A program made the position numbers and the translations under genes. Below, one piece after another: positions 1 to 64,000 of a stretch of DNA of 64,000 nt; positions within the stretch are counted from its first letter, which is position 1; each line of letters opens with the position of its first letter. The stretch comes from Azospira oryzae (lineage in GTDB: Bacteria > Pseudomonadota > Gammaproteobacteria > Burkholderiales > Rhodocyclaceae), in contig NZ_SHKM01000001.1 in NCBI RefSeq assembly GCF_004217225.1, positions 906,137 to 970,136 of the forward strand, read 5' to 3'. Under the pieces are notes generated by a model. It ran no database searches and was not told the DNA's origin. It saw only the letters and a program-made list of their open reading frames with translations.

Positions 1-202
1 CCGCCCCCGCCCCCCGACGGCTCCGTTGTGGCGCGCCTAAGCTGCCGCCACCTGCAGGTGCAGCCCTACACCGTCATCTCCAGCGCTTCAAGTACGGATA
101 TCCCCGCTCCGGCGGGGCTGCGGCGGGGCGTAGAATTCAAGCCTTCGCCGCCGTCCCTGCCGGCGCCGGGCCGCCCCGGAACCCGGCTTCCACTCGCTGA
201 CC
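1..202. other. Unassigned left edge
   Basis: GC-rich stretch upstream of the first gene. Short open frames exist on both strands, but none has a recognisable domain or a convincing ribosome site. It may hold the promoter of the MFS gene. I see no clear -35/-10 pair. Confidence 0.4.
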
Positions 203-1423
203 ATGACCCCCACGTCTTCCACCGCTGCAGCCGCCGATAGCGGAGGGCTGCAAGCCGGCACCCCCGCCTTCCGTCGCGCCAACCTGGCCCTGGCCACCGG
301 CGGCTTCACCTGCTTCGCCCTACTCTACGGCACCCAGCCGGTGCTGCCCCAGCTCACCCACGAGTTCGGCATCTCTCCGGCCAGCGCCAGTTTCAGCGTC
401 GCCGCCGGCACCCTTTCCATGGCCCTGCTGCTCATCCCCTTGAGCCTCATCGCCGACCGCTATGGCCGGGAGCGGCTGATGCGCCTGGGGCTGCTGGGGG
501 CCGCCCTGTTCGCCTGCGCCTCTGCCTTCATGCCGGACTTCCACCTGCTGGTGCTGTGCCGGGCCCTGCTGGGCGCCTGCATCGCCGGGGTGCCCGCCGC
601 CGCCATGGCCTACCTGGGGGAAGAGATCGCCCCCAACGCCCGGGGCCGGGCCATGGGCCTCTACATCGCCGCCAACGCCCTGGGCGGCATGTCCGGGCGC
701 TTTCTCTCGGCCCTGGTGACGGGCTGGTGGGACTGGCGCCACGGCCTGGGAGCCCTGGGCCTGCTGGGGCTATTGGCGGCCTTCGCCTTCTGGCGCCTGC
801 TGCCGCCGGCCCGGCACTTCAGGCCCCGCTCCCTGGAGCCCCGCCTGCTGCTGGCGGACGTGGGCCGCATCTACGCCGACCCGGGCCTGCCCTGGCTGTT
901 CGTCACCGCCTTCCTCATCATGGGCAGCTTCGTCGGCATCTACAACTACCTGGGCTTCCGCCTCAGCCTGCCGCCCTACGGCCTGGGCCCGGCGGCCATC
1001 GGCGCCATCTTCCTGCTCTACGCCGTGGGCAGCGCCTCCTCGGCCCTGGCCGGCCACCTGGCGGACCGCATCGGACGCAGCCGCATCGTGCTGCTGATGA
1101 GCCTGACCATGGCCGCCGGCATCGGCCTCACCCTGGCCGCCGCCCTGCCCCTGATCATCCTCGGCCTGGCCGTGTTCACCTTCGGCTATTTCGCCGTGCA
1201 TGCGGTGGCCAGCGGCTGGGTGGGACGCCGGGCCGGGCCGCGGCGGGGGCTGGTATCGGCCCTGTACCTGTCCAGCTACTACCTGGGCGGCAGCGTCATC
1301 GGCAGCGCCACGGGCTGGCCCTGGATCCACGGCGGCTGGCCGGGAGTGGTGGCCACCCTGCTGGCCTGCGTGGCGGTGGTGCTGGGCATCGCCCTCTCCC
1401 TGCGGCGCCTGGGAGACGGCTGA
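203..1423 (+). CDS. MFS transporter, YnfM-like exporter family
   Basis: Predicted 406-residue inner-membrane major facilitator with about 12 hydrophobic segments. After a roughly 25-residue cytoplasmic leader comes a first helix ending in YGTQPVLPQL. The loop 2-3 motif A reads DRYGRERL, and a second copy, DRIGRSRI, follows the sixth helix, as expected for a 6+6 MFS fold. The length and the TQPVLP segment fit the YnfM/AraJ-like drug or metabolite exporters. Substrate cannot be told. The start has no strong ribosome site, so a slightly later start is possible. The gene converges on the peptide transporter operon, and a palindromic repeat lies between them. Confidence 0.85.
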   Translation: MTPTSSTAAAADSGGLQAGTPAFRRANLALATGGFTCFALLYGTQPVLPQLTHEFGISPASASFSVAAGTLSMALLLIPLSLIADRYGRERLMRLGLLGAALFACASAFMPDFHLLVLCRALLGACIAGVPAAAMAYLGEEIAPNARGRAMGLYIAANALGGMSGRFLSALVTGWWDWRHGLGALGLLGLLAAFAFWRLLPPARHFRPRSLEPRLLLADVGRIYADPGLPWLFVTAFLIMGSFVGIYNYLGFRLSLPPYGLGPAAIGAIFLLYAVGSASSALAGHLADRIGRSRIVLLMSLTMAAGIGLTLAAALPLIILGLAVFTFGYFAVHAVASGWVGRRAGPRRGLVSALYLSSYYLGGSVIGSATGWPWIHGGWPGVVATLLACVAVVLGIALSLRRLGDG

Positions 1424-1449
1424 GGAACCCGGAAAACACCCAGGCCCCA

Positions 1450-1510
1450 AAGGCAGAAGGGACGCCACTTTCCACCATGGCACGGTGGAGAATGGCGTCC
1501 CTTCTGCCTT
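1450..1510. repeat. Palindromic intergenic repeat, copy A
   Basis: Perfect 18-bp arms, AAGGCAGAAGGGACGCCA at 1450-1467 and its complement at 1493-1510, enclose a second 6-bp stem (TCCACC/GGTGGA) around a 7-base loop. It lies between the convergent MFS and yejF genes. The same core, AGAAGGGACGCC, recurs near 23,640 and, with one change in the left arm, near 63,760. It resembles a REP-type element. The T-run after the right arm is poor, so a terminator role is possible but not obvious. Confidence 0.8.
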
Positions 1511-1531
1511 GCCGGGGTGCTTGTTTTGCGG

Positions 1532-3543
<2,012 letters not shown>

Positions 3544-3544
<1 letters not shown>

Positions 3545-4992
3545 CAGGCGGCCCTCGGATCGAAAGCGTCCCGCACCACGTCGGCGAAGAGGTTGGCGGC
3601 CAGGACCAGGATGAACATGAAAACGAAGGCGGCGGCCAGGGACCACCACACCATGGGCTCCCGGGCCAGTTCCATGCGGGCGTTGTTGATCATGGTGCCG
3701 AAGCTGATCATGGTCGGGTCCACGCCGATGCCGACGTAGGAGAGCACGGCCTCGGCCAGCACCAGCCCGGAGAAATCCATGACCAGGGCGATCAGCACGA
3801 TGTGCATGACGTTGGGCAGGATGTGACGCAGCAGGATGCGCCAGGAGGAAACGCCGAAGGCCTGGGCCGCCTGGATGTATTCGAGCTGGGACAGCTTCAG
3901 GGTCTCGCCCCGCAGCAGGCGGGCCAGGCCGGTCCAGCTGGTCATGCCGAGGATGAAGCAGAGGGCCAAGAGGCGCAGGTCGGCCCGCTCGGCGGCGGTG
4001 GCGAACCACTCCGGATGGGTGTCGATCACCACCTGCATCATCAGCACGGCGGCGGCGATGAGCAGCACCCCGGGAATGGAACTCAAGGTGGTGTAGAGAT
4101 ACTGGATCAGGTCGTCCACCCAGCCGCGGAAATAGCCGGCGGCGATGCCCAGCAACACCCCCACCGGCAGGGTCACCAGGGTGGTGACGAGGCCGATGAC
4201 CAGGGCGGTGCGGATGCTCTTGAGGATCTGGTAGAGCACGTCCTGGCCCACCTTGTCGGTGCCCAGCACATGGTATTCCGGCGCCAGGGCCAGCAGGGGC
4301 GTGAGCAGCAGGAAGAGCCCGGCCAGGGTCAGCAGCAGGGCATCCCAGGCCGGCGCCGTGCTGGTGGGCGGCCGCCGCCACAGTTCCCGCCAGGACTGCC
4401 GGAAGGAACACTGCCGGCGCCGGGCCAGACGGCCGGCGAGAAAAATCGCCAGGGCCGCCCACAGCAGGATCGCCAGACCGTACCCCTGCAGCAGGCGCCG
4501 GGCCACGTCGCCGGCCCAGGCGGATTCCTCCGACCCCAGGTGGGCGCCGCCGAACTTGAGGCGGGGAAAGTCCCGCTGCTGCACCAGGCTGCCGTCGGGC
4601 TGGCGGACTTCCTGCATTTCCTTGGCGTAGGCCCGGGTGGCCAGGGGCGCCGAATAGGTCTTTTCCACCTGGGTGCGCAGGGGCGTCAGGAGGGCGTCCA
4701 GGAGCGAGAGGACTTCGACCCCGTAGGCCGGTGCCGCCCCGGCGCCGCTACCCTGGCCGTTCTGCGGGGCATCGGCCAGGCGGGGCCGGTAATGGGCGGA
4801 GTCCAGCAACCCCACCGCCACGAACAGCGCCAGTACTGCCAGAGAGGCCATGCCGGTACGGCTGTGCAGCACCCGGCCCCAGGCGGCGCCCAGGGGCGGC
4901 GTGCGGGCCACGCCCCAGGCCAGCAGGCCCAGGGCCGCCACCAGCAGCCAGATGACCAGGTCGGACCAGAGGAAGACGGGAAGGAAGGCCAT
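3544..4992 (-). CDS. yejE: Peptide ABC importer permease (YejE/DppC type)
   Basis: 482-residue inner-membrane permease. The C-terminal 290 or so residues form the usual DppC-like domain, including the ATPase-coupling loop (residues around EYIQAAQAFGVSSWRILLRHILPN). E. coli YejE is about 340 residues. The extra N-terminal part carries two or three more hydrophobic helices and a polar stretch of about 90 residues containing a GQGSGAGAAP linker, so it may form a periplasmic domain. It follows yejB with one base between stop and start, and overlaps yejF by ATGA, so the three genes are translationally coupled. The substrate is probably a short peptide, by family. Confidence 0.9.
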
Positions 4993-4993
4993 G

Positions 4994-5971
4994 TCAGTCG
5001 AAGCGAATCCGCGGGTCCACCAGGGTGTAGGAAATGTCGGTCAGGATCAGGCCGGCGATGTACAGCACGGAGCCGATGAAGACCATGGAGCGGACCACGG
5101 CGAAGTCCTGGGCGTTGATGGCGTCGATGGTGTAGCTGCCCAGGCCGGGAATGCCGAAGAAGGATTCGGTGAGCAGGGAGCCCATGAAGAGCAGGGGAAT
5201 CACCACCACCACCCCGGTGAGGATGGGGATCATGGCGTTGCGCAGCACGTGGCGGAACATCACGACGCTTTCCGAGAGGCCCTTGGCCCGGGCGGTGCGC
5301 ACGTAGTCCTTGCCCATTTCCTCGAGGAAGATGGTGCGGTACCAGCGGGCGCTGCTGCCGATGCCGGCGACGACGCCGATGGCCACCGGCAGGAGCAGGA
5401 ATTTCCAGGCGTCCAGGCCCTCCACGTAACCGGAGATGGGCACCAGCCGCCACACCTTGGAGATGAGCCACTGGCCGCCGATGATGTAGAACAGGCCGGA
5501 GATGGACATCATGGCGACGCAGGCGACGACGCCCCAGAAATCCAGGGCCGTGGCGCGGAAAAAGGCCAGCAGCAGGGCCAGGGAAACGGTCACCAGCAGG
5601 CCCAGGATGAAGGTGGGGATGGCGATGGCCAGGGAGGGCCCCATGCGGGTGCGGATTTCGGTGGCGATGTCGCGGCCGTCCTCCGCCGCGCCGAAGTCGC
5701 CGACGAAGAGCCGGGCCGACTTGGTGAAGAAAATGGTACGGGTCGCCTTTTCCAGGCCGGCGGCCTCGCCGTTCCAGAAGAGGGGGGCATCGTAGCCCCG
5801 CTCCGCCTTCCACTTGGCGATGGCTTCCGGGGTCACCCGTTTCACGCCCAGCTGCATGCGTGCCATGTCGTCCGGCGTATTGACGACGAAGAAGAGGGCG
5901 AAGGTGAGCAGGTTCACCCCGATGAGAATGGGGATGGCGTAGAGGAGGCGACGCAGGAGGTAGGCAAGCAT
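4994..5971 (-). CDS. yejB: Peptide ABC importer permease (YejB/DppB type)
   Basis: 325-residue permease, first gene of the importer operon. The N-terminus MLAYLLRRLLYAIPILIGVN is the classic DppB/YejB first helix. The EAA loop is visible around DYVRTARAKGLSESVVMFRHVLRNA. The chosen ATG places the protein right at the first helix. A longer reading upstream adds 75 residues unlike any permease. No YejA-like substrate-binding protein lies next to it: the neighbouring gene is a divergent flavoprotein. The binding protein must be encoded elsewhere, or the importer uses a shared one. Confidence 0.92.
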   Translation of the reverse strand: MLAYLLRRLLYAIPILIGVNLLTFALFFVVNTPDDMARMQLGVKRVTPEAIAKWKAERGYDAPLFWNGEAAGLEKATRTIFFTKSARLFVGDFGAAEDGRDIATEIRTRMGPSLAIAIPTFILGLLVTVSLALLLAFFRATALDFWGVVACVAMMSISGLFYIIGGQWLISKVWRLVPISGYVEGLDAWKFLLLPVAIGVVAGIGSSARWYRTIFLEEMGKDYVRTARAKGLSESVVMFRHVLRNAMIPILTGVVVVIPLLFMGSLLTESFFGIPGLGSYTIDAINAQDFAVVRSMVFIGSVLYIAGLILTDISYTLVDPRIRFD

Positions 5972-6020
5972 GACCCCGCGACTATACCAAGGCCGCCCCG
6001 CCCCTGACCACCAAAGCGCT

Positions 6021-6049
6021 TTGCCCGGACCCGGCGCCGGCCCTAGAAT
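6021..6049 (+). promoter_or_regulatory. Sigma-70-like promoter for the flavoprotein gene
   Basis: TTGCCC at 6021-6026 and TAGAAT at 6044-6049 are separated by 17 bp, the optimal spacing. The predicted start of transcription is about 36 bases before the ATG at 6093. Confidence 0.55.
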
Positions 6050-6092
6050 GGCGGCCGGTTTGCCTTCTTTTGCTCCTGCCCGAGTCCAGCCC

Positions 6093-7361
6093 ATGACCCC
6101 CATGCCCTCCCCTCCTCCCCACGTCGCCGTCATCGGCGGCGGCCCGGCCGGGCTCATGGCGGCGGAAGTGCTGGCCCGGGACGGCGCCCAGGTCACCGTC
6201 TACGAGGCCATGCCCTCGGTGGGACGCAAGTTCCTCATGGCCGGCAAGGGCGGCATGAACATCACCCACAGCGAGGACTTCGCCGCCTTCCAGGAACGCT
6301 ACGGCAGCGCCCGGGAACGGCTGGCGCCCCTGCTGCAGGAATTCGGCCCGGAGGCCCTGCGGGCCTGGATCCACGGCCTGGGCGTCGACACCTTCGTCGG
6401 CACCTCGGGCCGGGTCTTCCCCACCGAGATGAAGGCGGCGCCCCTGCTGCGGGCCTGGCTGCACCGGCTGCGCCAGGACGGCGTCGCCTTCCAGGTGCGG
6501 CACCGCTGGCTCGGCTGGAGCGCCGACGGCGCCCTGCGCTTTGCCACGCCGGCAGGGGAAATTGAAGTAAAGCCCGCCGCCACGGTGCTGGCCCTGGGCG
6601 GCGGCAGCTGGGCCAAGCTGGGCTCGGACGGCGCCTGGGTGCCCACCCTGACCCGGGCCGGCATCGCCGTGGCGCCCCTGCGGCCGGCCAACTGCGGCTT
6701 CGACGCCGCCTGGAGCCCCCATTTCCGGGAGCACTTCGCCGGCCAGCCGGTGAAGCCGGTGGTGGCCGCCTGCAGCGGCCCCGACGGCCGGGCCTGGCGC
6801 CGCCAGGGGGAATTCGTGGTCAGTGCCGACGGCGTCGAAGGCGGCCTCATCTACGCCCTCTCCGCCCCCCTGCGGGACCTCATCGAGCGGGACGGCAGCG
6901 CCACCCTGAGCCTGGACCTGCTGCCCGGCCACAGCGCCGAGCGGGTGCTGGCCGAGGTGCGCCATCCCCGGGGCTCCCGTTCCCTCTCCAGCCACCTGCA
7001 AAGCCGCCTGGGCCTGAAGGGGGTGAAGATGGGCCTGCTGCGGGAATGCCTGGACAAGGAGCGCTTCCAGGACGAGACCGCCCTGACCGCCGCCATCAAG
7101 GCCCTGCCCCTGCGGCTGGTGGCTCCCCGTCCCCTGGACGAAGCCATCAGCAGCGCCGGCGGCGTGCGCCTGGAGGAGCTGGACGAGCAGCTCATGCTGC
7201 GGCAGCGGCCCGGCCTCTTCTGCGCCGGCGAAATGCTGGACTGGGAGGCGCCCACCGGCGGCTATCTGCTCACCGCCTGCTTCTGCACCGGCCGAAAAGC
7301 TGGCATGGGAGCCGGGCAATGGTTAAAGTTGAGGCAACGGGCGGCCAGCACAACAACATAA
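6093..7361 (+). CDS. FAD-dependent flavoprotein, TIGR03862 (PP_4765) family
   Basis: 422-residue predicted flavin oxidoreductase of the HI0933/YhiN-like class. The N-terminal dinucleotide-binding motif VAVIGGGPAGLMAAE binds FAD. GKGGMNITHSEDF is typical of this class, as is the C-terminal CAGEMLDWEAPTGGYLL, which closes over the cofactor. The biochemical role is not established for this family. It has its own promoter and runs divergently from yejB. A start nine bases later (6102) is equally possible. The degenerate GGDEF gene follows 82 bp downstream on the same strand. Confidence 0.85.
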   Translation: MTPMPSPPPHVAVIGGGPAGLMAAEVLARDGAQVTVYEAMPSVGRKFLMAGKGGMNITHSEDFAAFQERYGSARERLAPLLQEFGPEALRAWIHGLGVDTFVGTSGRVFPTEMKAAPLLRAWLHRLRQDGVAFQVRHRWLGWSADGALRFATPAGEIEVKPAATVLALGGGSWAKLGSDGAWVPTLTRAGIAVAPLRPANCGFDAAWSPHFREHFAGQPVKPVVAACSGPDGRAWRRQGEFVVSADGVEGGLIYALSAPLRDLIERDGSATLSLDLLPGHSAERVLAEVRHPRGSRSLSSHLQSRLGLKGVKMGLLRECLDKERFQDETALTAAIKALPLRLVAPRPLDEAISSAGGVRLEELDEQLMLRQRPGLFCAGEMLDWEAPTGGYLLTACFCTGRKAGMGAGQWLKLRQRAASTTT

Positions 7362-7443
7362 GGGCCGCCCCAACGCCAGACGCCGCTCCCGGCCGCCCCT
7401 GCGCCATTCCCGGGAGTCTCCCGTCGCCATCAAGGAGGGACTT

Positions 7444-7929
7444 ATGCTGCACGAAGATGTCGAACAGTTCGGGAATTTCCTGTTCACCCTGGAATGGCTG
7501 CTGGAAGTCTCCGCCCGCTACGACAGCAATATCCACTTCCACCTGGTGCATGTCGACTTCGGCTCCCCCCACATCCTGGGCGAGACCTACGGCGCCCAGG
7601 CAGCCAGCCTCAAGCTGCACGAAGTCCAGGACGCCCTCGGCCAGACCCTGCGCAAGACCGACCTGGTGGCCCGGCACGGCGTCGATTTCTGGATCATCAT
7701 GCCCAGCGACCCCAGCATCGACCCCCTCTCCACCCGCCTGCGGGAGATCATCGAGGTCGCCTCCCAGTGCGGCCTGGAGATCGTGGGCCGGGACATTTCC
7801 TTCTTCTCCCTGAAACAGGGCCATCCGGAACTGGGCCTCAACTGTTCCGGCATGGATTTTCTCGCCTACCTCAAACACAACCACAGCCGCCTGGCCCTGC
7901 ACGAGCTGGAATTGCCGGCCCAGAACTGA
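7444..7929 (+). CDS. Stand-alone degenerate GGDEF domain with retained I-site
   Basis: 161-residue soluble protein that aligns by eye over most of its length with a diguanylate cyclase domain. LVHVDFGSPHILGETYGAQA (34-53) stands where cyclases have the DxDxFKxxND segment. LRKTDLVARHGVDFW (69-83) stands where they have RxxD-N5-GGDEF. The active-site signature is thus GVDFW instead of GGDEF, and catalysis is very unlikely. The inhibitory-site RxxD (R70-K-T-D73) is intact and correctly spaced, so the protein may bind c-di-GMP as an effector. There is no signal peptide, receiver or membrane helix. An AAGGAGG ribosome site precedes the ATG. It converges on an intact diguanylate cyclase across a shared terminator. 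Confidence 0.75.
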   Translation: MLHEDVEQFGNFLFTLEWLLEVSARYDSNIHFHLVHVDFGSPHILGETYGAQAASLKLHEVQDALGQTLRKTDLVARHGVDFWIIMPSDPSIDPLSTRLREIIEVASQCGLEIVGRDISFFSLKQGHPELGLNCSGMDFLAYLKHNHSRLALHELELPAQN

Positions 7930-7955
7930 AAAAGGGCGCCGCCGGCGCCCTTTTT
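7929..7955. terminator. Bidirectional intrinsic terminator
   Basis: Perfect 12-bp stem AAAAAGGGCGCC/GGCGCCCTTTTT with a 3-base loop, flanked by A- and T-runs. It serves both the degenerate GGDEF gene (plus) and the diguanylate cyclase gene (minus). Confidence 0.9.
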
Positions 7956-7971
7956 CTTCCGCCCCTCCGCT

Positions 7972-9588
7972 TCAGGTGGTGGCGATCACGTAGCGGCCGC
8001 GGCCGCTTTCCTTGGCCCGGTACATGGCCTGGTCCGCCTGCAGCAACAGGGTATTGGCGGCGCTCTCGCCGTCACCCAGGGCGATACCGATGGAAACCCC
8101 GAGACGGCAGCTCTGATCCTGGACCGGGAACGGCTCCGCCAGAGCTTCGATGCACTTGGCGGCGACCCGGGCCGCGGCCTGCTCCGCCTGGCTATCCAGA
8201 TCGCCCATGAGGATGACGAATTCGTCGCCGCCGACCCGGGCCAGGGTGTCGCTGGCCCGCACGCAGCCGCTGAGGCGGCCGGCCACCAGGCGCAGCACCT
8301 CGTCCCCGGCCTCGTGACCCAGGCTGTCGTTGATCGGCTTGAAGCCGTCCAGGTCGAGGAACAGCAGGGCGATGCGGCTGCCCTTGCGCTGGGCCAGGAC
8401 CCGGGCCTGGCTCAGGCGGTCGGCCAGCAGCATGCGGTTGGGCAGGCCGGTGAGGGCGTCGTGGTGCGCCGCCTGGGCCAGGGCCGCCTGGCTCTCGCTG
8501 AGCTTGCGCAGGAGCCGGTTGAAGGCGGCGGTGAGATGGCCCACCTCGTCGTTGCGCAGCACCGGCAGGGGTTCCAGGGGGCACTCGCCGCGGGTCATGC
8601 GGTCGGCGTGCTCCGCCGTGCGCCGCAGGGGGCGGAAGACGTGGGCCAGGCCCAGGGAAGCCAGCACCAGGAAGACCAGGGACACCACCACGCTGTTGCG
8701 CAGGATGTACTGCTGCACCCGGGTCACCGGCTCGAAGGCTTCCGCGGTGGGCAGGCGGGCCACCACGAACCACTCGGCGCTGGGCACGGAGACGATGGCC
8801 ACCGCCTCTTCCACGCCCTTGGCGTTGACGGTGATGCCGGTGCCCCGGTAGCCGGCCATGGCCCGGTCGTGCAGGGGATTGACGCCGGCCGGCGGCGTCG
8901 GCTTGAGCACCAGTTCCGGCTCGGTGGCGGCGACGAAGACCCGGTCCCGCGGAGAAATGAGGAGGAAGCCGCCGCTGCGGCCGATCCGGCTCTGCAGCAG
9001 CAGGTTGAGGAAGCCCGGGGTGGCCAGGGGCGTCAGGCCCACCAGGGCCGCCTGCACCCGGCCCTGCTCGTCCCGCACCGGGGCCGCCATGGGCAGCACC
9101 GGCTCCCGGTCCAGCCAGTCCGGCGCCGGCCGGCCCAGGCTGGCTTCGCCGGCCAGGGCGGCCTGCACATATTCCCGATCCGCCAGGTTGATCCTGGCCT
9201 GCAAGGGCCGCTCGGGGAAATCGGCCAGGATGGCACCCCGGGAATCCACCAGCAGCAGCCCCTGGTTGAACAGGGGATGCAGTTCATGCCGCTCCTGCAG
9301 CCAGGCCCGCAACTGCCGGGGCTGGCCCAGCAACTGCCGCGGCAGGCTGGCCGCCAGGCGCTGCAGCAGGTCGCGCCGCTCGACCAGCTTGCTGTCCACG
9401 TCCCGGGCCACATAGCTGGCCAGGGCCTGCTGCTGGGACGCCACCACCTTGTCCAGATCCTCGCGCAGGAACTGGCTGAGGATGAAATAGCGGGCCGTCG
9501 TGCCGACGACCACGATCCCCAGCCCCAGGAGCAGGATGCGCAGGATGATGCTGTGGGAAAGCTGGCGCAGTCTCATGGTGCCCATCAT
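7972..9588 (-). CDS. Membrane diguanylate cyclase with periplasmic Cache-like sensor
   Basis: 538 residues that should make c-di-GMP from two GTP. The order is a membrane helix at about 13-38, a periplasmic double-Cache-like domain at about 45-285, a second helix at about 296-316, a HAMP segment to about 370, then the GGDEF domain. The catalytic motif GGDEF is intact at 453-457. The product-inhibition site RASD is at 444-447, exactly five residues before it. There is no EAL domain. Starts at 9588, 9585 and 9576 are all possible, and none has a strong ribosome site. The gene follows the DMT transporter by about 40 bp. The ligand of the sensor domain is unknown. Confidence 0.9.
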   Translation of the reverse strand: MMGTMRLRQLSHSIILRILLLGLGIVVVGTTARYFILSQFLREDLDKVVASQQQALASYVARDVDSKLVERRDLLQRLAASLPRQLLGQPRQLRAWLQERHELHPLFNQGLLLVDSRGAILADFPERPLQARINLADREYVQAALAGEASLGRPAPDWLDREPVLPMAAPVRDEQGRVQAALVGLTPLATPGFLNLLLQSRIGRSGGFLLISPRDRVFVAATEPELVLKPTPPAGVNPLHDRAMAGYRGTGITVNAKGVEEAVAIVSVPSAEWFVVARLPTAEAFEPVTRVQQYILRNSVVVSLVFLVLASLGLAHVFRPLRRTAEHADRMTRGECPLEPLPVLRNDEVGHLTAAFNRLLRKLSESQAALAQAAHHDALTGLPNRMLLADRLSQARVLAQRKGSRIALLFLDLDGFKPINDSLGHEAGDEVLRLVAGRLSGCVRASDTLARVGGDEFVILMGDLDSQAEQAAARVAAKCIEALAEPFPVQDQSCRLGVSIGIALGDGESAANTLLLQADQAMYRAKESGRGRYVIATT

Positions 9589-9628
9589 AGCGGAAGGCGG
9601 CGGACCGCAATCTGACTTGAAGTCCCCA

Positions 9629-10498
9629 TCAGGCTGCCGCCGCCGCAAAACGGCCGCGTCCCCAGCGGTTCAACCAGAGGGAGACGAGGATGACGCTGCC
9701 GCCCAGAGCGATGCGTTGCAGGTCCGCGTCCCGGTTCCAGATCAGCAGATTGACCACCAGCCCCAGGGGCACGTGCAGCTCGTTCATCACCGCCAGGGTG
9801 CCGCCATCCACCCGGGTGCTGCCCTTGACCCACCAGAACATGCCCAGGGCCGTGGCGAACAGGCCCATCCACAGCAGCACGCCCCACTGTACGGCGGTCG
9901 TGGGCAGCCGGGCCGGATTGCCAAAGATGAGGAAGGACGGCAGGGCCAGCACCAGGGCGCCGAGGAAGAAATGGCCAAAACAGCGGGACAGGGGGAACTG
10001 CAGCGGATAGCGGGCCAGCAGGTGGCGGCACAGCACCTGCCCGGCGGCAAAGGTGGCGTTGGCCAGCTGCAGCAGCAGGAAGCCCGCCAGGTATTCCCCC
10101 GCCACCAGCTGGAAGCGGATCACCACCCCGCCCCCCACCGCCACCAGGGCGGCCACCAGGGCCCAGGGATTGAAGCGCCGGGCCAGGGCGTCGTCGAGCA
10201 TGGTGACGTAGATGGGGGTGAGCACGGTGAACAGCAGTACCTCGGGCACCGTCAGCACGGTGAAGCTGCGGTAGAGGCAGAGGTAGGTGACACCGAACTG
10301 CAGGGCCCCGGCCAGCCACAGCCCGGCCACCAGGCGCCCGGGCAGGCCGCGCCAGCGGGTGAAGGGAATGAACACCAGGGCGGCGATGGCCACCCGCACC
10401 AGCACGGCGAAATCGCTGTCCACCCGCCCCGCCAGGTATTCGCCGATGAGGCTGAAGGAAAAGGCCCAGAGCAGGTTGACGGTGATCAGGTAAGGCAT
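9629..10498 (-). CDS. EamA/DMT-family transporter
   Basis: 289-residue inner-membrane protein with about ten hydrophobic helices in two EamA repeats. It opens with MPYLITVNLLWAFSFSLIGE, a typical first helix for this superfamily. The first repeat ends near LFTVLTPIYVTMLDDAL and the second near NELHVPLGLVVNLLIWN. Relatives carry amino acids or other small metabolites, but no substrate can be assigned. It sits between a histidine kinase gene and a diguanylate cyclase gene on the same strand. It is one of three DMT genes in the window. Confidence 0.85.
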   Translation of the reverse strand: MPYLITVNLLWAFSFSLIGEYLAGRVDSDFAVLVRVAIAALVFIPFTRWRGLPGRLVAGLWLAGALQFGVTYLCLYRSFTVLTVPEVLLFTVLTPIYVTMLDDALARRFNPWALVAALVAVGGGVVIRFQLVAGEYLAGFLLLQLANATFAAGQVLCRHLLARYPLQFPLSRCFGHFFLGALVLALPSFLIFGNPARLPTTAVQWGVLLWMGLFATALGMFWWVKGSTRVDGGTLAVMNELHVPLGLVVNLLIWNRDADLQRIALGGSVILVSLWLNRWGRGRFAAAAA

Positions 10499-10551
10499 GG
10501 GAGAAAACGACGGCCCGGGGCCATCCGGCTAATGGAGGCGGGAGTATGCCA

Positions 10552-13500
10552 TCACCGGGGCGCGCTGGCAGCCTCGGTCCCCTCCTCCGGCCTGGGCTTG
10601 GCCTCGATGGGCAGCCAGACGGTGAAGGTGCTGCCCCGGCCCGGCTCGCTCTCCACCTCCAGGCGGCCCTGATGCTTCTGCACGATGCTGTAGGCCAGGG
10701 AGAGGCCCAGGCCGGTGCCCTTGCCCACGGGCTTGGTGGTGAAAAAGGGCTCGAACAGGCGGTGCAGGTACTCCGGGGCGATGCCGCAGCCGCTGTCGCT
10801 CACGGCCACGAACACCTCGTCGCCGCGGCGGCCGGTGCGCAGCCAGATGTCGCCCTTCTTGGGAATGGCCTGGGCCGCATTGACCAGCAGGTTCATGAAG
10901 ACCTGGTTGATCTGGGACGGCTCGCACCACACCAGGGGCAGTTCGCCGTATTCCTTGTGCACGGCGCACTTGTACTTGAGCTCGTTCCAGACGATGTTGA
11001 GGGTGGAATCCAGGCCCTGGTGCAGGTCGGCCCACTGGCTCTCGGCCTCGCCGGCCCGGGAGAAGTCCTTCAGGTCCCGGGCGATCTTGGCCACCCGCTC
11101 CAGCCCGTCCCGGGACTCGGCCAGAAGCTGGACGATGTCGCTGCGGAGGAAATCGAAGTCCTTCTCCTGCTTCAGCTGGCGGGCGCTTTCCAGCTGCCGG
11201 CAATCGCGGCAGGGACCGCTGTCCGCCGCCTCATAGGCGGCGATGATGGCGAAGATCTCCCGCAGGTAGTGGTCCAGGGTGCCCAGGTTGGAATAGACGA
11301 AGCCGATGGGGTTGTTCATCTCGTGGGCCACCCCGGCCGCCAGCTGGCCGATGGAGGCCATCTTCTCCGACTGCAGCAGCTGGCTCTGGGCCTCGGCCAG
11401 CCGCTGGTTGAGGGCCTTGGCCTCGGCCAGGGCCTGCTGCAGTTCCTGTTCCGCCCGCTTGCGCCCGTCGATGTCCCGCACCACGGCCAGTACCCGCTGG
11501 CCGCCGGAGAGACGGAATATCTGCAGGTTCACCAGGACCCAGAACTGCCGCCCCGAACTGCCCCGGGCCATCCACTCGAAGGACTGGGGCCCCTCCTCCC
11601 GCACCCGCCGCATGTAGTCCCGGGCCGCCTGGGGCGGGAAAGCCGGGTCGTCGGCGGTGATGCCCTGCACATCCAGGGACAGCAGCTCCTCCCGGCTGTA
11701 GCCGTACATGCGGCAGGCGCCGCCATTGACGTCCAGGATGCTGCCGCTGGCGACGTCGTGCACGAAAATGGCATCGCCGATGGTGTCGTAGATGGTGCGG
11801 AACTTGTCCTCGCTCTCGGCCAGGGCCGCCTCGGTGGCCCGGCGCTCGGTGATGTCCTCCTTCACCGCCAGGTAATGGGTGATGCTGCCGTCGGGCTGGC
11901 GGATGGGGTTGATGCTGGCGTCTTCCAGGTACTCGCTGCCATCCTTGCGCCGGTTGAACAACTCGCCGCGCCAGCCCTCGCCCCGGGACAGGCAGCGCCA
12001 CATCTCATCGTAGCTGGAGCGTGGCGTGCGCCCGGACTGCAGGATGCGCGGATTCTGCCCCAGCACCTCCTCCCGGCTGTAGCCGGCGGTGCGCACGAAG
12101 GCCTCGTTCACGTATTCGATTTCTGCCGCCAGGTTGGTGATGACGATGCTCACCGGGCTCTGCTCCGCCGACAGCAGGAACTTGTGCAGCTCGGCCTCGG
12201 CCCGCTTGCGTTCTGTGATGTCCCGGGAAATGCCCTGGATGTGGGTGACCCGTCCCTGGGCATCGGTGATCAGGGTCATCACCGCCTCGGTCTGGATCAG
12301 GGAACCGTCCTTCCTCGGCTGCACCAGTTCGTAGTGGCGTGAGGCGGCAGCCTCCTGGCCCGTATCCACGGCGGCGATCCAGCGCCCCAGCTCCCCGTCC
12401 AGGTGCTGGTGGCACTCCGGCGTCAGCAGGTCCGCCATGGTCTGCTGCAGGGCCTCGTCCACGGTGATGCCGCGCATGGCCTGCACCGAGGGGCTGACAT
12501 AGGCGAAGCGGCGGGAAGCCAGTTCGTACAGCCACACCACGTCGCTGCCGCTCTCTGCCAGCAGGCGGAAACGGGCTTCCTGCTCCCGGGCCTGCAGGGC
12601 GGCGCTGAAGACCCGCCCCAGCAGCAGCAGCACGGCCATCAGCACGACGCCCGCCGCCGTCAGCCAGGCGAAGTTGCGCCGGGCCTCGCGATAGATTTCG
12701 CTGTCGTCCATTTTCGCCACCAGCAGCCAGTCGGTCTGGCCCACCGGCAGCACCACGCCCAGCACCGCCAGGCCCCGGTAATCCCGCCCCGCCAGCACCT
12801 CGCCGACGCCATGCAGGGCCATGCCCGAGATCAGCCCCGGCGTGTCCAGGGGCAGGCGCAGCTTGAGGGGAGCCCCGGCCTGCCGCCCCAGGGGAGAAAG
12901 AAACAGTACCTCGTCCCCGTCCCGCCGCACCAGCAGGCTTTCCCCGGTGGCGCTGGGGACGGGCCACTGGCTGACCATGGGATAGAGCACCCTGGCCGGG
13001 TCGATCTCGAACAGGGCGTAGCCGATGAGGCGCCCCGTCTCCCCCTCGGCGAAGAGGGGCACCAGCAGGTCGAGGACCACCTCGCCCTCGCGTCCGGCCT
13101 TGCGATGGAAGTCCACCAGGCGCGGCCTGCGGCTCTCCAACAGGGCCTGCACCGCTTCCTGGTGCAGGGTGTCGTCCCGCAGATGATCGTCCGCCGGGTC
13201 GGCCAGATAGCTGCGGCCGGCCAGGTCATGCAGGCCGATGGCGGAGATTTCGGGAATGGTCTGCTGCAGGTAGCGGAAACGCTGACGCAGGCCGGCCGCG
13301 GCCCGGGCGTCGCCCGGTTGCTGCAGGAGGCGGGCGAAATGCTGGGACATGACGCTGCCCGGCGGCTGGCTGAGAAAGATCAGGCGATCCTCGATCCAGC
13401 GCTGGATTTCCTGGGACTTGAGGGCCGCCACCGCCTGTAGCTGCTGTTCCGCCGTCTCCCGGGCGGCGCCGAACAGCACCTGGTGGCTGCGGTAGAGCCC

Positions 13501-13593
13501 GCCCGCCAGGAGCAGGACGAAGCCGATGATGGCCACCAGCCAGTGCCTTGCGGTCGGCACGAAGGCCGTCTCAACCCTATCACCTGCGGACAT
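10552..13593 (-). CDS. Membrane sensor histidine kinase with three PAS domains
   Basis: 1013-residue kinase. A helix at about 18-38 leads to a periplasmic Cache-like domain of about 260 residues, then a second helix at about 309-328. Three PAS/PAC units follow (about 340-463, 465-585, 592-715), then a coiled coil and a kinase core with phospho-acceptor H757 in GVAHEMNNP. ATP-binding boxes are NQVFMNLLVNAAQ, DSGCGI and GTGLGLSL. The dimerisation hairpin carries an insertion of about 35 residues with a CxxC pair (C795, C798). No receiver domain and no adjacent response regulator are present, so its partner lies elsewhere. The ATG at 13593 has GGAGAG ten bases upstream. A GTG nine bases earlier is less well placed. 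Confidence 0.9.
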   Translation of the reverse strand: MSAGDRVETAFVPTARHWLVAIIGFVLLLAGGLYRSHQVLFGAARETAEQQLQAVAALKSQEIQRWIEDRLIFLSQPPGSVMSQHFARLLQQPGDARAAAGLRQRFRYLQQTIPEISAIGLHDLAGRSYLADPADDHLRDDTLHQEAVQALLESRRPRLVDFHRKAGREGEVVLDLLVPLFAEGETGRLIGYALFEIDPARVLYPMVSQWPVPSATGESLLVRRDGDEVLFLSPLGRQAGAPLKLRLPLDTPGLISGMALHGVGEVLAGRDYRGLAVLGVVLPVGQTDWLLVAKMDDSEIYREARRNFAWLTAAGVVLMAVLLLLGRVFSAALQAREQEARFRLLAESGSDVVWLYELASRRFAYVSPSVQAMRGITVDEALQQTMADLLTPECHQHLDGELGRWIAAVDTGQEAAASRHYELVQPRKDGSLIQTEAVMTLITDAQGRVTHIQGISRDITERKRAEAELHKFLLSAEQSPVSIVITNLAAEIEYVNEAFVRTAGYSREEVLGQNPRILQSGRTPRSSYDEMWRCLSRGEGWRGELFNRRKDGSEYLEDASINPIRQPDGSITHYLAVKEDITERRATEAALAESEDKFRTIYDTIGDAIFVHDVASGSILDVNGGACRMYGYSREELLSLDVQGITADDPAFPPQAARDYMRRVREEGPQSFEWMARGSSGRQFWVLVNLQIFRLSGGQRVLAVVRDIDGRKRAEQELQQALAEAKALNQRLAEAQSQLLQSEKMASIGQLAAGVAHEMNNPIGFVYSNLGTLDHYLREIFAIIAAYEAADSGPCRDCRQLESARQLKQEKDFDFLRSDIVQLLAESRDGLERVAKIARDLKDFSRAGEAESQWADLHQGLDSTLNIVWNELKYKCAVHKEYGELPLVWCEPSQINQVFMNLLVNAAQAIPKKGDIWLRTGRRGDEVFVAVSDSGCGIAPEYLHRLFEPFFTTKPVGKGTGLGLSLAYSIVQKHQGRLEVESEPGRGSTFTVWLPIEAKPRPEEGTEAASAPR

Positions 13594-13723
13594 GGCGTTC
13601 ACTCTCTCCCCTGCCTGTGCGGCGCCAGGCCCCGGCCGGCGAATCTCCGGCCATGGGGCATCCTACCGCGGCAGGGCCGGGAAAGTCCCGGCTGCAGGAC
13701 ATTTCCGGCCCTGTCGGGCCCGT

Positions 13724-14512
13724 TCAGGCGGCCTGCCAGACCGGCTTGCGCTTTTCGATGAAGGCGTCGATGCCCTCGGCGGCATCGCCGGCCATCATGT
13801 TGCAGGCCATGACCTCGCCGGCATACTGGTAGGCGGCTTCGATGCCCATTTCCAGCTGCTTGTAGAACATCTGCTTGCCCGTGGCCACGGCCACCGGGCT
13901 CTTGGCCAGGATGGACTGCACCAGGTGCTCCACCGCCTCGTCCAGATCGCCCAGGGCCACCACCCGGTTCACCAGGCCCCGGCGCTGGGCTTCCCCGGCA
14001 TTGATGAACTCGCCGGTGAGCAGCATTTCCAGGGCCTCCTTGCGCCCCATGTTGCGCGCCAGGCCGACGGCGGGGGTGGAGCAGAAGAGGCCCACGTTGA
14101 TGCCGGAAACGGCGAACTTGGCCACGTCGGCGGCCACCGCCAGGTCGCACATGGACACCAGCTGGCAGCCGGCAGCGGTGGCGATGCCGTGGATGCGGGC
14201 AATCACCGGCTGGGGCATTTCCTGGATGGTCAGCATGACCTTGGCACACAGCTTGAACAGGGCCTGCATGAAGGCCTTGTCGTGGTTGCTGCGCATCTCC
14301 TTGAGGTCGTGGCCGGCACAGAAGGCCTTGCCGGCGCCCTGCAGCACCACGACGCGGACCGTCTTGTCGGCGGCGATGCTCTGCAGTTCGGCCAGCAGGG
14401 TTTCCAGCATGGCGTTGGAGAGGGAATTGAACTGGGCCGGACGGTTCAGCACCAGGGTGGTACGGCCGTCGGGGCGGTCTTCACGCAGCAGGATGGGTTC
14501 CTGGTTTGTCAT
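13724..14512 (-). CDS. Crotonase-family protein (ECHDC3-like), catalytic Glu residues missing
   Basis: 262-residue enoyl-CoA hydratase/isomerase fold. The CoA/oxyanion signature CAGHDLKEM and the GIATAAGCQLV loop are present, so it should bind an acyl-CoA thioester. The two glutamates of classical crotonases are not at their usual places: the first reads AAGCQL instead of GGGCEL, and the second region reads GLFCSTPAVG with no acidic residue. The sequence resembles the ECHDC3 group. Hydratase activity is therefore uncertain. GGAGA lies seven bases before the ATG. The gene follows an acyl-CoA synthetase, with a likely terminator between them. Confidence 0.85.
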   Translation of the reverse strand: MTNQEPILLREDRPDGRTTLVLNRPAQFNSLSNAMLETLLAELQSIAADKTVRVVVLQGAGKAFCAGHDLKEMRSNHDKAFMQALFKLCAKVMLTIQEMPQPVIARIHGIATAAGCQLVSMCDLAVAADVAKFAVSGINVGLFCSTPAVGLARNMGRKEALEMLLTGEFINAGEAQRRGLVNRVVALGDLDEAVEHLVQSILAKSPVAVATGKQMFYKQLEMGIEAAYQYAGEVMACNMMAGDAAEGIDAFIEKRKPVWQAA

Positions 14513-14528
14513 TTTTTGTCTCCTACAG

Positions 14529-14564
14529 AAAAAAGCCGGAGGCTGTGCTGTCTGCCCCCGGCTT
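14529..14564 (-). terminator. Intrinsic terminator between acyl-CoA synthetase and crotonase genes
   Basis: Read on the minus strand, AAGCCGG and CCGGCTT form a stem followed by a run of six T. It lies in the leader of the crotonase gene, 17 bases before its ATG, so it either separates the two genes or attenuates read-through. Confidence 0.6.
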
Positions 14565-14583
14565 GGTTATGGATGCGGCTGGT

Positions 14584-16242
14584 TTACTCGATGGCGGCGG
14601 TGGACTTGGCCATTTCCCGCAGCACGTACTTCTGGATCTTGCCCGTGGAAGTCTTGGGCAGGGGTCCGAAGATGACCTTCTTCGGCACCTTGAAGCGGGC
14701 CATGTGCTCGCGGCAGAACTCGATGATTTCCACCTCGGTGATGCTGACGCCGTCCTTCAGTTCGATGAAGGCGGCCGGCACCTCGCCCCACTTGGGATCG
14801 GGGGTGGCCACCACGGCCGCAGCCATCACCGCCGGATGGCGGTAGAGGGTGTCTTCCACCTCGATGGAGGAGATGTTCTCGCCGCCGGAGATGATCACGT
14901 CCTTGGAACGGTCCTTGATCTTCACGTAGCCGTCGGCCTGCATCACCGCCAGGTCGCCGGTGTGGTAGTAACCGCCGGCGAAGGACTCTTCCGTGGCCTT
15001 GGGGTTCTTCAGGTAGCCCTTCATCACCAGGTTGCCGCGGAACATGATCTCGCCCATGGTCTCGTTATCCCAGGGCACCGCCTCCATGGTGGCCGGGTCG
15101 AGCACGGTGATGGCTTCCTGGGCGTGGTAGCGCACGCCCTGGCGGCCGTTCAGGTTCACCTGCTCGCCCACCGGCAGGTCGAACCACTCGGGCTGCTGGG
15201 CGCAGACGGAAGCGGGACCATAGGTCTCGGTGAGGCCATAGACGTGGGTAATCTTGAAGCCGATCTTGGCCATGCCTTCGATGACGGCGGCGGGGGGCGG
15301 CGCGGCGGCGATGAGGCCGGACACGCCGTGGTTGATGCCTTCACGCCATTCGGCCGGCGCATTGGCCAGCATGGAATGGACGATGGGGGCGCCGCAGTAG
15401 TGGGTCACCTTGTTTTCCCGGATGGACTGCAGGATCAGCTTGGGATCGACCCGGCGCAGACAGACGTTGGTGCCGGCATTGGCCGCCATGGTCCAGGGGA
15501 AGCACCAGCCGTTGCAGTGGAACATGGGCAGGGTCCACAGGTACACCGAGTGGGGCGGCATGCCCCAGGAGACGATGTTGGACATGGCGTTGAGGTAGGC
15601 GCCCCGGTGGTGATAGACCACGCCCTTGGGGTTGCCGGTGGTGCCGGAGGTGTAGTTGAGGGAGATGGCGTCCCATTCGTCCTGGGGGCCCTTCCACTCG
15701 TAGTCCGGGGTGCCTTCGGCCAGCAGGGCCTCGTAGTCCTTCTCTCCCAGCAGGTCGCCGGGGCCGGTGTATTCGCTGTCGTTCACATCGATGACGACGA
15801 TGCTGCGGCCCAGTTTTTCCAGGGCCGGCCCGACGATGTGGGAATACTCCTTGTCGGTGATGAGGATCTTGGCCTCGCCGTGGTTCAGCATGAAGGCCAC
15901 GGCTTCGGGATCGAGACGGGTGTTGAGGGTGTTGAGCACGGCCCCGGTGACGGGCACGCCGAAGTGGCATTCGTACATTTCCGGCGTGTTGTTGAGCATC
16001 ACGGCGACGGTGTCGCCTTCCTTGATGCCCCGGGCTTCCAGGGCGGAGGCCAGGCGCCTGGCGCGGTTGAAGGTTTCCAGCCAGGTATAGCGGCGCTGGC
16101 CGTGGATCACGGACACCCGGTCCGGGTAGATGTAGGCGGAACGGGCAATGAAGGTTAGCGGCGACAGCGGCACATAGTTAGCCGCATTCTTTTCCAGACC
16201 CTGCTTGTAGATGTTGCTGCTGTTGTCGTTATGACCTGCCAT
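14584..16242 (-). CDS. Acyl-CoA synthetase (AMP-forming), DmdB/AlkK-like
   Basis: 552-residue ANL-superfamily ligase that activates a carboxylic acid to its CoA thioester through an acyl-adenylate. Motifs visible are the P-loop YTSGTTGNPKGV, the A5 motif YGLTETYGP, the hinge region YHTGDLAVMQADGYVKIKDR, and the C-terminal catalytic lysine in STGKIQKYVL. The overall pattern (NIYKQGLEKNAANYVPLSPL at the start) matches the short/medium-chain acid ligases that include DmdB. The exact substrate is not readable from sequence. It is the only gene ahead of the crotonase-like gene, which suggests a small fatty-acid or carboxylate catabolic unit. Confidence 0.9.
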   Translation of the reverse strand: MAGHNDNSSNIYKQGLEKNAANYVPLSPLTFIARSAYIYPDRVSVIHGQRRYTWLETFNRARRLASALEARGIKEGDTVAVMLNNTPEMYECHFGVPVTGAVLNTLNTRLDPEAVAFMLNHGEAKILITDKEYSHIVGPALEKLGRSIVVIDVNDSEYTGPGDLLGEKDYEALLAEGTPDYEWKGPQDEWDAISLNYTSGTTGNPKGVVYHHRGAYLNAMSNIVSWGMPPHSVYLWTLPMFHCNGWCFPWTMAANAGTNVCLRRVDPKLILQSIRENKVTHYCGAPIVHSMLANAPAEWREGINHGVSGLIAAAPPPAAVIEGMAKIGFKITHVYGLTETYGPASVCAQQPEWFDLPVGEQVNLNGRQGVRYHAQEAITVLDPATMEAVPWDNETMGEIMFRGNLVMKGYLKNPKATEESFAGGYYHTGDLAVMQADGYVKIKDRSKDVIISGGENISSIEVEDTLYRHPAVMAAAVVATPDPKWGEVPAAFIELKDGVSITEVEIIEFCREHMARFKVPKKVIFGPLPKTSTGKIQKYVLREMAKSTAAIE

Positions 16243-16301
16243 GAATATCCCTCTTATGTGTTTGCGTTGGTATTTTTCATGAACTCCCTGCCCCCGGACT
16301 G

Positions 16302-16907
16302 CTAACGGCAGGGAGCCAGTCTGGCCTCCCGCTCCAGGTCGGCCAGCCGACGTCCGATTTCCTGGCCGAAGGCATCGGCAGCCAGGCTCAGCGCAACCAC
16401 CCCACCCCGCGCATCGGGGCTAGGAGCGGGCTTCTCCACGCTGAACGGACGCTCGAATATGAGTTTGCGCTGTTTGTCGAACAATGTCATGCGGCCCTGC
16501 AACACGCCGCGGCTCTGGGTCGGGCTGTCGAAGACCTGGGTGAATTCATCCACCTCCAGGCGCAGGGCGCAACCGCCGTTGCCGCCGCCCAGCTGCTGAC
16601 GCAGGCGCAGGTTGAGCAACTGCCCCGCCGGCGCCGCCCAGCGGCTCTGGCTGTAGGCCATGAGGCGGCTGGCGTCGTCGTAGGCCAGACGGTAATTCAC
16701 TGCCGGCGTATCGAGCCAGGGGACCAGGCGCAGCTCCAGGCTGACGGGCCTGGCCACGGCGCTGGCGGCGCCATCGACGCCGGCCTCGGCCGGGCGCGGC
16801 CCGAAATCGTAGGTGGCGGCCGGCGGGGCGCCGCGGCCGCCGGCGCAGGCGGCCAGGGTCAGCAGCAGGGAACAGGCGGCGAGGCGCCCGGTGGTGGCGA
16901 AGGTCAT
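16302..16907 (-). CDS. ABC-type transport auxiliary lipoprotein (PqiC-like)
   Basis: 201-residue lipoprotein. The signal peptide ends in a lipobox LAAC with the modified cysteine at residue 21. Residue 22 is Ala, so Lol sorting to the outer membrane is expected. The rest resembles the PqiC/ABC auxiliary lipoprotein domain, with a YDFGP start, a RLAYDDASRLMAYSQSRWA segment and an EFTQVF strand. It is the last gene of the MCE cluster and overlaps the MlaD-like gene by ATGA. By analogy with PqiABC it would anchor the MCE protein to the outer membrane. Confidence 0.85.
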   Translation of the reverse strand: MTFATTGRLAACSLLLTLAACAGGRGAPPAATYDFGPRPAEAGVDGAASAVARPVSLELRLVPWLDTPAVNYRLAYDDASRLMAYSQSRWAAPAGQLLNLRLRQQLGGGNGGCALRLEVDEFTQVFDSPTQSRGVLQGRMTLFDKQRKLIFERPFSVEKPAPSPDARGGVVALSLAADAFGQEIGRRLADLEREARLAPCR

Positions 16908-17827
16908 GGATTTCTCCCGGGATGGGGCAGGAAGCCGGGCTCCCCGGGGCCGGGCACGGGGGCCGGGGCGCCGAAGATGAGGCTTTGGGGGTCCCGTTCC
17001 ACCTGGTTCAGGACCCGGTTGAGCTGGCGCGTGCTGGCGGCGATGTCGCCGGCCAGGTCGCCCCAGCGCGGCGACAGCAGCCCGGCGCCGGATTCGCCGC
17101 CGCCGGACTGTTCCAGCCGCTCCGACAGGCGGCGCAGGCTGGCCACCAGTTCCTTGGCTTCCCTGGCGGTGCCGGCGCTGCCTTCGAGGGCGCTGCTGAG
17201 GTGTTTCAGGTTGTCGTCGGCCAGGGCCTTGCGCAGCTGCACCAGGGTCGGCCCCAGCTCCTGGGCGGCGGGTTTCAGGCCGGCGGAGATGCTTTCCAGG
17301 TTGGCCAGGGTGTTGCCGACCCGGCGCTGGTTCTCCTCCCCCACCAGCTGGTTGGCGGAAGTCAGCAGTTCCCGCGCCTGGCGCAGGGTCTCGGCGCCGG
17401 CATCGGAAAGCTCCTGGATCAGGGAAGGCTGCATGGGAATGCGCGGCAGGCCGTCGCCGGCCGCCAGGGGACGGTCGTCGTCGCCCCGCTCCTCCAGCTG
17501 CACCTGGGCCAGGCCGGTGACGCCCTGGTAGTTGAGCAGGGCCACGGTGCTGCGGGTCACCGGCACCTCGTCGAGGATGCTGATGCGGATGAGGATGTCG
17601 TCCGGCTGGTTCTTGTCCAGGCGGATATCCTCCACCCGGCCGACGCGGATGCCCCGGTAGCGCACCTGGGCCTGCAGGTTGAGGCCGGTGACGTTGCCCT
17701 GGGTCACCACCAGGTAGTCCCGGGTGACGTCGTGCTTGCCGCCGAACCACCACACGGAGAACAGGACGGCCGCTGCCAGGAGCAGGGTGAACAGTCCGGC
17801 AACGAGGGCATGGGCGCGGTTTTCCAT
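16904..17827 (-). CDS. MlaD-family MCE substrate-binding protein
   Basis: 307 residues. One N-terminal membrane helix (about 7-28) is followed by a single MCE domain at about 38-115, with GNVTGLNLQAQVRYRGIRVG as its core. A long, mostly helical C-terminal part extends to about 290. MCE proteins of this class form rings that pass phospholipids between the membranes. The helical tail is longer than in MlaD (about 183 residues) and nearer to proteins that build extended tunnels. It lies between the ATPase gene and the lipoprotein gene and is translationally coupled to the latter. Confidence 0.9.
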   Translation of the reverse strand: MENRAHALVAGLFTLLLAAAVLFSVWWFGGKHDVTRDYLVVTQGNVTGLNLQAQVRYRGIRVGRVEDIRLDKNQPDDILIRISILDEVPVTRSTVALLNYQGVTGLAQVQLEERGDDDRPLAAGDGLPRIPMQPSLIQELSDAGAETLRQARELLTSANQLVGEENQRRVGNTLANLESISAGLKPAAQELGPTLVQLRKALADDNLKHLSSALEGSAGTAREAKELVASLRRLSERLEQSGGGESGAGLLSPRWGDLAGDIAASTRQLNRVLNQVERDPQSLIFGAPAPVPGPGEPGFLPHPGRNP

Positions 17828-17846
17828 AAACGACTCCTGCTGATGC

Positions 17847-18620
17847 CTAGAGGGGCGCGGGGGCGGCCGGGCCTGGGGCCGCGGCGGCGCCGCCGAAAAA
17901 ACTCGAAATGAAGGGATGCTCCACCCGGCGCACCTCCTCCGGCGTGCCGAAGGCGACGATGCGCTGGTCGGCCAGTACGGCGATATGGGTGGACAGGCCG
18001 GTCAGGGTGGCCAGGTCGTGGGTCACCATGATCACGGTGAAGCCCAGCTCGGCCTGCAGTTCCCGGATCAGGCGCACGAAGCCTTCGCTGCGGTCCGGAT
18101 CCAGGCCGGCGGTGGGCTCGTCCAGGATCAGCAGTTCCGGCTCCAGGGCCAGGGCCCGGGCCAGGGCCACCCGCTTGACCATGCCGCCGGAGAGTTCCGC
18201 CGGCTTGAGCAGGCCGTGGCGCGGGTCCAGTTCCACCATGGCCAGCTTCAGGTGCACCAGGTCCCGGATCAGGCTCTCGTCCTCCAGGCCGAATTCCCGC
18301 AACGGGAAGGCCAGGTTGTCGAAAACGGAGAGGGCCGAATACAGGGCGCCCTGCTGGAACAGCATGCCGAAGCGCTGGCGCAGGGCCCGGTCCACGCCCG
18401 GGTCCCCCGAATAGAGGGGGCAGTCGAAGAGATGGACCCGCCCCTTCCACGGTCGCAGCAGCCCCACCACCTCCCGCAGCAGGGTGGTCTTGCCGCTGCC
18501 GGAGCCGCCCACCAGGCCCACCATCTGGCCCTGCTCCACCACCAGGTCCAGCTCCCGGTGGATCACCGTGTCGCCGTAGCGGCTCCACAGGCCATGGACT
18601 TCGATGACCGGCCGGCTCAT
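17847..18620 (-). CDS. MlaF-family lipid ABC transporter ATPase
   Basis: 257-residue ATPase for the adjacent MlaE-type permease. Walker A is GGSGSGKTT, the signature is LSGGMVKRVALARAL, Walker B is LLILDEPTAGLDP, and the switch histidine is in VTHDL. LSGGMVKR is typical of the MlaF/Ttg2A group. Its start overlaps the permease stop by ATGA, so the two are made together. The C-terminus ends in a short Ala/Pro-rich tail. Confidence 0.92.
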   Translation of the reverse strand: MSRPVIEVHGLWSRYGDTVIHRELDLVVEQGQMVGLVGGSGSGKTTLLREVVGLLRPWKGRVHLFDCPLYSGDPGVDRALRQRFGMLFQQGALYSALSVFDNLAFPLREFGLEDESLIRDLVHLKLAMVELDPRHGLLKPAELSGGMVKRVALARALALEPELLILDEPTAGLDPDRSEGFVRLIRELQAELGFTVIMVTHDLATLTGLSTHIAVLADQRIVAFGTPEEVRRVEHPFISSFFGGAAAAPGPAAPAPL

Positions 18621-19732
18621 TTGGGCAGCCCGATCTCGCGGGTGGCGATGGCGAACAGGGCATCCACCAGGATGACGATGGTGATGGCGGTGACCACGGC
18701 GGCGGTGGTGCGGGCCGAGAGGCTCTCGGTGTTGGGTTTGACGTGGAGGCCGAAGTGGCAGGCCACCAGGGAAATGAGCAGGCCGAAGACCCAGCCCTTG
18801 GCCAGGCCGATCCACAGGTTGGCCAGGGGCACGGCCTTGGGCAGCTGGTCGAGGAAGAAGCCGTAGGACAGCCCCAGCTGCAGGTTGGCCGAGACCATGC
18901 CGCCCAGGATGCCGGCGGCGGAGGTCCACAGCACCAGCAGGGGCAAGGCGGTGGTGAGGGCGGCGATTTTCGGCAGCACCAGGCGCTGGGTGCGGGAGAT
19001 GCCCATGGTGGCCAGGGCGTCGATTTCCTCGGTGACCCGCATGACGCCGATCTGGGCCGTCATGGCCGAGCCGGAACGGCCCGCCACCAGCACCGCCACC
19101 AGCACCGGCCCCAGTTCCCGGATGATGCTGATGCCCAGGATGTTCACGATGAAGATGTCGGCGCCGAACATCTTCAGTTGCAGGGCCGACAGGTAGCTCA
19201 TCACCACGCCGATGAGAAAGCCCACCAGGGCCGTCACCGGCAGGGCCTTGGCGCCGCTCTTGTAGAGGGTGGCCGAGTACTCGACCCAGGGCAGTTCCCG
19301 GGGATGGCGCAGCAGGTAGGCCAGGTCCAGCACCAGCTGGCCCAGCAGGGCCACCAGGCCGAGCAGGTTGTGGCTGAACTTGAGGACGAAGACGCCGAGG
19401 GCTTCCACCGCTTCGAAGGGGCGGGCCGGCGGCAGGGCCGCAGCCGCCGGCGGCAGGGCCGCCACCCGTTCCAGGGCGCGCCGGTGATCAGCTGCCAGGG
19501 CCACGCCGGGCGGCCACTGGCGGCCCCAGGCGCGCCACAGGAGGAGCGCCCCCAGGCTGTCGAGACGCCCCAGGGCAGTCAGGTCCCAGCCGGCACCGGC
19601 GGCGGCCAGGGCGGCCAGGCGATCTTCCAGCTCGGCCAGGGAACGGGGCAGGGAGGCCAGGGTCCAGTCCCCGCTGATGCGGGCGATGGGGCCCGCGTCG
19701 CCCTGTACCGTTTCCAGGCCGCCCGCGTTCAT
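18617..19732 (-). CDS. MlaE-family permease with fused N-terminal STAS domain
   Basis: 371 residues. Residues about 1-100 form a STAS-like domain (ISGDWTLASLP near the start and DLTALGRLDSLGALLLWRA at the usual phospho-loop position). They play the role of the separate MlaB protein of E. coli. Residues about 115-371 form the MlaE permease, with IIRELGPVLVAVLVAGRSGSA and VTEEIDALATMGI as family hallmarks. It begins four bases after the ppx stop codon, so the lipid transporter is probably expressed from the ppx promoter. No MlaC-type periplasmic shuttle is encoded here. Confidence 0.92.
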   Translation of the reverse strand: MNAGGLETVQGDAGPIARISGDWTLASLPRSLAELEDRLAALAAAGAGWDLTALGRLDSLGALLLWRAWGRQWPPGVALAADHRRALERVAALPPAAAALPPARPFEAVEALGVFVLKFSHNLLGLVALLGQLVLDLAYLLRHPRELPWVEYSATLYKSGAKALPVTALVGFLIGVVMSYLSALQLKMFGADIFIVNILGISIIRELGPVLVAVLVAGRSGSAMTAQIGVMRVTEEIDALATMGISRTQRLVLPKIAALTTALPLLVLWTSAAGILGGMVSANLQLGLSYGFFLDQLPKAVPLANLWIGLAKGWVFGLLISLVACHFGLHVKPNTESLSARTTAAVVTAITIVILVDALFAIATREIGLPK

Positions 19733-19736
19733 GGCT

Positions 19737-21272
19737 TCAGGCCGCCTGCCTGCCGCCGCCCTTGGCGGCGTTGAGGCGCTTCAGGCGGAATTCCAGGCCG
19801 GCCCGCTGCCAGGCCTGGATTTCTTCGGCGAAGGCCGCCGCCGTCAGGGGATTGGCGGCCAGCCAGTCTGCCGGCAGTTCCAGGGTGGCGCCCTTGTCGC
19901 CCATGGCGATGCTGTAGGGCGGCCGCCCCTGGTCGCTGCGGGAGCGGTGGAAGAGTACGGCCAGGCGCAGGGAGAGGATCAGCAGCCAGTTCACGTCGCC
20001 CTTGGGCAGCACAGCCACCTTGTCCAGCTTGCCCCGGTGCCCCAGCACCAGCATGGCCAGGCGGGCCTGGTCCTTCTTGGAGAAGCCGGGCATGTCGGCG
20101 AAGGTGAGGATGTAGGCGCCGTGCTTGTGGTAGCCGTTGTGGGCGATGGAAATGCCGATCTCGTGCAGCTTGGCGGCCCAGCGCAGGAAATGCTCCGCAT
20201 TGTCCCGGTCCGTGCTGTCGCCGCCGCAGCCGCCCGCATCCAGGTGGCTGAAGATTTCCCCGGCGGTCTGCTCCACCCGCTGGGCCTGCCACAGATCCAC
20301 CTGGTAGCGGCGCATGAAGCTGGCCACGGTGGCGTCGCGCATGTCGTGGTGGTGGAAGCGGCCCAGCAGGTCGTAGAGCACCCCCAGGCGCAGGGCGCCG
20401 TCACCGTAGGTCATGTGCTCCAGCTGCAGGGTCTCGAAGATGGCGCCCATGATGGCGATGCCGCCGGAAAGCACCGGCGTGCGGTCGTTGCGCAGGCCTT
20501 CCAGGGGCATGGCCTCGGCGGAGCCGGCCTTGAGCAGGATGGCGCGCAGCTTCTGCAGGCCCTCCCGGGTGATGCCGGCGACGCCGCCCGGATTGAGGTT
20601 GTTCAGCTCCAGCACGTCGGCGATGGCCCGGGCCGTGCCGGAGGAGCCGACTGCCTCGTTCCAGCCCAGGCGCTGGTAGTCGTGGGCAATGGTCTGGATT
20701 TCCTTGCCCGCCGCCACTTCGGCTTCCCGCAGGCGCTTCTTGTCCACCTTGCCGTCGGGGAAGAAGCGCACCGTGTAGCTGACGCAGCCCATGTACAGGG
20801 ATTCCAGCAGCAGGGGCTCGGCGCCGCGGCCGATGATGAATTCGGTGGAGCCGCCGCCGATGTCGAAGACCAGGCGCTTGTGCTCCGCCGGCGGCAGGGA
20901 ATGGGCGGCACCGATGTAGATCAGGCGTGCCTCTTCGCGGCCGGCGATGATTTCGATGGGGAAGCCCAGGGCCTCCTCCAGCCGGGGCAGCAGTTCGGGA
21001 GCGTTCTTCGCCACCCGCAGGGTGTTGGTGGCCACCACCCGCACGGCGTCGGGGGCGAAACCCCGCAGGCGCTCGCCGAACAGGCGCAGGGCGGCGATGG
21101 CCCGATCCTGGGCGGCTTCGTTGAGGTATTTGTCGGGGGACAGGCCGGAAGCGAGCCGGACCGGCTCCTTGAGGGAATCCAGGGGATAGATCTGGTCGTC
21201 CACCACCCGCCCGACCTGCAGGCGGAAGCTGTTGGAGCCCAGATCGACGGCGGCAATCAATTCATAGCGCAT
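19737..21272 (-). CDS. ppx: Exopolyphosphatase
   Basis: 511 residues, close to E. coli Ppx (513). It releases terminal phosphate from inorganic polyphosphate, and the family also includes pppGpp phosphatases. The actin-like ATPase fold shows in AAVDLGSNSFRL (7-18) and in the second phosphate motif FDIGGGSTEFIIG. The C-terminal part has the HD-like region (KLHEIGISIAHNGYHKHGAYIL) found in full-length Ppx/GppA proteins. It is transcribed divergently from ppk1, and four bases upstream of the MlaE-type gene. Confidence 0.95.
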   Translation of the reverse strand: MRYELIAAVDLGSNSFRLQVGRVVDDQIYPLDSLKEPVRLASGLSPDKYLNEAAQDRAIAALRLFGERLRGFAPDAVRVVATNTLRVAKNAPELLPRLEEALGFPIEIIAGREEARLIYIGAAHSLPPAEHKRLVFDIGGGSTEFIIGRGAEPLLLESLYMGCVSYTVRFFPDGKVDKKRLREAEVAAGKEIQTIAHDYQRLGWNEAVGSSGTARAIADVLELNNLNPGGVAGITREGLQKLRAILLKAGSAEAMPLEGLRNDRTPVLSGGIAIMGAIFETLQLEHMTYGDGALRLGVLYDLLGRFHHHDMRDATVASFMRRYQVDLWQAQRVEQTAGEIFSHLDAGGCGGDSTDRDNAEHFLRWAAKLHEIGISIAHNGYHKHGAYILTFADMPGFSKKDQARLAMLVLGHRGKLDKVAVLPKGDVNWLLILSLRLAVLFHRSRSDQGRPPYSIAMGDKGATLELPADWLAANPLTAAAFAEEIQAWQRAGLEFRLKRLNAAKGGGRQAA

Positions 21273-21412
21273 GCAGCGGGCAGCCTTTTCAGTGGCTCTT
21301 GTTCTGTCGGAGAGCCGTCATTCTAGCACCCGCAATGTGGGCGTCTCGTGACAGCGACCCGGAGCGCCCCGCACGGCACCAACCGTGGGAAAGGGCGCAT
21401 ACTGGTCGTTTG

Positions 21413-21445
21413 CGGTCATATTCCCTTAACATTAACGTAACAAAA
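21413..21445. promoter_or_regulatory. Candidate Pho box between ppx and ppk1
   Basis: Three consecutive 11-bp units, CGGTCATATTC, CCTTAACATTA and ACGTAACAAAA, have the 7+4 periodicity of PhoB sites (CTGTCAT plus four A/T-rich bases). It is the only A/T-rich block in the 231-bp intergenic region. The match is degenerate, and only the first unit is close to consensus. Phosphate control of ppk/ppx is known in other bacteria. Confidence 0.45.
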
Positions 21446-21503
21446 TGGCGTTTGTCCGTAATCCGGCAATCACGCCACTCCCCTGCCCCGCGCCACCGCC
21501 GCC

Positions 21504-23612
21504 ATGAACCTGAACCGATCCCACATCTACCGCCGCTTCCCCCCGGAAAATTTCATCAACCGGGAACTGGGCCTGCTGGCCTTCAACCGCCGCGTCTTCG
21601 CCCAGGCCCAGGACGTCTCCATGCCGCTGCTGGAGCGCCTGCGCTACCTGTGCATCGTCTCCTCCAACCTGGACGAGTTCTTCGAGATCCGGGTCGCCGG
21701 CCTCAAGGAGCAGCTCAAGCTCGGCTCCAACACCCGCACCACCGACGGCAAGACGCCCCAGGAGGTGTACCGCCAGGTATCCGCCGAAGCCCACCGCCTG
21801 ATGCACGAGCAGTACGAGCTGCTCAACGCCGACGTGCTGCCGGCCCTGGAAAAGGAGGGTATCCAGTTCCTGCGCCGCACCCGCTGGACCGACGCCCAGC
21901 GCGAATGGGTGCGGGACTACTTCTTCCGCGAAGTGATGCCGGTGCTCACCCCCATCGGCCTGGACCCTTCCCACCCCTTCCCCCGGGTGCTCAACAAGAG
22001 CCTCAACTTCGCCGTGGAACTGGAGGGGCGCGACGCCTTCGGCCGCAACTCCGGCGCTGCCATCGTCCAGGCGCCCCGGGTGCTGCCCCGGGTCATCCGC
22101 CTGCCCCAGGAACTGAGCGAGGGCGAATACAGCTTCGTCTTCCTCTCCTCCATCCTCCATGCCTTCGTCGGCGAGCTGTTCGCCGGCATGAACGTGCTCG
22201 GCTGCTACCAGTTCCGCGTCACCCGCAATTCCGACCTGTTCGTGGACGAGGAAGAGGTGAAGAACCTGCGCACCAAGATCCAGGGCGAACTGCCGCAACG
22301 CCACTTCGGCGACGCGGTGCGCCTGGAGGTGGCGGACAACTGCTCGCCCACCATGAGCGAATTCCTCCTCGGCCAGTTCAACCTCTCGGAAAGCGACCTG
22401 TACCGGGTCAACGGCCCGGTGAACCTGGTGCGCCTGATGCAGATTCCCGACCAGGTGGACCGGCCCGACCTGAAGTTCGCCCCCTTCCCCCCGGGCATGC
22501 CCAAGACCCTGGAGAAGCGCACCAGCATCTTCGCCAGCATCCGCAAGAACGACATCCTGCTGCACCACCCCTACCAGAGCTTCACCCCGGTGATCGACCT
22601 GCTCAACCAGGCAGCCACGGACCCGGCGGTGGTGGCCATCAAGATGACCGTGTACCGCACCGGCACCGACTCGGTGCTGATGGAGTCCCTCATCCGCGCC
22701 GCCGAGAACGGCAAGGAAGTGACCGCCGTGGTGGAACTGATGGCCCGCTTCGACGAGGAGGCCAACATCAACTGGGCCACCAAGCTGGAAGAGGTGGGGG
22801 CCCACGTGGTGTACGGCGTGGTCGGCCACAAGACCCACGCCAAGATGATCATGATCGTGCGCCGGGAGGAGGATAAGTCCGGCCAGAGCCGCCTGCGCCG
22901 CTACGTGCACCTGGGCACCGGCAACTACCATCCGCGCACCGCCCGCCTGTACACCGACTTCGGCCTGCTCACCGCCGACGAGGAAATGGGCGCCGACGTG
23001 AACGAGGTCTTCAAGCAGCTCACCGGCCTGGGCCGGGCCCAGGCCCTGCACCACCTGTGGCAGGCGCCCTTCACCCTGCACTCCAACATCATCGCCGCCA
23101 TCCGCCAGGAGACGGAGAACGCCAAGGCCGGCCTGCCCGCCACCATCATCGCCAAGATGAACTCCCTGCTGGAGCCGGAAACCATCATGGCCCTCTACGA
23201 AGCCTCCCAGGCCGGGGTCAAGATCGACCTCGTGGTGCGCGGCGTCTGCGCCCTGCGCCCCGGGGTGCCGGGGCTGTCGGAGAACATCCGGGTGCGCTCC
23301 ATCATCGGCCGCTTCCTGGAGCACCACCGCATCTTCTACTTCCACGCCGGCGGCGCCGAGAACGTCTATCTCTCCTCCGCCGACTGGATGGAGCGCAACT
23401 TCTTCCGCCGCATCGAGCTGTGCTTCCCGGTGCTGGACCCGAAGCTGAAAAAGCGGGTCATCAGCGAAGGCCTGCGTCCCTATCTGGTGGACAACCAGCA
23501 GGCCTGGGAGATGGACGGTTCCAGCGGCACCTACACGCGCAAGAAGAACGCCCGGGCCAAGCCCCGCTGCGCCCAGAGCGAACTGCTGCACGGGCTTTCC
23601 AGCGGGGTCTGA
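21504..23612 (+). CDS. ppk1: Polyphosphate kinase 1
   Basis: 702-residue enzyme that makes inorganic polyphosphate from ATP reversibly. All four PPK1 domains are recognisable. The N-terminal domain starts with NFINRELGLLAFNRRVFAQA. The catalytic C1 domain contains VGHKTHAKMIMIVRRE, whose second His is the expected phospho-enzyme residue, followed by RRYVHLGTGNYHP. The C2 domain carries VRGVCALRPGVPG and SADWMERNFFRRIE. Length is normal (about 690-720). It is divergent from ppx, so synthesis and breakdown of polyphosphate share one control region. Confidence 0.96.
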   Translation: MNLNRSHIYRRFPPENFINRELGLLAFNRRVFAQAQDVSMPLLERLRYLCIVSSNLDEFFEIRVAGLKEQLKLGSNTRTTDGKTPQEVYRQVSAEAHRLMHEQYELLNADVLPALEKEGIQFLRRTRWTDAQREWVRDYFFREVMPVLTPIGLDPSHPFPRVLNKSLNFAVELEGRDAFGRNSGAAIVQAPRVLPRVIRLPQELSEGEYSFVFLSSILHAFVGELFAGMNVLGCYQFRVTRNSDLFVDEEEVKNLRTKIQGELPQRHFGDAVRLEVADNCSPTMSEFLLGQFNLSESDLYRVNGPVNLVRLMQIPDQVDRPDLKFAPFPPGMPKTLEKRTSIFASIRKNDILLHHPYQSFTPVIDLLNQAATDPAVVAIKMTVYRTGTDSVLMESLIRAAENGKEVTAVVELMARFDEEANINWATKLEEVGAHVVYGVVGHKTHAKMIMIVRREEDKSGQSRLRRYVHLGTGNYHPRTARLYTDFGLLTADEEMGADVNEVFKQLTGLGRAQALHHLWQAPFTLHSNIIAAIRQETENAKAGLPATIIAKMNSLLEPETIMALYEASQAGVKIDLVVRGVCALRPGVPGLSENIRVRSIIGRFLEHHRIFYFHAGGAENVYLSSADWMERNFFRRIELCFPVLDPKLKKRVISEGLRPYLVDNQQAWEMDGSSGTYTRKKNARAKPRCAQSELLHGLSSGV

Positions 23613-23628
23613 GCCGTCACACCACCCC

Positions 23629-23700
23629 TGCCAGGAAGTAGAAGGGACGCCACTTTCCAGCCACTGCCGGCCGGTAACGGCGTCCCTTCTGCCTTCCAGG
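23629..23700. repeat. Palindromic intergenic repeat, copy B
   Basis: Core arms AGAAGGGACGCC (23640-23651) and GGCGTCCCTTCT (23679-23690), with imperfect outer pairing (CCAGGAAG against CTTCCAGG). Same core as the copies at 1,450 and 63,754. It lies 16 bp after the ppk1 stop codon. Confidence 0.75.
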
Positions 23701-23844
23701 GCAGCACCATGGAGCGACGCTGCGCCATCTTTTCCCGTTCCGGACTTGCGCTGCCGCGCCGGGGGAACGAAGCTGTGACTTTCCTTGCCTCACCCTGGGC
23801 AAACGCCCCATCCACCGTTGCACCGAACTCAAGGAGAAGAGCAA

Positions 23845-24411
23845 ATGAGCACCGCCACTCCGCTGCGCCTCGTCACCCTGGTCGGCAGCCTGCGCCAGGC
23901 TTCCTATAACCGCATGGTCGCCAACACCCTGCCGGAACTGGCCCCGGCCGGCGTCGGCATCAACACCCTGCCCGCCCTGCACGACATTCCCCTCTACGAC
24001 GGCGACGTCGAGGCCAAGGGCATTCCCCCGGCCGTGACTGCCCTGGCCGAAGCCATCCGGACCGCCGACGGCCTCATCATCGTCACCCCCGAATACAACT
24101 ACTCCGTGCCCGGAGTGCTGAAGAACGCCATCGACTGGCTCTCCCGGGTGCCCAACCAGCCCTTCGCCGGCAAGCCCGTGCTGCTGCAGTCAGCCTCCAT
24201 GGGCCCCTTCGGCGGCGCCCGGGCCCAGTACCACCTGCGCCAGGTGCTGATCTATCTCAACCCGCGGGTCTTCAACGTGCCCGAGGTGATGGTGGGCGGC
24301 GTGCAGAACAAGGTGGATGCCGCCGCCGGCAAGCTCAACGACGCCAGCACCCGGGACCACATCGCCGGCCAGCTGGCCAGATTCGCCGACTTCATCCGCG
24401 CCGGCGCCTGA
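23845..24411 (+). CDS. NADPH-dependent FMN reductase family protein
   Basis: 188-residue flavodoxin-like protein of the ChrR/YieF/SsuE group. The FMN phosphate-binding loop is LVGSLRQASYNRMVANTL near the N-terminus. The second signature is TPEYNYSVPGVLKNAIDWLSR. Relatives reduce quinones, chromate or azo dyes using NAD(P)H, and a protective quinone reductase is a reasonable guess. The ATG at 23845 follows AAGGAGA by seven bases. An earlier in-frame start has no such site. An intrinsic terminator follows. Confidence 0.88.
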   Translation: MSTATPLRLVTLVGSLRQASYNRMVANTLPELAPAGVGINTLPALHDIPLYDGDVEAKGIPPAVTALAEAIRTADGLIIVTPEYNYSVPGVLKNAIDWLSRVPNQPFAGKPVLLQSASMGPFGGARAQYHLRQVLIYLNPRVFNVPEVMVGGVQNKVDAAAGKLNDASTRDHIAGQLARFADFIRAGA

Positions 24412-24434
24412 GCGGGCAGTCGGCGGCACCAACG

Positions 24435-24462
24435 AAAACGCCCTCCGAGGAGGGCGTTTTTT
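24435..24462 (+). terminator. Intrinsic terminator after FMN reductase gene
   Basis: Stem AAAACGCCCTCC/GGAGGGCGTTTT with a tight loop and a T-run. Because it also has A-residues on the left it may work for the convergent relA transcript too. Confidence 0.85.
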
Positions 24463-24500
24463 CTTGCCGCCGGGACGAGCGGCCGGGGGATTGGCGGACG

Positions 24501-26723
24501 TCAGCCGCGCCGCGCCCCCACCACGCCCTGGACCTCGTGGATCAGCTTCAGGGTACGGGTCAGCTGGGGCAGGTTGAGAATTTCCACGGTGAAGCCCATG
24601 TGGGCCTGGCCCTGCTTGGAGAGGGTCTGCACGCCGATGACGTTGATCTTCTCCCGGGCGAAGACGTCGGAGATGTCCCGCAGCAGGCCCTGGCGGTCGT
24701 GGGCGTCCACCGTGATGTCCACCGGGAAGATGCCGTGGGGATGGCCGCCCCACTCGGTCTCGATCACCCGCTCCGGGTGCAGGGCCTGGAGGTTGGCAAA
24801 GTCCGGGCAGTCGGCCCGGTGGATGGAGACGCCCTTGCCCCGGGTGACGAAGCCCTGGATCGGGTCCGGCGGCGCCGGCTTGCAGCAGCGGGCCAGCTGG
24901 GTCAATAGCTTGTCCACGCCGACGATGAGAATGCCCCGGTCGCCGGCGCCCTCCCCTTCGGCCGGCTTGGGCCGGCGCACCGGCATGGGCTCGGCACCCC
25001 GCTCGTCCACCGGCGGCTCGGTGCCACGCACGGCAGCCTGGAACAGGCGCAGATTGAGTTCGTTGCGGGCGGCGGCGATGTAGAGATCGTCCGCCTTGGC
25101 GTAGCCCAGCTTGCCCGCCAGTTCTTCGAGGTTGGTGCCGCCGCCGCCGACCCGCTGGATTTCCTTGGCCACGATGCCCCGGCCTTCGGCCAGGGATTCT
25201 TCCAGGGCCAGGTTGGAGAACCAGGCCCGGGCCTTGGTCCGTGCCGTCTTGGTGGCGATGTAGCCGAGGGAGGGATTGAGCCAGTCCCGGGAGGGGCCGC
25301 CCTGCTTGGCGGCGACGATCTCCACCCGCTGCCCGGTCTTCAGGGCCGTGTCCAGGGGCACCAGGGCCCCGTCCACCTTGGCGCCGCGGCAGCGGTGGCC
25401 CAGGTCGGTGTGCAGGCGGTAGGCGAAGTCCACCGGGGTGGCGCCCTGCGGCAGGTCCACCACCTTGCCCTGGGGCGTCATGACGTAGATGGTCTCGTCC
25501 AGGGCGGCCTGCTTGTAGTGGTTCACCCAGTCGGAGGAGTCGGAGACTTCGTCCTTCCAGGTCAGCAGCTGGCGCAGCCAGGCGATCTTGTCGTCGTAGT
25601 TGTCCTCGGAGCTGTGCTTGGTGCCTTCCTTGTAGCGCCAGTGGGCGGCCACGCCCAGCTCGGCGTGGCGGTGCATTTCCCAGGTGCGGATCTGCACTTC
25701 CAGGCTGCGCCCGTCGGGGCAGCGCACGGCGGTGTGCAGGGAGCGGTAGTTGTTGCCCTTGGGATTGGAGATGTAGTCGTCGAATTCCTTGGGGATCGGC
25801 GTCCAGATGTTGTGCACGATGCCCAGCACCGTGTAGCAGTCCTTGACCTCGTCCACGATGACGCGCAGGGCCCGGATGTCGTAAACCTCGGAGAAATCCA
25901 CGCCCTTCTTGCGCATCTTGTTCCAGATGGAATAGATGTGCTTGGGCCGGCCGTAGATTTCCGCCTTGTGGATGCCCACCGCCGCCAGTTCGGACTTGAC
26001 CCGGTCCACCGCGTCAATGATGAACTGCTCCCGCTCCAGACGCTTCTCGTCGAGCATCTTGGCGATTTTCTTGTAGGTGTCCGGGTGGATGAAGCGGAAG
26101 GAGAGGTCCTCCAGCTCCCACTTCAGCTCCCACACCCCCAGGCGGTTGGCCAGGGGCGAATACAGTTCCAGGGTTTCCCGGGCCACGTGCACCCGCAGGT
26201 CGTCCGGCTCGGCGGCGTAGTAGCGCAGGGTCTGGGTACGGGAGGCGAGGCGCAGCAGCACCACCCGGATGTCTTCCACCATGGCCAGGAACATCTTGCG
26301 CAGGACTTCCACCTGGGCCTTCATTTCCTGGGGATTCTGGGTGGTGTCGGCGACGAAGCCGCGGGAGATGGGGCGCAGCCGGTTGAGGCGGGAGATGCCG
26401 CCCACCAGGTGGGCGACGCCGCCGCCGAAGCGTTCGTTGAGGGTTTCCAGGCCCTTCTCGTCGTAGGTGGCCACGGCGAAGAGCAGGGCCGCAGCGCGGG
26501 AGTCCGCGTCCAGCTTCAGGCCGGCGATGATGAGGGCCATCCCCAGGGCGTGGGAGAGGATGCCCTCGCCGCTGCCCAGGGTGTTGTCGCCATAGGCGTC
26601 ACGGGCGAAGAGGGCCGCCTCCCGGATAAAGGCCGTCTCGTTTTCGGAGAGACCATCGGTGAGGGTCAGGAGGGACTGTTCGAAGTCGCTCTGGGCGGCG
26701 ACGGAATGGACGACGGAAACCAT
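24501..26723 (-). CDS. relA: (p)ppGpp synthetase, RelA type
   Basis: 740 residues with the long RelA/SpoT architecture: degenerate HD region, synthetase, TGS, helical/zinc-finger region and ACT. The hydrolase HD signature is absent where SpoT has it (the segment reads LSHALGMALIIAGLKLDADS). The synthetase domain shows PKEFDDYISNP, an EXDD-type motif typical of monofunctional RelA rather than the RXKD of SpoT, then RSLHTAV and HAELGVAAHWRYKEG. TGS begins near YVMTPQGKVVDLPQG. The C-terminal ACT domain ends GVVGARRG. The start ATG lies only seven bases after a perfect TATAAT box. Confidence 0.94.
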   Translation of the reverse strand: MVSVVHSVAAQSDFEQSLLTLTDGLSENETAFIREAALFARDAYGDNTLGSGEGILSHALGMALIIAGLKLDADSRAAALLFAVATYDEKGLETLNERFGGGVAHLVGGISRLNRLRPISRGFVADTTQNPQEMKAQVEVLRKMFLAMVEDIRVVLLRLASRTQTLRYYAAEPDDLRVHVARETLELYSPLANRLGVWELKWELEDLSFRFIHPDTYKKIAKMLDEKRLEREQFIIDAVDRVKSELAAVGIHKAEIYGRPKHIYSIWNKMRKKGVDFSEVYDIRALRVIVDEVKDCYTVLGIVHNIWTPIPKEFDDYISNPKGNNYRSLHTAVRCPDGRSLEVQIRTWEMHRHAELGVAAHWRYKEGTKHSSEDNYDDKIAWLRQLLTWKDEVSDSSDWVNHYKQAALDETIYVMTPQGKVVDLPQGATPVDFAYRLHTDLGHRCRGAKVDGALVPLDTALKTGQRVEIVAAKQGGPSRDWLNPSLGYIATKTARTKARAWFSNLALEESLAEGRGIVAKEIQRVGGGGTNLEELAGKLGYAKADDLYIAAARNELNLRLFQAAVRGTEPPVDERGAEPMPVRRPKPAEGEGAGDRGILIVGVDKLLTQLARCCKPAPPDPIQGFVTRGKGVSIHRADCPDFANLQALHPERVIETEWGGHPHGIFPVDITVDAHDRQGLLRDISDVFAREKINVIGVQTLSKQGQAHMGFTVEILNLPQLTRTLKLIHEVQGVVGARRG

Positions 26724-26730
26724 GGCGCGG

Positions 26731-26736
26731 ATTATA
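26731..26736 (-). promoter_or_regulatory. -10 element of relA (TATAAT)
   Basis: Perfect consensus -10 on the minus strand, ending seven bases before the relA ATG. Transcription would start at or next to the start codon, implying a leaderless mRNA. No good -35 is visible at 17 bp. Confidence 0.5.
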
Positions 26737-26907
26737 CGCCCCTGGCGGCAAATACGCCGGGACCCGCGCCGGGCCGCCTCCCGGGGCCGGCAGTGCCGCC
26801 AACCCAGGCCCGCCGCGGCCCCGGGCACTGGCCCGCCGTTGGGGCATAATCCACGCTCCAGCCAAAGACAAAGGCCGCGCCCCCAGGTAGCGGCCGGACA
26901 GAGAGAC

Positions 26908-27834
26908 ATGAACCCCAACACACCCCTTTACCGGCATCCCTACCTGCTGCTGACCCTGACCGCCCTCTTCTGGTCCGGCAACATGGTCCTGGGCCGCGGC
27001 ATCCGCGCCGACGTGCCGCCCATCGCCCTGGCTTTCTGGCGCTGGGTCATCGCCCTGGCCCTGATCGCGCCCCTGGCCCTGCCCCACCTGAAGGAACAGT
27101 GGCCCCTGCTGAAAAAGGGCTGGAAGCCGGTGCTGCTGCTGGGCATCCTCGGCGTCGGCTGCTACAACACCTTCGCCTACGTGGCCCTGCAGTACACCGC
27201 CGCCACCAACGCGGTGCTGCTCAACTCCTTCATTCCCATCGTCACCATCGCCCTCTCCTGGCTGTTCCTGGGCAAGCGCCTCAAACCCATCGAAGCGGTG
27301 GGCGTGGCCATTTCCTTCCTCGGCGCCACCACCATCATCGCCCGGGGCGACCTGGCGGTGCTGCTGGGCCTTTCCCTCAACCTGGGGGACGTGTGGATGC
27401 TGGGGGCAGTGCTGACCTGGGCCATCTACACCGTAGGTCTGCAGTGGCGCCCGGCCGGGGTGCATCCCATGCTCATGCTGGGCGCCCTGACCCTGGTGGG
27501 GGTGCTGGCCCTGGCGCCCATCTACGCCCACGAGCTGGGGGCCTTCGGCGGCCCGGCCCGGCACATCAACCTGCACTGGGGCTCCCTGGCCGGCATCGCC
27601 TACGTCGGCGTCCTGCCCAGCTTCGTCGGCTACATCTTCTACAACCGGGGCGTGGCCGAGGTGGGGGCCAACAAGGCCAGCCTCTTCATCCACCTCATGC
27701 CGGTCTTCGGCACCCTGCTCTCCGCCCTCTTCCTGGGCGAACTGCCCCACCTCTACCACTTCGTCGGCATCGGCCTCATTTTCAGCGGCATCTACCTGAC
27801 CATGGCCCGCCTGCCCCGTCTCAAGGGCGCCTGA
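26908..27834 (+). CDS. EamA/DMT-family transporter
   Basis: 308-residue protein with ten predicted helices in two EamA repeats. It starts at RHPYLLLTLTALFWSGNMVL, the standard first helix of RhaT/YdcZ-like exporters. NAVLLNSFIPIVTIALSWL is the end of repeat one, and KASLFIHLMPVFGTLLSALF that of repeat two. The substrate is unknown. It overlaps the mtfA-like gene by one base (TGATG), so the two are translationally coupled. It runs divergently from relA. Confidence 0.88.
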   Translation: MNPNTPLYRHPYLLLTLTALFWSGNMVLGRGIRADVPPIALAFWRWVIALALIAPLALPHLKEQWPLLKKGWKPVLLLGILGVGCYNTFAYVALQYTAATNAVLLNSFIPIVTIALSWLFLGKRLKPIEAVGVAISFLGATTIIARGDLAVLLGLSLNLGDVWMLGAVLTWAIYTVGLQWRPAGVHPMLMLGALTLVGVLALAPIYAHELGAFGGPARHINLHWGSLAGIAYVGVLPSFVGYIFYNRGVAEVGANKASLFIHLMPVFGTLLSALFLGELPHLYHFVGIGLIFSGIYLTMARLPRLKGA

Positions 27835-28634
27835 TGGGCTGGCTCGACCGACTGCTGGGACGCCGCCGGCCCCGCCCCATTCCGCCGCCCCTGTGGCAGC
27901 AGACCGTGGCCCGCCTGCCCTTTCTGCAATGGCTTCCGGCGGCGGACCTGGCGCGCCTGCAGAGCCTCAGCGAAGCCTTCCTGGCGGCCAAGCAGTTTTC
28001 CGGCGCCGCCGGCCTGGAGGTGGACGATGCCATGGGCGTGCACATCGCCGCCCAGGGCTGCCTGCCCATCCTCAACCTGGGCCTGGAGTGGTACGACGAC
28101 TGGGTCGAGATCATCGTCTATCCGGACGAGTTCGTGGTGCCCCGCCAGGAGATGGACCCGGACGGGGTGGTGCACGAATACGACGAGGTGGCGGCGGGCC
28201 AGGCCTGGGACGGCGGCCCCCTGATTCTCTCCTGGCAGGACAGCCAGATGGCGGGGGACGGCTACAACGTGGTGATCCACGAATTCGCCCACAAGCTGGA
28301 CATGATCAACGGCGCCCCGGACGGCCTGCCGCCCCTGCATCCGGGCATGGACCGGGAAGCCTGGGTGGCCGCCCTGGACGGGGCCTACGACGATTTCCTG
28401 GCCCGGGTGGAGCGGGCCGAAGCCAGGGGCGAAGAAGCCCTCGAGCAGTTGCCCATCGACCCCTACGGCGCCGAGCATCCGGGGGAGTTCTTCGCCGTGG
28501 TTTCGGAGAGCTTCTTCGAACAGCCCCAGGTAGTCGCCGCCGAGTATCCGGCCCTCTACGCCCAGCTGGCCCTGTTCTACCGCCAGGATCCCCTGGCCCG
28601 GGCTCAGGCCGCCGGTTCCAGCCGCTCCAGGTAG
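27834..28634 (+). CDS. mtfA: Zinc metallopeptidase, MtfA (M90) family
   Basis: 266 residues, matching E. coli MtfA (265). The zinc-binding motif is VVIHEFAHKLDM, with both histidines and the catalytic glutamate present. The downstream glutamates are in GEFFAVVSESFFE, and the PYGAEHPGEF segment is typical of the family. E. coli MtfA binds the repressor Mlc and has aminopeptidase activity. Whether that applies here is unknown. The start is set by the TGATG overlap with the transporter gene. The 3' end overlaps the convergent hydrolase gene by 31 bp. Confidence 0.92.
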   Translation: MGWLDRLLGRRRPRPIPPPLWQQTVARLPFLQWLPAADLARLQSLSEAFLAAKQFSGAAGLEVDDAMGVHIAAQGCLPILNLGLEWYDDWVEIIVYPDEFVVPRQEMDPDGVVHEYDEVAAGQAWDGGPLILSWQDSQMAGDGYNVVIHEFAHKLDMINGAPDGLPPLHPGMDREAWVAALDGAYDDFLARVERAEARGEEALEQLPIDPYGAEHPGEFFAVVSESFFEQPQVVAAEYPALYAQLALFYRQDPLARAQAAGSSRSR

Positions 28635-29377
28635 CGCACCAGGGCCTCCAGCACCGCCTCCGGCTGGTCCCGGTGGGGCGAGTGGCGGCAGTCCGCCAGT
28701 TCCAGCAGTTCCACCTCCGCCGGCACCTGCTCGGCGATGACCTCGATCTGGCGCAGGGTGGCGTATTCGTCGTCCTTGCCCTGGATGGCCAGCACCGGCA
28801 CCCGGATGCCCGACAGGTAGGACTCGATGTTCCAGTCGCGGAACTGGGGCGAGAGCCAGGTATCGTGCCAGTCGTGGAAGACCCGGAAGGCATCCCGGTG
28901 GTAGCGCCCCAGGCGGGAGGGCCAGTCGGTCTGGCGCCACGCTTCGCCGGCCTGGCGGATGCCGGCCAGGGCCTCCTCCTCCACCCAGGCGTGGGGCGCC
29001 AGCACCACCAGGCCGGAGACGGCCTCGGGATAGGTGCCGGCGTGGATCAGGGCGATGGAGCCGCCGTCGGAATGGCCCACCAGCACGGGCCGTTCGATGT
29101 CCAGGGCGGCCAGGGTGGCGGGCAGCATCTCCAGAGCCTCGTCGTGCATGTAGCGGGGCGTGCGCGGTGACGGCGCCGGGTCCGAATCGCCGTAGCCCTG
29201 GCGGGAAAAGACCAGGGTGCGGCAGCCCGTGGCCTGGGCCACCTTGTGCGGGAAGTCGCGCCAGAAGCCGACGCAGCCCAGGCCCTCGTGCAGGAACACC
29301 AGGGTCGGGCGATAGATCTGGTGGGCGCTGATCAGCTCGTATTCCAGCTCGCGCCCGAGCACATTCACTTTGGCCAC
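28604..29377 (-). CDS. Alpha/beta hydrolase (second of a pair)
   Basis: 257-residue hydrolase. Oxyanion region FLHEGLGCVGFW, nucleophile elbow VGHSDGGSIAL (Ser), acid in IQGKDDEYATL and histidine in DCRHSPHRDQP complete the triad. The likely start is a GTG at 29377, one base after the stop of the upstream hydrolase, with GGGAG as ribosome site inside that gene. Relatives act on esters, lactones or carbon-carbon bonds. No substrate can be inferred. The C-terminal 10 codons overlap mtfA in the opposite direction. Confidence 0.85.
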   Translation of the reverse strand: MAKVNVLGRELEYELISAHQIYRPTLVFLHEGLGCVGFWRDFPHKVAQATGCRTLVFSRQGYGDSDPAPSPRTPRYMHDEALEMLPATLAALDIERPVLVGHSDGGSIALIHAGTYPEAVSGLVVLAPHAWVEEEALAGIRQAGEAWRQTDWPSRLGRYHRDAFRVFHDWHDTWLSPQFRDWNIESYLSGIRVPVLAIQGKDDEYATLRQIEVIAEQVPAEVELLELADCRHSPHRDQPEAVLEALVRYLERLEPAA

Positions 29378-29378
29378 A

Positions 29379-30284
29379 TCAGGCTCCCAGCAGGAATTCC
29401 CGGACCACCGCCACCTGGGCCGGGTCCTGGAACATGGGGGCGTGGCCGACGCCGGGGATTTCCCGGGTCCACGCCTGGGGACCGCGCCGGGCCATCTCGG
29501 CCAGGGCCTCCCGGGGCAGCAGGTCCGACTCGGCGCCGCGGATGACCAGGGTCGGACAGCGGATGGCGTCGTAGTAGGGCCACAGGATGACATCCTGGTG
29601 CATGACGAAGCCGAGCTGGAAGGCCTCGGCGATGGCCGGGTCGTAACGCATCTCCCACTGGCCGTCGTCGGCCTGGCGCACGCTAGTCTCGGTCAGGTGG
29701 CGCCATTGGGCATCCGTCAGCGAGCCGAAGGGGGCCGAGACCTGGCGGATGAACTGCTCCGCCGCCTCCAGGCTGGGGAAGCGGGGCGCCTTGCCCACGT
29801 ATTCGCCGATGCGGCGCAGGGATTCGTTGGTGATCACCGGCCCCACGTCGTTGAGGATGAGACGGGTGATGGGGCTGCGCTCCATGGCGGCGATGCACAT
29901 GCCGATGAGGCCGCCCATGGAGGTGCCGAGCCAGTGCACTTCGGCCACGTCGAGGCGGGCGATGAGGCTCACCATGTCCGCCACGTACTGGGGAAAACCG
30001 TAGCCGGACGCCTTTTTCAGCCAGTCGCTGCGGCCCCGGCCGACCACGTCCGGGCACACCACCCGGTAGTGCCGGCTCAGCTGGCGGGCGAGGAAATCGA
30101 AGTCGCGGCCGTTGCGGGTGAGGCCGTGCACGCACACCAGGACCCGGGGATTGGCGGGATCGCCCCACTGGGTATAGGCCATGCGGTGCAGGCCGGAGCC
30201 GTCCAGGGCGGCGCAGAGCACCCGCTTCTCGACCATGGCCGGCGCGGGGGAAAACAGGCGGCGCAGACTGTTGCAGATATTCAT
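29379..30284 (-). CDS. Alpha/beta hydrolase (first of a pair)
   Basis: 301-residue hydrolase. The oxyanion motif is VCVHGLTRNGRDFD, the nucleophile elbow LGTSMGGLIGM, the acidic residue in IRGAESDLL, and the histidine in GVGHAPMFQ. It is only distantly similar to its downstream neighbour, so the pair is not a recent duplication. The ATG at 30284 is preceded by GAGG at a short distance. A start at the internal Met before VEKRV is also possible. Confidence 0.83.
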   Translation of the reverse strand: MNICNSLRRLFSPAPAMVEKRVLCAALDGSGLHRMAYTQWGDPANPRVLVCVHGLTRNGRDFDFLARQLSRHYRVVCPDVVGRGRSDWLKKASGYGFPQYVADMVSLIARLDVAEVHWLGTSMGGLIGMCIAAMERSPITRLILNDVGPVITNESLRRIGEYVGKAPRFPSLEAAEQFIRQVSAPFGSLTDAQWRHLTETSVRQADDGQWEMRYDPAIAEAFQLGFVMHQDVILWPYYDAIRCPTLVIRGAESDLLPREALAEMARRGPQAWTREIPGVGHAPMFQDPAQVAVVREFLLGA

Positions 30285-30351
30285 GGGCCTCGTCTCCTGG
30301 CAGAGGGTATGGCCCAAAGTCTAGCACTCCCGCGGGGGAGCGCCCCGCCGC

Positions 30352-31389
30352 CTAGCCGATCATTTCCAGCAGGGAGGCTTCCAGCTCCTGTCGCCCCAGG
30401 GCCGAGGCCATGGCGACGATGACGTAGCCGGGCTTCAGTTCGTAGTCCTTGGGCGGGTTGAAGACCCAGTCCAGCTTTTCCCGCACCGCCAGCAAGACGT
30501 ACTCGTTGCTGCGCAGCTTCAGGTTGCCCAGGGGCGTCGGCGGGAAATGGCCGGGCACCGCCACCTCTTCCACCCGCAGCCGCTTTTCCGACTTCAGCAT
30601 CTCGTCGAGGAAGGAGACCACGTGGGGCCGCACCATGAGGGAGGCCAGGCGCATGCCGCCGGTCAGGTCCGGGGAGAAGATGGCGTCGGCGCCGGCCTTC
30701 TTCATCTTCTCCACGTTGCGCGACTCCTGGCAGCGGGCCACCACCCGGATGGCCGGATTGAGCTGCTTCACCGTGATGGTGATCATCAGGTTGCGCGAAT
30801 CGTCGCCGGTGACGGCGAAGACGCCCCGGGCCGATTCCAGCCCGGCGCCCAGCAGCACGTCGTCGTCGGAGGCGTCGCCGTGCAGGTAGAGCAGGCCCGG
30901 GCTTTTTTCCCGCTGGGCCTCCAGTCCTTCCAGGTTTTCCTCGATGGCGACGAAGTGCCGGTTGGTGGCTTCCAGCTCCCGCGCCACGTTGCGGCCCACC
31001 CGTCCGAAACCGCAGACGATGTAATGGCCGGTGAGCTTCTTGATCATCTTTTCCATGCGCCGTCTCCGCAGCGTGCCGTTGAGATCCGATTCCACCAGGG
31101 TCACCGTGACCGTGGAGAAGAGAAAGGACAGGGTGCCTGCCCCGAGAATGCCGATGAACACCGTGAACATCCGGGCCGCCGGATTCTGGGTCATCTCGAT
31201 GATTTCGCCGTAGCCGATGGTGGCCACGGTGATGAAGGTCATGTAGAAGCAGTCGAACCAGGTGTAGCGCCCCCCGGTCAGCAGGTGGTAACCGAAGGTG
31301 CCGATGACATGCACGGCCACCAGCATGATCAGGGCTCCATAGAGGTAACGCTGGACCTGGAGCGGCTGATTGCTGGTGCTGGCACTCAT
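30352..31389 (-). CDS. Potassium channel subunit with RCK (TrkA-N/TrkA-C) domains
   Basis: 345 residues. Two membrane helices (about 16-36 and 72-95) flank a pore loop with the K+ selectivity filter TIGYG at 57-61. A cytoplasmic Rossmann domain follows, starting YIVCGFGRVGRNVARE and ending near residue 240. A TrkA-C-like domain completes the protein. This is the layout of MthK/Kch-type ligand-gated channels. GRVGRN suggests nucleotide binding. The start overlaps the stop of the DUF2062 gene by ATGA, so both proteins come from one message. Confidence 0.92.
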   Translation of the reverse strand: MSASTSNQPLQVQRYLYGALIMLVAVHVIGTFGYHLLTGGRYTWFDCFYMTFITVATIGYGEIIEMTQNPAARMFTVFIGILGAGTLSFLFSTVTVTLVESDLNGTLRRRRMEKMIKKLTGHYIVCGFGRVGRNVARELEATNRHFVAIEENLEGLEAQREKSPGLLYLHGDASDDDVLLGAGLESARGVFAVTGDDSRNLMITITVKQLNPAIRVVARCQESRNVEKMKKAGADAIFSPDLTGGMRLASLMVRPHVVSFLDEMLKSEKRLRVEEVAVPGHFPPTPLGNLKLRSNEYVLLAVREKLDWVFNPPKDYELKPGYVIVAMASALGRQELEASLLEMIG

Positions 31390-31955
31390 GGGGATGGATT
31401 CGGGGGCGGCGGCGGTGGTTGGCGATAGCGGCGGCGGCGCCATGCGTAGAGCAGGTATGCGCGCCATGCCGTACGGACAATACCATATCCCGCCAGGGCC
31501 AGCAGCAGGCCCAGGCACACCAGGCCTAGGGCCAGGGGCTCGCCCAGGGCCAGCAGCCAGTCGCCCAGGGCGCCGATCCAGGCCAGCATGCCCCCATCCC
31601 CCGGCTCCGGCGGCGCCACGAAGGCGCCTCCTTCCCGCAGCAGCACCAGCCGGCCAAGATGGTAGGCGACGAAGTAGAGCGGCACGATGGTCAGGGGATT
31701 GGTGTACAGGGTGGTCACCAGGGCCAGGGGCAGATTGACCCGGAACAGGGTGGCCAGGATGGCCGCCCCCAGCATCTGGAAGGGCCCGGGAATGAGGCCG
31801 CAGAAAAGGCCCACGGCCACGCCGCCGGCGGCGGAATGGCGGTTCAGGTGCCACAGGCGGGGATGCAGCAGGGTGCCGGCAAAGGGCGCCAGCCAGCGGT
31901 TGCCGATCAGGGCCTGGTGGTCGGGCAGAAAACGCTTCAGATGTTTGCGCACCAT
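31386..31955 (-). CDS. DUF2062 membrane protein
   Basis: 189 residues with about four hydrophobic segments. The family hallmarks are the short basic start (MVRKHLKRFLPDHQAL), AAGGVAVGLFCGLIPGPFQML, and LTTLYTNPLTIVPLYFVAYHLG. The function of DUF2062 is unknown. In many genomes it neighbours comEC or lipoprotein-export genes, and here comEC runs divergently 74 bp away. The C-terminus is Arg/Pro-rich and cytoplasmic. It is coupled to the K+ channel gene downstream. Confidence 0.88.
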   Translation of the reverse strand: MVRKHLKRFLPDHQALIGNRWLAPFAGTLLHPRLWHLNRHSAAGGVAVGLFCGLIPGPFQMLGAAILATLFRVNLPLALVTTLYTNPLTIVPLYFVAYHLGRLVLLREGGAFVAPPEPGDGGMLAWIGALGDWLLALGEPLALGLVCLGLLLALAGYGIVRTAWRAYLLYAWRRRRYRQPPPPPPNPSP

Positions 31956-32028
31956 GGATTCATTCTACTGCGCCGGCCCCCGGACGGCCCAGGGCCAGCC
32001 CGGGGGCGAAAGTGGCTATGCTATTGCC

Positions 32029-34509
32029 ATGAACTGGCCCCTCTATTCCTTCGCCCTGGGCATCGTCATGCTGCAACAGCAGCCGGCCCTGCCGCCCTGG
32101 CCCTGGCTGCCCCTGGGGGCGGCGGCGGCCCTCGGGCTGCTGGCACTGGGACGGCGGCCCGGCGCCCTGCCCCGCCTGGGAACAATCCTGCTGGCCGCGG
32201 CCCTGGGTTTCCTGTGGGCCGGCTGGCGGGCCGAGACCCGCCTTGCCGAACGGCTGGCGCCGGCCCTGGAAGGGCAGGATCTGCAGCTGCAGGGCCGCAT
32301 CGCCGCCCTGCCCCAGGACTTTGGCCGGGGCCAGCGCTTCGAGTTCGCCGTGGCGCCCGGGGCCGGAGTGAGCCTGCCGCCGACCCTCCTGCTCTCCTGG
32401 TACGACCGGCCGGAAACGCCCCGGCCGCGCCTGGAGCCGGGCCAGGAATGGCAGCTGACGGTGCGCCTGAAGCGCCCCCACGGCCACGCCAACGGCGCCG
32501 GCTTCGACTACGAGGCCTGGCTCCTGGAACGGGGCATCGGCGCCACCGGCTATGTGCGCGAAGCTGCGGACAACCGCCTGCTGGGCCGCAGCGACGGCTT
32601 CTTCAGCCGCATTGAGCGGCTGCGCCAGGCGGTGCGGGAGGACTTCCAGGCCCGCCTGCCGGAAGCCGACTATCCCTACGCCGGCATCCTCACCGCCCTG
32701 GCGGTGGGGGACCAGAAGGCCATTCCCGGCGACCAGTGGAAGGTCTTCGCCGGCACCGGCACCACCCACCTGATGAGCATTTCCGGGCTCCACGTGACCA
32801 TGATGGCGGCCCTTGCCGCCGCCCTGGCCGGCGGCCTGTGGCGCCGCTCGCCAGCCCTCATGGCGCGCTGGCCGGCCCAGCGGGCGGCGCTCCTGGCCGG
32901 CTGGCTGGCGGCAGCCGGCTACACCTTGCTGGCCGGTGCCGGGGTGCCGGCCCTGCGCACCCTGGCCATGCTCGGCGCCGCCGCCCTGGCCCTGGCCAGC
33001 GGCCGCCGGGTGGCGCCCGGCAACGTCCTCGCCTTCGCCCTGCTGGCGGTGCTGCTGCTGGACCCCTGGGCCGTCCTGGCGCCGGGCTTCTGGCTGTCCT
33101 TCGTCGCCGTCGGTGCCCTGCTGCTGGCCGCCCGCCCCCTGGCGGAGGAGCCGCCACGCCAGTCCTGGCGCCGCCGCCTGGGGCGGCACCTGGAACACTG
33201 GAGCCTGACCCAGTGGGTCGCCACCCTGGGCACCCTGCCTCTGCTGCTGCTCTTCTTCCAGCAGTTCTCCCTGGTCTCGCCCCTGGCCAACGCCCTCGCC
33301 ATTCCCCTGGTCAGCCTGGCGGTGACGCCCCTGGCCCTGGCGGCGGCCCTGCTGCCCCTGCCCGGGCTGGCTGCCGCTGCCCACGCCCTGCTGCACGGAC
33401 TGATGCTCTGCCTGCAGTGGCTGGCGGCCCTGCCCGGGGCCCTGTGGACGCCGCCGGCGCCCACCCTGCCGGCCCTGTTCCTGGCCGCCCTCGGCTGCGT
33501 CTGTGTGCTCCTGCCCCGGGGCTTTCCCGGCCGCTGGCTGGGGCTGCTGATGCTGCTGCCCCTGCTGACCACGCCCCAGCCCCGGCCGCCGCCGGGCCAG
33601 GCCTGGGTGACCCTGCTCGACGTGGGCCAGGGGCTGGCAGTGGCGGTGCGCACGCAAAAGCACACCCTTCTTTACGACGCCGGGCCTTACTACAGCCCGG
33701 AATCGGATGCGGGGGAGCGGCTGGTGCTGCCCTGGCTGCGGTCCGTCGGCGTGGATCGGCTCGACACCCTGGTGGTGACCCACCGGGACTGGGACCACTC
33801 CGGCGGCGCCCGCTCGGTGCTGGAAAGCCTGCCGGTGACGCTGCTGCTCGATTCCCTGCCCCCGGCGTCCCCCGAGGCCAGGGACCTGCAGCCCCTGGCC
33901 CAGGAACGGCGGGCCTGCGCCGAGGGGCAAGGCTGGGAATGGGACGGGGTGCGCTTCTCCATGCTGCATCCGCCAGCAGGCAGGGTGGATGCGCCCCAGG
34001 GCAGGAGCAACCACCAGAGCTGCGTCCTGCTGGTGCAAGCGGAGGGGCAACGGCTGCTGCTCACCGCCGACATCGAGGCCGCCGACGAAGCCTGGCTGCT
34101 GGCCCGTCACCGTGCGGAACTGGCGAGCCAGGTGTTACTGGTGCCCCACCACGGCAGCCGCAGCTCATCCACGGCGCCCTTCGTCGCCGCCATCGGCGCC
34201 CGGGAGGTGCTGTATCCGGTGGGCTACCGCAACCGCTTCGGCCATCCCCGGCAGGAGGTCGTGCAGCGCTATGCCGCCAGCGGCGCCCGGGCCTGGCGCA
34301 CGGACCGGGACGGGGCCATCGGCCTGGTCCTGGGCGCAGCCACGGCCAACGGCAAGCCGGAACTCTGGGCCGAACGGCAGCGCCGGCCCCGCTACTGGTA
34401 CGACCGCTACGCCTGGAAGGAGAGCGGCCAGGGTGGGCCGGACGAAGAAGAGAACGGTAACGACGGCAAGGCCCCGGCACCAACGACAACGGCCCCGCAG
34501 GGCCGTTGA
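32029..34509 (+). CDS. comEC: DNA uptake channel ComEC/Rec2
   Basis: 826-residue inner-membrane protein that moves single-stranded DNA into the cell during natural transformation. An N-terminal DUF4131 part (about 1-170) is followed by the Competence domain, with GTGTTHLMSISGLHVTMMA as its hallmark. The C-terminal metallo-beta-lactamase-like domain begins VTLLDVGQGLAVAV and carries VTHRDWDHSGG, the metal-binding motif, plus VPHHGSRSSS. All three parts are intact. The end is extended by a charged tail after YWYDRYAWKES. No other competence gene is in the window. Confidence 0.93.
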   Translation: MNWPLYSFALGIVMLQQQPALPPWPWLPLGAAAALGLLALGRRPGALPRLGTILLAAALGFLWAGWRAETRLAERLAPALEGQDLQLQGRIAALPQDFGRGQRFEFAVAPGAGVSLPPTLLLSWYDRPETPRPRLEPGQEWQLTVRLKRPHGHANGAGFDYEAWLLERGIGATGYVREAADNRLLGRSDGFFSRIERLRQAVREDFQARLPEADYPYAGILTALAVGDQKAIPGDQWKVFAGTGTTHLMSISGLHVTMMAALAAALAGGLWRRSPALMARWPAQRAALLAGWLAAAGYTLLAGAGVPALRTLAMLGAAALALASGRRVAPGNVLAFALLAVLLLDPWAVLAPGFWLSFVAVGALLLAARPLAEEPPRQSWRRRLGRHLEHWSLTQWVATLGTLPLLLLFFQQFSLVSPLANALAIPLVSLAVTPLALAAALLPLPGLAAAAHALLHGLMLCLQWLAALPGALWTPPAPTLPALFLAALGCVCVLLPRGFPGRWLGLLMLLPLLTTPQPRPPPGQAWVTLLDVGQGLAVAVRTQKHTLLYDAGPYYSPESDAGERLVLPWLRSVGVDRLDTLVVTHRDWDHSGGARSVLESLPVTLLLDSLPPASPEARDLQPLAQERRACAEGQGWEWDGVRFSMLHPPAGRVDAPQGRSNHQSCVLLVQAEGQRLLLTADIEAADEAWLLARHRAELASQVLLVPHHGSRSSSTAPFVAAIGAREVLYPVGYRNRFGHPRQEVVQRYAASGARAWRTDRDGAIGLVLGAATANGKPELWAERQRRPRYWYDRYAWKESGQGGPDEEENGNDGKAPAPTTTAPQGR
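34488..34509. terminator. Possible hairpin terminator at comEC 3' end
   Basis: CAACGGCCC and GGGCCGTTG form a 9-bp stem with a 4-base loop covering the comEC stop codon. No clear T-run follows on either strand, so termination is uncertain. Confidence 0.35.
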
Positions 34510-34541
34510 AGAAGGCGGGCCGGCAGGCCGGCGGGGCAGGA

Positions 34542-36563
34542 TCAGCCGGCCTGGAAGCGGGCCGCCTCGGTCTGCAGGGCCTCGGCCAGTTGCTCCAGCT
34601 GCCCGGCGGTATTGGCGTTTTCGCTGACGGCGGCGCTGTTCTCCTCCGCCATCTGGGCGATGCGCTCCACGTTCTTGGCGATCTCGGTGCTGGCGGCGCT
34701 CTGTTCCCGCAGGGAGGAGGAAATGTCGCTCACCATGTCCACCACCTGCTGGGCCCCGGCCTGGATCTGGCCCATGGCGTCGCCGGCCTCCCGGGCCAGT
34801 TCGACGCCCTGGGAAACCCGCTCGACACCGTGCTTCATGCTGACCACGGCCTCCTGGGTGCCGCCCTGGATGGCGGCCACCATGTCGGTGATCTCCTGGG
34901 TGGAATGGGCGGTGCGTTCGGCCAGCTTGCGCACCTCGTCGGCCACCACGGCGAAGCCCCGACCTGCCTCGCCGGCCCGGGCCGCCTCGATGGCGGCATT
35001 GAGGGCCAGCAGGTTGGTCTGGTCGGCGATTTCCTTGATGACGCCGACGATGGTGGAAATCTTCTCCGAATGCTGGCCCAGGTCCTCCACGATGCAGGCG
35101 GACTGGTTCACGGCGCTGGCGATCTGCTCGATCTCCTGCACCACGTTGCCGACGATCTGGGCGCCCCGGGCCGACAGGTCGCCGGACTGGGACGAAAGGG
35201 CGTGGGCGTCCTGGGCGTTCTTGCTGATGTGGTCCACGCCCACGGTCATCTGCTCGATGGCGGCCGCCATGGAGGAGGCGGCCTCGCTCTGCTGCTGGGT
35301 GGACAGGGTGATCTGCTCGCTGGCGTCGGCCATGCTGCGGGCCGAGGCGGAGAGCTGGTTCACGCTCTGCTGTACGCTGGTGGTGAGGCTGGCGAAAGCG
35401 CCGGCCACCTCGTTGAAGCTGCCGGCCACCTGCTGCAGTTCATCCTTGGACTGGAGCTGGATGCGGGCCGTCAGGTCGCCCTGGGCGATGCGGTGGGCGC
35501 TGGCGGAAAAGCCGGTGATGCAGGAAACGATGGCCAGGTAGGCGCCGGCGGAAAGGTAGATGAAGACCAGCACCATCACCAGGGACAGGCCCAGGTTGAG
35601 CAGCAGGCCCCGTTCGGCCTTGGCCTTGCGCTCGCCGATGAGCTGCTTGGCGGTGGGCAGCAGGGTGTCGTATAGCTGGGCGTAGCCCTTGTCGATGACG
35701 GCGGTGGACTGCTTGAAGAAGTCGCCGGAATCGGTGACGAACATGCCGGCGATGATGTCCTGGTTCACGATATTCACCAGTCCGCTCACCGCCTCGTTGA
35801 GATCCTTGGAGGAAGTACCCAGGGTGTCGCGGATGGCCGGGTTGTGGCGGGCCGTCTTCTGCAGGTTCACATTGAGGGCAGCCAGGGTGTCGGAAACCTG
35901 GGCCATGAGGATGCCGATATCGACCCGCTGGTGATCGTTGATGCTCTTCTTGGCCAGGATGCCGGTGCCCTTGGCCCGGGTCTGGCCGAGACGCTCCAGC
36001 ATGGAGGGCAGCTTGACCACGGCGGTTTCCAGCAGATAGTAGGAATCCATGTTGGGGTCGATGGTGAGGCCGCTCTCGTCGGCCACGTCCACCTTCAGCT
36101 GCAGGATGGCGGCGATCAGCCGGGTGTGGGCCGCAAAGCTCTCCGTGGCGGTCCAGGAAAGGCCGTCGGCGGCAATCAGGTTCCACTCCTCGTTGATCTT
36201 CTTCCACTCTTCGGAAGCGGCAACGGAGGCCGGCAGGATCGGACCCAGGCCCTGCAGGGCGGTCTTCACTTCGCCGGTCTTGGCCTCTCTCTTGGGCAGC
36301 AGGCTGGCGTCGCCATTGATGACGCCGGAGGAGAGGCCCCGGTGTTGCTGGGCCGCCTGCACCAGGCGGTCCATGGGCACGATCACCTCCAGGGCCGCCA
36401 GTTCGTCGTTGGCCAGGTGGATCTGGCTCTGCAACTGGCGCGACAGATTGACGAAGAGCACGGCGATGGCGATCAGGGCCACCAGGCCGATGAGGGCGAA
36501 TTTCTTCGGATAGGTCAGCCGATGCATCAAGGCAATGGCCGGTGCAAACAGGATTTGCATCAT
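34542..36563 (-). CDS. Methyl-accepting chemotaxis protein
   Basis: 673 residues. First membrane helix at about 22-42, a mainly helical periplasmic domain of about 280 residues, second helix near [18 protein letters not shown], a HAMP segment, then the signalling domain. The conserved hairpin tip is [20 protein letters not shown] followed by [18 protein letters not shown]. The periplasmic segment [20 protein letters not shown] resembles the start of NIT-type (nitrate/nitrite) sensor domains, but this is a weak assignment. There is no C-terminal receptor pentapeptide for CheR. No che gene is nearby. Confidence 0.92.
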
Positions 36564-36664
36564 TTTTTTAGGCTCCAGGTTGAACAGCGTCTTGCGGTCT
36601 GCGCCGCCTTTCTCCCTCGGGTCTTTTTTTAGTATTTGCTACGGGCAATGCCAAAACAGGTCGC

Positions 36665-37426
36665 TTACCGGGGCTCCTCCAGGAACATGCCGTCGGCCAG
36701 GTGCACCGTGCGGTCGGCCCGGGCCGCCAGGGCCGGATCGTGGGTGACGATGACGAAGGCGGTGCCCTGCTCCCGGCTCACTTCCAGCATCAGGTCGAAC
36801 ACCTGCTCCGCCGTATGACGGTCCAGGTTGCCCGTCGGTTCATCGGCCAGCACGCAGGCCGGGCGGGTCACCAGGGCCCGGGCGATGGCCGCCCGCTGCC
36901 GCTCGCCGCCGGACAGTTCCGACGGCAGGTGGTGCAGGCGATGGCCCAGCCCGACTTTCTGCAGCATGGCCTCGGCCTGGCTTTCCGCCTCGGCCCGGGG
37001 CAGGCGGCGGATGAGCAGGGGCATGGCCACGTTCTCCAGGGCCGTGAATTCCGCCAGCAGGTGGTGGAACTGGTACACGAAGCCCAGGTAGCGGTTGCGC
37101 CACTCGCCCCGGGCCGCCTCGGACAGGCTGAAGGGATCGGCGCCCTTGAGCCTCACCGTGCCGGCGGTGGGCCGGTCCAGCCCGCCCAAGAGGTGCAGCA
37201 GGGTGCTCTTGCCCGAGCCGGAGGAACCCACCACCGCCAGGCGCTCGCCGGGCTGCAGGGAAAGGTCGATGCGGGTCAGCACCGGCACTTCCAGGTCGCC
37301 CTGGCGATAGACCTTGGACAGGCCCTGGCAGGCCAGTACGGCCGCATCGCTGGCCGTATCGCCGGCCCTATTCTCCATCGCACTTTCCGCTACTGCTGCC
37401 GCACTTGCCATCGCTGCCTCATTCAT
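36665..37426 (-). CDS. lolD: Lipoprotein-releasing system ATPase LolD
   Basis: 253-residue ABC ATPase that powers release of outer-membrane lipoproteins. Walker A is GSSGSGKST, the signature [15 protein letters not shown], and Walker [13 protein letters not shown]. The [15 protein letters not shown] stretch after the Q-loop is typical of LolD. It has an N-terminal extension of about 28 residues, rich in Ala, that LolD of E. coli lacks. The ATG at 37426 overlaps the lolC-type gene by 8 bp, which supports this start. An internal start nearer [10 protein letters not shown] is also possible. Confidence 0.93.
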
Positions 37427-38666
37427 AACGCAGGGCCTCCGCCGGATTGACGCGGGAAGCGCGCCAGCTCGGGTAGAGGGTTGCCGCCAGGGCCAGCACG
37501 AAGGCGATGGCGGTGATACCGGTGACGTCGCCCCACTGCAGTTCCGACGGCAGCTGGGAGATGTAATACACGTCCTTGGCCAGGAACTGGGTGCCCAGCA
37601 CCCGCTCGATGAAGGGCACCACCACGTCGATGTTCAGGGCCAGGGCGACGCCGCCGACCACCCCCAGACCCAGGCCGATGACGCCGATGAGGGCGCCCTG
37701 GACCACGAAGACCGCCATGATGCTGCGGGGGCTGGCCCCCAGGGTGCGCAGGATGGCGATGTCCGCCTGCTTGTCGGTGACGGCCATGACCAGGGTGGAG
37801 ACGATGTTGAATGCTGCCACGGCCACAATCAGGGAAAGAATGATGAACATCATGTTTTTCTCGATTTGCACGGCGCGAAAGAAGTTGGCGTGGCTGCGGG
37901 TCCAGTCGGAGATGTAGGCATCCTCCTGGATCAGGGGCACCAGTTCCCGGGCCACCCGGGGAGCGCGGAACAGGTCGTCCAGTTTCAGGCGCACGCCGGA
38001 GACGCCGTCGCCCAGGCGGTACAGCAGCTGGGCGTCGCTCATGTCGATGAGGGCCAGGCCCGAGTCGTATTCATACATGCCGGCCTCGAAGATGCCGACC
38101 ACGGTGAAGGAGCGCAGCCGGGGCACCACCCCGGCCGGGGTCACGGTGCCCTGGGGCGCGATCAGGGTCACCTTGTCCTCCAGGGTGACGCCCATGGCAT
38201 TGGCCAGGTCGCTGCCGAGGACGATGCCGAAACCGCCGGGCTGCAGGTTCTCCAGCTTGCCCGCCTTCATGAAGCGGCCAAAGTCCGCCACCTTGTCCTC
38301 CAGCTCGGGAATGACGCCCCGCACCAGGGTGCCGCGCACCGTCTCGTCCCGGGAGAGCATGGCCTGGGCCTGGACGAAGGGCGCCGCCGCCTTCACTTCC
38401 GGATGCTGCAGGGTCTGCCGCCCCACCTCCAGCCAGTTGTGCAGCTCGCCGTTGATGGCGGTGACCTGGATGTGGGAAGCCACCCCCAGGATGCGGGTGC
38501 GCAGTTCCTTCTGGAAGCCGTTCATCACCGACAGCACCACGATCAGGGCCGCCACGCCGAGGGCGATGCCGGCCATGGAAATGAGGGAAATGAAGGAGAT
38601 GAAATGGTTGCGGCGCTTGGCCCGGGTATAACGCAGGCCGACCAGGAGTTCGTAGGGCAGTTTCAT
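37419..38666 (-). CDS. lolC: Lipoprotein-releasing permease, LolC/LolE family
   Basis: 415-residue inner-membrane permease. N-terminal [30 protein letters not shown] is the LolC/E hallmark (positions 2-31). One helix is followed by a periplasmic domain of about 220 residues and three C-terminal helices, ending in [12 protein letters not shown]. Only one LolC/E-type gene is present, as in betaproteobacteria that use a single permease, probably as a homodimer, with LolD. It is first in the operon. Confidence 0.93.
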
Positions 38667-38894
38667 GCCGAGGGGAGGCCCGCGGGAACGGGCTGAAAAG
38701 CAAAGGCGCTATGCTACACTTTTGCCCGCTTTTGGCCACTTGCGGCAATACGCAGCGGGCAGGTGCCGGCGGCCCCGGACCCGGCTCAAAGGCTGGCCGC
38801 AGCTCCCGGACCAGCACCAAATGTCGCCTCGATCGGCCCCGCCGCATTCTCCTTGTTTTCCCCCATATTCTTCTTTTCCAGCCAGGCTTTGCCC

Positions 38895-39968
38895 ATGCGC
38901 CTCACCCTCCTCGTTCCCGAACTGCTGTGGCCCGAACCGGAAGACGACCTGGCCTGGCAGGCCCTGGATTGCCCGGCCCTGGACACCCTGCTGCAACGGA
39001 GCGAACTGCAGCGCCGCCCGGCCCTGGCCGCCGAGGCCCAGGCGGCCCGCTGGCTGGGACCGACACCGCAACCCCTGGGCGCCCTGCGCCTGCTGGGAGA
39101 GGACGGTGCCGCCCTGGCACCGGACGCAGGCGTCTGGCTCTGTGCCGACCCCATCCACCTGCGCCTGCACCAGGAAGAGATCATCGTCGCCGACAGCCGG
39201 GAACTGGACCTGGAAGCCGCCGAAGTCGAAACCCTGGCCGCCAGCCTCAACGCCCACTATGCGGGCGAGGCCAGCTTCCACCCGGTGACGGCCAGCCGCT
39301 GGTATGTGCGCCTGGAGACGCCCTGGGCGGCCGAACTGCCCGGGGACACCTTGCCGCCCCTTTCCGCCGCCGCCGGCCGCCGCCTCAACCTGCCGACCCC
39401 GGCGGACCTGCCGTCGCGCCGCCTGCTGGCCCTGATGAACGAAATCCAGATGCTGCTGCACAGCCACCCGGTGAACGAAGCCCGGGGCGAACGGGGCCTG
39501 CCCGCCGTGAACGGCCTCTGGCTGTGGGGCGCCGGCAGCCTGGGGCCGGCGGCAGCGGCCCCGGAGGCAGGCGCCATCTGGAGCAACCAGCCCCTGCCCC
39601 GGGGACTGGCCCGGGCCGCCGGTCTGCAGCACCACCCCCTCCCCGCCTCCGCCCACTCCCTGTTGCAGGCCGGGCCGGCTGAAGAACGCCATCTGGTGTG
39701 CCTCGACGACCTGCTGCAGGCGGCCCAGGACCAGGATGCCCAGGCCTGGCGCGACGCCCTGGCAGACCTGGAAAACCGCTGGTTCGCTCCCCTCAAGACA
39801 GCCCTGGCCAGGGGGCGCCTCAGCCAGCTGGAAGTGGTGGCCGGCACCAGCTACGGCGACCTCACCTGGCAGGCGAGCCCGCGCCAGATCAAGGGCGGCC
39901 TCTTTTCCTTCCTCGCCGGCAAGCCCGAAGCCCTGCAGCAGCTGGCCCGCCGCCTGGCCGCCGCCTAG
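38895..39968 (+). CDS. RpfE-family regulatory-type protein next to recJ
   Basis: 357-residue soluble protein without clear catalytic motifs. It begins MRLTLLVPELLWPEP. It has the conserved NEIQMLLHSHPVNEARG and PAVNGLWLWGAGSLG segments of the family that includes Xanthomonas RpfE, which genome projects sometimes label a phosphoglycerate mutase-like protein. In Xanthomonas the rpfE gene also lies beside recJ, prfB and lysS. The molecular function is not known. The gap to recJ is only 36 bp, so the two are probably cotranscribed. Upstream lie about 228 bp shared with the divergent lolC. Confidence 0.72.
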   Translation: MRLTLLVPELLWPEPEDDLAWQALDCPALDTLLQRSELQRRPALAAEAQAARWLGPTPQPLGALRLLGEDGAALAPDAGVWLCADPIHLRLHQEEIIVADSRELDLEAAEVETLAASLNAHYAGEASFHPVTASRWYVRLETPWAAELPGDTLPPLSAAAGRRLNLPTPADLPSRRLLALMNEIQMLLHSHPVNEARGERGLPAVNGLWLWGAGSLGPAAAAPEAGAIWSNQPLPRGLARAAGLQHHPLPASAHSLLQAGPAEERHLVCLDDLLQAAQDQDAQAWRDALADLENRWFAPLKTALARGRLSQLEVVAGTSYGDLTWQASPRQIKGGLFSFLAGKPEALQQLARRLAAA

Positions 39969-40004
39969 GCCCCGACCGCCCCCAATTTCCCCAAAGTCAC
40001 TGTC

Positions 40005-41702
40005 ATGACCCAGCTCATCGCCCGCCCCGTCCCGCCCCGCCCCCAGTGGCAACTGGAGCAGGAAGGCCTGCACCCGCTCCTAGCCCGCATCTATGCCGCC
40101 CGGGGCATCAAGCACAAGGCCGAACTGGATTACGACCTGAAAAGCCTGATTCCCCCGAGCCAGCTCACCGGCACCGAAGAGGCCGCCATCCTCCTGGCCG
40201 ATGCCATCGAAGCCGAGGCCCGCATTCTCGTCGTCGGCGACTACGACTGCGACGGCGCCACCGCCACCGCCGTGGCCGTGCGCGCCCTGCGCCTCCTGGG
40301 CGGCACGGTGGACTACCTGGTGCCCGACCGCTTCGTCCACGGCTACGGCCTCTCGCCCCAGATCGTCGAACTGGCGGCAGAGCGCCAGCCGGACCTGCTG
40401 GTCACCGTGGACAACGGCATCGCCAGCATCGAAGGGGTGGAAGCGGCGCGCCAGCTGGGCATCGCCACCCTCATCACCGACCACCACCTGCCGGCCGAGA
40501 CCCTGCCGGAGGCGGACTGCATCGTCAATCCCAACCAGCCCGGCTGCACCTTTCCCAGCAAGGCCCTGGCAGGAGTCGGCGTCATGTTCTACGTGGCTCT
40601 GGCCCTGCGCGCCGAGATGCGCCGTCGCGGCGCCTTCGGCCCGGAGCGCCCGGAGCCCAACTTCTCCTGCCTGCTGGACCTGGTGGCCCTGGGCACGGTG
40701 GCCGACGTGGTCAAGCTGGACCACAACAACCGCATCCTGGTGGCCCAGGGTCTGAAGCGCATGCGCGAAGGCAAGCTGACGCCGGGCATCCGCGCCCTCT
40801 TCCGCGCCGCCGGACGCAATCTGCAGACCGCCTCCGCCTTCGACCTGGGCTTCACCGTCGGCCCCCGCCTCAACGCCGCCGGCCGCCTCTCGGACATGAG
40901 CTTAGGCATCGAATGCCTCATCACCGACGACGAGGCCCGGGCCGCCAACATCGCCCAGCAGCTGGACCAGCTCAACCGGGAACGGCGCGAAATCGAGGCC
41001 GGCATGCAGGAGCAGGCCCTCATCCACCTGGAAAACTTCGACCTGGAAGCCAGCGGCGCCGGCGTCGCCCTTTTCGACCCGGACTGGCACCAGGGCGTGG
41101 TCGGCATCCTGGCCTCCCGCATCAAGGAAAAGCTGCACCGCCCGGTGTTCGCCTTCGCCCGGGGCGACGACGGCCAGATCAAGGGTTCCGGCCGCTCCAT
41201 TCCCGGCCTGCACCTGCGGGATGCCCTGGATCTCGTCTCCAAGCGGGCCCCCGGCATCCTGCTGCGCTTCGGCGGCCACGCCATGGCCGCCGGCGCCACC
41301 TTGATGGAAGAACGCTTCGAGGAATTCAAGAGCCTCTTCGCCCAGGTGGCCGACGAACTGCTCAACCCGGCGGACCTGACCCGCACCCTGGAGACGGACG
41401 GCGCCCTGGAGGCCGGCTACATCTCCCTGCAGGTGGCGGAAATGCTGGCCGGCGAAGTGTGGGGCCAGGGCTTCCCGGCACCGTTGTTCGAGGACGTGTT
41501 CGAGGTGGAAAGCCAACGGGTGCTGAAGGACAAGCACCTCAAGCTGCGCCTGAAGAAGGAGCGGTCGTTGCTGGAGGCGATCCAGTTCAACGCCACGGAA
41601 AATCCCGGCCCCCGGGCCCGCCTGGCCTACCGCCTGACCATCAACGACTACAACGGGGTGCAGACGCCCCAGCTGGTGGTGGAGCACTGCGCCCCGGCCT
41701 GA
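40005..41702 (+). CDS. recJ: Single-stranded-DNA-specific exonuclease RecJ
   Basis: 565 residues (E. coli 577). 5'-3' exonuclease used in RecF-pathway recombination and mismatch repair. The DHH phosphoesterase motifs are all visible: VVGDYDCDGATATAVAVRAL (motif I), TVDNGI, ITDHHLP (DHH), and LDLVALGTVADVV. The DHHA1 part has GSGRSIPGLHLRDAL and RFGGHAMAAGATL. The protein is full length. The rpfE-like gene lies just upstream. Confidence 0.96.
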   Translation: MTQLIARPVPPRPQWQLEQEGLHPLLARIYAARGIKHKAELDYDLKSLIPPSQLTGTEEAAILLADAIEAEARILVVGDYDCDGATATAVAVRALRLLGGTVDYLVPDRFVHGYGLSPQIVELAAERQPDLLVTVDNGIASIEGVEAARQLGIATLITDHHLPAETLPEADCIVNPNQPGCTFPSKALAGVGVMFYVALALRAEMRRRGAFGPERPEPNFSCLLDLVALGTVADVVKLDHNNRILVAQGLKRMREGKLTPGIRALFRAAGRNLQTASAFDLGFTVGPRLNAAGRLSDMSLGIECLITDDEARAANIAQQLDQLNRERREIEAGMQEQALIHLENFDLEASGAGVALFDPDWHQGVVGILASRIKEKLHRPVFAFARGDDGQIKGSGRSIPGLHLRDALDLVSKRAPGILLRFGGHAMAAGATLMEERFEEFKSLFAQVADELLNPADLTRTLETDGALEAGYISLQVAEMLAGEVWGQGFPAPLFEDVFEVESQRVLKDKHLKLRLKKERSLLEAIQFNATENPGPRARLAYRLTINDYNGVQTPQLVVEHCAPA

Positions 41703-41827
41703 GGGGCATAAGGGACGGGCCTTTCCAGGCAGCCTACCGGGAAAGTCGCATGAATGCTGGCTCCCAGGGTAGGTGATTTCCAGCCTTCGCCCCGGGCCGC
41801 GACGCCTGCCCGGGCGCCGGTCGCCGT

Positions 41828-42724
41828 CTAGCTGCGCTTCAGGGACACCGCCCCCACCGCCGCCAGGATCAACAGGGCCGCCACCCCTTCCCGCCAGCCG
41901 GGCTGCTCCCCCAGTATCAGGGCGCCGCCGAGGACGCCGATGAGGGGCGTCACCAGGGAGGACAGGGAGGACACCGCCACCGGCACCATCAGCACGATGC
42001 GGTTCCAGGCCCAGTAGCAGAACATGAAGGCGACGAAGACGTTGTAGGAGACGCCGAAGGCCGGCCAGAACGAGGGCCAGGCCAGGCGCGAAGTTTCCAG
42101 GGGAAGCGCCACCGCCAGCATGGGCAGGCCGCCCAGGACCATCATCCAGCCCGTCAGGGCGGTGGTGGACAGCCCCACCGGCAGACGCTTCAGCAGCACC
42201 ACCCCGAGGGCCCAGCTCCACGCCGCGCCAACCATGCAGGCCACCCCCACCGGCGCCCGCAGCATACCTTCCAGGCTGTCGCCCATGAGCACCCCGACCC
42301 CGGCCAGGCCCAGCAGCAGGGCCACGATGCGGCCCGCCGTCAGCCGCTCGCCGAGAAGCCACACCGACAGCAGCACGCTCCACAGGGGCATGGTGTAACC
42401 CAAGAGGGCCGCCCGTCCCGAGGGCAGCAGGCCGACGCCGTAGATGGCGAGGACATTCCAGCCGACGATGTTGGTCAGGGTCACCAGGGCCAGGCGGCCC
42501 CAGCGGCTGCGGGGCACCCGGATGCTGCCGCCGCCGGCCCGGGCGATGGCCAGGATGCCGAGGCCGCCCAGCAGCAGGCAGCTGCCGCGGAAATAGAGGG
42601 GCGGCACTTCGGACAGCACCACTTTCATCACCGGCCAGTTGAAGCCCCAGCCCAGGGCCAGGGCGGCCAGCAGCAGGAGCCCCTGGCGGGGCAGACGTTC
42701 GAAACTGGAGGTGGGGAGGGACAC
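41828..42724 (-). CDS. EamA/DMT-family transporter
   Basis: About 298 residues with ten hydrophobic helices. The first helix reads LLLLAALALGWGFNWPVMK. NVLAIYGVGLLPSGRAALLGY and SLSSLVTPLIGVLGGALILGE close the two repeats. The substrate is unknown. The start is uncertain: there is no ATG with the right spacing, so a GTG at 42724 is chosen because it leaves a short polar leader before helix one. The gene lies on the minus strand between recJ and prfB, which are adjacent and co-directional in many other bacteria. Confidence 0.8.
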   Translation of the reverse strand: MSLPTSSFERLPRQGLLLLAALALGWGFNWPVMKVVLSEVPPLYFRGSCLLLGGLGILAIARAGGGSIRVPRSRWGRLALVTLTNIVGWNVLAIYGVGLLPSGRAALLGYTMPLWSVLLSVWLLGERLTAGRIVALLLGLAGVGVLMGDSLEGMLRAPVGVACMVGAAWSWALGVVLLKRLPVGLSTTALTGWMMVLGGLPMLAVALPLETSRLAWPSFWPAFGVSYNVFVAFMFCYWAWNRIVLMVPVAVSSLSSLVTPLIGVLGGALILGEQPGWREGVAALLILAAVGAVSLKRS

Positions 42725-42817
42725 CGGCGGCAACCCGGAAGAAAAGGGGCTACGGAGTTTACTCCTTTGCCCGCCTTCCTTGCATCGTCGCGGCCACCGG
42801 GAGCCCGGTGCAAAGTG

Positions 42818-42823
42818 TATAAT
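42818..42823 (+). promoter_or_regulatory. -10 element for prfB-lysS
   Basis: TATAAT preceded by TG, 31 bases before the prfB ATG. No strong -35 is seen at 17 bp. It is probably the promoter of the prfB-lysS operon. Confidence 0.5.
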
Positions 42824-42854
42824 TGCCGGTTTTCCCAGCAGAACAGCCAAGAAC

Positions 42855-43959
42855 ATGGAAGCGGAACAGCTCAACGCCATCGCCAACAAGCTTGCCGACC
42901 TGGAATCCCGGTCGGCGGAACTTCGGAGGTATCTTTGACTACGACACCAAGGAAGTCCGTCTAGTCGAAGTCTCCCGCGAACTGGAAAGTCCCGACGTCT
43001 GGGACGACGCCAAGCGCGCCCAGGACCTGGGCCGGGAAAAGAAGGCCCTGGAAGGCGTGGTGGTGACCCTGCAGGAAGTGGCCCAGGGTCTGGCCGACGG
43101 CAAGGAGCTGTTCGAGATCGCCCGTGAAGAAGGCGACTTCGACACCGTGGCCGCCGTGGCCGCCGACAACGAGGCCATCGAGGCCAAGGTGGCGGCCCTG
43201 GAATTCCGCCGCATGTTCAACAATCCCCAGGACCCGAACCCCTGCTTCCTGGAAATCCAGGCCGGCGCCGGCGGTACCGAGGCCCAGGACTGGGCTTCCA
43301 TGCTGCTGCGCATGTACCTGCGCTACACCGAGCGCAAGGGTTTCGACGTGCAGGTGCTGGAAGAATCCGAAGGCGACGTGGCCGGCATCAAGAGCGCCAC
43401 CCTGCGCATCGCCGGCGACTACGCCTACGGCATGCTGCGCACCGAAACCGGCATCCACCGCCTGGTGCGCAAGAGCCCCTTCGACTCCAACGCCCGCCGC
43501 CACACCTCCTTCACTTCCGTGTTCGTCTATCCGGAAGTGGACGACTCCATCGAGATCGACATCAACCCGGCGGACGTGCGCACCGATACCTACCGCGCCT
43601 CCGGCGCCGGCGGTCAGCACATCAACAAGACCGACTCCGCCGTGCGTCTGACCCACGTGCCCACGGGCATCGTGGTGCAGTGCCAGAACGACCGTTCCCA
43701 GCACCGCAACCGGGACGAAGCCTGGCAGATGCTGCGGGCCCGCCTCTACGAATTCGAACTGCGCAAGCAGCAGGCCGAGCAGCAGAAGCTGGAAGACGCC
43801 AAGTCCGACATCGGCTGGGGCCACCAGATCCGCTCCTACGTGCTGGACCAGTCCCGCATCAAGGACCTGCGCACCAACTTCGAAACGGGTAACACCCAGG
43901 CCGTACTCGACGGCGACCTCGACGACTTCATCCAGGCCAGCCTCAAGCAAGGCGTGTAA
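42855..43959 (+). CDS. prfB: Peptide chain release factor 2 (with programmed +1 frameshift)
   Basis: RF2 reads UGA and UAA stop codons and triggers peptide release. The first 27 codons start at 42855 and end in a UGA at 42936-42938. Translation must shift +1 there to continue to 43959, giving 367 residues. The shift site is classic: a Shine-Dalgarno-like CGGAGG just before TATCTTTGAC. The GGQ motif is present in [15 protein letters not shown]. The recognition-loop region reads [21 protein letters not shown] conventional gene caller may miss the first exon-like part. lysS follows 26 bp downstream. Confidence 0.97.
42926..42939 (+). promoter_or_regulatory. prfB +1 recoding site
   Basis: Internal Shine-Dalgarno-like GGAGG three bases before the slippery CTT TGA C. 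This autoregulatory site lets low RF2 levels favour frameshifting. Confidence 0.93.
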
Positions 43960-43985
43960 GCGAATAAAACATCAGGCAGACGACC

Positions 43986-45488
43986 ATGACCGAACAGACC
44001 GCACAACCCCAGGACGAGAATCAGCTCATCGCCGAGCGCCGGGCCAAGCTGGCCAAGTGGCGCGAGAGCGGCAAGGCCTACCCCAACGATTTCCGCCGCG
44101 AAAACACCGCCGGCCGCCTCGACGAGCTGTACAGCGAGAAAACCGCCGAGGAACTGGAAGCGGCCCCCATCAGCGTCAAGGTTGCCGGCCGCATCATGCT
44201 GCGCCGCCTCATGGGCAAGGCCAGCTTCGCCACCATCCAGGACGTTTCCGGCCGCATCCAGCTCTACGTCAAGGTGGACCTGGTGGGCGCCGAAGCCTAT
44301 GACGACTTCAAGCACTGGGACATCGGCGACATCGTCGGTGCCGAAGGCACCCTGTTCAAGACCCGCACCGGCGAACTGACCATCCAGGTCTCCGAGATCC
44401 GCCTGCTGTCCAAGGCCCTGCGCCCCCTGCCGGAGAAGTTCCACGGTCTGACCGACATGGAACAGCGCCACCGCCAGCGCTATCTCGACCTGATCATGAA
44501 CGAGTCCTCCCGGTTCACCTTCGTAGCCCGCAGCCGGATGATCCAGTCCATCCGCAACTACATGATCAGCCACCACTTCCTGGAAGTGGAAACGCCCATG
44601 ATGCACCCCATCCCCGGCGGTGCCTCGGCCAAGCCCTTCATCACCCACCACAACGCCCTGGACATGGAACTGTTCCTGCGCATCGCGCCGGAGCTGTACC
44701 TGAAGCGCCTGGTGGTGGGCGGCTTCGAGAAGGTGTTCGAAGTTAACCGCAACTTCCGCAACGAAGGCCTTTCCACCCGCCACAACCCCGAATTCACCAT
44801 GATGGAGTTCTACGAGGCCTATGCCGACTACAAGCTCCTCATGGACTTCACCGAAGGCCTGCTGCGCCACGCCGCCCGGGACGCCCTGGGCACCGAGGTG
44901 TTCCAGTACCAGGGCCGGGAGCTGGACCTGTCCAAGCCCTTCGCCCGCCTGACCATGGTCCAGGCCGTGCGTGCCCAGTGCCCCGGCTACTCCGAAGCCG
45001 AACTGAACGACGCCGAGTGGCTGAAGAAGAAGCTGGGCGAGATGAAGGTCGCGGTGAAGCCCGGCATGGGCCTGGGCGCCCTGCAGCTGCTGATGTTCGA
45101 GGAAGTGGCCGAAGCCAACCTGTGGGACCCCACCTTCATCATCGACTACCCGGTGGAAGTCTCCCCCCTGGCCCGGGCCTCCGACAGCAATCCGGAAATC
45201 ACCGAGCGTTTCGAGCTGTTCATCGTCGGCCGGGAAATCGCCAACGGCTTCTCCGAGCTGAACGATCCGGAAGACCAGGCCGCCCGCTTCCTGGAGCAGG
45301 CCAAGGCCAAGGATGCCGGCGACGAGGAAGCCATGTTCTACGACGCCGACTACATCAAGGCCCTGGAATTCGGCCTGCCCCCCACCGGCGGCTGCGGCAT
45401 CGGCATCGACCGTCTGGTCATGCTGCTCACCGACACCGCCAACATCCGGGACGTCATCCTCTTCCCCCAGATGCGCAAGGAAGACTGA
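43986..45488 (+). CDS. lysS: Lysyl-tRNA synthetase, class II
   Basis: 500 residues (E. coli LysS 505). Charges tRNA-Lys. The N-terminal OB-fold anticodon-binding domain covers about 55-150 ([20 protein letters not shown]). Class II motif 1 is around [21 protein letters not shown]. Motif 2 is [21 protein letters not shown]. Motif 3 is [15 protein letters not shown] near the end. It follows prfB at 26 bp and ends at a strong tandem terminator. Confidence 0.97.
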
Positions 45489-45499
45489 ACACCGAACCC

Positions 45500-45561
45500 T
45501 ATCGACTCCGCCCGGAGTCGATAAAAAAGGCGCGGTGGCCGCAAGGCCCCGCGCCTTTTTT
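45500..45561 (+). terminator. Tandem hairpin terminator after lysS
   Basis: A perfect 11-bp hairpin (TATCGACTCCG/CGGAGTCGATA, 45500-45523) is followed at once by an intrinsic terminator, AAAAAAGGCGCGG/CCGCGCCTTTTTT with an inner GGCC-GCAA-GGCC stem. The second can act on both strands, so it also serves the hybrid kinase gene. Confidence 0.9.
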
Positions 45562-45611
45562 CTTGCCTGCAGCCGCGGCCCGGACTCCGGCCCGGCAGGC
45601 GCTCCGCCGCC

Positions 45612-48407
45612 CTAGTGGCCGCCCTGCTCCATGTAGCGTTCCAGGGCACTGCGGGTATCGGCCAGGAGTTGGGGCAGGCTCTCGCCCAGGCGCCGCACTT
45701 CGGCCGCCTGCCCTTCCCGGGCGGCCGCCTCGACCCGGGCCGCCAGTTCGGACAGGGGCCGGGCACCGATGCTGGCAGCGGCAGACTTGAGGCTGTGGGC
45801 CGCCTCCCGGGCCGCCGCCAGGTCGTCCTGGGCCATGTTCTGCAGGGCCTGGCTGGCCTGGGCAAGGAAGGTGAAAACGAAGCGGGCCAGGAAGATGCTG
45901 CGCACCTCCCCCGCCTCTTCCTGGCGCGCGGCAATGGCGTCCAGCACCGCCGCGTCCAGCAGGGCTCCCGCCTCCCGCTCCGGCCGGGCCTGGACCCGCA
46001 CCTGGGCGCCGCCTTCCGGCGGTCCCAGCCAGTCGGTGAGCAGGGCCACCAGGGCCAGCTCGTCGAAGGGTTTGGGCAGGAAGCCGTTCATGCCGGCGGC
46101 CAGGCAGCGCTGCCGGTCCTCGGCGAAGGAATTGGCGGTGAGGGCGATGATGGCGGTGGGCAGCCGGCCCGCCTGGATCTCCCGCTGGCGCAGCTCCCGG
46201 GAGGCGGTGAGGCCGTCCATGACCGGCATCTGGCAATCCATGAGGATCAGGTCGAAATCCCGCTCGGCCCATTTTTCCAGGGCCTCCCGGCCGTGGTTGG
46301 CCACCTCCACCTGGCAGCCGAAGACCTGCAGCAGGCCCCGGGTCACCTCCTGGTTGGTCAGGTTGTCCTCCACCAGCAGCACCTTGCCGTGGAAGCGGGG
46401 CCGGTTCGGCACCGCAGCGGCGGCCGGGCGCCAGGCGGCCCCCTGCCAGCCGGCAGCCGGCGGCAGGTCGGCACCCCGGGGCGCCACCATGAAGGCCTGG
46501 CCGATGCTGCGCACGAATTCCTTGCGCGACACCGGCTTCGACAGGCGCTGGGCAAAGACCTGGGCCAGTTCCCCTTCCAGGGTGCTGGCGCCGAAGTCGG
46601 AGAGGGCGATCCACACGCCGCCGCAGCGGCGGTGCCAGTCCTGCCAGGTGGCCTCGGGCAGTTGCAGGTAGCACAGGTCGGCCAGCACCGCCTGGGCCGC
46701 GCCCTCGCCCAGGAGCCGTTCCGCCTCGGCGGCATTGCGGGCCAGACGGCAGTCCAGGCCCAGGCTCTGGGCGTAGTCCTGCAGGATCAGGGCCAGGGTA
46801 GGCTGGGGTTCCAGCAGTACCAGGCGGAAGCCCGGATAGTGGATGCCGGTGGGGTTGTCCCGCACCACATGGAAAGGCAGCTCGAAACTGAATTCGCAGC
46901 CCTCGCCGGGACGGCTGGAGACGGTCAGGTCCCTGGCCCCCATCAGACGCACCAGCTCCCGGCTGATGGCCAGGCCCAGACCCGTGCCTTCGGCCCGCCG
47001 GCTGGCGGCTTCCTCGATCTCGGCCGGGGTCTGGGAGGCGGCGCTGGTCTGGGAGTAGGCCTGGAACAGCTTGCCCTGCTCCGATTCGGGAATGCCGGGC
47101 CCGGTGTCGCGCACGGTGAAGCGCAGCAGGATCACGTCGCCCCGCTCCCGGCTGTCGCCGGCGGCCCCCGGACTGCGCTCCACCCGCAGGCAGACTTCGC
47201 CCTGCTCGGTGAATTTGACCGCATTGCCGAGCAGGTTGAAGAGCACCTGCTTGAGCCGGTTGGGGTCCCCCGCCAGGGTCACGGGCAGTTCGCCCTTGAG
47301 ATGCACCGCCAGCTCCAGGCCCTTTTCCCGGGCATTGGGCGCCAGCAGCAGGGCGGCGCTCTCCACGGTGTCGGCCAGGTCGAAGGGCACCGCATCCACG
47401 GTCAGCTTGCCGGCCTCGATCTTGGAAAAGTCGAGCACGTCGTTGAGCACGTTGAGCAGGGTTTCGCCGGAACGCAGGGCGGCCTCGGTCATGCGCCGCT
47501 GGTCGCCGGAGAGGGCCGTGGTCTGCAACAGGCGGATCATGCCCAGCACGCCGTTGAGGGGGGTGCGGATCTCGTGGCTCATGGTGGCGAGGAAGCGGCT
47601 CTTGACCCGGCTTGCCTCCTCCGCCGCATCCCGGGAATGGGTCAGTTCCTCGGTGCGGGAGGCCACCATTTCCTCCAGGGATTCCCGATAGCGGGCCAGA
47701 CGTTCGTCCCGCTGCTCGATCTCCGCCAGCATGGCATTGAAACTGTCGATGAGGCGGCCCACCTCGTCCTCGCTGCCGCTCTCCTCCCGCTCCACCCGCA
47801 GGGAAAAGCGCTTGTGCCGGGTGATGTCCCGGGTGGCCTGCTCCAGGCGCACCACCGGGGCGGCGATGATGTGCTGCAGGCGGCGTGCCGCCAGCACCGC
47901 GGCGAGCATGGAAAGCACCGTCACCAGCAGCCAGATGAGGGCGCCCCGGCCCACCGCATCCCAATAGCCGTCGCGGCTGGCCAGCAGCTCGATGTGGCCG
48001 ACCACGCCGCTGCGGAAGACGATTTCCCGGCTCTCCCGGATGCGGTTCCAGGAGGCCGGCAGCCAGGCCAGGCGCTCCTGCTGCAGGGGGTTGCCGCGCA
48101 GGTAGCGGGCGAAGAGCTGGCCCTGGGCATCGCTGACCAGCACCTCGATCACCGCCGGGTCGGCGGAGAGGGCTCGCAGGGTATCCTGGGCCGCCTTGCC
48201 GTCGTTGAAGACCAGGGGCGCCTCCAGGTTGCGGGCGGTGACGTCGAGCAGGGCCTGCAGGTTTTCCCGGTTGAACTGCTCCACCTCGCGCAGGCCGTGG
48301 ATCAGGGTCAGGCTGGCATAGACCAGCAGGGCCGAGGCGGCCACCAGCATGAGGACCAGGCGCAGCTTTTCGCCGATGGGCAGGGAGCGGAATCTACGGC
48401 GCATCAT
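45612..48407 (-). CDS. Hybrid sensor histidine kinase with CHASE8 sensor and HPt
   Basis: 931 residues. Helix about 17-38; periplasmic CHASE8-like sensor about 42-150 ([36 protein letters not shown]); helix about 155-176; HAMP; coiled coil; HisKA with H278 in [11 protein letters not shown]; ATPase domain with [16 protein letters not shown] and GTGLGLAI. A degenerate receiver-like segment covers about 527-640. A complete receiver follows with VEDN, D724 in [11 protein letters not shown] and K779. A C-terminal HPt carries H871 in [13 protein letters not shown]. This is a BarA-like phosphorelay layout. The start overlaps the YfiR gene stop by ATGA. CHASE8 is also the sensor of YfiN, YfiR's partner in Pseudomonas. 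Confidence 0.92.
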
Positions 48408-48934
48408 CGTGGCCTTCCGTAAATGGTGCGGGCCAGGCGCAGGAGATGGGCGCTGAGCCGGATGTTGGCGCGGCGCAGGGCCGCAAGATTGACGTCGAAG
48501 GCGACCTGGGTGCCTTCCCGGGCCAGGCCCACCATGCAGCCCTGGCTGACCAGGTCCTCGCCTTCGCACACCGTCAGCACCGGCGCCGTCGCCAGGGCCT
48601 GGGTCCACTCCAGGTCCCAGTCCCCCTGGCTGCGCCCGGGGGCGTCGCCGAGGAACAGCACCTGGCAGTCCCGGGCCTCGGCCGGGCGGCTGCGGGGAGA
48701 GACGCCGATGCGCCGCCCGAGCAGGGTCTGGCTGTCCAGGGCGAGCAGGGAATCGACCACCGGCCCCCGGCCGGCGACGCAGATCAGGGTGTGTTTGACC
48801 GACCAGTTGCCCTCGCCCCACTCCGCGTAGTTGGCCAGATTGGCTACCAGGGCCGCCTTCACCGCCGCCTCCGAGGGCGGGTTGGCCAGCGCCCACAGGG
48901 GCCAGCAGCAGAGCAGCAGCAGGCAACGCCTCAC
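48404..48934 (-). CDS. YfiR-family periplasmic protein (DUF4154)
   Basis: 176 residues with a signal peptide (cleavage probably after WALA, about residue 17). The mature part starts NPPSEAAVKAALVANLANYAEW. It ends with the family hallmark VAFDVNLAALRRANIRLSAH followed by LLRLARTIYG. In Pseudomonas YfiR is a periplasmic repressor of the CHASE8 diguanylate cyclase YfiN. The start is a GTG one base after the receptor stop codon. The three genes receptor-YfiR-kinase are translationally coupled. Several cysteines are present (three after the signal peptide), and YfiR is known to be redox-sensitive. Confidence 0.88.
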   Translation of the reverse strand: MRRCLLLLCCWPLWALANPPSEAAVKAALVANLANYAEWGEGNWSVKHTLICVAGRGPVVDSLLALDSQTLLGRRIGVSPRSRPAEARDCQVLFLGDAPGRSQGDWDLEWTQALATAPVLTVCEGEDLVSQGCMVGLAREGTQVAFDVNLAALRRANIRLSAHLLRLARTIYGRPR

Positions 48935-48935
48935 G

Positions 48936-50888
48936 TCAGAAGCCCCAGCTCAGCACGACGCTGAGTTCCCGGCGCAACACGGTTTCCTGGAAGAAGGGCT
49001 GGTCGCCGAATTCCCGGTGCTTGGGCCCCAGGAGATTGCGTCCGATCAGGGAGACTTCGCTGCGCCGGTCCAGGCGCCGGGTCCAGCGCAGGTCGAAGGT
49101 GCCGTAGCCGGCGACGCCGCGCTGGTCCATGGGGCCGACGCCGCGCCAGGTCAGGTCCAGGCGCTGGTTGCGGGACAGGTCCCAGAGGGAGCGGATGAAC
49201 AGCTGCTCCCGGGGAAAGCCGCCCTGGAAGGAGATCAGGGCCGGGCCGACGGGCCGGCTGCTGTAGTCCAGGGCCTCCCGGTACAGGGTGAAGCCGCCGC
49301 GCAGCTGCCAGTGGGCCGCCGCCTGCCAGTCCAGCGCCCATTCCAGGCCCCGGGTGCGGCCCTGGGCGTTGTTGAAGTACATCATGGAACTGGCGCCATC
49401 GAACTCGATGGTCTGCAGGTCCTTGTAATGGTTCTGATAGACCGACACATCGCTGCTCAGGTTCGGCGTCAGCTGGGCCCGCCAGCCGGCCTCCAGGCTG
49501 CGCAGCCGCTCCGGGCGGAAGGCCGGATTGCCAACGGCCGGCAAAGGCCCGACTCCGGGGCCGTTGAAGCGGATGGCCGTATCCACCTGGTTGGGGGAAC
49601 GCACCGCCCGGGCCGTGCCGGCCCACAGGGTGTGGCCGGCGGCGGCGTTCCACACCGCCCGCAGGTTGGGCTGCCATTCGCTGCCGTGGTCGGGAACCCG
49701 CTCCAGCTTGGCCCCGGCGATGATCTGCAGGGTTTCCGGGATGACGGTCCACTCGTCCTGGACAAACAGGTTGGTGACGGTGCGCTGGGAACTGACCGGG
49801 CTGAAGGAGAGCTTGGCCGAACTCACCGAGTCGAAACGGTACTGGCGCCAGCCGCCGCCCCACACCAGCCGGTGGGCCGGGTTCAGGTTGACCGTGTGCT
49901 GCAGATCCACGTCCGCCACGGTCTCTTCCAGCACCGCGCCGGAAGAGGGCTCCCGGCGCCAGGAGTGGTCCACATAGGACTGCACCTGCAACTGGGAGCC
50001 ATCGCCCAGGCGGCGGCTGAGACGGCCCAGCAGGTGCTGGCCGGAAATGTCGTTGGCCGTGGACAGGGGATAGGGAGCACCGCCGCTATGTCCCTGGTAG
50101 GCCTCGCCGTTGATCATCCAGGTGTCGCTGCCGGCGGCGCTGTCGGCGCGGAAGCCGATGCGGTCGGCGCGCCAGGTGTCGCCGGCACCGCTGCCGGTGA
50201 GGGACTGGTGGTCGTCCCGGCTGCGGCTGCGGGCGTAGAGGCGCCAGGCACCGCCATCTTCCGTGGTGCTGCCCCAGCGCACGTTGGCCATGCCCTTTTC
50301 CACGTTACCCACCGCCAGGGTCGCCTGGCCGCCCTGGGTCTCGTGGGCGGAGCGGGTGACGATGTTGATCACCCCATTGACCGCGTTGGCCCCCCACAGG
50401 GCGGCCCCCGGCCCCCGCACCACCTCGATGCGGGCGATGTCGTCGAGGGCGATGTCGTAGGCGTCCCAGAAAACGCCGGAATAGATGGAGTTGTAGATGC
50501 TGCGGCCGTCGATCAGCACCAGCAGCTTGCCGCCGAAGAAGCCGTTGAAGCCCCGGGCGGAGACGCCCCACTTGTTGCCGTCGATCTGGGCCACGTGCAG
50601 GCCGGGCACGGTGCGCAGCAGGTCCGGCAGGGTGGTGGCGCCGAGGCGCTGGATGTCCTCCCGCCGCAGCACGGTGGTGGCGGCCGGCGCCTGGGCCAGT
50701 TCGGAAGGGTGTTTGAGCACGGAGCTGACTTCCGTACGCAGCAGCTCTTCGATGGAAAGGGTGGACAGGCTGGCCAGCTCGGCCGCCACAGGCTCATCCC
50801 CGGCCGCACGGGCCGGTTCCTGGAGCAAACAGGCGGCGCTGCACGAAGCCAGCGCCAGCAGCGCAGAAAAACGCGCCTTGAAAGGCAT
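48936..50888 (-). CDS. TonB-dependent outer-membrane receptor
   Basis: 650 residues with a signal peptide ending near PARA. The STLSIEELLRTEVSSV segment precedes the plug domain (LPDLLRTVPGLHVAQIDGN, GVSARGFNGFFGGKLLVLIDG, RIEVVRGPGAALWGANAVNG). About 22 beta strands follow, ending in the terminal Phe that signals outer-membrane insertion. This subgroup of receptors often lies beside signalling genes rather than uptake genes. No ABC importer is nearby. I see no Fur box or cobalamin riboswitch upstream, so the ligand is open. The ATG at 50888 has AGGGG eight bases before it. A GTG nine bases earlier is possible. Confidence 0.92.
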   Translation of the reverse strand: MPFKARFSALLALASCSAACLLQEPARAAGDEPVAAELASLSTLSIEELLRTEVSSVLKHPSELAQAPAATTVLRREDIQRLGATTLPDLLRTVPGLHVAQIDGNKWGVSARGFNGFFGGKLLVLIDGRSIYNSIYSGVFWDAYDIALDDIARIEVVRGPGAALWGANAVNGVINIVTRSAHETQGGQATLAVGNVEKGMANVRWGSTTEDGGAWRLYARSRSRDDHQSLTGSGAGDTWRADRIGFRADSAAGSDTWMINGEAYQGHSGGAPYPLSTANDISGQHLLGRLSRRLGDGSQLQVQSYVDHSWRREPSSGAVLEETVADVDLQHTVNLNPAHRLVWGGGWRQYRFDSVSSAKLSFSPVSSQRTVTNLFVQDEWTVIPETLQIIAGAKLERVPDHGSEWQPNLRAVWNAAAGHTLWAGTARAVRSPNQVDTAIRFNGPGVGPLPAVGNPAFRPERLRSLEAGWRAQLTPNLSSDVSVYQNHYKDLQTIEFDGASSMMYFNNAQGRTRGLEWALDWQAAAHWQLRGGFTLYREALDYSSRPVGPALISFQGGFPREQLFIRSLWDLSRNQRLDLTWRGVGPMDQRGVAGYGTFDLRWTRRLDRRSEVSLIGRNLLGPKHREFGDQPFFQETVLRRELSVVLSWGF

Positions 50889-51161
50889 GCACACCACCCC
50901 TGAACGTTTCTTGTTGTTCGATGCTCTATGGCAAGGAGCCCCCCGGCCCCTTTTTATGAAGGGTGGATTTTATCGGCTTGAAGCCCCCAGGGAAAGCGAA
51001 TCGATTGTATCTACGCCGAAAAACCGGCCTAGAGGCACACCGCCCTCCCCTTGCGGCAAGAAGCATTAACAAAGGTAACAATCTGTTTCCCCGGTCGGCA
51101 AAAGGCCGGGCAAGGCGTTCTAATAGCCATGGAATCCCTCATTCGCCCCCGGAGCAACGCC

Positions 51162-51860
51162 ATGGAAGTCAAAACCCTCCATCCCCTGATCAAGATCGCC
51201 GCCGTTTCCGTCACCGCCCTCAGCCTGGCCGGTGTCGGCGTCCTCACCGGCATCCTACCGGCCCCAGGCCAAAACAAGCCGGCGGAAACGCCCAGTGCCA
51301 CCATGGCCGCCGCAGAACCTGCCCCGGCAACGATCGCAGCCCCGGCCACCGCCACGCCCCCGGCTGAAGCCGCCCCCCCGGCCGCCGCCAAGACGGCGCC
51401 GCCGGTGGCCGCCAGCAAGCCCAAGGAAAGCGTCAAGCGGGCCAAGCCCGTGACCAAGGAACAGCCGGCAGCCGCCACCGTGGCCCAAGGTGAAGCCGTG
51501 CCGGCCAAGGCTGCGGCGCCGGTGTGCAAGGACTGCGGGGTCATCGAAAGCATCATGGAAGTGAAGAAGCCCGGTGAAGGCACGGGCCTGGGCGCCGTCG
51601 CCGGCGGCGTCCTCGGCGGTCTCCTGGGCAACCAGGTGGGGGGCGGCAAGGGCCGCACCGCCATGGCCGTCCTCGGTGCCGCCGGTGGCGCCTACGCCGG
51701 GCACCAGGTGGAAAAGAACGCCCGCAGCAACATGGAATACCAGATCACGGTGCGCTTCGACGACGGCACCACCCAGCGCTTCACCGAGGCCAATCCCCCG
51801 GCCTGGCGCCAGGGCGACCGGGTCAAGGTCAGCGACGGCATCCTGCGCAGCGCCGACTGA
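51162..51860 (+). CDS. Glycine-zipper 2TM domain protein
   Basis: 232 residues. An N-terminal helix (about 10-32) anchors or exports it, followed by a Pro/Ala/Lys-rich linker of about 90 residues. A VCKDCGVIESI segment comes next, then a glycine zipper GAVAGGVLGGLLGNQVGGGKG and AVLGAAGGAYAGHQVEKN. The C-terminus holds a small beta domain (YQITVRFDDGTTQRFT). Similar SlyB/RcnB-like envelope proteins are thought to stabilise the outer membrane. The ATG at 51162 follows GGAG by seven bases. An ATG 33 bases earlier lacks a site. Confidence 0.82.
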   Translation: MEVKTLHPLIKIAAVSVTALSLAGVGVLTGILPAPGQNKPAETPSATMAAAEPAPATIAAPATATPPAEAAPPAAAKTAPPVAASKPKESVKRAKPVTKEQPAAATVAQGEAVPAKAAAPVCKDCGVIESIMEVKKPGEGTGLGAVAGGVLGGLLGNQVGGGKGRTAMAVLGAAGGAYAGHQVEKNARSNMEYQITVRFDDGTTQRFTEANPPAWRQGDRVKVSDGILRSAD

Positions 51861-51906
51861 AGCCCGGGCTTAACGGCCCCGTGGGGGCGTGCGACAATCC
51901 GCCCCC

Positions 51907-53874
51907 ATGAGCACGCCCGCCTCCCCTGCCCCCCATTCAGTCGCCGACGCCAATCCCGATGCCTACCGGCCCCTCGTTCCCGCCCGCCTCTGCCGCAACG
52001 ACGCCGGCGTGCCCTACTCGCCGGACTACGACGACATCTACCACACCGCCGCCGGGGCCCTGGGCCAGGCCCGCCACGTCTTCCTCGCCGGCAACGGCCT
52101 GCCCCGGCGCTGGCAGCAGCGGGAAAGCTTCACCATCGTCGAGACCGGCTTCGGCATCGGCCTCAATTTCCTAGCCACCTGGGCCGCCTGGCGGGACGAT
52201 CCGGCCGCCTGCCGGCGCCTGCATTTCGTCTCCCTGGAAAAGCATCCCTTCAGCGCCGCCGACCTGGGCGAACTGCACGCCGCCCATCCCGAGCTGGCGG
52301 AACTGGCGGCCGAGCTGCGGGCCCAGTGGCCCCTGCTCACCCCCGGCGTGCACCGCCTGCATTTTGCCGGCGGCCGGGTCAGCCTGACCCTTTTCTTCGG
52401 CGACGCCCAGAGCCTGCTGCCCCAGTTGCGGCTGGCCGCCGACGCCTTCTACCTGGACGGTTTCGCCCCGGCCAAAAATCCGGACCTGTGGTCCCCCTTC
52501 GTCTTCCGCGGCCTGGCCCGCTGCGCCGCCGCCGGCGCCACCCTGGCCACCTGGTCGGTGGCCGCCGGGGTGCGCGAAGGCTTGCAGGCCGTCGGTTTCG
52601 TCAGCGACAAGGCCCCCGGTTTCGGCGGCAAGCGGGACATGCTGCAGGGCCAGTACCGGGGCCCGGGCGTGCGCCGGACGGTGATGCCGGGAAAGCGCAT
52701 TCTGGTCATCGGCGCCGGTTTCGCCGGCACCTCCACGGCCCACCGCCTGGCGGAGCGGGGCTACCAGGTGACCCTGCTGGATCAGGCCGAGGGCCCCGGC
52801 TGCGGCGCCTCCGGCAACCGGGTCGGGGTCCTGCGCCCCCTGCCCAGCCTGGACGACAACCGCCTCTCCCGCCTTACCCGCAGCGCCTTCCTGTACACCC
52901 GCCGCCACCTGCTGGCCCTCTCCGCCGCCGGCCTGCCGGTGCGCTGGGGCGCCAGCGGCGTCCTGCACCTGGCCCGGGACAAGACCCACGAAGCCACCCA
53001 GCGCCAGGTGGCCGAAACCTTCGCCGCCCCCGAGCTGTTCCGTTACGTGGACGCGGCCGAGGCCTCCCGCCTCATCGGCTGGCCGGTATCGGTGGGCGGC
53101 TGGCATTTCCCCGGCGGCGGCTGGGGCATGCCCCCCAGCCTGTGCCAGGCCAACCTGCAGGCCCATCCGGCCATCGAGCAACGCTACGGCCAGCGGGTGG
53201 AAAAACTGCAGGCCGGCGCCGACGGCTGGGCCGCCTACGCCGCCGACGGCACCCTGCTGGCTGAGGCCGACCAGGTGGTGCTGGCCAATGCCGCCGACGC
53301 CAGGCGCCTGGGAGGCTGCGACTGGCTGCCCCTGCGCAGCGCCCGGGGCCAGGCCACCCTGGTGCCGGAGACGGCCACACCGCCCCTCGACATGGTGGTG
53401 TGCCGCCTCGGCTACGTGACGCCGGCCCTGGACGGCCTGCGGGTCTGCGGCGCTTCCTTCCTGGCCGGGGATGAAGACCCCCAGCCGCGCCTGGAAGAGC
53501 AGCAGGACAACCTGGCCAAGCTCAATTTCATCCTGCCCGGTTTCGCCAAGGACCTGGCAGCGGCAGACCTGGGCAGCCGGGTGGGCTTCCGCCCCATTTC
53601 CCCGGACCGCCTGCCCATGCTGGGCCCCCTGCCGGAAAACACCGCCCCGGCAATCGGCGCCCGCCTGCAGACCCTGCCGCGCCGCCCCGGCCTGTGGCTG
53701 GCCAGCGGCTTCGGCGCCCGGGGCTTCGTCTGGTCCGCCTGGGCCGGCGAATTCCTGGCCAGCCAGATGGCTGGCGATCCCCTGCCCCTGGAAGGGGATC
53801 TGGCGGACGCCCTGGACCCGGCCCGCTTCCTGCTCAAGCCGGTGAAGGCCGCACGCTTCAACGACCGGGAATAG
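51907..53874 (+). CDS. mnmC: Bifunctional tRNA mnm5s2U biosynthesis protein MnmC
   Basis: 655 residues, same length class as E. coli MnmC (668). It completes the 5-methylaminomethyl-2-thiouridine at the wobble position. The N-terminal methyltransferase domain contains ETGFGIGLNFLATW (about 79-92) and DAFYLDGFAPAKNPDLW. The C-terminal FAD oxidoreductase domain begins KRILVIGAGFAGTSTAHRLA (about residue 263) and ends ASGFGARGFVWSAWAGE. The 3' end overlaps the convergent LysR gene by 17 bp. Confidence 0.95.
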   Translation: MSTPASPAPHSVADANPDAYRPLVPARLCRNDAGVPYSPDYDDIYHTAAGALGQARHVFLAGNGLPRRWQQRESFTIVETGFGIGLNFLATWAAWRDDPAACRRLHFVSLEKHPFSAADLGELHAAHPELAELAAELRAQWPLLTPGVHRLHFAGGRVSLTLFFGDAQSLLPQLRLAADAFYLDGFAPAKNPDLWSPFVFRGLARCAAAGATLATWSVAAGVREGLQAVGFVSDKAPGFGGKRDMLQGQYRGPGVRRTVMPGKRILVIGAGFAGTSTAHRLAERGYQVTLLDQAEGPGCGASGNRVGVLRPLPSLDDNRLSRLTRSAFLYTRRHLLALSAAGLPVRWGASGVLHLARDKTHEATQRQVAETFAAPELFRYVDAAEASRLIGWPVSVGGWHFPGGGWGMPPSLCQANLQAHPAIEQRYGQRVEKLQAGADGWAAYAADGTLLAEADQVVLANAADARRLGGCDWLPLRSARGQATLVPETATPPLDMVVCRLGYVTPALDGLRVCGASFLAGDEDPQPRLEEQQDNLAKLNFILPGFAKDLAAADLGSRVGFRPISPDRLPMLGPLPENTAPAIGARLQTLPRRPGLWLASGFGARGFVWSAWAGEFLASQMAGDPLPLEGDLADALDPARFLLKPVKAARFNDRE

Positions 53875-54829
53875 CCCCTGCCACCGCCAGGGCCAGACGC
53901 TGGCCCGCCTCGGCCTCGAGCCGGGGAGCCCGTTCCTGCAGATAGTCCAGGAAGGCCTGGGCCAGGGGCGTCAGGCGCTTGCCTGCCGGCGCCACCACCT
54001 GCCAGCGGGCCGGAATGGGCGTGCCCCGCACCGGCAGCACGGCGATCCCCAGTTCTTCCGGATGGGGCCCCAGGGCGTGGGCCGACAGCACGGACAGGCC
54101 CAGCCCCCCCGCCACCGCCTGACGCACCGCCTCGTTGCTGCCCAGCTCCAGCCGGGGCCGCAGCTGCACGCCCCGGGCGGCAAAGAACTCCTCGGCCGCC
54201 AGCCGGGTACCGCTGCCCGGTTCCCGCAGCACGAATTCCGCATCGGCCAGGGCCCCTGCTGCCACCTGCTTGCGCTTGGCCAGGGGATGGTCGGCCGCCG
54301 CCACCACCACCAGCGGATTGGTCAGGAAGGGAACGGCGCTCACCGGCGTCTCCGCCGGCGGCTTGGTCATGATGTACAGGTCATCCTGGTTCTCCAGCAG
54401 CCGGCCGACCACCGCCTGCCGGTTCAGGACCACCAGGGACACTTCCACCGCCGGCCGGACCTTGCGGAACTCCCCCAGCAGGCGGGGAATGAAGGCTTCG
54501 GCGGTACTGACCACTGCCAGCCGCAGCCGCCCCCCCTGGTCGCCCCGCAGCACGGCCAGCTCGTTTTCCAGCTGCCCCAGCTCCTCCGCCACCCGGGCGG
54601 CGGCGGCCGCCACCAGGCGCCCCGCTTCCGTCAGGTGCAGGCGGCGTCCCACCCGCTCGTGCAGGGGGAGGCCAACCTGCTCGGCCAGCTGCTTGAGCTG
54701 GGCCGAGAGGGTGGGCTGGGTCAGGTGCAGGCGCTCCGCCGCCCGGGAAACGCTCCCTTCCTGGGCAGTGGCCAGCAGCAGGCGCAGTTGATGGAGGGTC
54801 AGGTGCAGGGAACCGCCAAGCCGATACAT
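53858..54829 (-). CDS. LysR-family regulator, CbbR/CmpR-like
   Basis: 323 residues. The helix-turn-helix is at about 12-70 (TLHQLRLLLATAQEGSVSRAAERLHLTQPTLSAQLKQLAEQ). The effector domain follows at about 95-300. It is divergent from the bicarbonate transporter gene, 99 bp apart, which is the usual arrangement for a LysR protein controlling its neighbour. CbbR and CmpR control carbon-fixation and bicarbonate-uptake genes in other bacteria, so the same role is inferred. Confidence 0.88.
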   Translation of the reverse strand: MYRLGGSLHLTLHQLRLLLATAQEGSVSRAAERLHLTQPTLSAQLKQLAEQVGLPLHERVGRRLHLTEAGRLVAAAAARVAEELGQLENELAVLRGDQGGRLRLAVVSTAEAFIPRLLGEFRKVRPAVEVSLVVLNRQAVVGRLLENQDDLYIMTKPPAETPVSAVPFLTNPLVVVAAADHPLAKRKQVAAGALADAEFVLREPGSGTRLAAEEFFAARGVQLRPRLELGSNEAVRQAVAGGLGLSVLSAHALGPHPEELGIAVLPVRGTPIPARWQVVAPAGKRLTPLAQAFLDYLQERAPRLEAEAGQRLALAVAGAIPGR

Positions 54830-54850
54830 ATATTGATCTTTATCTATGCA

Positions 54851-54864
54851 ATATTTAGAAATAT
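54851..54864. promoter_or_regulatory. Candidate LysR operator
   Basis: ATATTTAGAAATAT is an inverted repeat with 6-bp arms in an A/T-rich patch that contrasts with the GC-rich genome. It lies between the divergent LysR and sbtA-like genes. Confidence 0.45.
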
Positions 54865-54928
54865 ATGATTTTTACAAATACATGAAAAGACTCAGAATGC
54901 GCCACACCAAAACAAACGGAGTCTGTTC

Positions 54929-55855
54929 GTGCTTGATGCCGTCCCCTTTTTCTTCGCCCTCGGCGCTGTCGCCAGCCTGGCCCGCAGCGAGCTGAAGCTG
55001 CCGACTGCGGTTTTCGAGGCCCTCTCCATCTACCTGCTGCTGGCCATCGGCCTCAAGGGCGGCAGCGAAATCGCCCATAGCAGCGACCCGGCCCTGCTGA
55101 CCCATGCCGCCCTGGCCATCGGCCTGGGAGCCCTCATCCCCCTCTTCGCCTTCCCCCTCTTCCGCCTGCGCTTCAACCGCTTCGATGCGGCCTCCCTGGC
55201 CGCCCATTACGGCTCCATCAGCGTCGTCACCTTTGCCGTCGGCACCACCGTACTGGCCAGCCGTGGGGTGGCCTACGAAGGCCATCTGGCCCTGCTGGCC
55301 GCCCTCATGGAGGCGCCCGCCATCCTGGTGGCCACCGTGCTGGCCCGGCTTGGCGGCGAAGAGCGCCCGGACTGGCGCAAGCTGATCCATGAAGTCTTTG
55401 CCAACAAGAGCGTGCTGCTGCTCCTGGGCGGCATCCTCATCGGCTGGGCGGCCGGCCCCCACGGTACCGAGCCCCTGAAGCCCCTCTTCACCGACCTCTT
55501 CAAGGGCGCCCTGTGCCTGTTCCTCCTGGAAATGGGGCTGGTGGCGGCTTCCCGCCTGGGGGACCTGCGCAAGGCCGGGTTCTTCCTGGTGGCCTGCGGC
55601 ATCGCCCTGCCCCTGGGCAACGCCGCCCTGGGCTGGCTGGCCGCCAGCTGGATGGGGCTGTCCGTGGGCGGGACCGTGCTGCTCATGACCCTGGCGGCCT
55701 CCGCCTCCTACATCGCCGCACCGACGGCCATGCGCCTGGCGGTGCCGGAAGCCAACCCGGCCCTGGGTATCGCGGCGGCCCTGGCCCTCACCTTCCCCTT
55801 CAACGTGCTCTTCGGCATTCCCCTTTACCTGTGGGTGGCCCAGCAGCTGGCCTGA
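54929..55855 (+). CDS. sbtA: Sodium-dependent bicarbonate transporter, SbtA family
   Basis: 308 residues with about ten hydrophobic helices in two inverted halves. Family features visible are LLLAIGLKGGSEIA in the first half, SLAAHYGSISVVTFAVG and the second-half ASASYIAAPTAMRLAVPEANP. SbtA takes up bicarbonate with Na+. The start is a GTG with CGGAG seven bases before. No SbtB (PII-like) gene accompanies it. No carboxysome or RuBisCO gene is in the window, so it may feed carboxylating enzymes instead. Confidence 0.88.
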   Translation: MLDAVPFFFALGAVASLARSELKLPTAVFEALSIYLLLAIGLKGGSEIAHSSDPALLTHAALAIGLGALIPLFAFPLFRLRFNRFDAASLAAHYGSISVVTFAVGTTVLASRGVAYEGHLALLAALMEAPAILVATVLARLGGEERPDWRKLIHEVFANKSVLLLLGGILIGWAAGPHGTEPLKPLFTDLFKGALCLFLLEMGLVAASRLGDLRKAGFFLVACGIALPLGNAALGWLAASWMGLSVGGTVLLMTLAASASYIAAPTAMRLAVPEANPALGIAAALALTFPFNVLFGIPLYLWVAQQLA

Positions 55856-55875
55856 AATCCGGCCTTCCGCCCGCC

Positions 55876-55911
55876 AAAAAAAACGGCAGCCCTGGGGCTG
55901 CCGTTTTTTTT
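55876..55911. terminator. Bidirectional intrinsic terminator
   Basis: AAAAAAAACGGCAGCCC pairs with GGGCTGCCGTTTTTTTT around a 2-base loop. It serves sbtA (plus) and the FHA gene (minus). Confidence 0.93.
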
Positions 55912-55924
55912 CGTGAAGCCGGGA

Positions 55925-56815
55925 TCAGCGGTAAAAGACCTGGAAGCGCACCTTGCCCTGGTCGCCCAGGATCACCACATCCCCGTCCTGCAGGGTCACC
56001 TCGCCCACGCGCTGGGCCATGTTGCCGTTGTGGAAGGTGCCGTTGGTGGACTGGTTGTCCCGCAGCAGTAGCTTGCCGCCGATGGGGCTGACCCAGGCGT
56101 GGCGGTTGGAAACGTGGGGATCGCCGATGACCACGCTGGCCTCCACCGAGCGCCCCAGCATGAGGCCCTGGCCCACGGGGAATTCCTGGCCCTGCAGGGG
56201 GCCGGCAATGCAGCGCAGGCAGGCCACCGGCTCCGGCCGGGAAACCAGAGTGGCATCGCTGCCCGGCATTGCCTCGGCAACGGCAGCAGGAGCGGCAGGT
56301 GCCGGTGCCACCGGCGGCAGGGTCGCCACCGGCGACGGCACGGCAGGCTCGACGCGGCCAGCCCCAGGCTGGGACGCCTCGCCGGCCAGCAGGCGGCGGT
56401 AGGTGGACACCTTGTTCCAGTGGATGATCCAGCACACCAGGCTGACCAGGCCGAACAGCAGGCCGAGGAAGGGAATGGGCGAAAGCAGGCCGAAGATGCA
56501 GCTGATGAGGCCCACGGTCAGGCCGCCGTCGCCGAAGGCCTGGGTCTGCCGCGCCTCGCCCTCCCGCTTGAGGGCGCTGGAGAGGATCACCACCGCAGCC
56601 AGCCAGACGATGAAGCCGATGGCAGGAATCAGGGTCAGCCACACCAGGGCCGAGGGAATGGCCGGGCGGAATTCGGGACGGGTGGCATCCAGGCAGCGCT
56701 GCAGGTTGAGCAGATAGAAGACCATGGCGACGATGACGCCGATGGCGAACAGCAGGACCAGACCGACAACGATGAAGCCCAATCCCACCATGGCATTGGC
56801 TGCGGAATCGTGCAT
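55925..56815 (-). CDS. Membrane protein with C-terminal FHA domain
   Basis: 296 residues. Four hydrophobic helices fall in residues about 10-140. A Pro/Ala linker follows (about 150-195), then a forkhead-associated domain with LMLGRSVEASVVIGDPHVSNRHA and DNQSTNGTFHNG, the phosphothreonine-binding loops. FHA domains bind phospho-Thr proteins, but no Ser/Thr kinase or type VI secretion gene is in the window. A pair CLRC precedes the FHA domain. Function unknown. Confidence 0.85.
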   Translation of the reverse strand: MHDSAANAMVGLGFIVVGLVLLFAIGVIVAMVFYLLNLQRCLDATRPEFRPAIPSALVWLTLIPAIGFIVWLAAVVILSSALKREGEARQTQAFGDGGLTVGLISCIFGLLSPIPFLGLLFGLVSLVCWIIHWNKVSTYRRLLAGEASQPGAGRVEPAVPSPVATLPPVAPAPAAPAAVAEAMPGSDATLVSRPEPVACLRCIAGPLQGQEFPVGQGLMLGRSVEASVVIGDPHVSNRHAWVSPIGGKLLLRDNQSTNGTFHNGNMAQRVGEVTLQDGDVVILGDQGKVRFQVFYR

Positions 56816-56938
56816 GGAGTTCTCCCTGAAACGGCCCGTGGCCCGGGCCTGTCAATGATTTGAGTGCAACGCGGCAACTGGCTCGGGACTATAGACCAGC
56901 CCCCCGAGCTAAGCAAACGGCATGACCGGCGCCCCATG

Positions 56939-56964
56939 AAAAAAGGCCCTGCAGCAGCAGGGCC
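56939..56964 (-). terminator. Intrinsic terminator after slyD
   Basis: On the minus strand GGCCCTGC/GCAGGGCC forms an 8-bp stem with a 4-base loop followed by six T. Confidence 0.85.
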
Positions 56965-56991
56965 CTTTCACGGCACGGAAGCGGGACGGGA

Positions 56992-57480
56992 TTACTCGTC
57001 GTCGCACTCGCCGTCGTCGTGCACGTGACCGTGTTCCAGCTCGGTGGCGCTGGCGGGGCGCACGGCGGTGACGGTGCAGGTGAACACCAGGGCGGTACCG
57101 GCCAGGGGATGATTGCCGTCCAGGACCACCTTGCCGTCGGCGATGTCGGTGACGCGGTAGAGGATGAAGTCATCGTCGTCGCTGCCTTCCGGGGCGCCTT
57201 CGAACTGCATGCCCACTTCCAGGGTCTCGGGGAAGTTTTCCCGGGGCTCCATCTGCACCAGTTCGGAATCGTATTCGCCGAAAGCGTCGTCCGGCTGCAG
57301 CTTGACCTTGACGGTTTCGCCCACGCTCTTGCCCTGCAGGGCCTCTTCGATCTTGGGGAAGATATCGTCGTAACCGCCGTGGATGTAGACCAGCGGATCC
57401 TTGCCCGCATCCACCAGGACGCCGTCCGGATCGGTGACGTTGTAGTCCAGGGTGACGACGGTATTCTTAGCTACTTGCAT
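56992..57480 (-). CDS. slyD: FKBP-type peptidyl-prolyl isomerase SlyD
   Basis: 162 residues. Two-domain SlyD fold: FKBP part (TVVTLDYNVTDPDGVLVDAG, DPLVYIHGGYDDIFPKIEEAL) with the insert-in-flap chaperone domain around 70-130, and the NHPLAGTALVF segment returning to FKBP. The C-terminus HGHVHDDGECDDE is a short His/Asp/Cys metal-binding tail, much shorter than in E. coli. It lies 10 bp from the bcp gene, probably one operon. Confidence 0.93.
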   Translation of the reverse strand: MQVAKNTVVTLDYNVTDPDGVLVDAGKDPLVYIHGGYDDIFPKIEEALQGKSVGETVKVKLQPDDAFGEYDSELVQMEPRENFPETLEVGMQFEGAPEGSDDDDFILYRVTDIADGKVVLDGNHPLAGTALVFTCTVTAVRPASATELEHGHVHDDGECDDE

Positions 57481-57490
57481 GGGGAATTTC

Positions 57491-57955
57491 CTAAAGTTCC
57501 TTGGCCAGGCGCAGCATTTCCAGCGCATGGCCCTTGGCGTTGACGCCGTAGAAGGCGTGGCGAACAAGGCCCTGTTTGTCGATGACGAAGGTGGAGCGGA
57601 GGATGCCGTGCTTTTTCACGCCGTCCACTTCCTTCGCCTGCCACACCCCGTAACGACGGCAGACCTGGCCCTCCTCGTCCGACAACAGGCGCACGGAAAT
57701 GCCGTGCTTGTCGCGGAACGCGGCGTGACGCAGACAGTCGTCCCGGCTGATGCCGAGCAGGGTGCAGTCCCGGCGCTCGAACTCGTCCTCGTGATCGGAA
57801 AAGTCCGTGGCCTCCAGGGTGCAGCCCGGGGTGTCGTCTCTGGGGTAGAAGAAGAGAATGATGTGGCGCTTGCCCTTGTATGCCGCAAGCTCCACCAGCT
57901 CCATGTCTGCATCCGGAAGCGCGAACTCCGGCGCAGCCTGACCAGGTTTCAGCAT
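57491..57955 (-). CDS. bcp: Peroxiredoxin, Bcp/PrxQ family
   Basis: 154 residues. Thiol peroxidase reducing H2O2 and organic hydroperoxides. The peroxidatic site is FYPRDDTPGCTLEATDF, and the Cys five residues later (typical in some Bcp) is absent. Other cysteines are in DCTLLG and DDCLRH. GISRDD and GVKKHGILRSTFVIDKQG complete the fold. It is the first gene of the bcp-slyD pair. Confidence 0.94.
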   Translation of the reverse strand: MLKPGQAAPEFALPDADMELVELAAYKGKRHIILFFYPRDDTPGCTLEATDFSDHEDEFERRDCTLLGISRDDCLRHAAFRDKHGISVRLLSDEEGQVCRRYGVWQAKEVDGVKKHGILRSTFVIDKQGLVRHAFYGVNAKGHALEMLRLAKEL

Positions 57956-58177
57956 TGCTGTCTCCTCAAAGACGCCTCAAGGACCTTGCCCGAGGTGAGC
58001 CGATTCTAGCCGAGCTTGAAGGGCCGTGCCAGCGACCGAACAAATGTCCGGGAGGGCCGGCGGCGGCGTTAGAATGACCGATTGCACCGGGCCGGCGGCA
58101 TCGCTATTCATCCAGCATTGACGGAACCTTCATTCGCCTGCCCGGGTCAGCCTCTCTTTGCCGTCGAAAGGAAAGCC

Positions 58178-58861
58178 ATGCATCCCTCCCGCCCGACCTC
58201 CCGCCTCAGCTTCGCCCTGCTCGCCCTCGGCCTCGCCGCTGCCGCCCAGGCCGGCACCACGGTGGACCTTTCCGCCAGCGCCAGCCGCAGCGCCCCCAAC
58301 GACCTGGTCCTGGCCAGCGTCTTCGCCGAAGCCAGCGGCCCCACCACCGCCGACCTGGCGCAGAAGGTGAACACCCAGATCGCCGAAGGCCTGCGTACCG
58401 CCAAGGCCTACAAGGACGTCAAGGTGCGCAGCGGCGGCACCCACACCTATCCGGTCTACGGCAAGAGCGGGCGCATCGAGTCCTGGCGCATGCGCTCCGA
58501 CATCGCCCTGGAAGCCCGGGACGCCGGCGCCCTCTCCGAGCTGCTGGGCAAGCTGCAGGCCACCATGGGCGTGGGCGGAGTGCAGTTCATGCCGACCCCG
58601 GAAACCCAGAAGAAGGCCGAGGACGAAGCCACCGTGGAGGCCATCGCCGCCTTCAAGGCCCGGGCCAAGCTGGTGGGCGACACCCTGGGCAAGTCCTGGC
58701 GCATCAAGCAGCTCAGCGTCGGCAGCAGCGGCGGCCGCCCCCCCGTCTATCCGCGCATGAAGAGCGCCCTGATGGCCGCCGAGGCCGTTCCCATGCCCCT
58801 GGAAGGCGGCGACTCGGCCGTCACGGTGAACATTTCCGGCCAGATCGAACTGGCCGATTGA
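58178..58861 (+). CDS. SIMPL-domain periplasmic protein
   Basis: 227 residues with a signal peptide ending AAAQA (about residue 24). The rest is a SIMPL (DUF541) domain: VDLSASASRSAPNDLVLASV, then SWRMRSDIALEARDAGALSE and the C-terminal VNISGQIELAD. Related bacterial proteins (BP26) form channel-like octamers, but their role is unclear. The ATG follows AAAGGAAAG. A GC-rich hairpin lies just downstream, before the efflux operon. Confidence 0.87.
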   Translation: MHPSRPTSRLSFALLALGLAAAAQAGTTVDLSASASRSAPNDLVLASVFAEASGPTTADLAQKVNTQIAEGLRTAKAYKDVKVRSGGTHTYPVYGKSGRIESWRMRSDIALEARDAGALSELLGKLQATMGVGGVQFMPTPETQKKAEDEATVEAIAAFKARAKLVGDTLGKSWRIKQLSVGSSGGRPPVYPRMKSALMAAEAVPMPLEGGDSAVTVNISGQIELAD

Positions 58862-58870
58862 GGCCGCCAC

Positions 58871-58902
58871 GCCCCCGCCCGGCAGGATGGCCGGACGGGG
58901 GC
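58871..58902. other. GC-rich hairpin
   Basis: GCCCCCG-CCGGC pairs with GCCGG-CGGGGGC with one mismatch. It lies after the SIMPL gene. There is no T-run, so it is not a standard terminator. Confidence 0.4.
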
Positions 58903-58954
58903 CGATGCAACATCCGGTAACAACTTGCCGTCCCGGTACGGCCCAGGGGCCCGC

Positions 58955-58960
58955 TATACT
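58955..58960 (+). promoter_or_regulatory. -10 element of efflux operon
   Basis: TATACT about 37 bases before the TolC-family ATG. A TTGCCG lies upstream but at 24 bp, too far for a standard -35. Confidence 0.4.
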
Positions 58961-58996
58961 TCGGCTCAAAATTCCTAAGGCTTCGGCCGCGCCCCG

Positions 58997-60487
58997 ATGA
59001 AACCCGCAACCATGCCCGTGACGGCACCTGCCCGCTCCGCTTTCGCCCCCCTTCCCCTGGCCCTGGCGTTCGCCTCGGTCCTGGCCGCCGCCCCGGCCCT
59101 GGCCCTGGACCCCCTGGGCAGCGACGCCCTGGCGCCGCCCCGACCGGCCCTCGGCGGCAGCGAGGGCCAGGGCGCCAATCCCTGCCCCGAGCAGCCGGTG
59201 AGCGGTGCCCTGTCCCTCACCGAGGTGGTGGAGCGGGCCCTTTGCCACAATCCCCAGACCCGGGAAGTGTGGGCCAACGCCCGGGCCCAGGCGGCCCTGG
59301 TGGGCGTGGCCCAGGCGGCCTACCTGCCCGGCCTCAGCCTCAGCGCCGGCCAGAGCCGCAACCGCAACGACAGCCGCAAGCCGGAGAGCTACACCCAGAA
59401 GAATGCCGGCCTGACCCTTTCCTACCTGCTGTTCGACTTCGGCGCCCGGGCCGCCACCCTGGAGAATGCGCGGCAGTTGCTGGCCGCCGCGGCCGCCACC
59501 CAGGACAGCACGGTGCAGGCCGTGTTCCTCGCCGCCCTGCAGGCCTACTACCAGGTCCAGGCCACCGAGGCGGCCCTGGTGGCCGCCCGGGAATCGGAAC
59601 GGGCCAGCCTGGAAAGCTTCAACGCCGCCGATGCCCGCTACAAGGTGGGCACCGCCACCCCGGCGGACCGGCTGCAGGCCCAGACCGCCTACTCCCAGGC
59701 CTCCCTCAAGCGCATCCAGGCTGACCGGGATTTCAAGAATGCCCAGGGCACCCTGGCCAACGTCATCGGCGGCGAGGCCCACCGTCCGCCGGCCCTGGTG
59801 CCCGCCACGCCGGTGGTCGCCCCGACCCGGGAATTCACGGCGGATGTGGACGCCCTGGTGGCGGAAGCCCGGCGCCGCCGGCCCGACCTGGTGGCGGCGG
59901 AAGCCCAGTACCAGGCGGCCCAGGCCAATGTGGAGGCGGTGCGCGCCGCCGGCCTGCCCACCCTGTCCCTCACCGCCGGTCCGGCCTACCAGGACCTGGG
60001 CGGCAACGTCAGCAATACCTCGAGCATCGGCGTCACCCTCAACGTGCCCCTGTTCACCGGTTTTTCCACCACCTACAAGGTGCGCAACGCCGAATCCCTG
60101 AAGGAAGCCCGGGAAGCCCAGCGGGAGCGCATCCGCCAGCAGGTGGCCCTGGACGTGTGGAAGGCCTATCAGGGCCTCATCACCGCCGGCCAGTCCCTGC
60201 AGACCACCGCCGACCTCCTGGTCTCCGCCGAAGCGGCGGAAAAGGTCGCCCTGGGCCGCTACAAGGCCGGCCTGGGCAGCATCCTGGACGTCCTCAACGC
60301 CCAGAGCGCCCTGGCGGCGGCCCGCCAGCAGCGGGTCCAGGCCACCTTCGAGTGGAACGTCTCCCGCGCCACCCTGGCCCAGTCCATGGGCAACCTGGAC
60401 ATTTCCCTGCTGCAAAGCCTCCCCGACGCAGCCACCGCCAATGCCGGCCAGCCCGCCGCCAGCGGCTCCATCCAAGGCTCCAACTGA
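58997..60487 (+). CDS. TolC-family outer-membrane efflux protein
   Basis: 496 residues. N-terminal signal peptide (helix FAPLPLALAFASVLAAAPAL). Two OEP repeats then form the long alpha-barrel (LSLTEVVERALCHNPQTREVW at the start of repeat 1, FTADVDALVAEARRRRPDLV at the start of repeat 2). It would be the outer-membrane duct of the MacAB-type pump encoded next. The gap to macA is two bases, so the three or four genes form one operon. Confidence 0.92.
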   Translation: MKPATMPVTAPARSAFAPLPLALAFASVLAAAPALALDPLGSDALAPPRPALGGSEGQGANPCPEQPVSGALSLTEVVERALCHNPQTREVWANARAQAALVGVAQAAYLPGLSLSAGQSRNRNDSRKPESYTQKNAGLTLSYLLFDFGARAATLENARQLLAAAAATQDSTVQAVFLAALQAYYQVQATEAALVAARESERASLESFNAADARYKVGTATPADRLQAQTAYSQASLKRIQADRDFKNAQGTLANVIGGEAHRPPALVPATPVVAPTREFTADVDALVAEARRRRPDLVAAEAQYQAAQANVEAVRAAGLPTLSLTAGPAYQDLGGNVSNTSSIGVTLNVPLFTGFSTTYKVRNAESLKEAREAQRERIRQQVALDVWKAYQGLITAGQSLQTTADLLVSAEAAEKVALGRYKAGLGSILDVLNAQSALAAARQQRVQATFEWNVSRATLAQSMGNLDISLLQSLPDAATANAGQPAASGSIQGSN

Positions 60488-60489
60488 TC

Positions 60490-61770
60490 ATGAAACGCCC
60501 CCAGAAGAAAACCGTCGTCCTGATTCTGGCCGCCCTGCTCCTCGCCGGCGGCGGCTACGTCGCCTACCAGAAGCTCACCGCCCCGGGCCTGGAGCAGCGC
60601 TACAAGCTGCAGACCCTGGAAAAGGGGGAACTGACCCAGAGCGTCTCGGCCAACGGCACCCTCAACCCGGTGACCCTGGTCAATGTGGGTACCCAGGTTT
60701 CCGGCACGGTGAAAAAGCTCTACGTGGATTTCAACGACCAGGTGAAGCAGGGCCAGATATTGGCCGAGCTGGACGACTCCCTCTATTCCGCCCAGGTACA
60801 CCAGAGCGATGCCAACATCGCCAGCGCCAGGGCCTCCCTGGACCTGGCCATCGCCAGCGAGGAACGCATGAAGTCCCTCTTCGCCCAGGAATACGTCAGC
60901 CGCCAGGAACTGGACCAGGCGGTGCAGGCCCGCCGCAGCGCCCAGGCCCAGCTCAACCAGTACAAGGCGGCCAACGACAAGGACCGGGCCAATCTGGGCT
61001 ACTCGGTGATCCGCTCCCCGGTTTCCGGCGTGGTGGTGGACCGGCAGATCGACGTGGGCCAGACCGTGGCCGCCAGCTTCCAGACCCCCACCCTGTTCAA
61101 GATCGCCCAGGATCTGACGGCCATGCAGATTTACACCAGCTTCGCCGAGGCCGACATCGGCAACATCAAGGTGGGCCAGCCGGTGAAGTTTAACGTGGAT
61201 GCCTTCCCCAACCGCCAGTTCAAGGGCGAGGTGAAGCAGGTGCGGCTCAACCCCACCACCCAGCAGAACGTGGTCACCTACAACGTGGTGGTGGTGGTGG
61301 ACAACCCGGAGCAGATTCTCCTGCCGGGCATGACCGCCTATGTGAACATCGCCGTGGCCAAACGCAACGAGGTACTGCTGGTGCCCAACGCGGCCCTGCG
61401 CTACAAGCCCAACGGCGGCCAGAAGCCGGCCCCGAATGCCGCCAGCAATGGCGCCCCGGCCGGCGGCCCGCCGGGAACGGCCGGGCCCGGCGCCGGCCGT
61501 GAAGGCGGCCCCGGCAACGGCGGCAATGGTGGCAAGGGTGCCGGCGAGCGCCAGCGCAAGCGGGACAGCGCCAGCGGCACCGTCCATGTGCTGCGCGGCG
61601 GCGAAGTGGTGCCGGTCAGTGTCAGCCTGGGCATCACCGACAACCGCAACACGGAAATCGTCGGTGGCGAACTCAATGCGGGGGACCAGGTGATCGTCGG
61701 CGAGAACCTGCCGGACGGCGCCAATGCGGGCGGCAGCAGCGGCGGCACCATGCGCATGAGGATGTTCTGA
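60490..61770 (+). CDS. macA: MacA-like periplasmic adaptor (HlyD family)
   Basis: 426 residues. N-terminal membrane anchor (10-26), lipoyl-like half-motifs (GTQVSGTVKKLYVDFNDQV and GYSVIRSPVSGVVVDRQIDV), an alpha-hairpin about 105-165 and beta-barrel to 300. A Gly/Pro/Asn-rich insertion (about 308-360) splits the membrane-proximal domain and is longer than in E. coli MacA. The rest (VLRGGEVVPVSVSLGITD) completes that domain. The start is two bases after the TolC-family stop. The stop overlaps the ATPase start by TGATG. Confidence 0.92.
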   Translation: MKRPQKKTVVLILAALLLAGGGYVAYQKLTAPGLEQRYKLQTLEKGELTQSVSANGTLNPVTLVNVGTQVSGTVKKLYVDFNDQVKQGQILAELDDSLYSAQVHQSDANIASARASLDLAIASEERMKSLFAQEYVSRQELDQAVQARRSAQAQLNQYKAANDKDRANLGYSVIRSPVSGVVVDRQIDVGQTVAASFQTPTLFKIAQDLTAMQIYTSFAEADIGNIKVGQPVKFNVDAFPNRQFKGEVKQVRLNPTTQQNVVTYNVVVVVDNPEQILLPGMTAYVNIAVAKRNEVLLVPNAALRYKPNGGQKPAPNAASNGAPAGGPPGTAGPGAGREGGPGNGGNGGKGAGERQRKRDSASGTVHVLRGGEVVPVSVSLGITDNRNTEIVGGELNAGDQVIVGENLPDGANAGGSSGGTMRMRMF

Positions 61771-62509
61771 TGAGCGCTGCGACGGCCTCCGCCGACGCGG
61801 CGGCGGTGATCGAGGTGGCAGGCCTGGACAAGGCCTACGACACGCCCATGGGCCCCTTCCCGGTGCTCAAGGGCGTCAGCCTTGCCATCCATGCCGGCGA
61901 GTTCGTCGCCATCATGGGCCCCTCCGGCTCCGGCAAGTCCACCTTCATGAACATCCTGGGCTGCCTGGACCGGCCCAGCGGCGGCGACTACATCCTCGAC
62001 GGCAAGCACGTCTCGGCCCTGGACAAGGACCAGACCGCCCTGCTGCGCAACCGCACCATCGGCTTCGTCTTCCAGGGCTTCAACCTGCTGCCGCGCATGA
62101 GCCTGGAGGACAACGTGGCCCTGCCCCTGGTCTATTGCGGCGTGGACAAGGAAGAGCGGCGCCAGCGGGCCCGGGAACTGCTGGCCAAGGTGGGCCTGGG
62201 CCAGTACGCCAAATCCCTGCCCAACCGCATCTCCGGCGGCCAGCAGCAGCGGGTGGCCATCGCCCGGGCCCTGGTGAACCGGCCCCGCCTGATCCTGGCC
62301 GACGAGCCCACGGGCAACCTGGACAGCCACACCAGCGAGGAGATCATGGCCCTGTTCGAGGAACTGAACCGGGAGGGCATCACCATCGTCCTGGTCACCC
62401 ACGAGCCGGATATCGCCCAGCACGCCAAGCGCCAGGTGCGCTTCCTCGACGGCCGCATCGTGCACGATGCGCCGACCCACCACGACCTGCCCGCCGGGGA
62501 GGTCCAGCC

Positions 62510-62516
<7 letters not shown>
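61770..62516 (+). CDS. macB: MacB-type ABC transporter ATPase
   Basis: 248 residues. Walker A GPSGSGKST, signature ISGGQQQRVAIARAL, Walker [13 protein letters not shown] and switch VTHEPD. In E. coli, MacB is one polypeptide of ATPase plus permease. Here the two are separate genes, overlapping by 7 bp. It energises export through the adaptor and TolC-like duct. Confidence 0.92.
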
Positions 62517-63730
<1,214 letters not shown>

Positions 63731-63753
63731 ATCTTCACAAAGCCCTGCCATAT

Positions 63754-63815
63754 GAGGCAGAGGGGACGCCACTCTCCACCGCATCATCGCGGAGAATGGC
63801 GTCCCTTCTTCGTTT
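63754..63815. repeat. Palindromic intergenic repeat, copy C
   Basis: Left arm GAGGCAGAGGGGACGCCA and right arm TGGCGTCCCTTCT pair with one mismatch in the core. The inner part (CTCTCC and GGAGAA) resembles copy A. It lies 23 bp after the MacB permease stop. Confidence 0.75.
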
Positions 63816-63836
63816 CAGGCCTGGTCATAAAGGCGG

Positions 63837-63956
63837 GCCACAGAGGGCACAGAGAACACAGAGTATAAGCGTCGCCGTGGCAAAAGTTGGTGGCAAAAAA
63901 AACGGCGGCCCATGGCCGCCGTTCTTAATCTCTGTGTTCTCTGTGCCCTCTGTGGC
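63837..63956. repeat. Perfect 27-bp inverted repeat enclosing a terminator
   Basis: Left arm starts GCCACAGAGGGCACAGAGAA (63837-63863). Its exact complement occupies 63930-63956. The arms are internally repetitive, built from a CACAGAG unit. AGGCGGG at 63831-63837 and CCCGCCT at 63966-63972 give a further, interrupted outer pair. Between the arms lie 66 bases with the intrinsic terminator. Confidence 0.85.
63894..63923 (-). terminator. Intrinsic terminator of the right-edge gene
   Basis: On the minus strand AACGGCGGCC and GGCCGCCGTT form a perfect stem with a 3-base loop, followed by eight or more T. It ends the minus-strand gene entering from the right. Confidence 0.9.
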
Positions 63957-63970
63957 TAAGCTTTCCCGCC

Positions 63971-64000
63971 TCAGTCGATGCGGAAGAAAGCGATGTTCTG
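63971..64000 (-). CDS. C-terminal fragment of an unidentified protein
   Basis: Only the last nine codons and the stop are inside the window (QNIAFFRID). The strong terminator just downstream supports a real gene end. Too short to identify. Confidence 0.55.
   Translation of the reverse strand, partial: QNIAFFRID

Follow-up and report, generated by a model that had tools for sequence, protein, structure and literature searches.

A TonB-dependent receptor encoded with YfiR and a CHASE8 hybrid kinase in Azospira oryzae: a probable Yfi-type relay with sensor and output exchanged

The YfiBNR system has been studied as a biofilm switch in which YfiR is the biofilm repressor. On the minus strand of Azospira oryzae, a YfiR-family gene lies between the genes of a TonB-dependent receptor (TBDT) and of a CHASE8 hybrid kinase, in the 5' to 3' order TBDT, YfiR, kinase. 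Does this locus encode the periplasmic relay of the Yfi system, with a receptor as its sensor and a phosphorelay as its output? The question was addressed on a stretch of 64,000 nucleotides (contig NZ_SHKM01000001.1, positions 906,137 to 970,136), called the window in the following, and on surveys of other genomes. We consider a Yfi-type relay leading from the TBDT over YfiR and the CHASE8 kinase to a phosphorelay probable.

Three coupled genes and their products

The gene order follows directly from the translations and junctions (Table 1). A single base (48935) separates the TBDT stop from the YfiR-like gene, which in turn overlaps the kinase gene as ATGA; the TBDT gene is translationally coupled to the YfiR and sensor genes, and the tight arrangement described in an earlier note on this DNA was thus borne out. 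A convergent lysS-like gene lies downstream of the kinase. The YfiR-like gene of the window is the only DUF4154 gene of the whole genome. An ORF with the OmpA motif of a YfiB-type lipoprotein was looked for in the window locus and none was found.

Table 1. Features of the locus in window coordinates
Feature	Position	Strand	Remarks
TonB-dependent receptor (TBDT) gene	48936..50888	-	ATG start, 650 aa
YfiR-family periplasmic protein gene	48404..48934	-	GTG start, 176 aa; PF13689 3e-32
CHASE8-HAMP-HisKA-HATPase-REC-HPt hybrid kinase gene	45615..48407	-	931 aa; Pfam domains over cut-off
CHASE8 periplasmic sensor domain, kinase residues 46-141	47985..48272	-	PF17152 1e-15
APLVFND motif, kinase residues 63-69, with F67; counterpart of YfiN AAVVF	48201..48221	-	Phe in 96 of 97 YfiR-linked sensors
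LSIEELL peptide, TBDT residues 44-50, directly before putative TonB box	50739..50759	-	motif survey
Terminator-like stem-loop between kinase and convergent lysS-like gene	45531..45557	.	pattern scan, both strands; consensus match only

The families assigned to the three products in the earlier note were all found above Pfam cut-offs. That note was right in nearly all details, but omitted that the kinase stretch around residues 540-650, between HATPase and receiver, matches no Pfam family.

The TBDT matched the Plug (3e-23) and TonB barrel (2e-29) families only, with no N-terminal STN domain among its Pfam matches. In the longest ORF the plug starts at residue 68; it is preceded by the putative TonB box EVSSVLK (residues 53-59). 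An LxxE(E/D)L-type motif, represented here by the peptide LSIEELL, was present in 67 of 72 YfiR-linked TBDTs versus 3 of 74 unlinked ones. Since the linked receptors belong essentially to one clade, this motif could reflect ancestry and not a docking site, and we rejected it as independent proof of docking. A TBDT clade dedicated to YfiR, with such a peptide before the TonB box, is apparently new with respect to the papers searched.

The YfiR-like protein scored 112 bits against the DUF4154 'YfiR/HmsC-like' family (cut-off 24.9). Its closest solved structures, by sequence as well as by model, were P. aeruginosa YfiR chains. The AlphaFold model, built from four sequences, gave TM values of 0.68-0.80 to YfiR structures, but with a mean pLDDT of only 55 it served as a fold check only. 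For the second cysteine pair of P. aeruginosa YfiR, the window protein has no pair at the corresponding positions.

In the kinase, the CHASE8 domain, placed by the earlier note at residues 42-150, was recovered with 58 bits (cut-off 27). Its model showed a PAS/Cache-like fold between two long helices, with WalK and a LapD-type domain among the top structural neighbours. HAMP, HisKA, HATPase_c, Response_reg and Hpt each exceeded their cut-offs, and the phosphorelay residues could be attributed to the H-box at 277, receiver Asp 720 in LILMDCQMP and HPt His 870 in AHSLKSAA. The AAVVF motif of YfiN has a role in the contact with YfiR (PMC3375315); LEAAVVFAD of E. coli DgcN corresponds to LEAPLVFND of the window, and the contact phenylalanine (F67) is kept in 96 of 97 YfiR-linked sensors versus 2 of 9 others. 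Residue covariation between YfiR and CHASE8 (97 pairs) was dropped as support for a contact because its top scores were not above those of the YfiR-kinase-core control.

Recurrence of the arrangement in other genomes

A chance choice of neighbouring genes was rejected, since the same arrangement recurred in the genome survey. CHASE8 stood immediately downstream at 40 of 50 YfiR places in an order sample of 150 genomes, and in most YfiR loci the downstream neighbourhood held a CHASE8 protein, as a rule a kinase. A TBDT lay directly upstream in 74 of 116 YfiR loci (68 of 109 after removal of the window and of loci retrieved through a TBDT query), compared with about 0.3% per neighbour expected by chance. 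The output was a kinase in 76 of the 116 loci and GGDEF in 23. Some YfiR-TBDT pairs had no adjoining CHASE8 protein and some YfiR-kinase pairs no TBDT. A scan of genome contigs gave three relatives only.

The linkage held in the reverse direction as well. Among 299 genomes of the phylum we found 59 TBDTs of the TOL_0244 type: 32 had a YfiR at a distance of up to 1 kb and a further 15 at up to 12 kb, another 10 lay in a YfiR-bearing genome, and two had none. YfiR was present in 48 of the 50 genomes with such a TBDT. Co-occurrence is strong, and so is the genome-wide linkage of the three families, on which the earlier note had made its reading depend. Distance correlations were 0.41 for YfiR-TBDT, 0.24 for YfiR-CHASE8 and 0.14 for YfiR and the kinase core.

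A YfiB-like OmpA gene occurred in none of the 74 TBDT loci versus 12 of the 42 other YfiR loci. On the YfiR tree, the OmpA-type loci sit mostly on a single small branch. As the exclusivity goes back to about two switches on that tree, we rejected its reading as many independent events.

No cognate response regulator was found by neighbourhood in the window. Of 76 kinase loci of relatives, 21 had a receiver gene close to the kinase, in four cases a REC-GGDEF gene, as in a locus of the same family (L050); these neighbours hint at c-di-GMP as a downstream route. Overall, the surveys suggest that the trio is a common but unstudied signal route from the outer membrane to the interior in proteobacteria.

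Proposed relay and its alternatives

The reading of the locus as a Yfi module with a kinase for GGDEF and a TBDT for YfiB gains support from the linkage, the TBDT/OmpA exclusivity and the retained phenylalanine. The physical contacts, the ligand, the sign of control and the final regulator are inferred in the following steps. The TBDT of the dedicated clade would bind or transport a ligand at the outer membrane. Its N-terminal periplasmic segment, with the LxxE(E/D)L motif and the TonB box, would bind or sequester YfiR, perhaps after being released or rearranged upon TonB action. The seating of YfiR on the kinase's CHASE8 domain would then change at the phenylalanine motif also used by YfiN. 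Through the membrane helices and HAMP, this change may reach HisKA and pass by His-Asp-His transfer, over the receiver and HPt within the kinase, to a response regulator from outside the locus. Repression as the sign of control is assumed here by analogy to YfiN. As for the ligand, TOL_0244 of T. oleivorans was up sevenfold on the n-C28 alkane versus Tween 80 in a proteomic study (PMC6304351), which makes alkanes a first candidate ligand class for testing.

Alternatively, YfiR may control the kinase as in YfiNR, in response to redox, folding or envelope stress, the TBDT being a co-regulated uptake target or regulon member and not the upstream sensor. P. aeruginosa YfiR indeed senses periplasmic redox by itself, without YfiB (PMC3375315), and 20 kinase loci had no adjacent TBDT. 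However, a single TBDT clade is associated almost exclusively with YfiR, in both directions, and translation couples the receptor gene of the window to the genes of YfiR and the sensor. Furthermore, GGDEF-output loci carry the TBDT too, so the presence of the receptor is not restricted to a single output type. We regard this explanation as unlikely.

YfiR could also bind the ligand itself in the periplasm, accepting it from the TBDT and presenting it to CHASE8, instead of being sequestered by the receptor. Its fold resembles that of ABC_sub_bind proteins (PMC4655355), as did the window model (TMq 0.56 to structure 3lkv). Both this genome and others have a sister TBDT clade whose members go together with an ABC_sub_bind protein and a sensor of the Cache type. 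With 176 aa against 329 aa, however, YfiR is about half as long as binding proteins of that kind, and the conserved face of P. aeruginosa YfiR binds proteins (PMC4655355), so that we judge a ligand carrier quite improbable. That the three genes are neighbours for operon convenience, with no shared pathway, is hardly credible: neighbourhood by itself cannot prove function, but the same order occurs at tens of loci in distant families, the linkage holds from TBDT to YfiR, and one ORF fuses YfiR to the kinase (locus L072).

Returning to the relay from TBDT to phosphorelay, a broader version can be put forward tentatively. The TBDT clade may be a second kind of TonB-dependent transducer, whose short N-terminal LxxE(E/D)L helix before the TonB box would dock onto YfiR and thereby gate CHASE8 sensors, the outputs of which could be kinase or c-di-GMP interchangeably; the sister clade would act likewise with an ABC_sub_bind adaptor of related fold.

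Relation to known systems

In YfiBNR (TpbB) of P. aeruginosa and YfiR-DgcN-YfiB of E. coli, as in the window, YfiR stands directly beside a CHASE8-HAMP transmembrane protein, and the hydrophobic phenylalanine motif for YfiR contact is shared (APLVFND, F67). The window differs in its output, a hybrid kinase (HisKA, HATPase, REC, HPt) and not a GGDEF diguanylate cyclase, and in its input slot, taken by a TBDT and not by the OmpA-type lipoprotein YfiB. P. aeruginosa YfiR uses a single conserved face for binding both YfiN and YfiB (PMC3375315, PMC4655355).

Yfi-like modules with kinase outputs, including one of Thauera sp. MZ1T, were described in silico by Malone et al. 2012 (PMC3375315); they like the window combine YfiR with a YfiN-type sensor and a hybrid kinase output; TonB receptors are not mentioned in the main text of that paper. 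The same three families, side by side in the window, are also named as an NCBIfam trio with locus tags from Thalassolituus oleivorans: NF053590 (TOL_0244 TBDT), NF053591 (TOL_0243 YfiR-like) and NF053592 (kinase near YfiR-like). The window proteins matched them over their full length (the TBDT, whose nearest curated family is NF053590, over positions 2-603 of 604), with 597, 80 and 144 bits against cut-offs of 645, 125 and 194; being below all three, they are relatives and not members by NCBI's rule. With kinase outputs already on record from in silico work (PMC3375315) and NCBIfam names for the trio, the idea is less new than the earlier note held. In the non-subscription literature searched, we found no published TBDT-YfiR link, no report of physical contact among receptor, YfiR and kinase, and no binding or phenotype data for any TBDT-YfiR pair. 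These papers apparently describe neither a TBDT as Yfi-type input partner nor the pairing of a sister TBDT clade with an ABC_sub_bind protein whose fold is YfiR-like.

With BarA/GacS/TorS-type kinases the window kinase has only a similar domain order in common, its scores (423 bits for TorS, 410 for BarA) lying below the NCBIfam cut-offs of 676 and 890. In WalK-YycH/I and LapD-LapG, a periplasmic sensor of Cache/PAS type works with a separate extracytoplasmic protein; unlike in the window, the partners are of different families and no TBDT is involved.

FecA-FecR-FecI represents the TonB-dependent transducers, in which a TBDT passes its signal on to the inner membrane. The proposed relay would share this logic, whereas FecA has an STN domain and acts through an anti-sigma factor and an ECF sigma factor in place of YfiR and a kinase. 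If most YfiR of the Pseudomonadota serve TBDTs and kinases, YfiBNR as known would be a side branch. Receptors of the outer membrane would then possess a general path into two-component signalling, bypassing the FecA-FecR-sigma pathway.

Organization of the three genes

A single base separates the end of the receptor gene from the GTG of the YfiR-like gene, the TGA of which overlaps the ATG of the kinase gene. Translations and junctions agree with the three coupled minus-strand genes (TonB-dependent receptor (TBDT), YfiR-like protein, kinase) described in the earlier note, and the families named there, including CHASE8, HAMP, HisKA, receiver and HPt, were all matched in Pfam above cut-off. Phosphorylation signatures were found in the kinase (24 protein letters, not shown), and its stretch without Pfam match may be a degenerate receiver. 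The closest named relative of the receptor, in Azospira sp. I13, is 79% identical and also belongs to such a trio, which places the host close to Azospira. The genome of the window holds one DUF4154 gene and 17 TBDT plugs. Next to a second hybrid kinase of this genome (L061), no YfiR or TBDT was detected.

Features of the trio and of related loci (window positions unless a locus or contig is named; G000, genome of the window)
Feature	Position	Strand	Description
TBDT	48936-50888	minus	650 aa; Pfam Plug and barrel above cut-off
YfiR-like gene	48404-48934	minus	GTG start, 176 aa; Pfam DUF4154 above cut-off
Hybrid kinase	45615-48407	minus	931 aa; CHASE8, HAMP, HisKA, HATPase_c, Response_reg, Hpt above Pfam cut-offs
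Kinase residues ~540-650	46440-46790		between HATPase and receiver; without Pfam match
Terminator-like stem-loop	between kinase and convergent lysS-like gene		pattern match
Second hybrid kinase (L061)	G000:C1:979532-979876		CHASE8 match sub-threshold (24.6 bits)
Sister-clade set (L264)	L264:2359-7742 = G000:C1 ~990.4-995.7 kb		outside the window
YfiR-kinase fusion	L072:2045-4687		single ORF
REC-GGDEF regulator gene	L050:531-1469		immediately after YfiR-linked kinase

Linkage of the families and the receptor clade

CHASE8 lay directly downstream of YfiR on the same strand at 40 of 50 places in 150 genomes of the order. Among 116 YfiR loci (sample regions of the order and phylum, a few named records and the window), a TBDT was directly upstream in 74 and CHASE8 downstream in 97; the output was a kinase in 76 and GGDEF in 23. 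When the window and the six loci fetched by a TBDT query were removed, a TBDT was still directly upstream in 68/109, for a chance expectation of ~0.3% per neighbour (from ~64 plugs in 22 Mb). With the receptor as starting point (299 genomes of the phylum, 59 receptors), YfiR was found less than 1 kb away for 32 and less than 12 kb away for 15 more, and only two receptors were in genomes without YfiR. The genome-wide linkage of the three families, whose absence the earlier note had named as refuting, is strong. TBDTs accompany kinases more than GGDEF, with a kinase:GGDEF ratio of 56:9 at TBDT loci versus 20:14 elsewhere (p = 0.005, a figure that ignores relatedness).

The trio also occurs on plasmids of Sphingobium and Indioceanicola (L092, L093, L094), one of them the MOBP mobilizable pSRL1 of S. 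indicum B90A. In L072, a single ORF carries a YfiR domain fused directly to a histidine kinase with receiver; such a natural fusion ties the two families together.

The peptide LxxE(E/D)L stood directly before the TonB box in 67/72 YfiR-linked TBDTs versus 3/74 unlinked ones, and linked and unlinked receptors were separated with a cross-validated AUC of 0.975. Since 71 of the 72 linked receptors fall in a single clade of 83, in a tree built without the N-terminus, the peptide may be a marker of that clade. One unlinked TBDT with the peptide (L068) comes from genome G140, which also has a YfiR without receptor beside a CHASE8 kinase (L056).

Proposed contacts, input and output

In P. aeruginosa, YfiR is proposed to bind at the conserved AAVVF motif of the YfiN periplasmic domain; on YfiR, the proposed YfiN-binding face lies around F151, F162 and I169 and forms part of the YfiB site as well (PMC3375315, PMC4655355). 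In the window, the corresponding sequences are APLVFND in the kinase and, at the place matching this face, VAFDVNL in YfiR. The Phe was kept in 96/97 YfiR-linked sensors versus 2/9 unlinked Cache/CHASE8 sensors, a rough comparison as some of the nine belong to a different Cache family. The sensor was modelled with a pLDDT of 75 (mostly 80-92 in the periplasmic part) as a PAS/Cache-like domain, and the predicted fold most resembles the WalK, CitA and LapD-type periplasmic domains.

The families, their order, recurrence and motif conservation being observed, the trio is probably best read as a Yfi-type relay in which the TBDT senses and a phosphorelay gives the output, for which we infer all contacts, the direction of control, the ligand and the cognate regulator. 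That YfiR alone senses and the receptor is its target appears unlikely, and a role of YfiR as ligand carrier is quite improbable. Across 97 pairs, residues of YfiR and CHASE8 covaried no more strongly than those of YfiR and the kinase core taken as control.

OmpA/YfiB-like genes, looked for by motif, were present at the input side of 12 YfiR loci, none of which had a TBDT. This exclusivity is real within the sample but rests on few events, because the YfiR tree holds only two TBDT/OmpA changes, the OmpA type being mostly one 13-member branch. Output swapping is frequent on the same tree, with ~10 changes, six of them among TBDT-linked members. In L050, L156, L188 and L192, the YfiR-linked kinase is immediately followed by a gene for a REC-GGDEF response regulator, a hint that c-di-GMP is still the end point for some of these kinases.

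Comparison with known systems

A sister clade of TBDTs, with the N-terminal signature SEQDFLxELPVVLSVSRL, adjoins an ABC_sub_bind protein in copies with readable flanks: in the window's genome and close by in four more (G014, G067, G111, G032). Where read further, a Cache-type GGDEF-EAL protein or kinase was nearby; in L264, TBDT, ABC_sub_bind (329 aa) and an sCache_4-HAMP-GGDEF-EAL protein form one tight run. The nearest solved relative of the ABC_sub_bind protein, 3lkv, is also matched by the predicted model of the window YfiR, and is one of two fold neighbours named by the YfiR crystallographers (PMC4655355). Together with the sister-clade arrangement, this shared relative suggests a common theme of TBDT, periplasmic binding-protein-fold adaptor, Cache-type sensor and variable output.

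Malone et al. (2012) described divergent Yfi-like modules, mostly without YfiB and often with GGDEF-EAL, HPt or kinase outputs, with a hybrid kinase of Thauera as a named example; their main text does not mention TonB (PMC3375315). NCBIfam release 20 contains NF053590 (TOL_0244 TBDT), NF053591 (TOL_0243 YfiR-like) and NF053592 (kinase near YfiR-like), names which show that curators linked receptor, YfiR-like protein and nearby kinase. The window proteins match these models over full length, with scores below cut-offs. In the literature searched, the only experimental finding on a relative was that TOL_0244 increases sevenfold in proteomics with n-C28 alkane versus Tween 80, in a study that compares it to OmpS, an alkane-sensing receptor of Alcanivorax (PMC6304351). 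As far as the searchable literature goes, the kinase half of the module is in print, and the receptor half is found only in annotation models.
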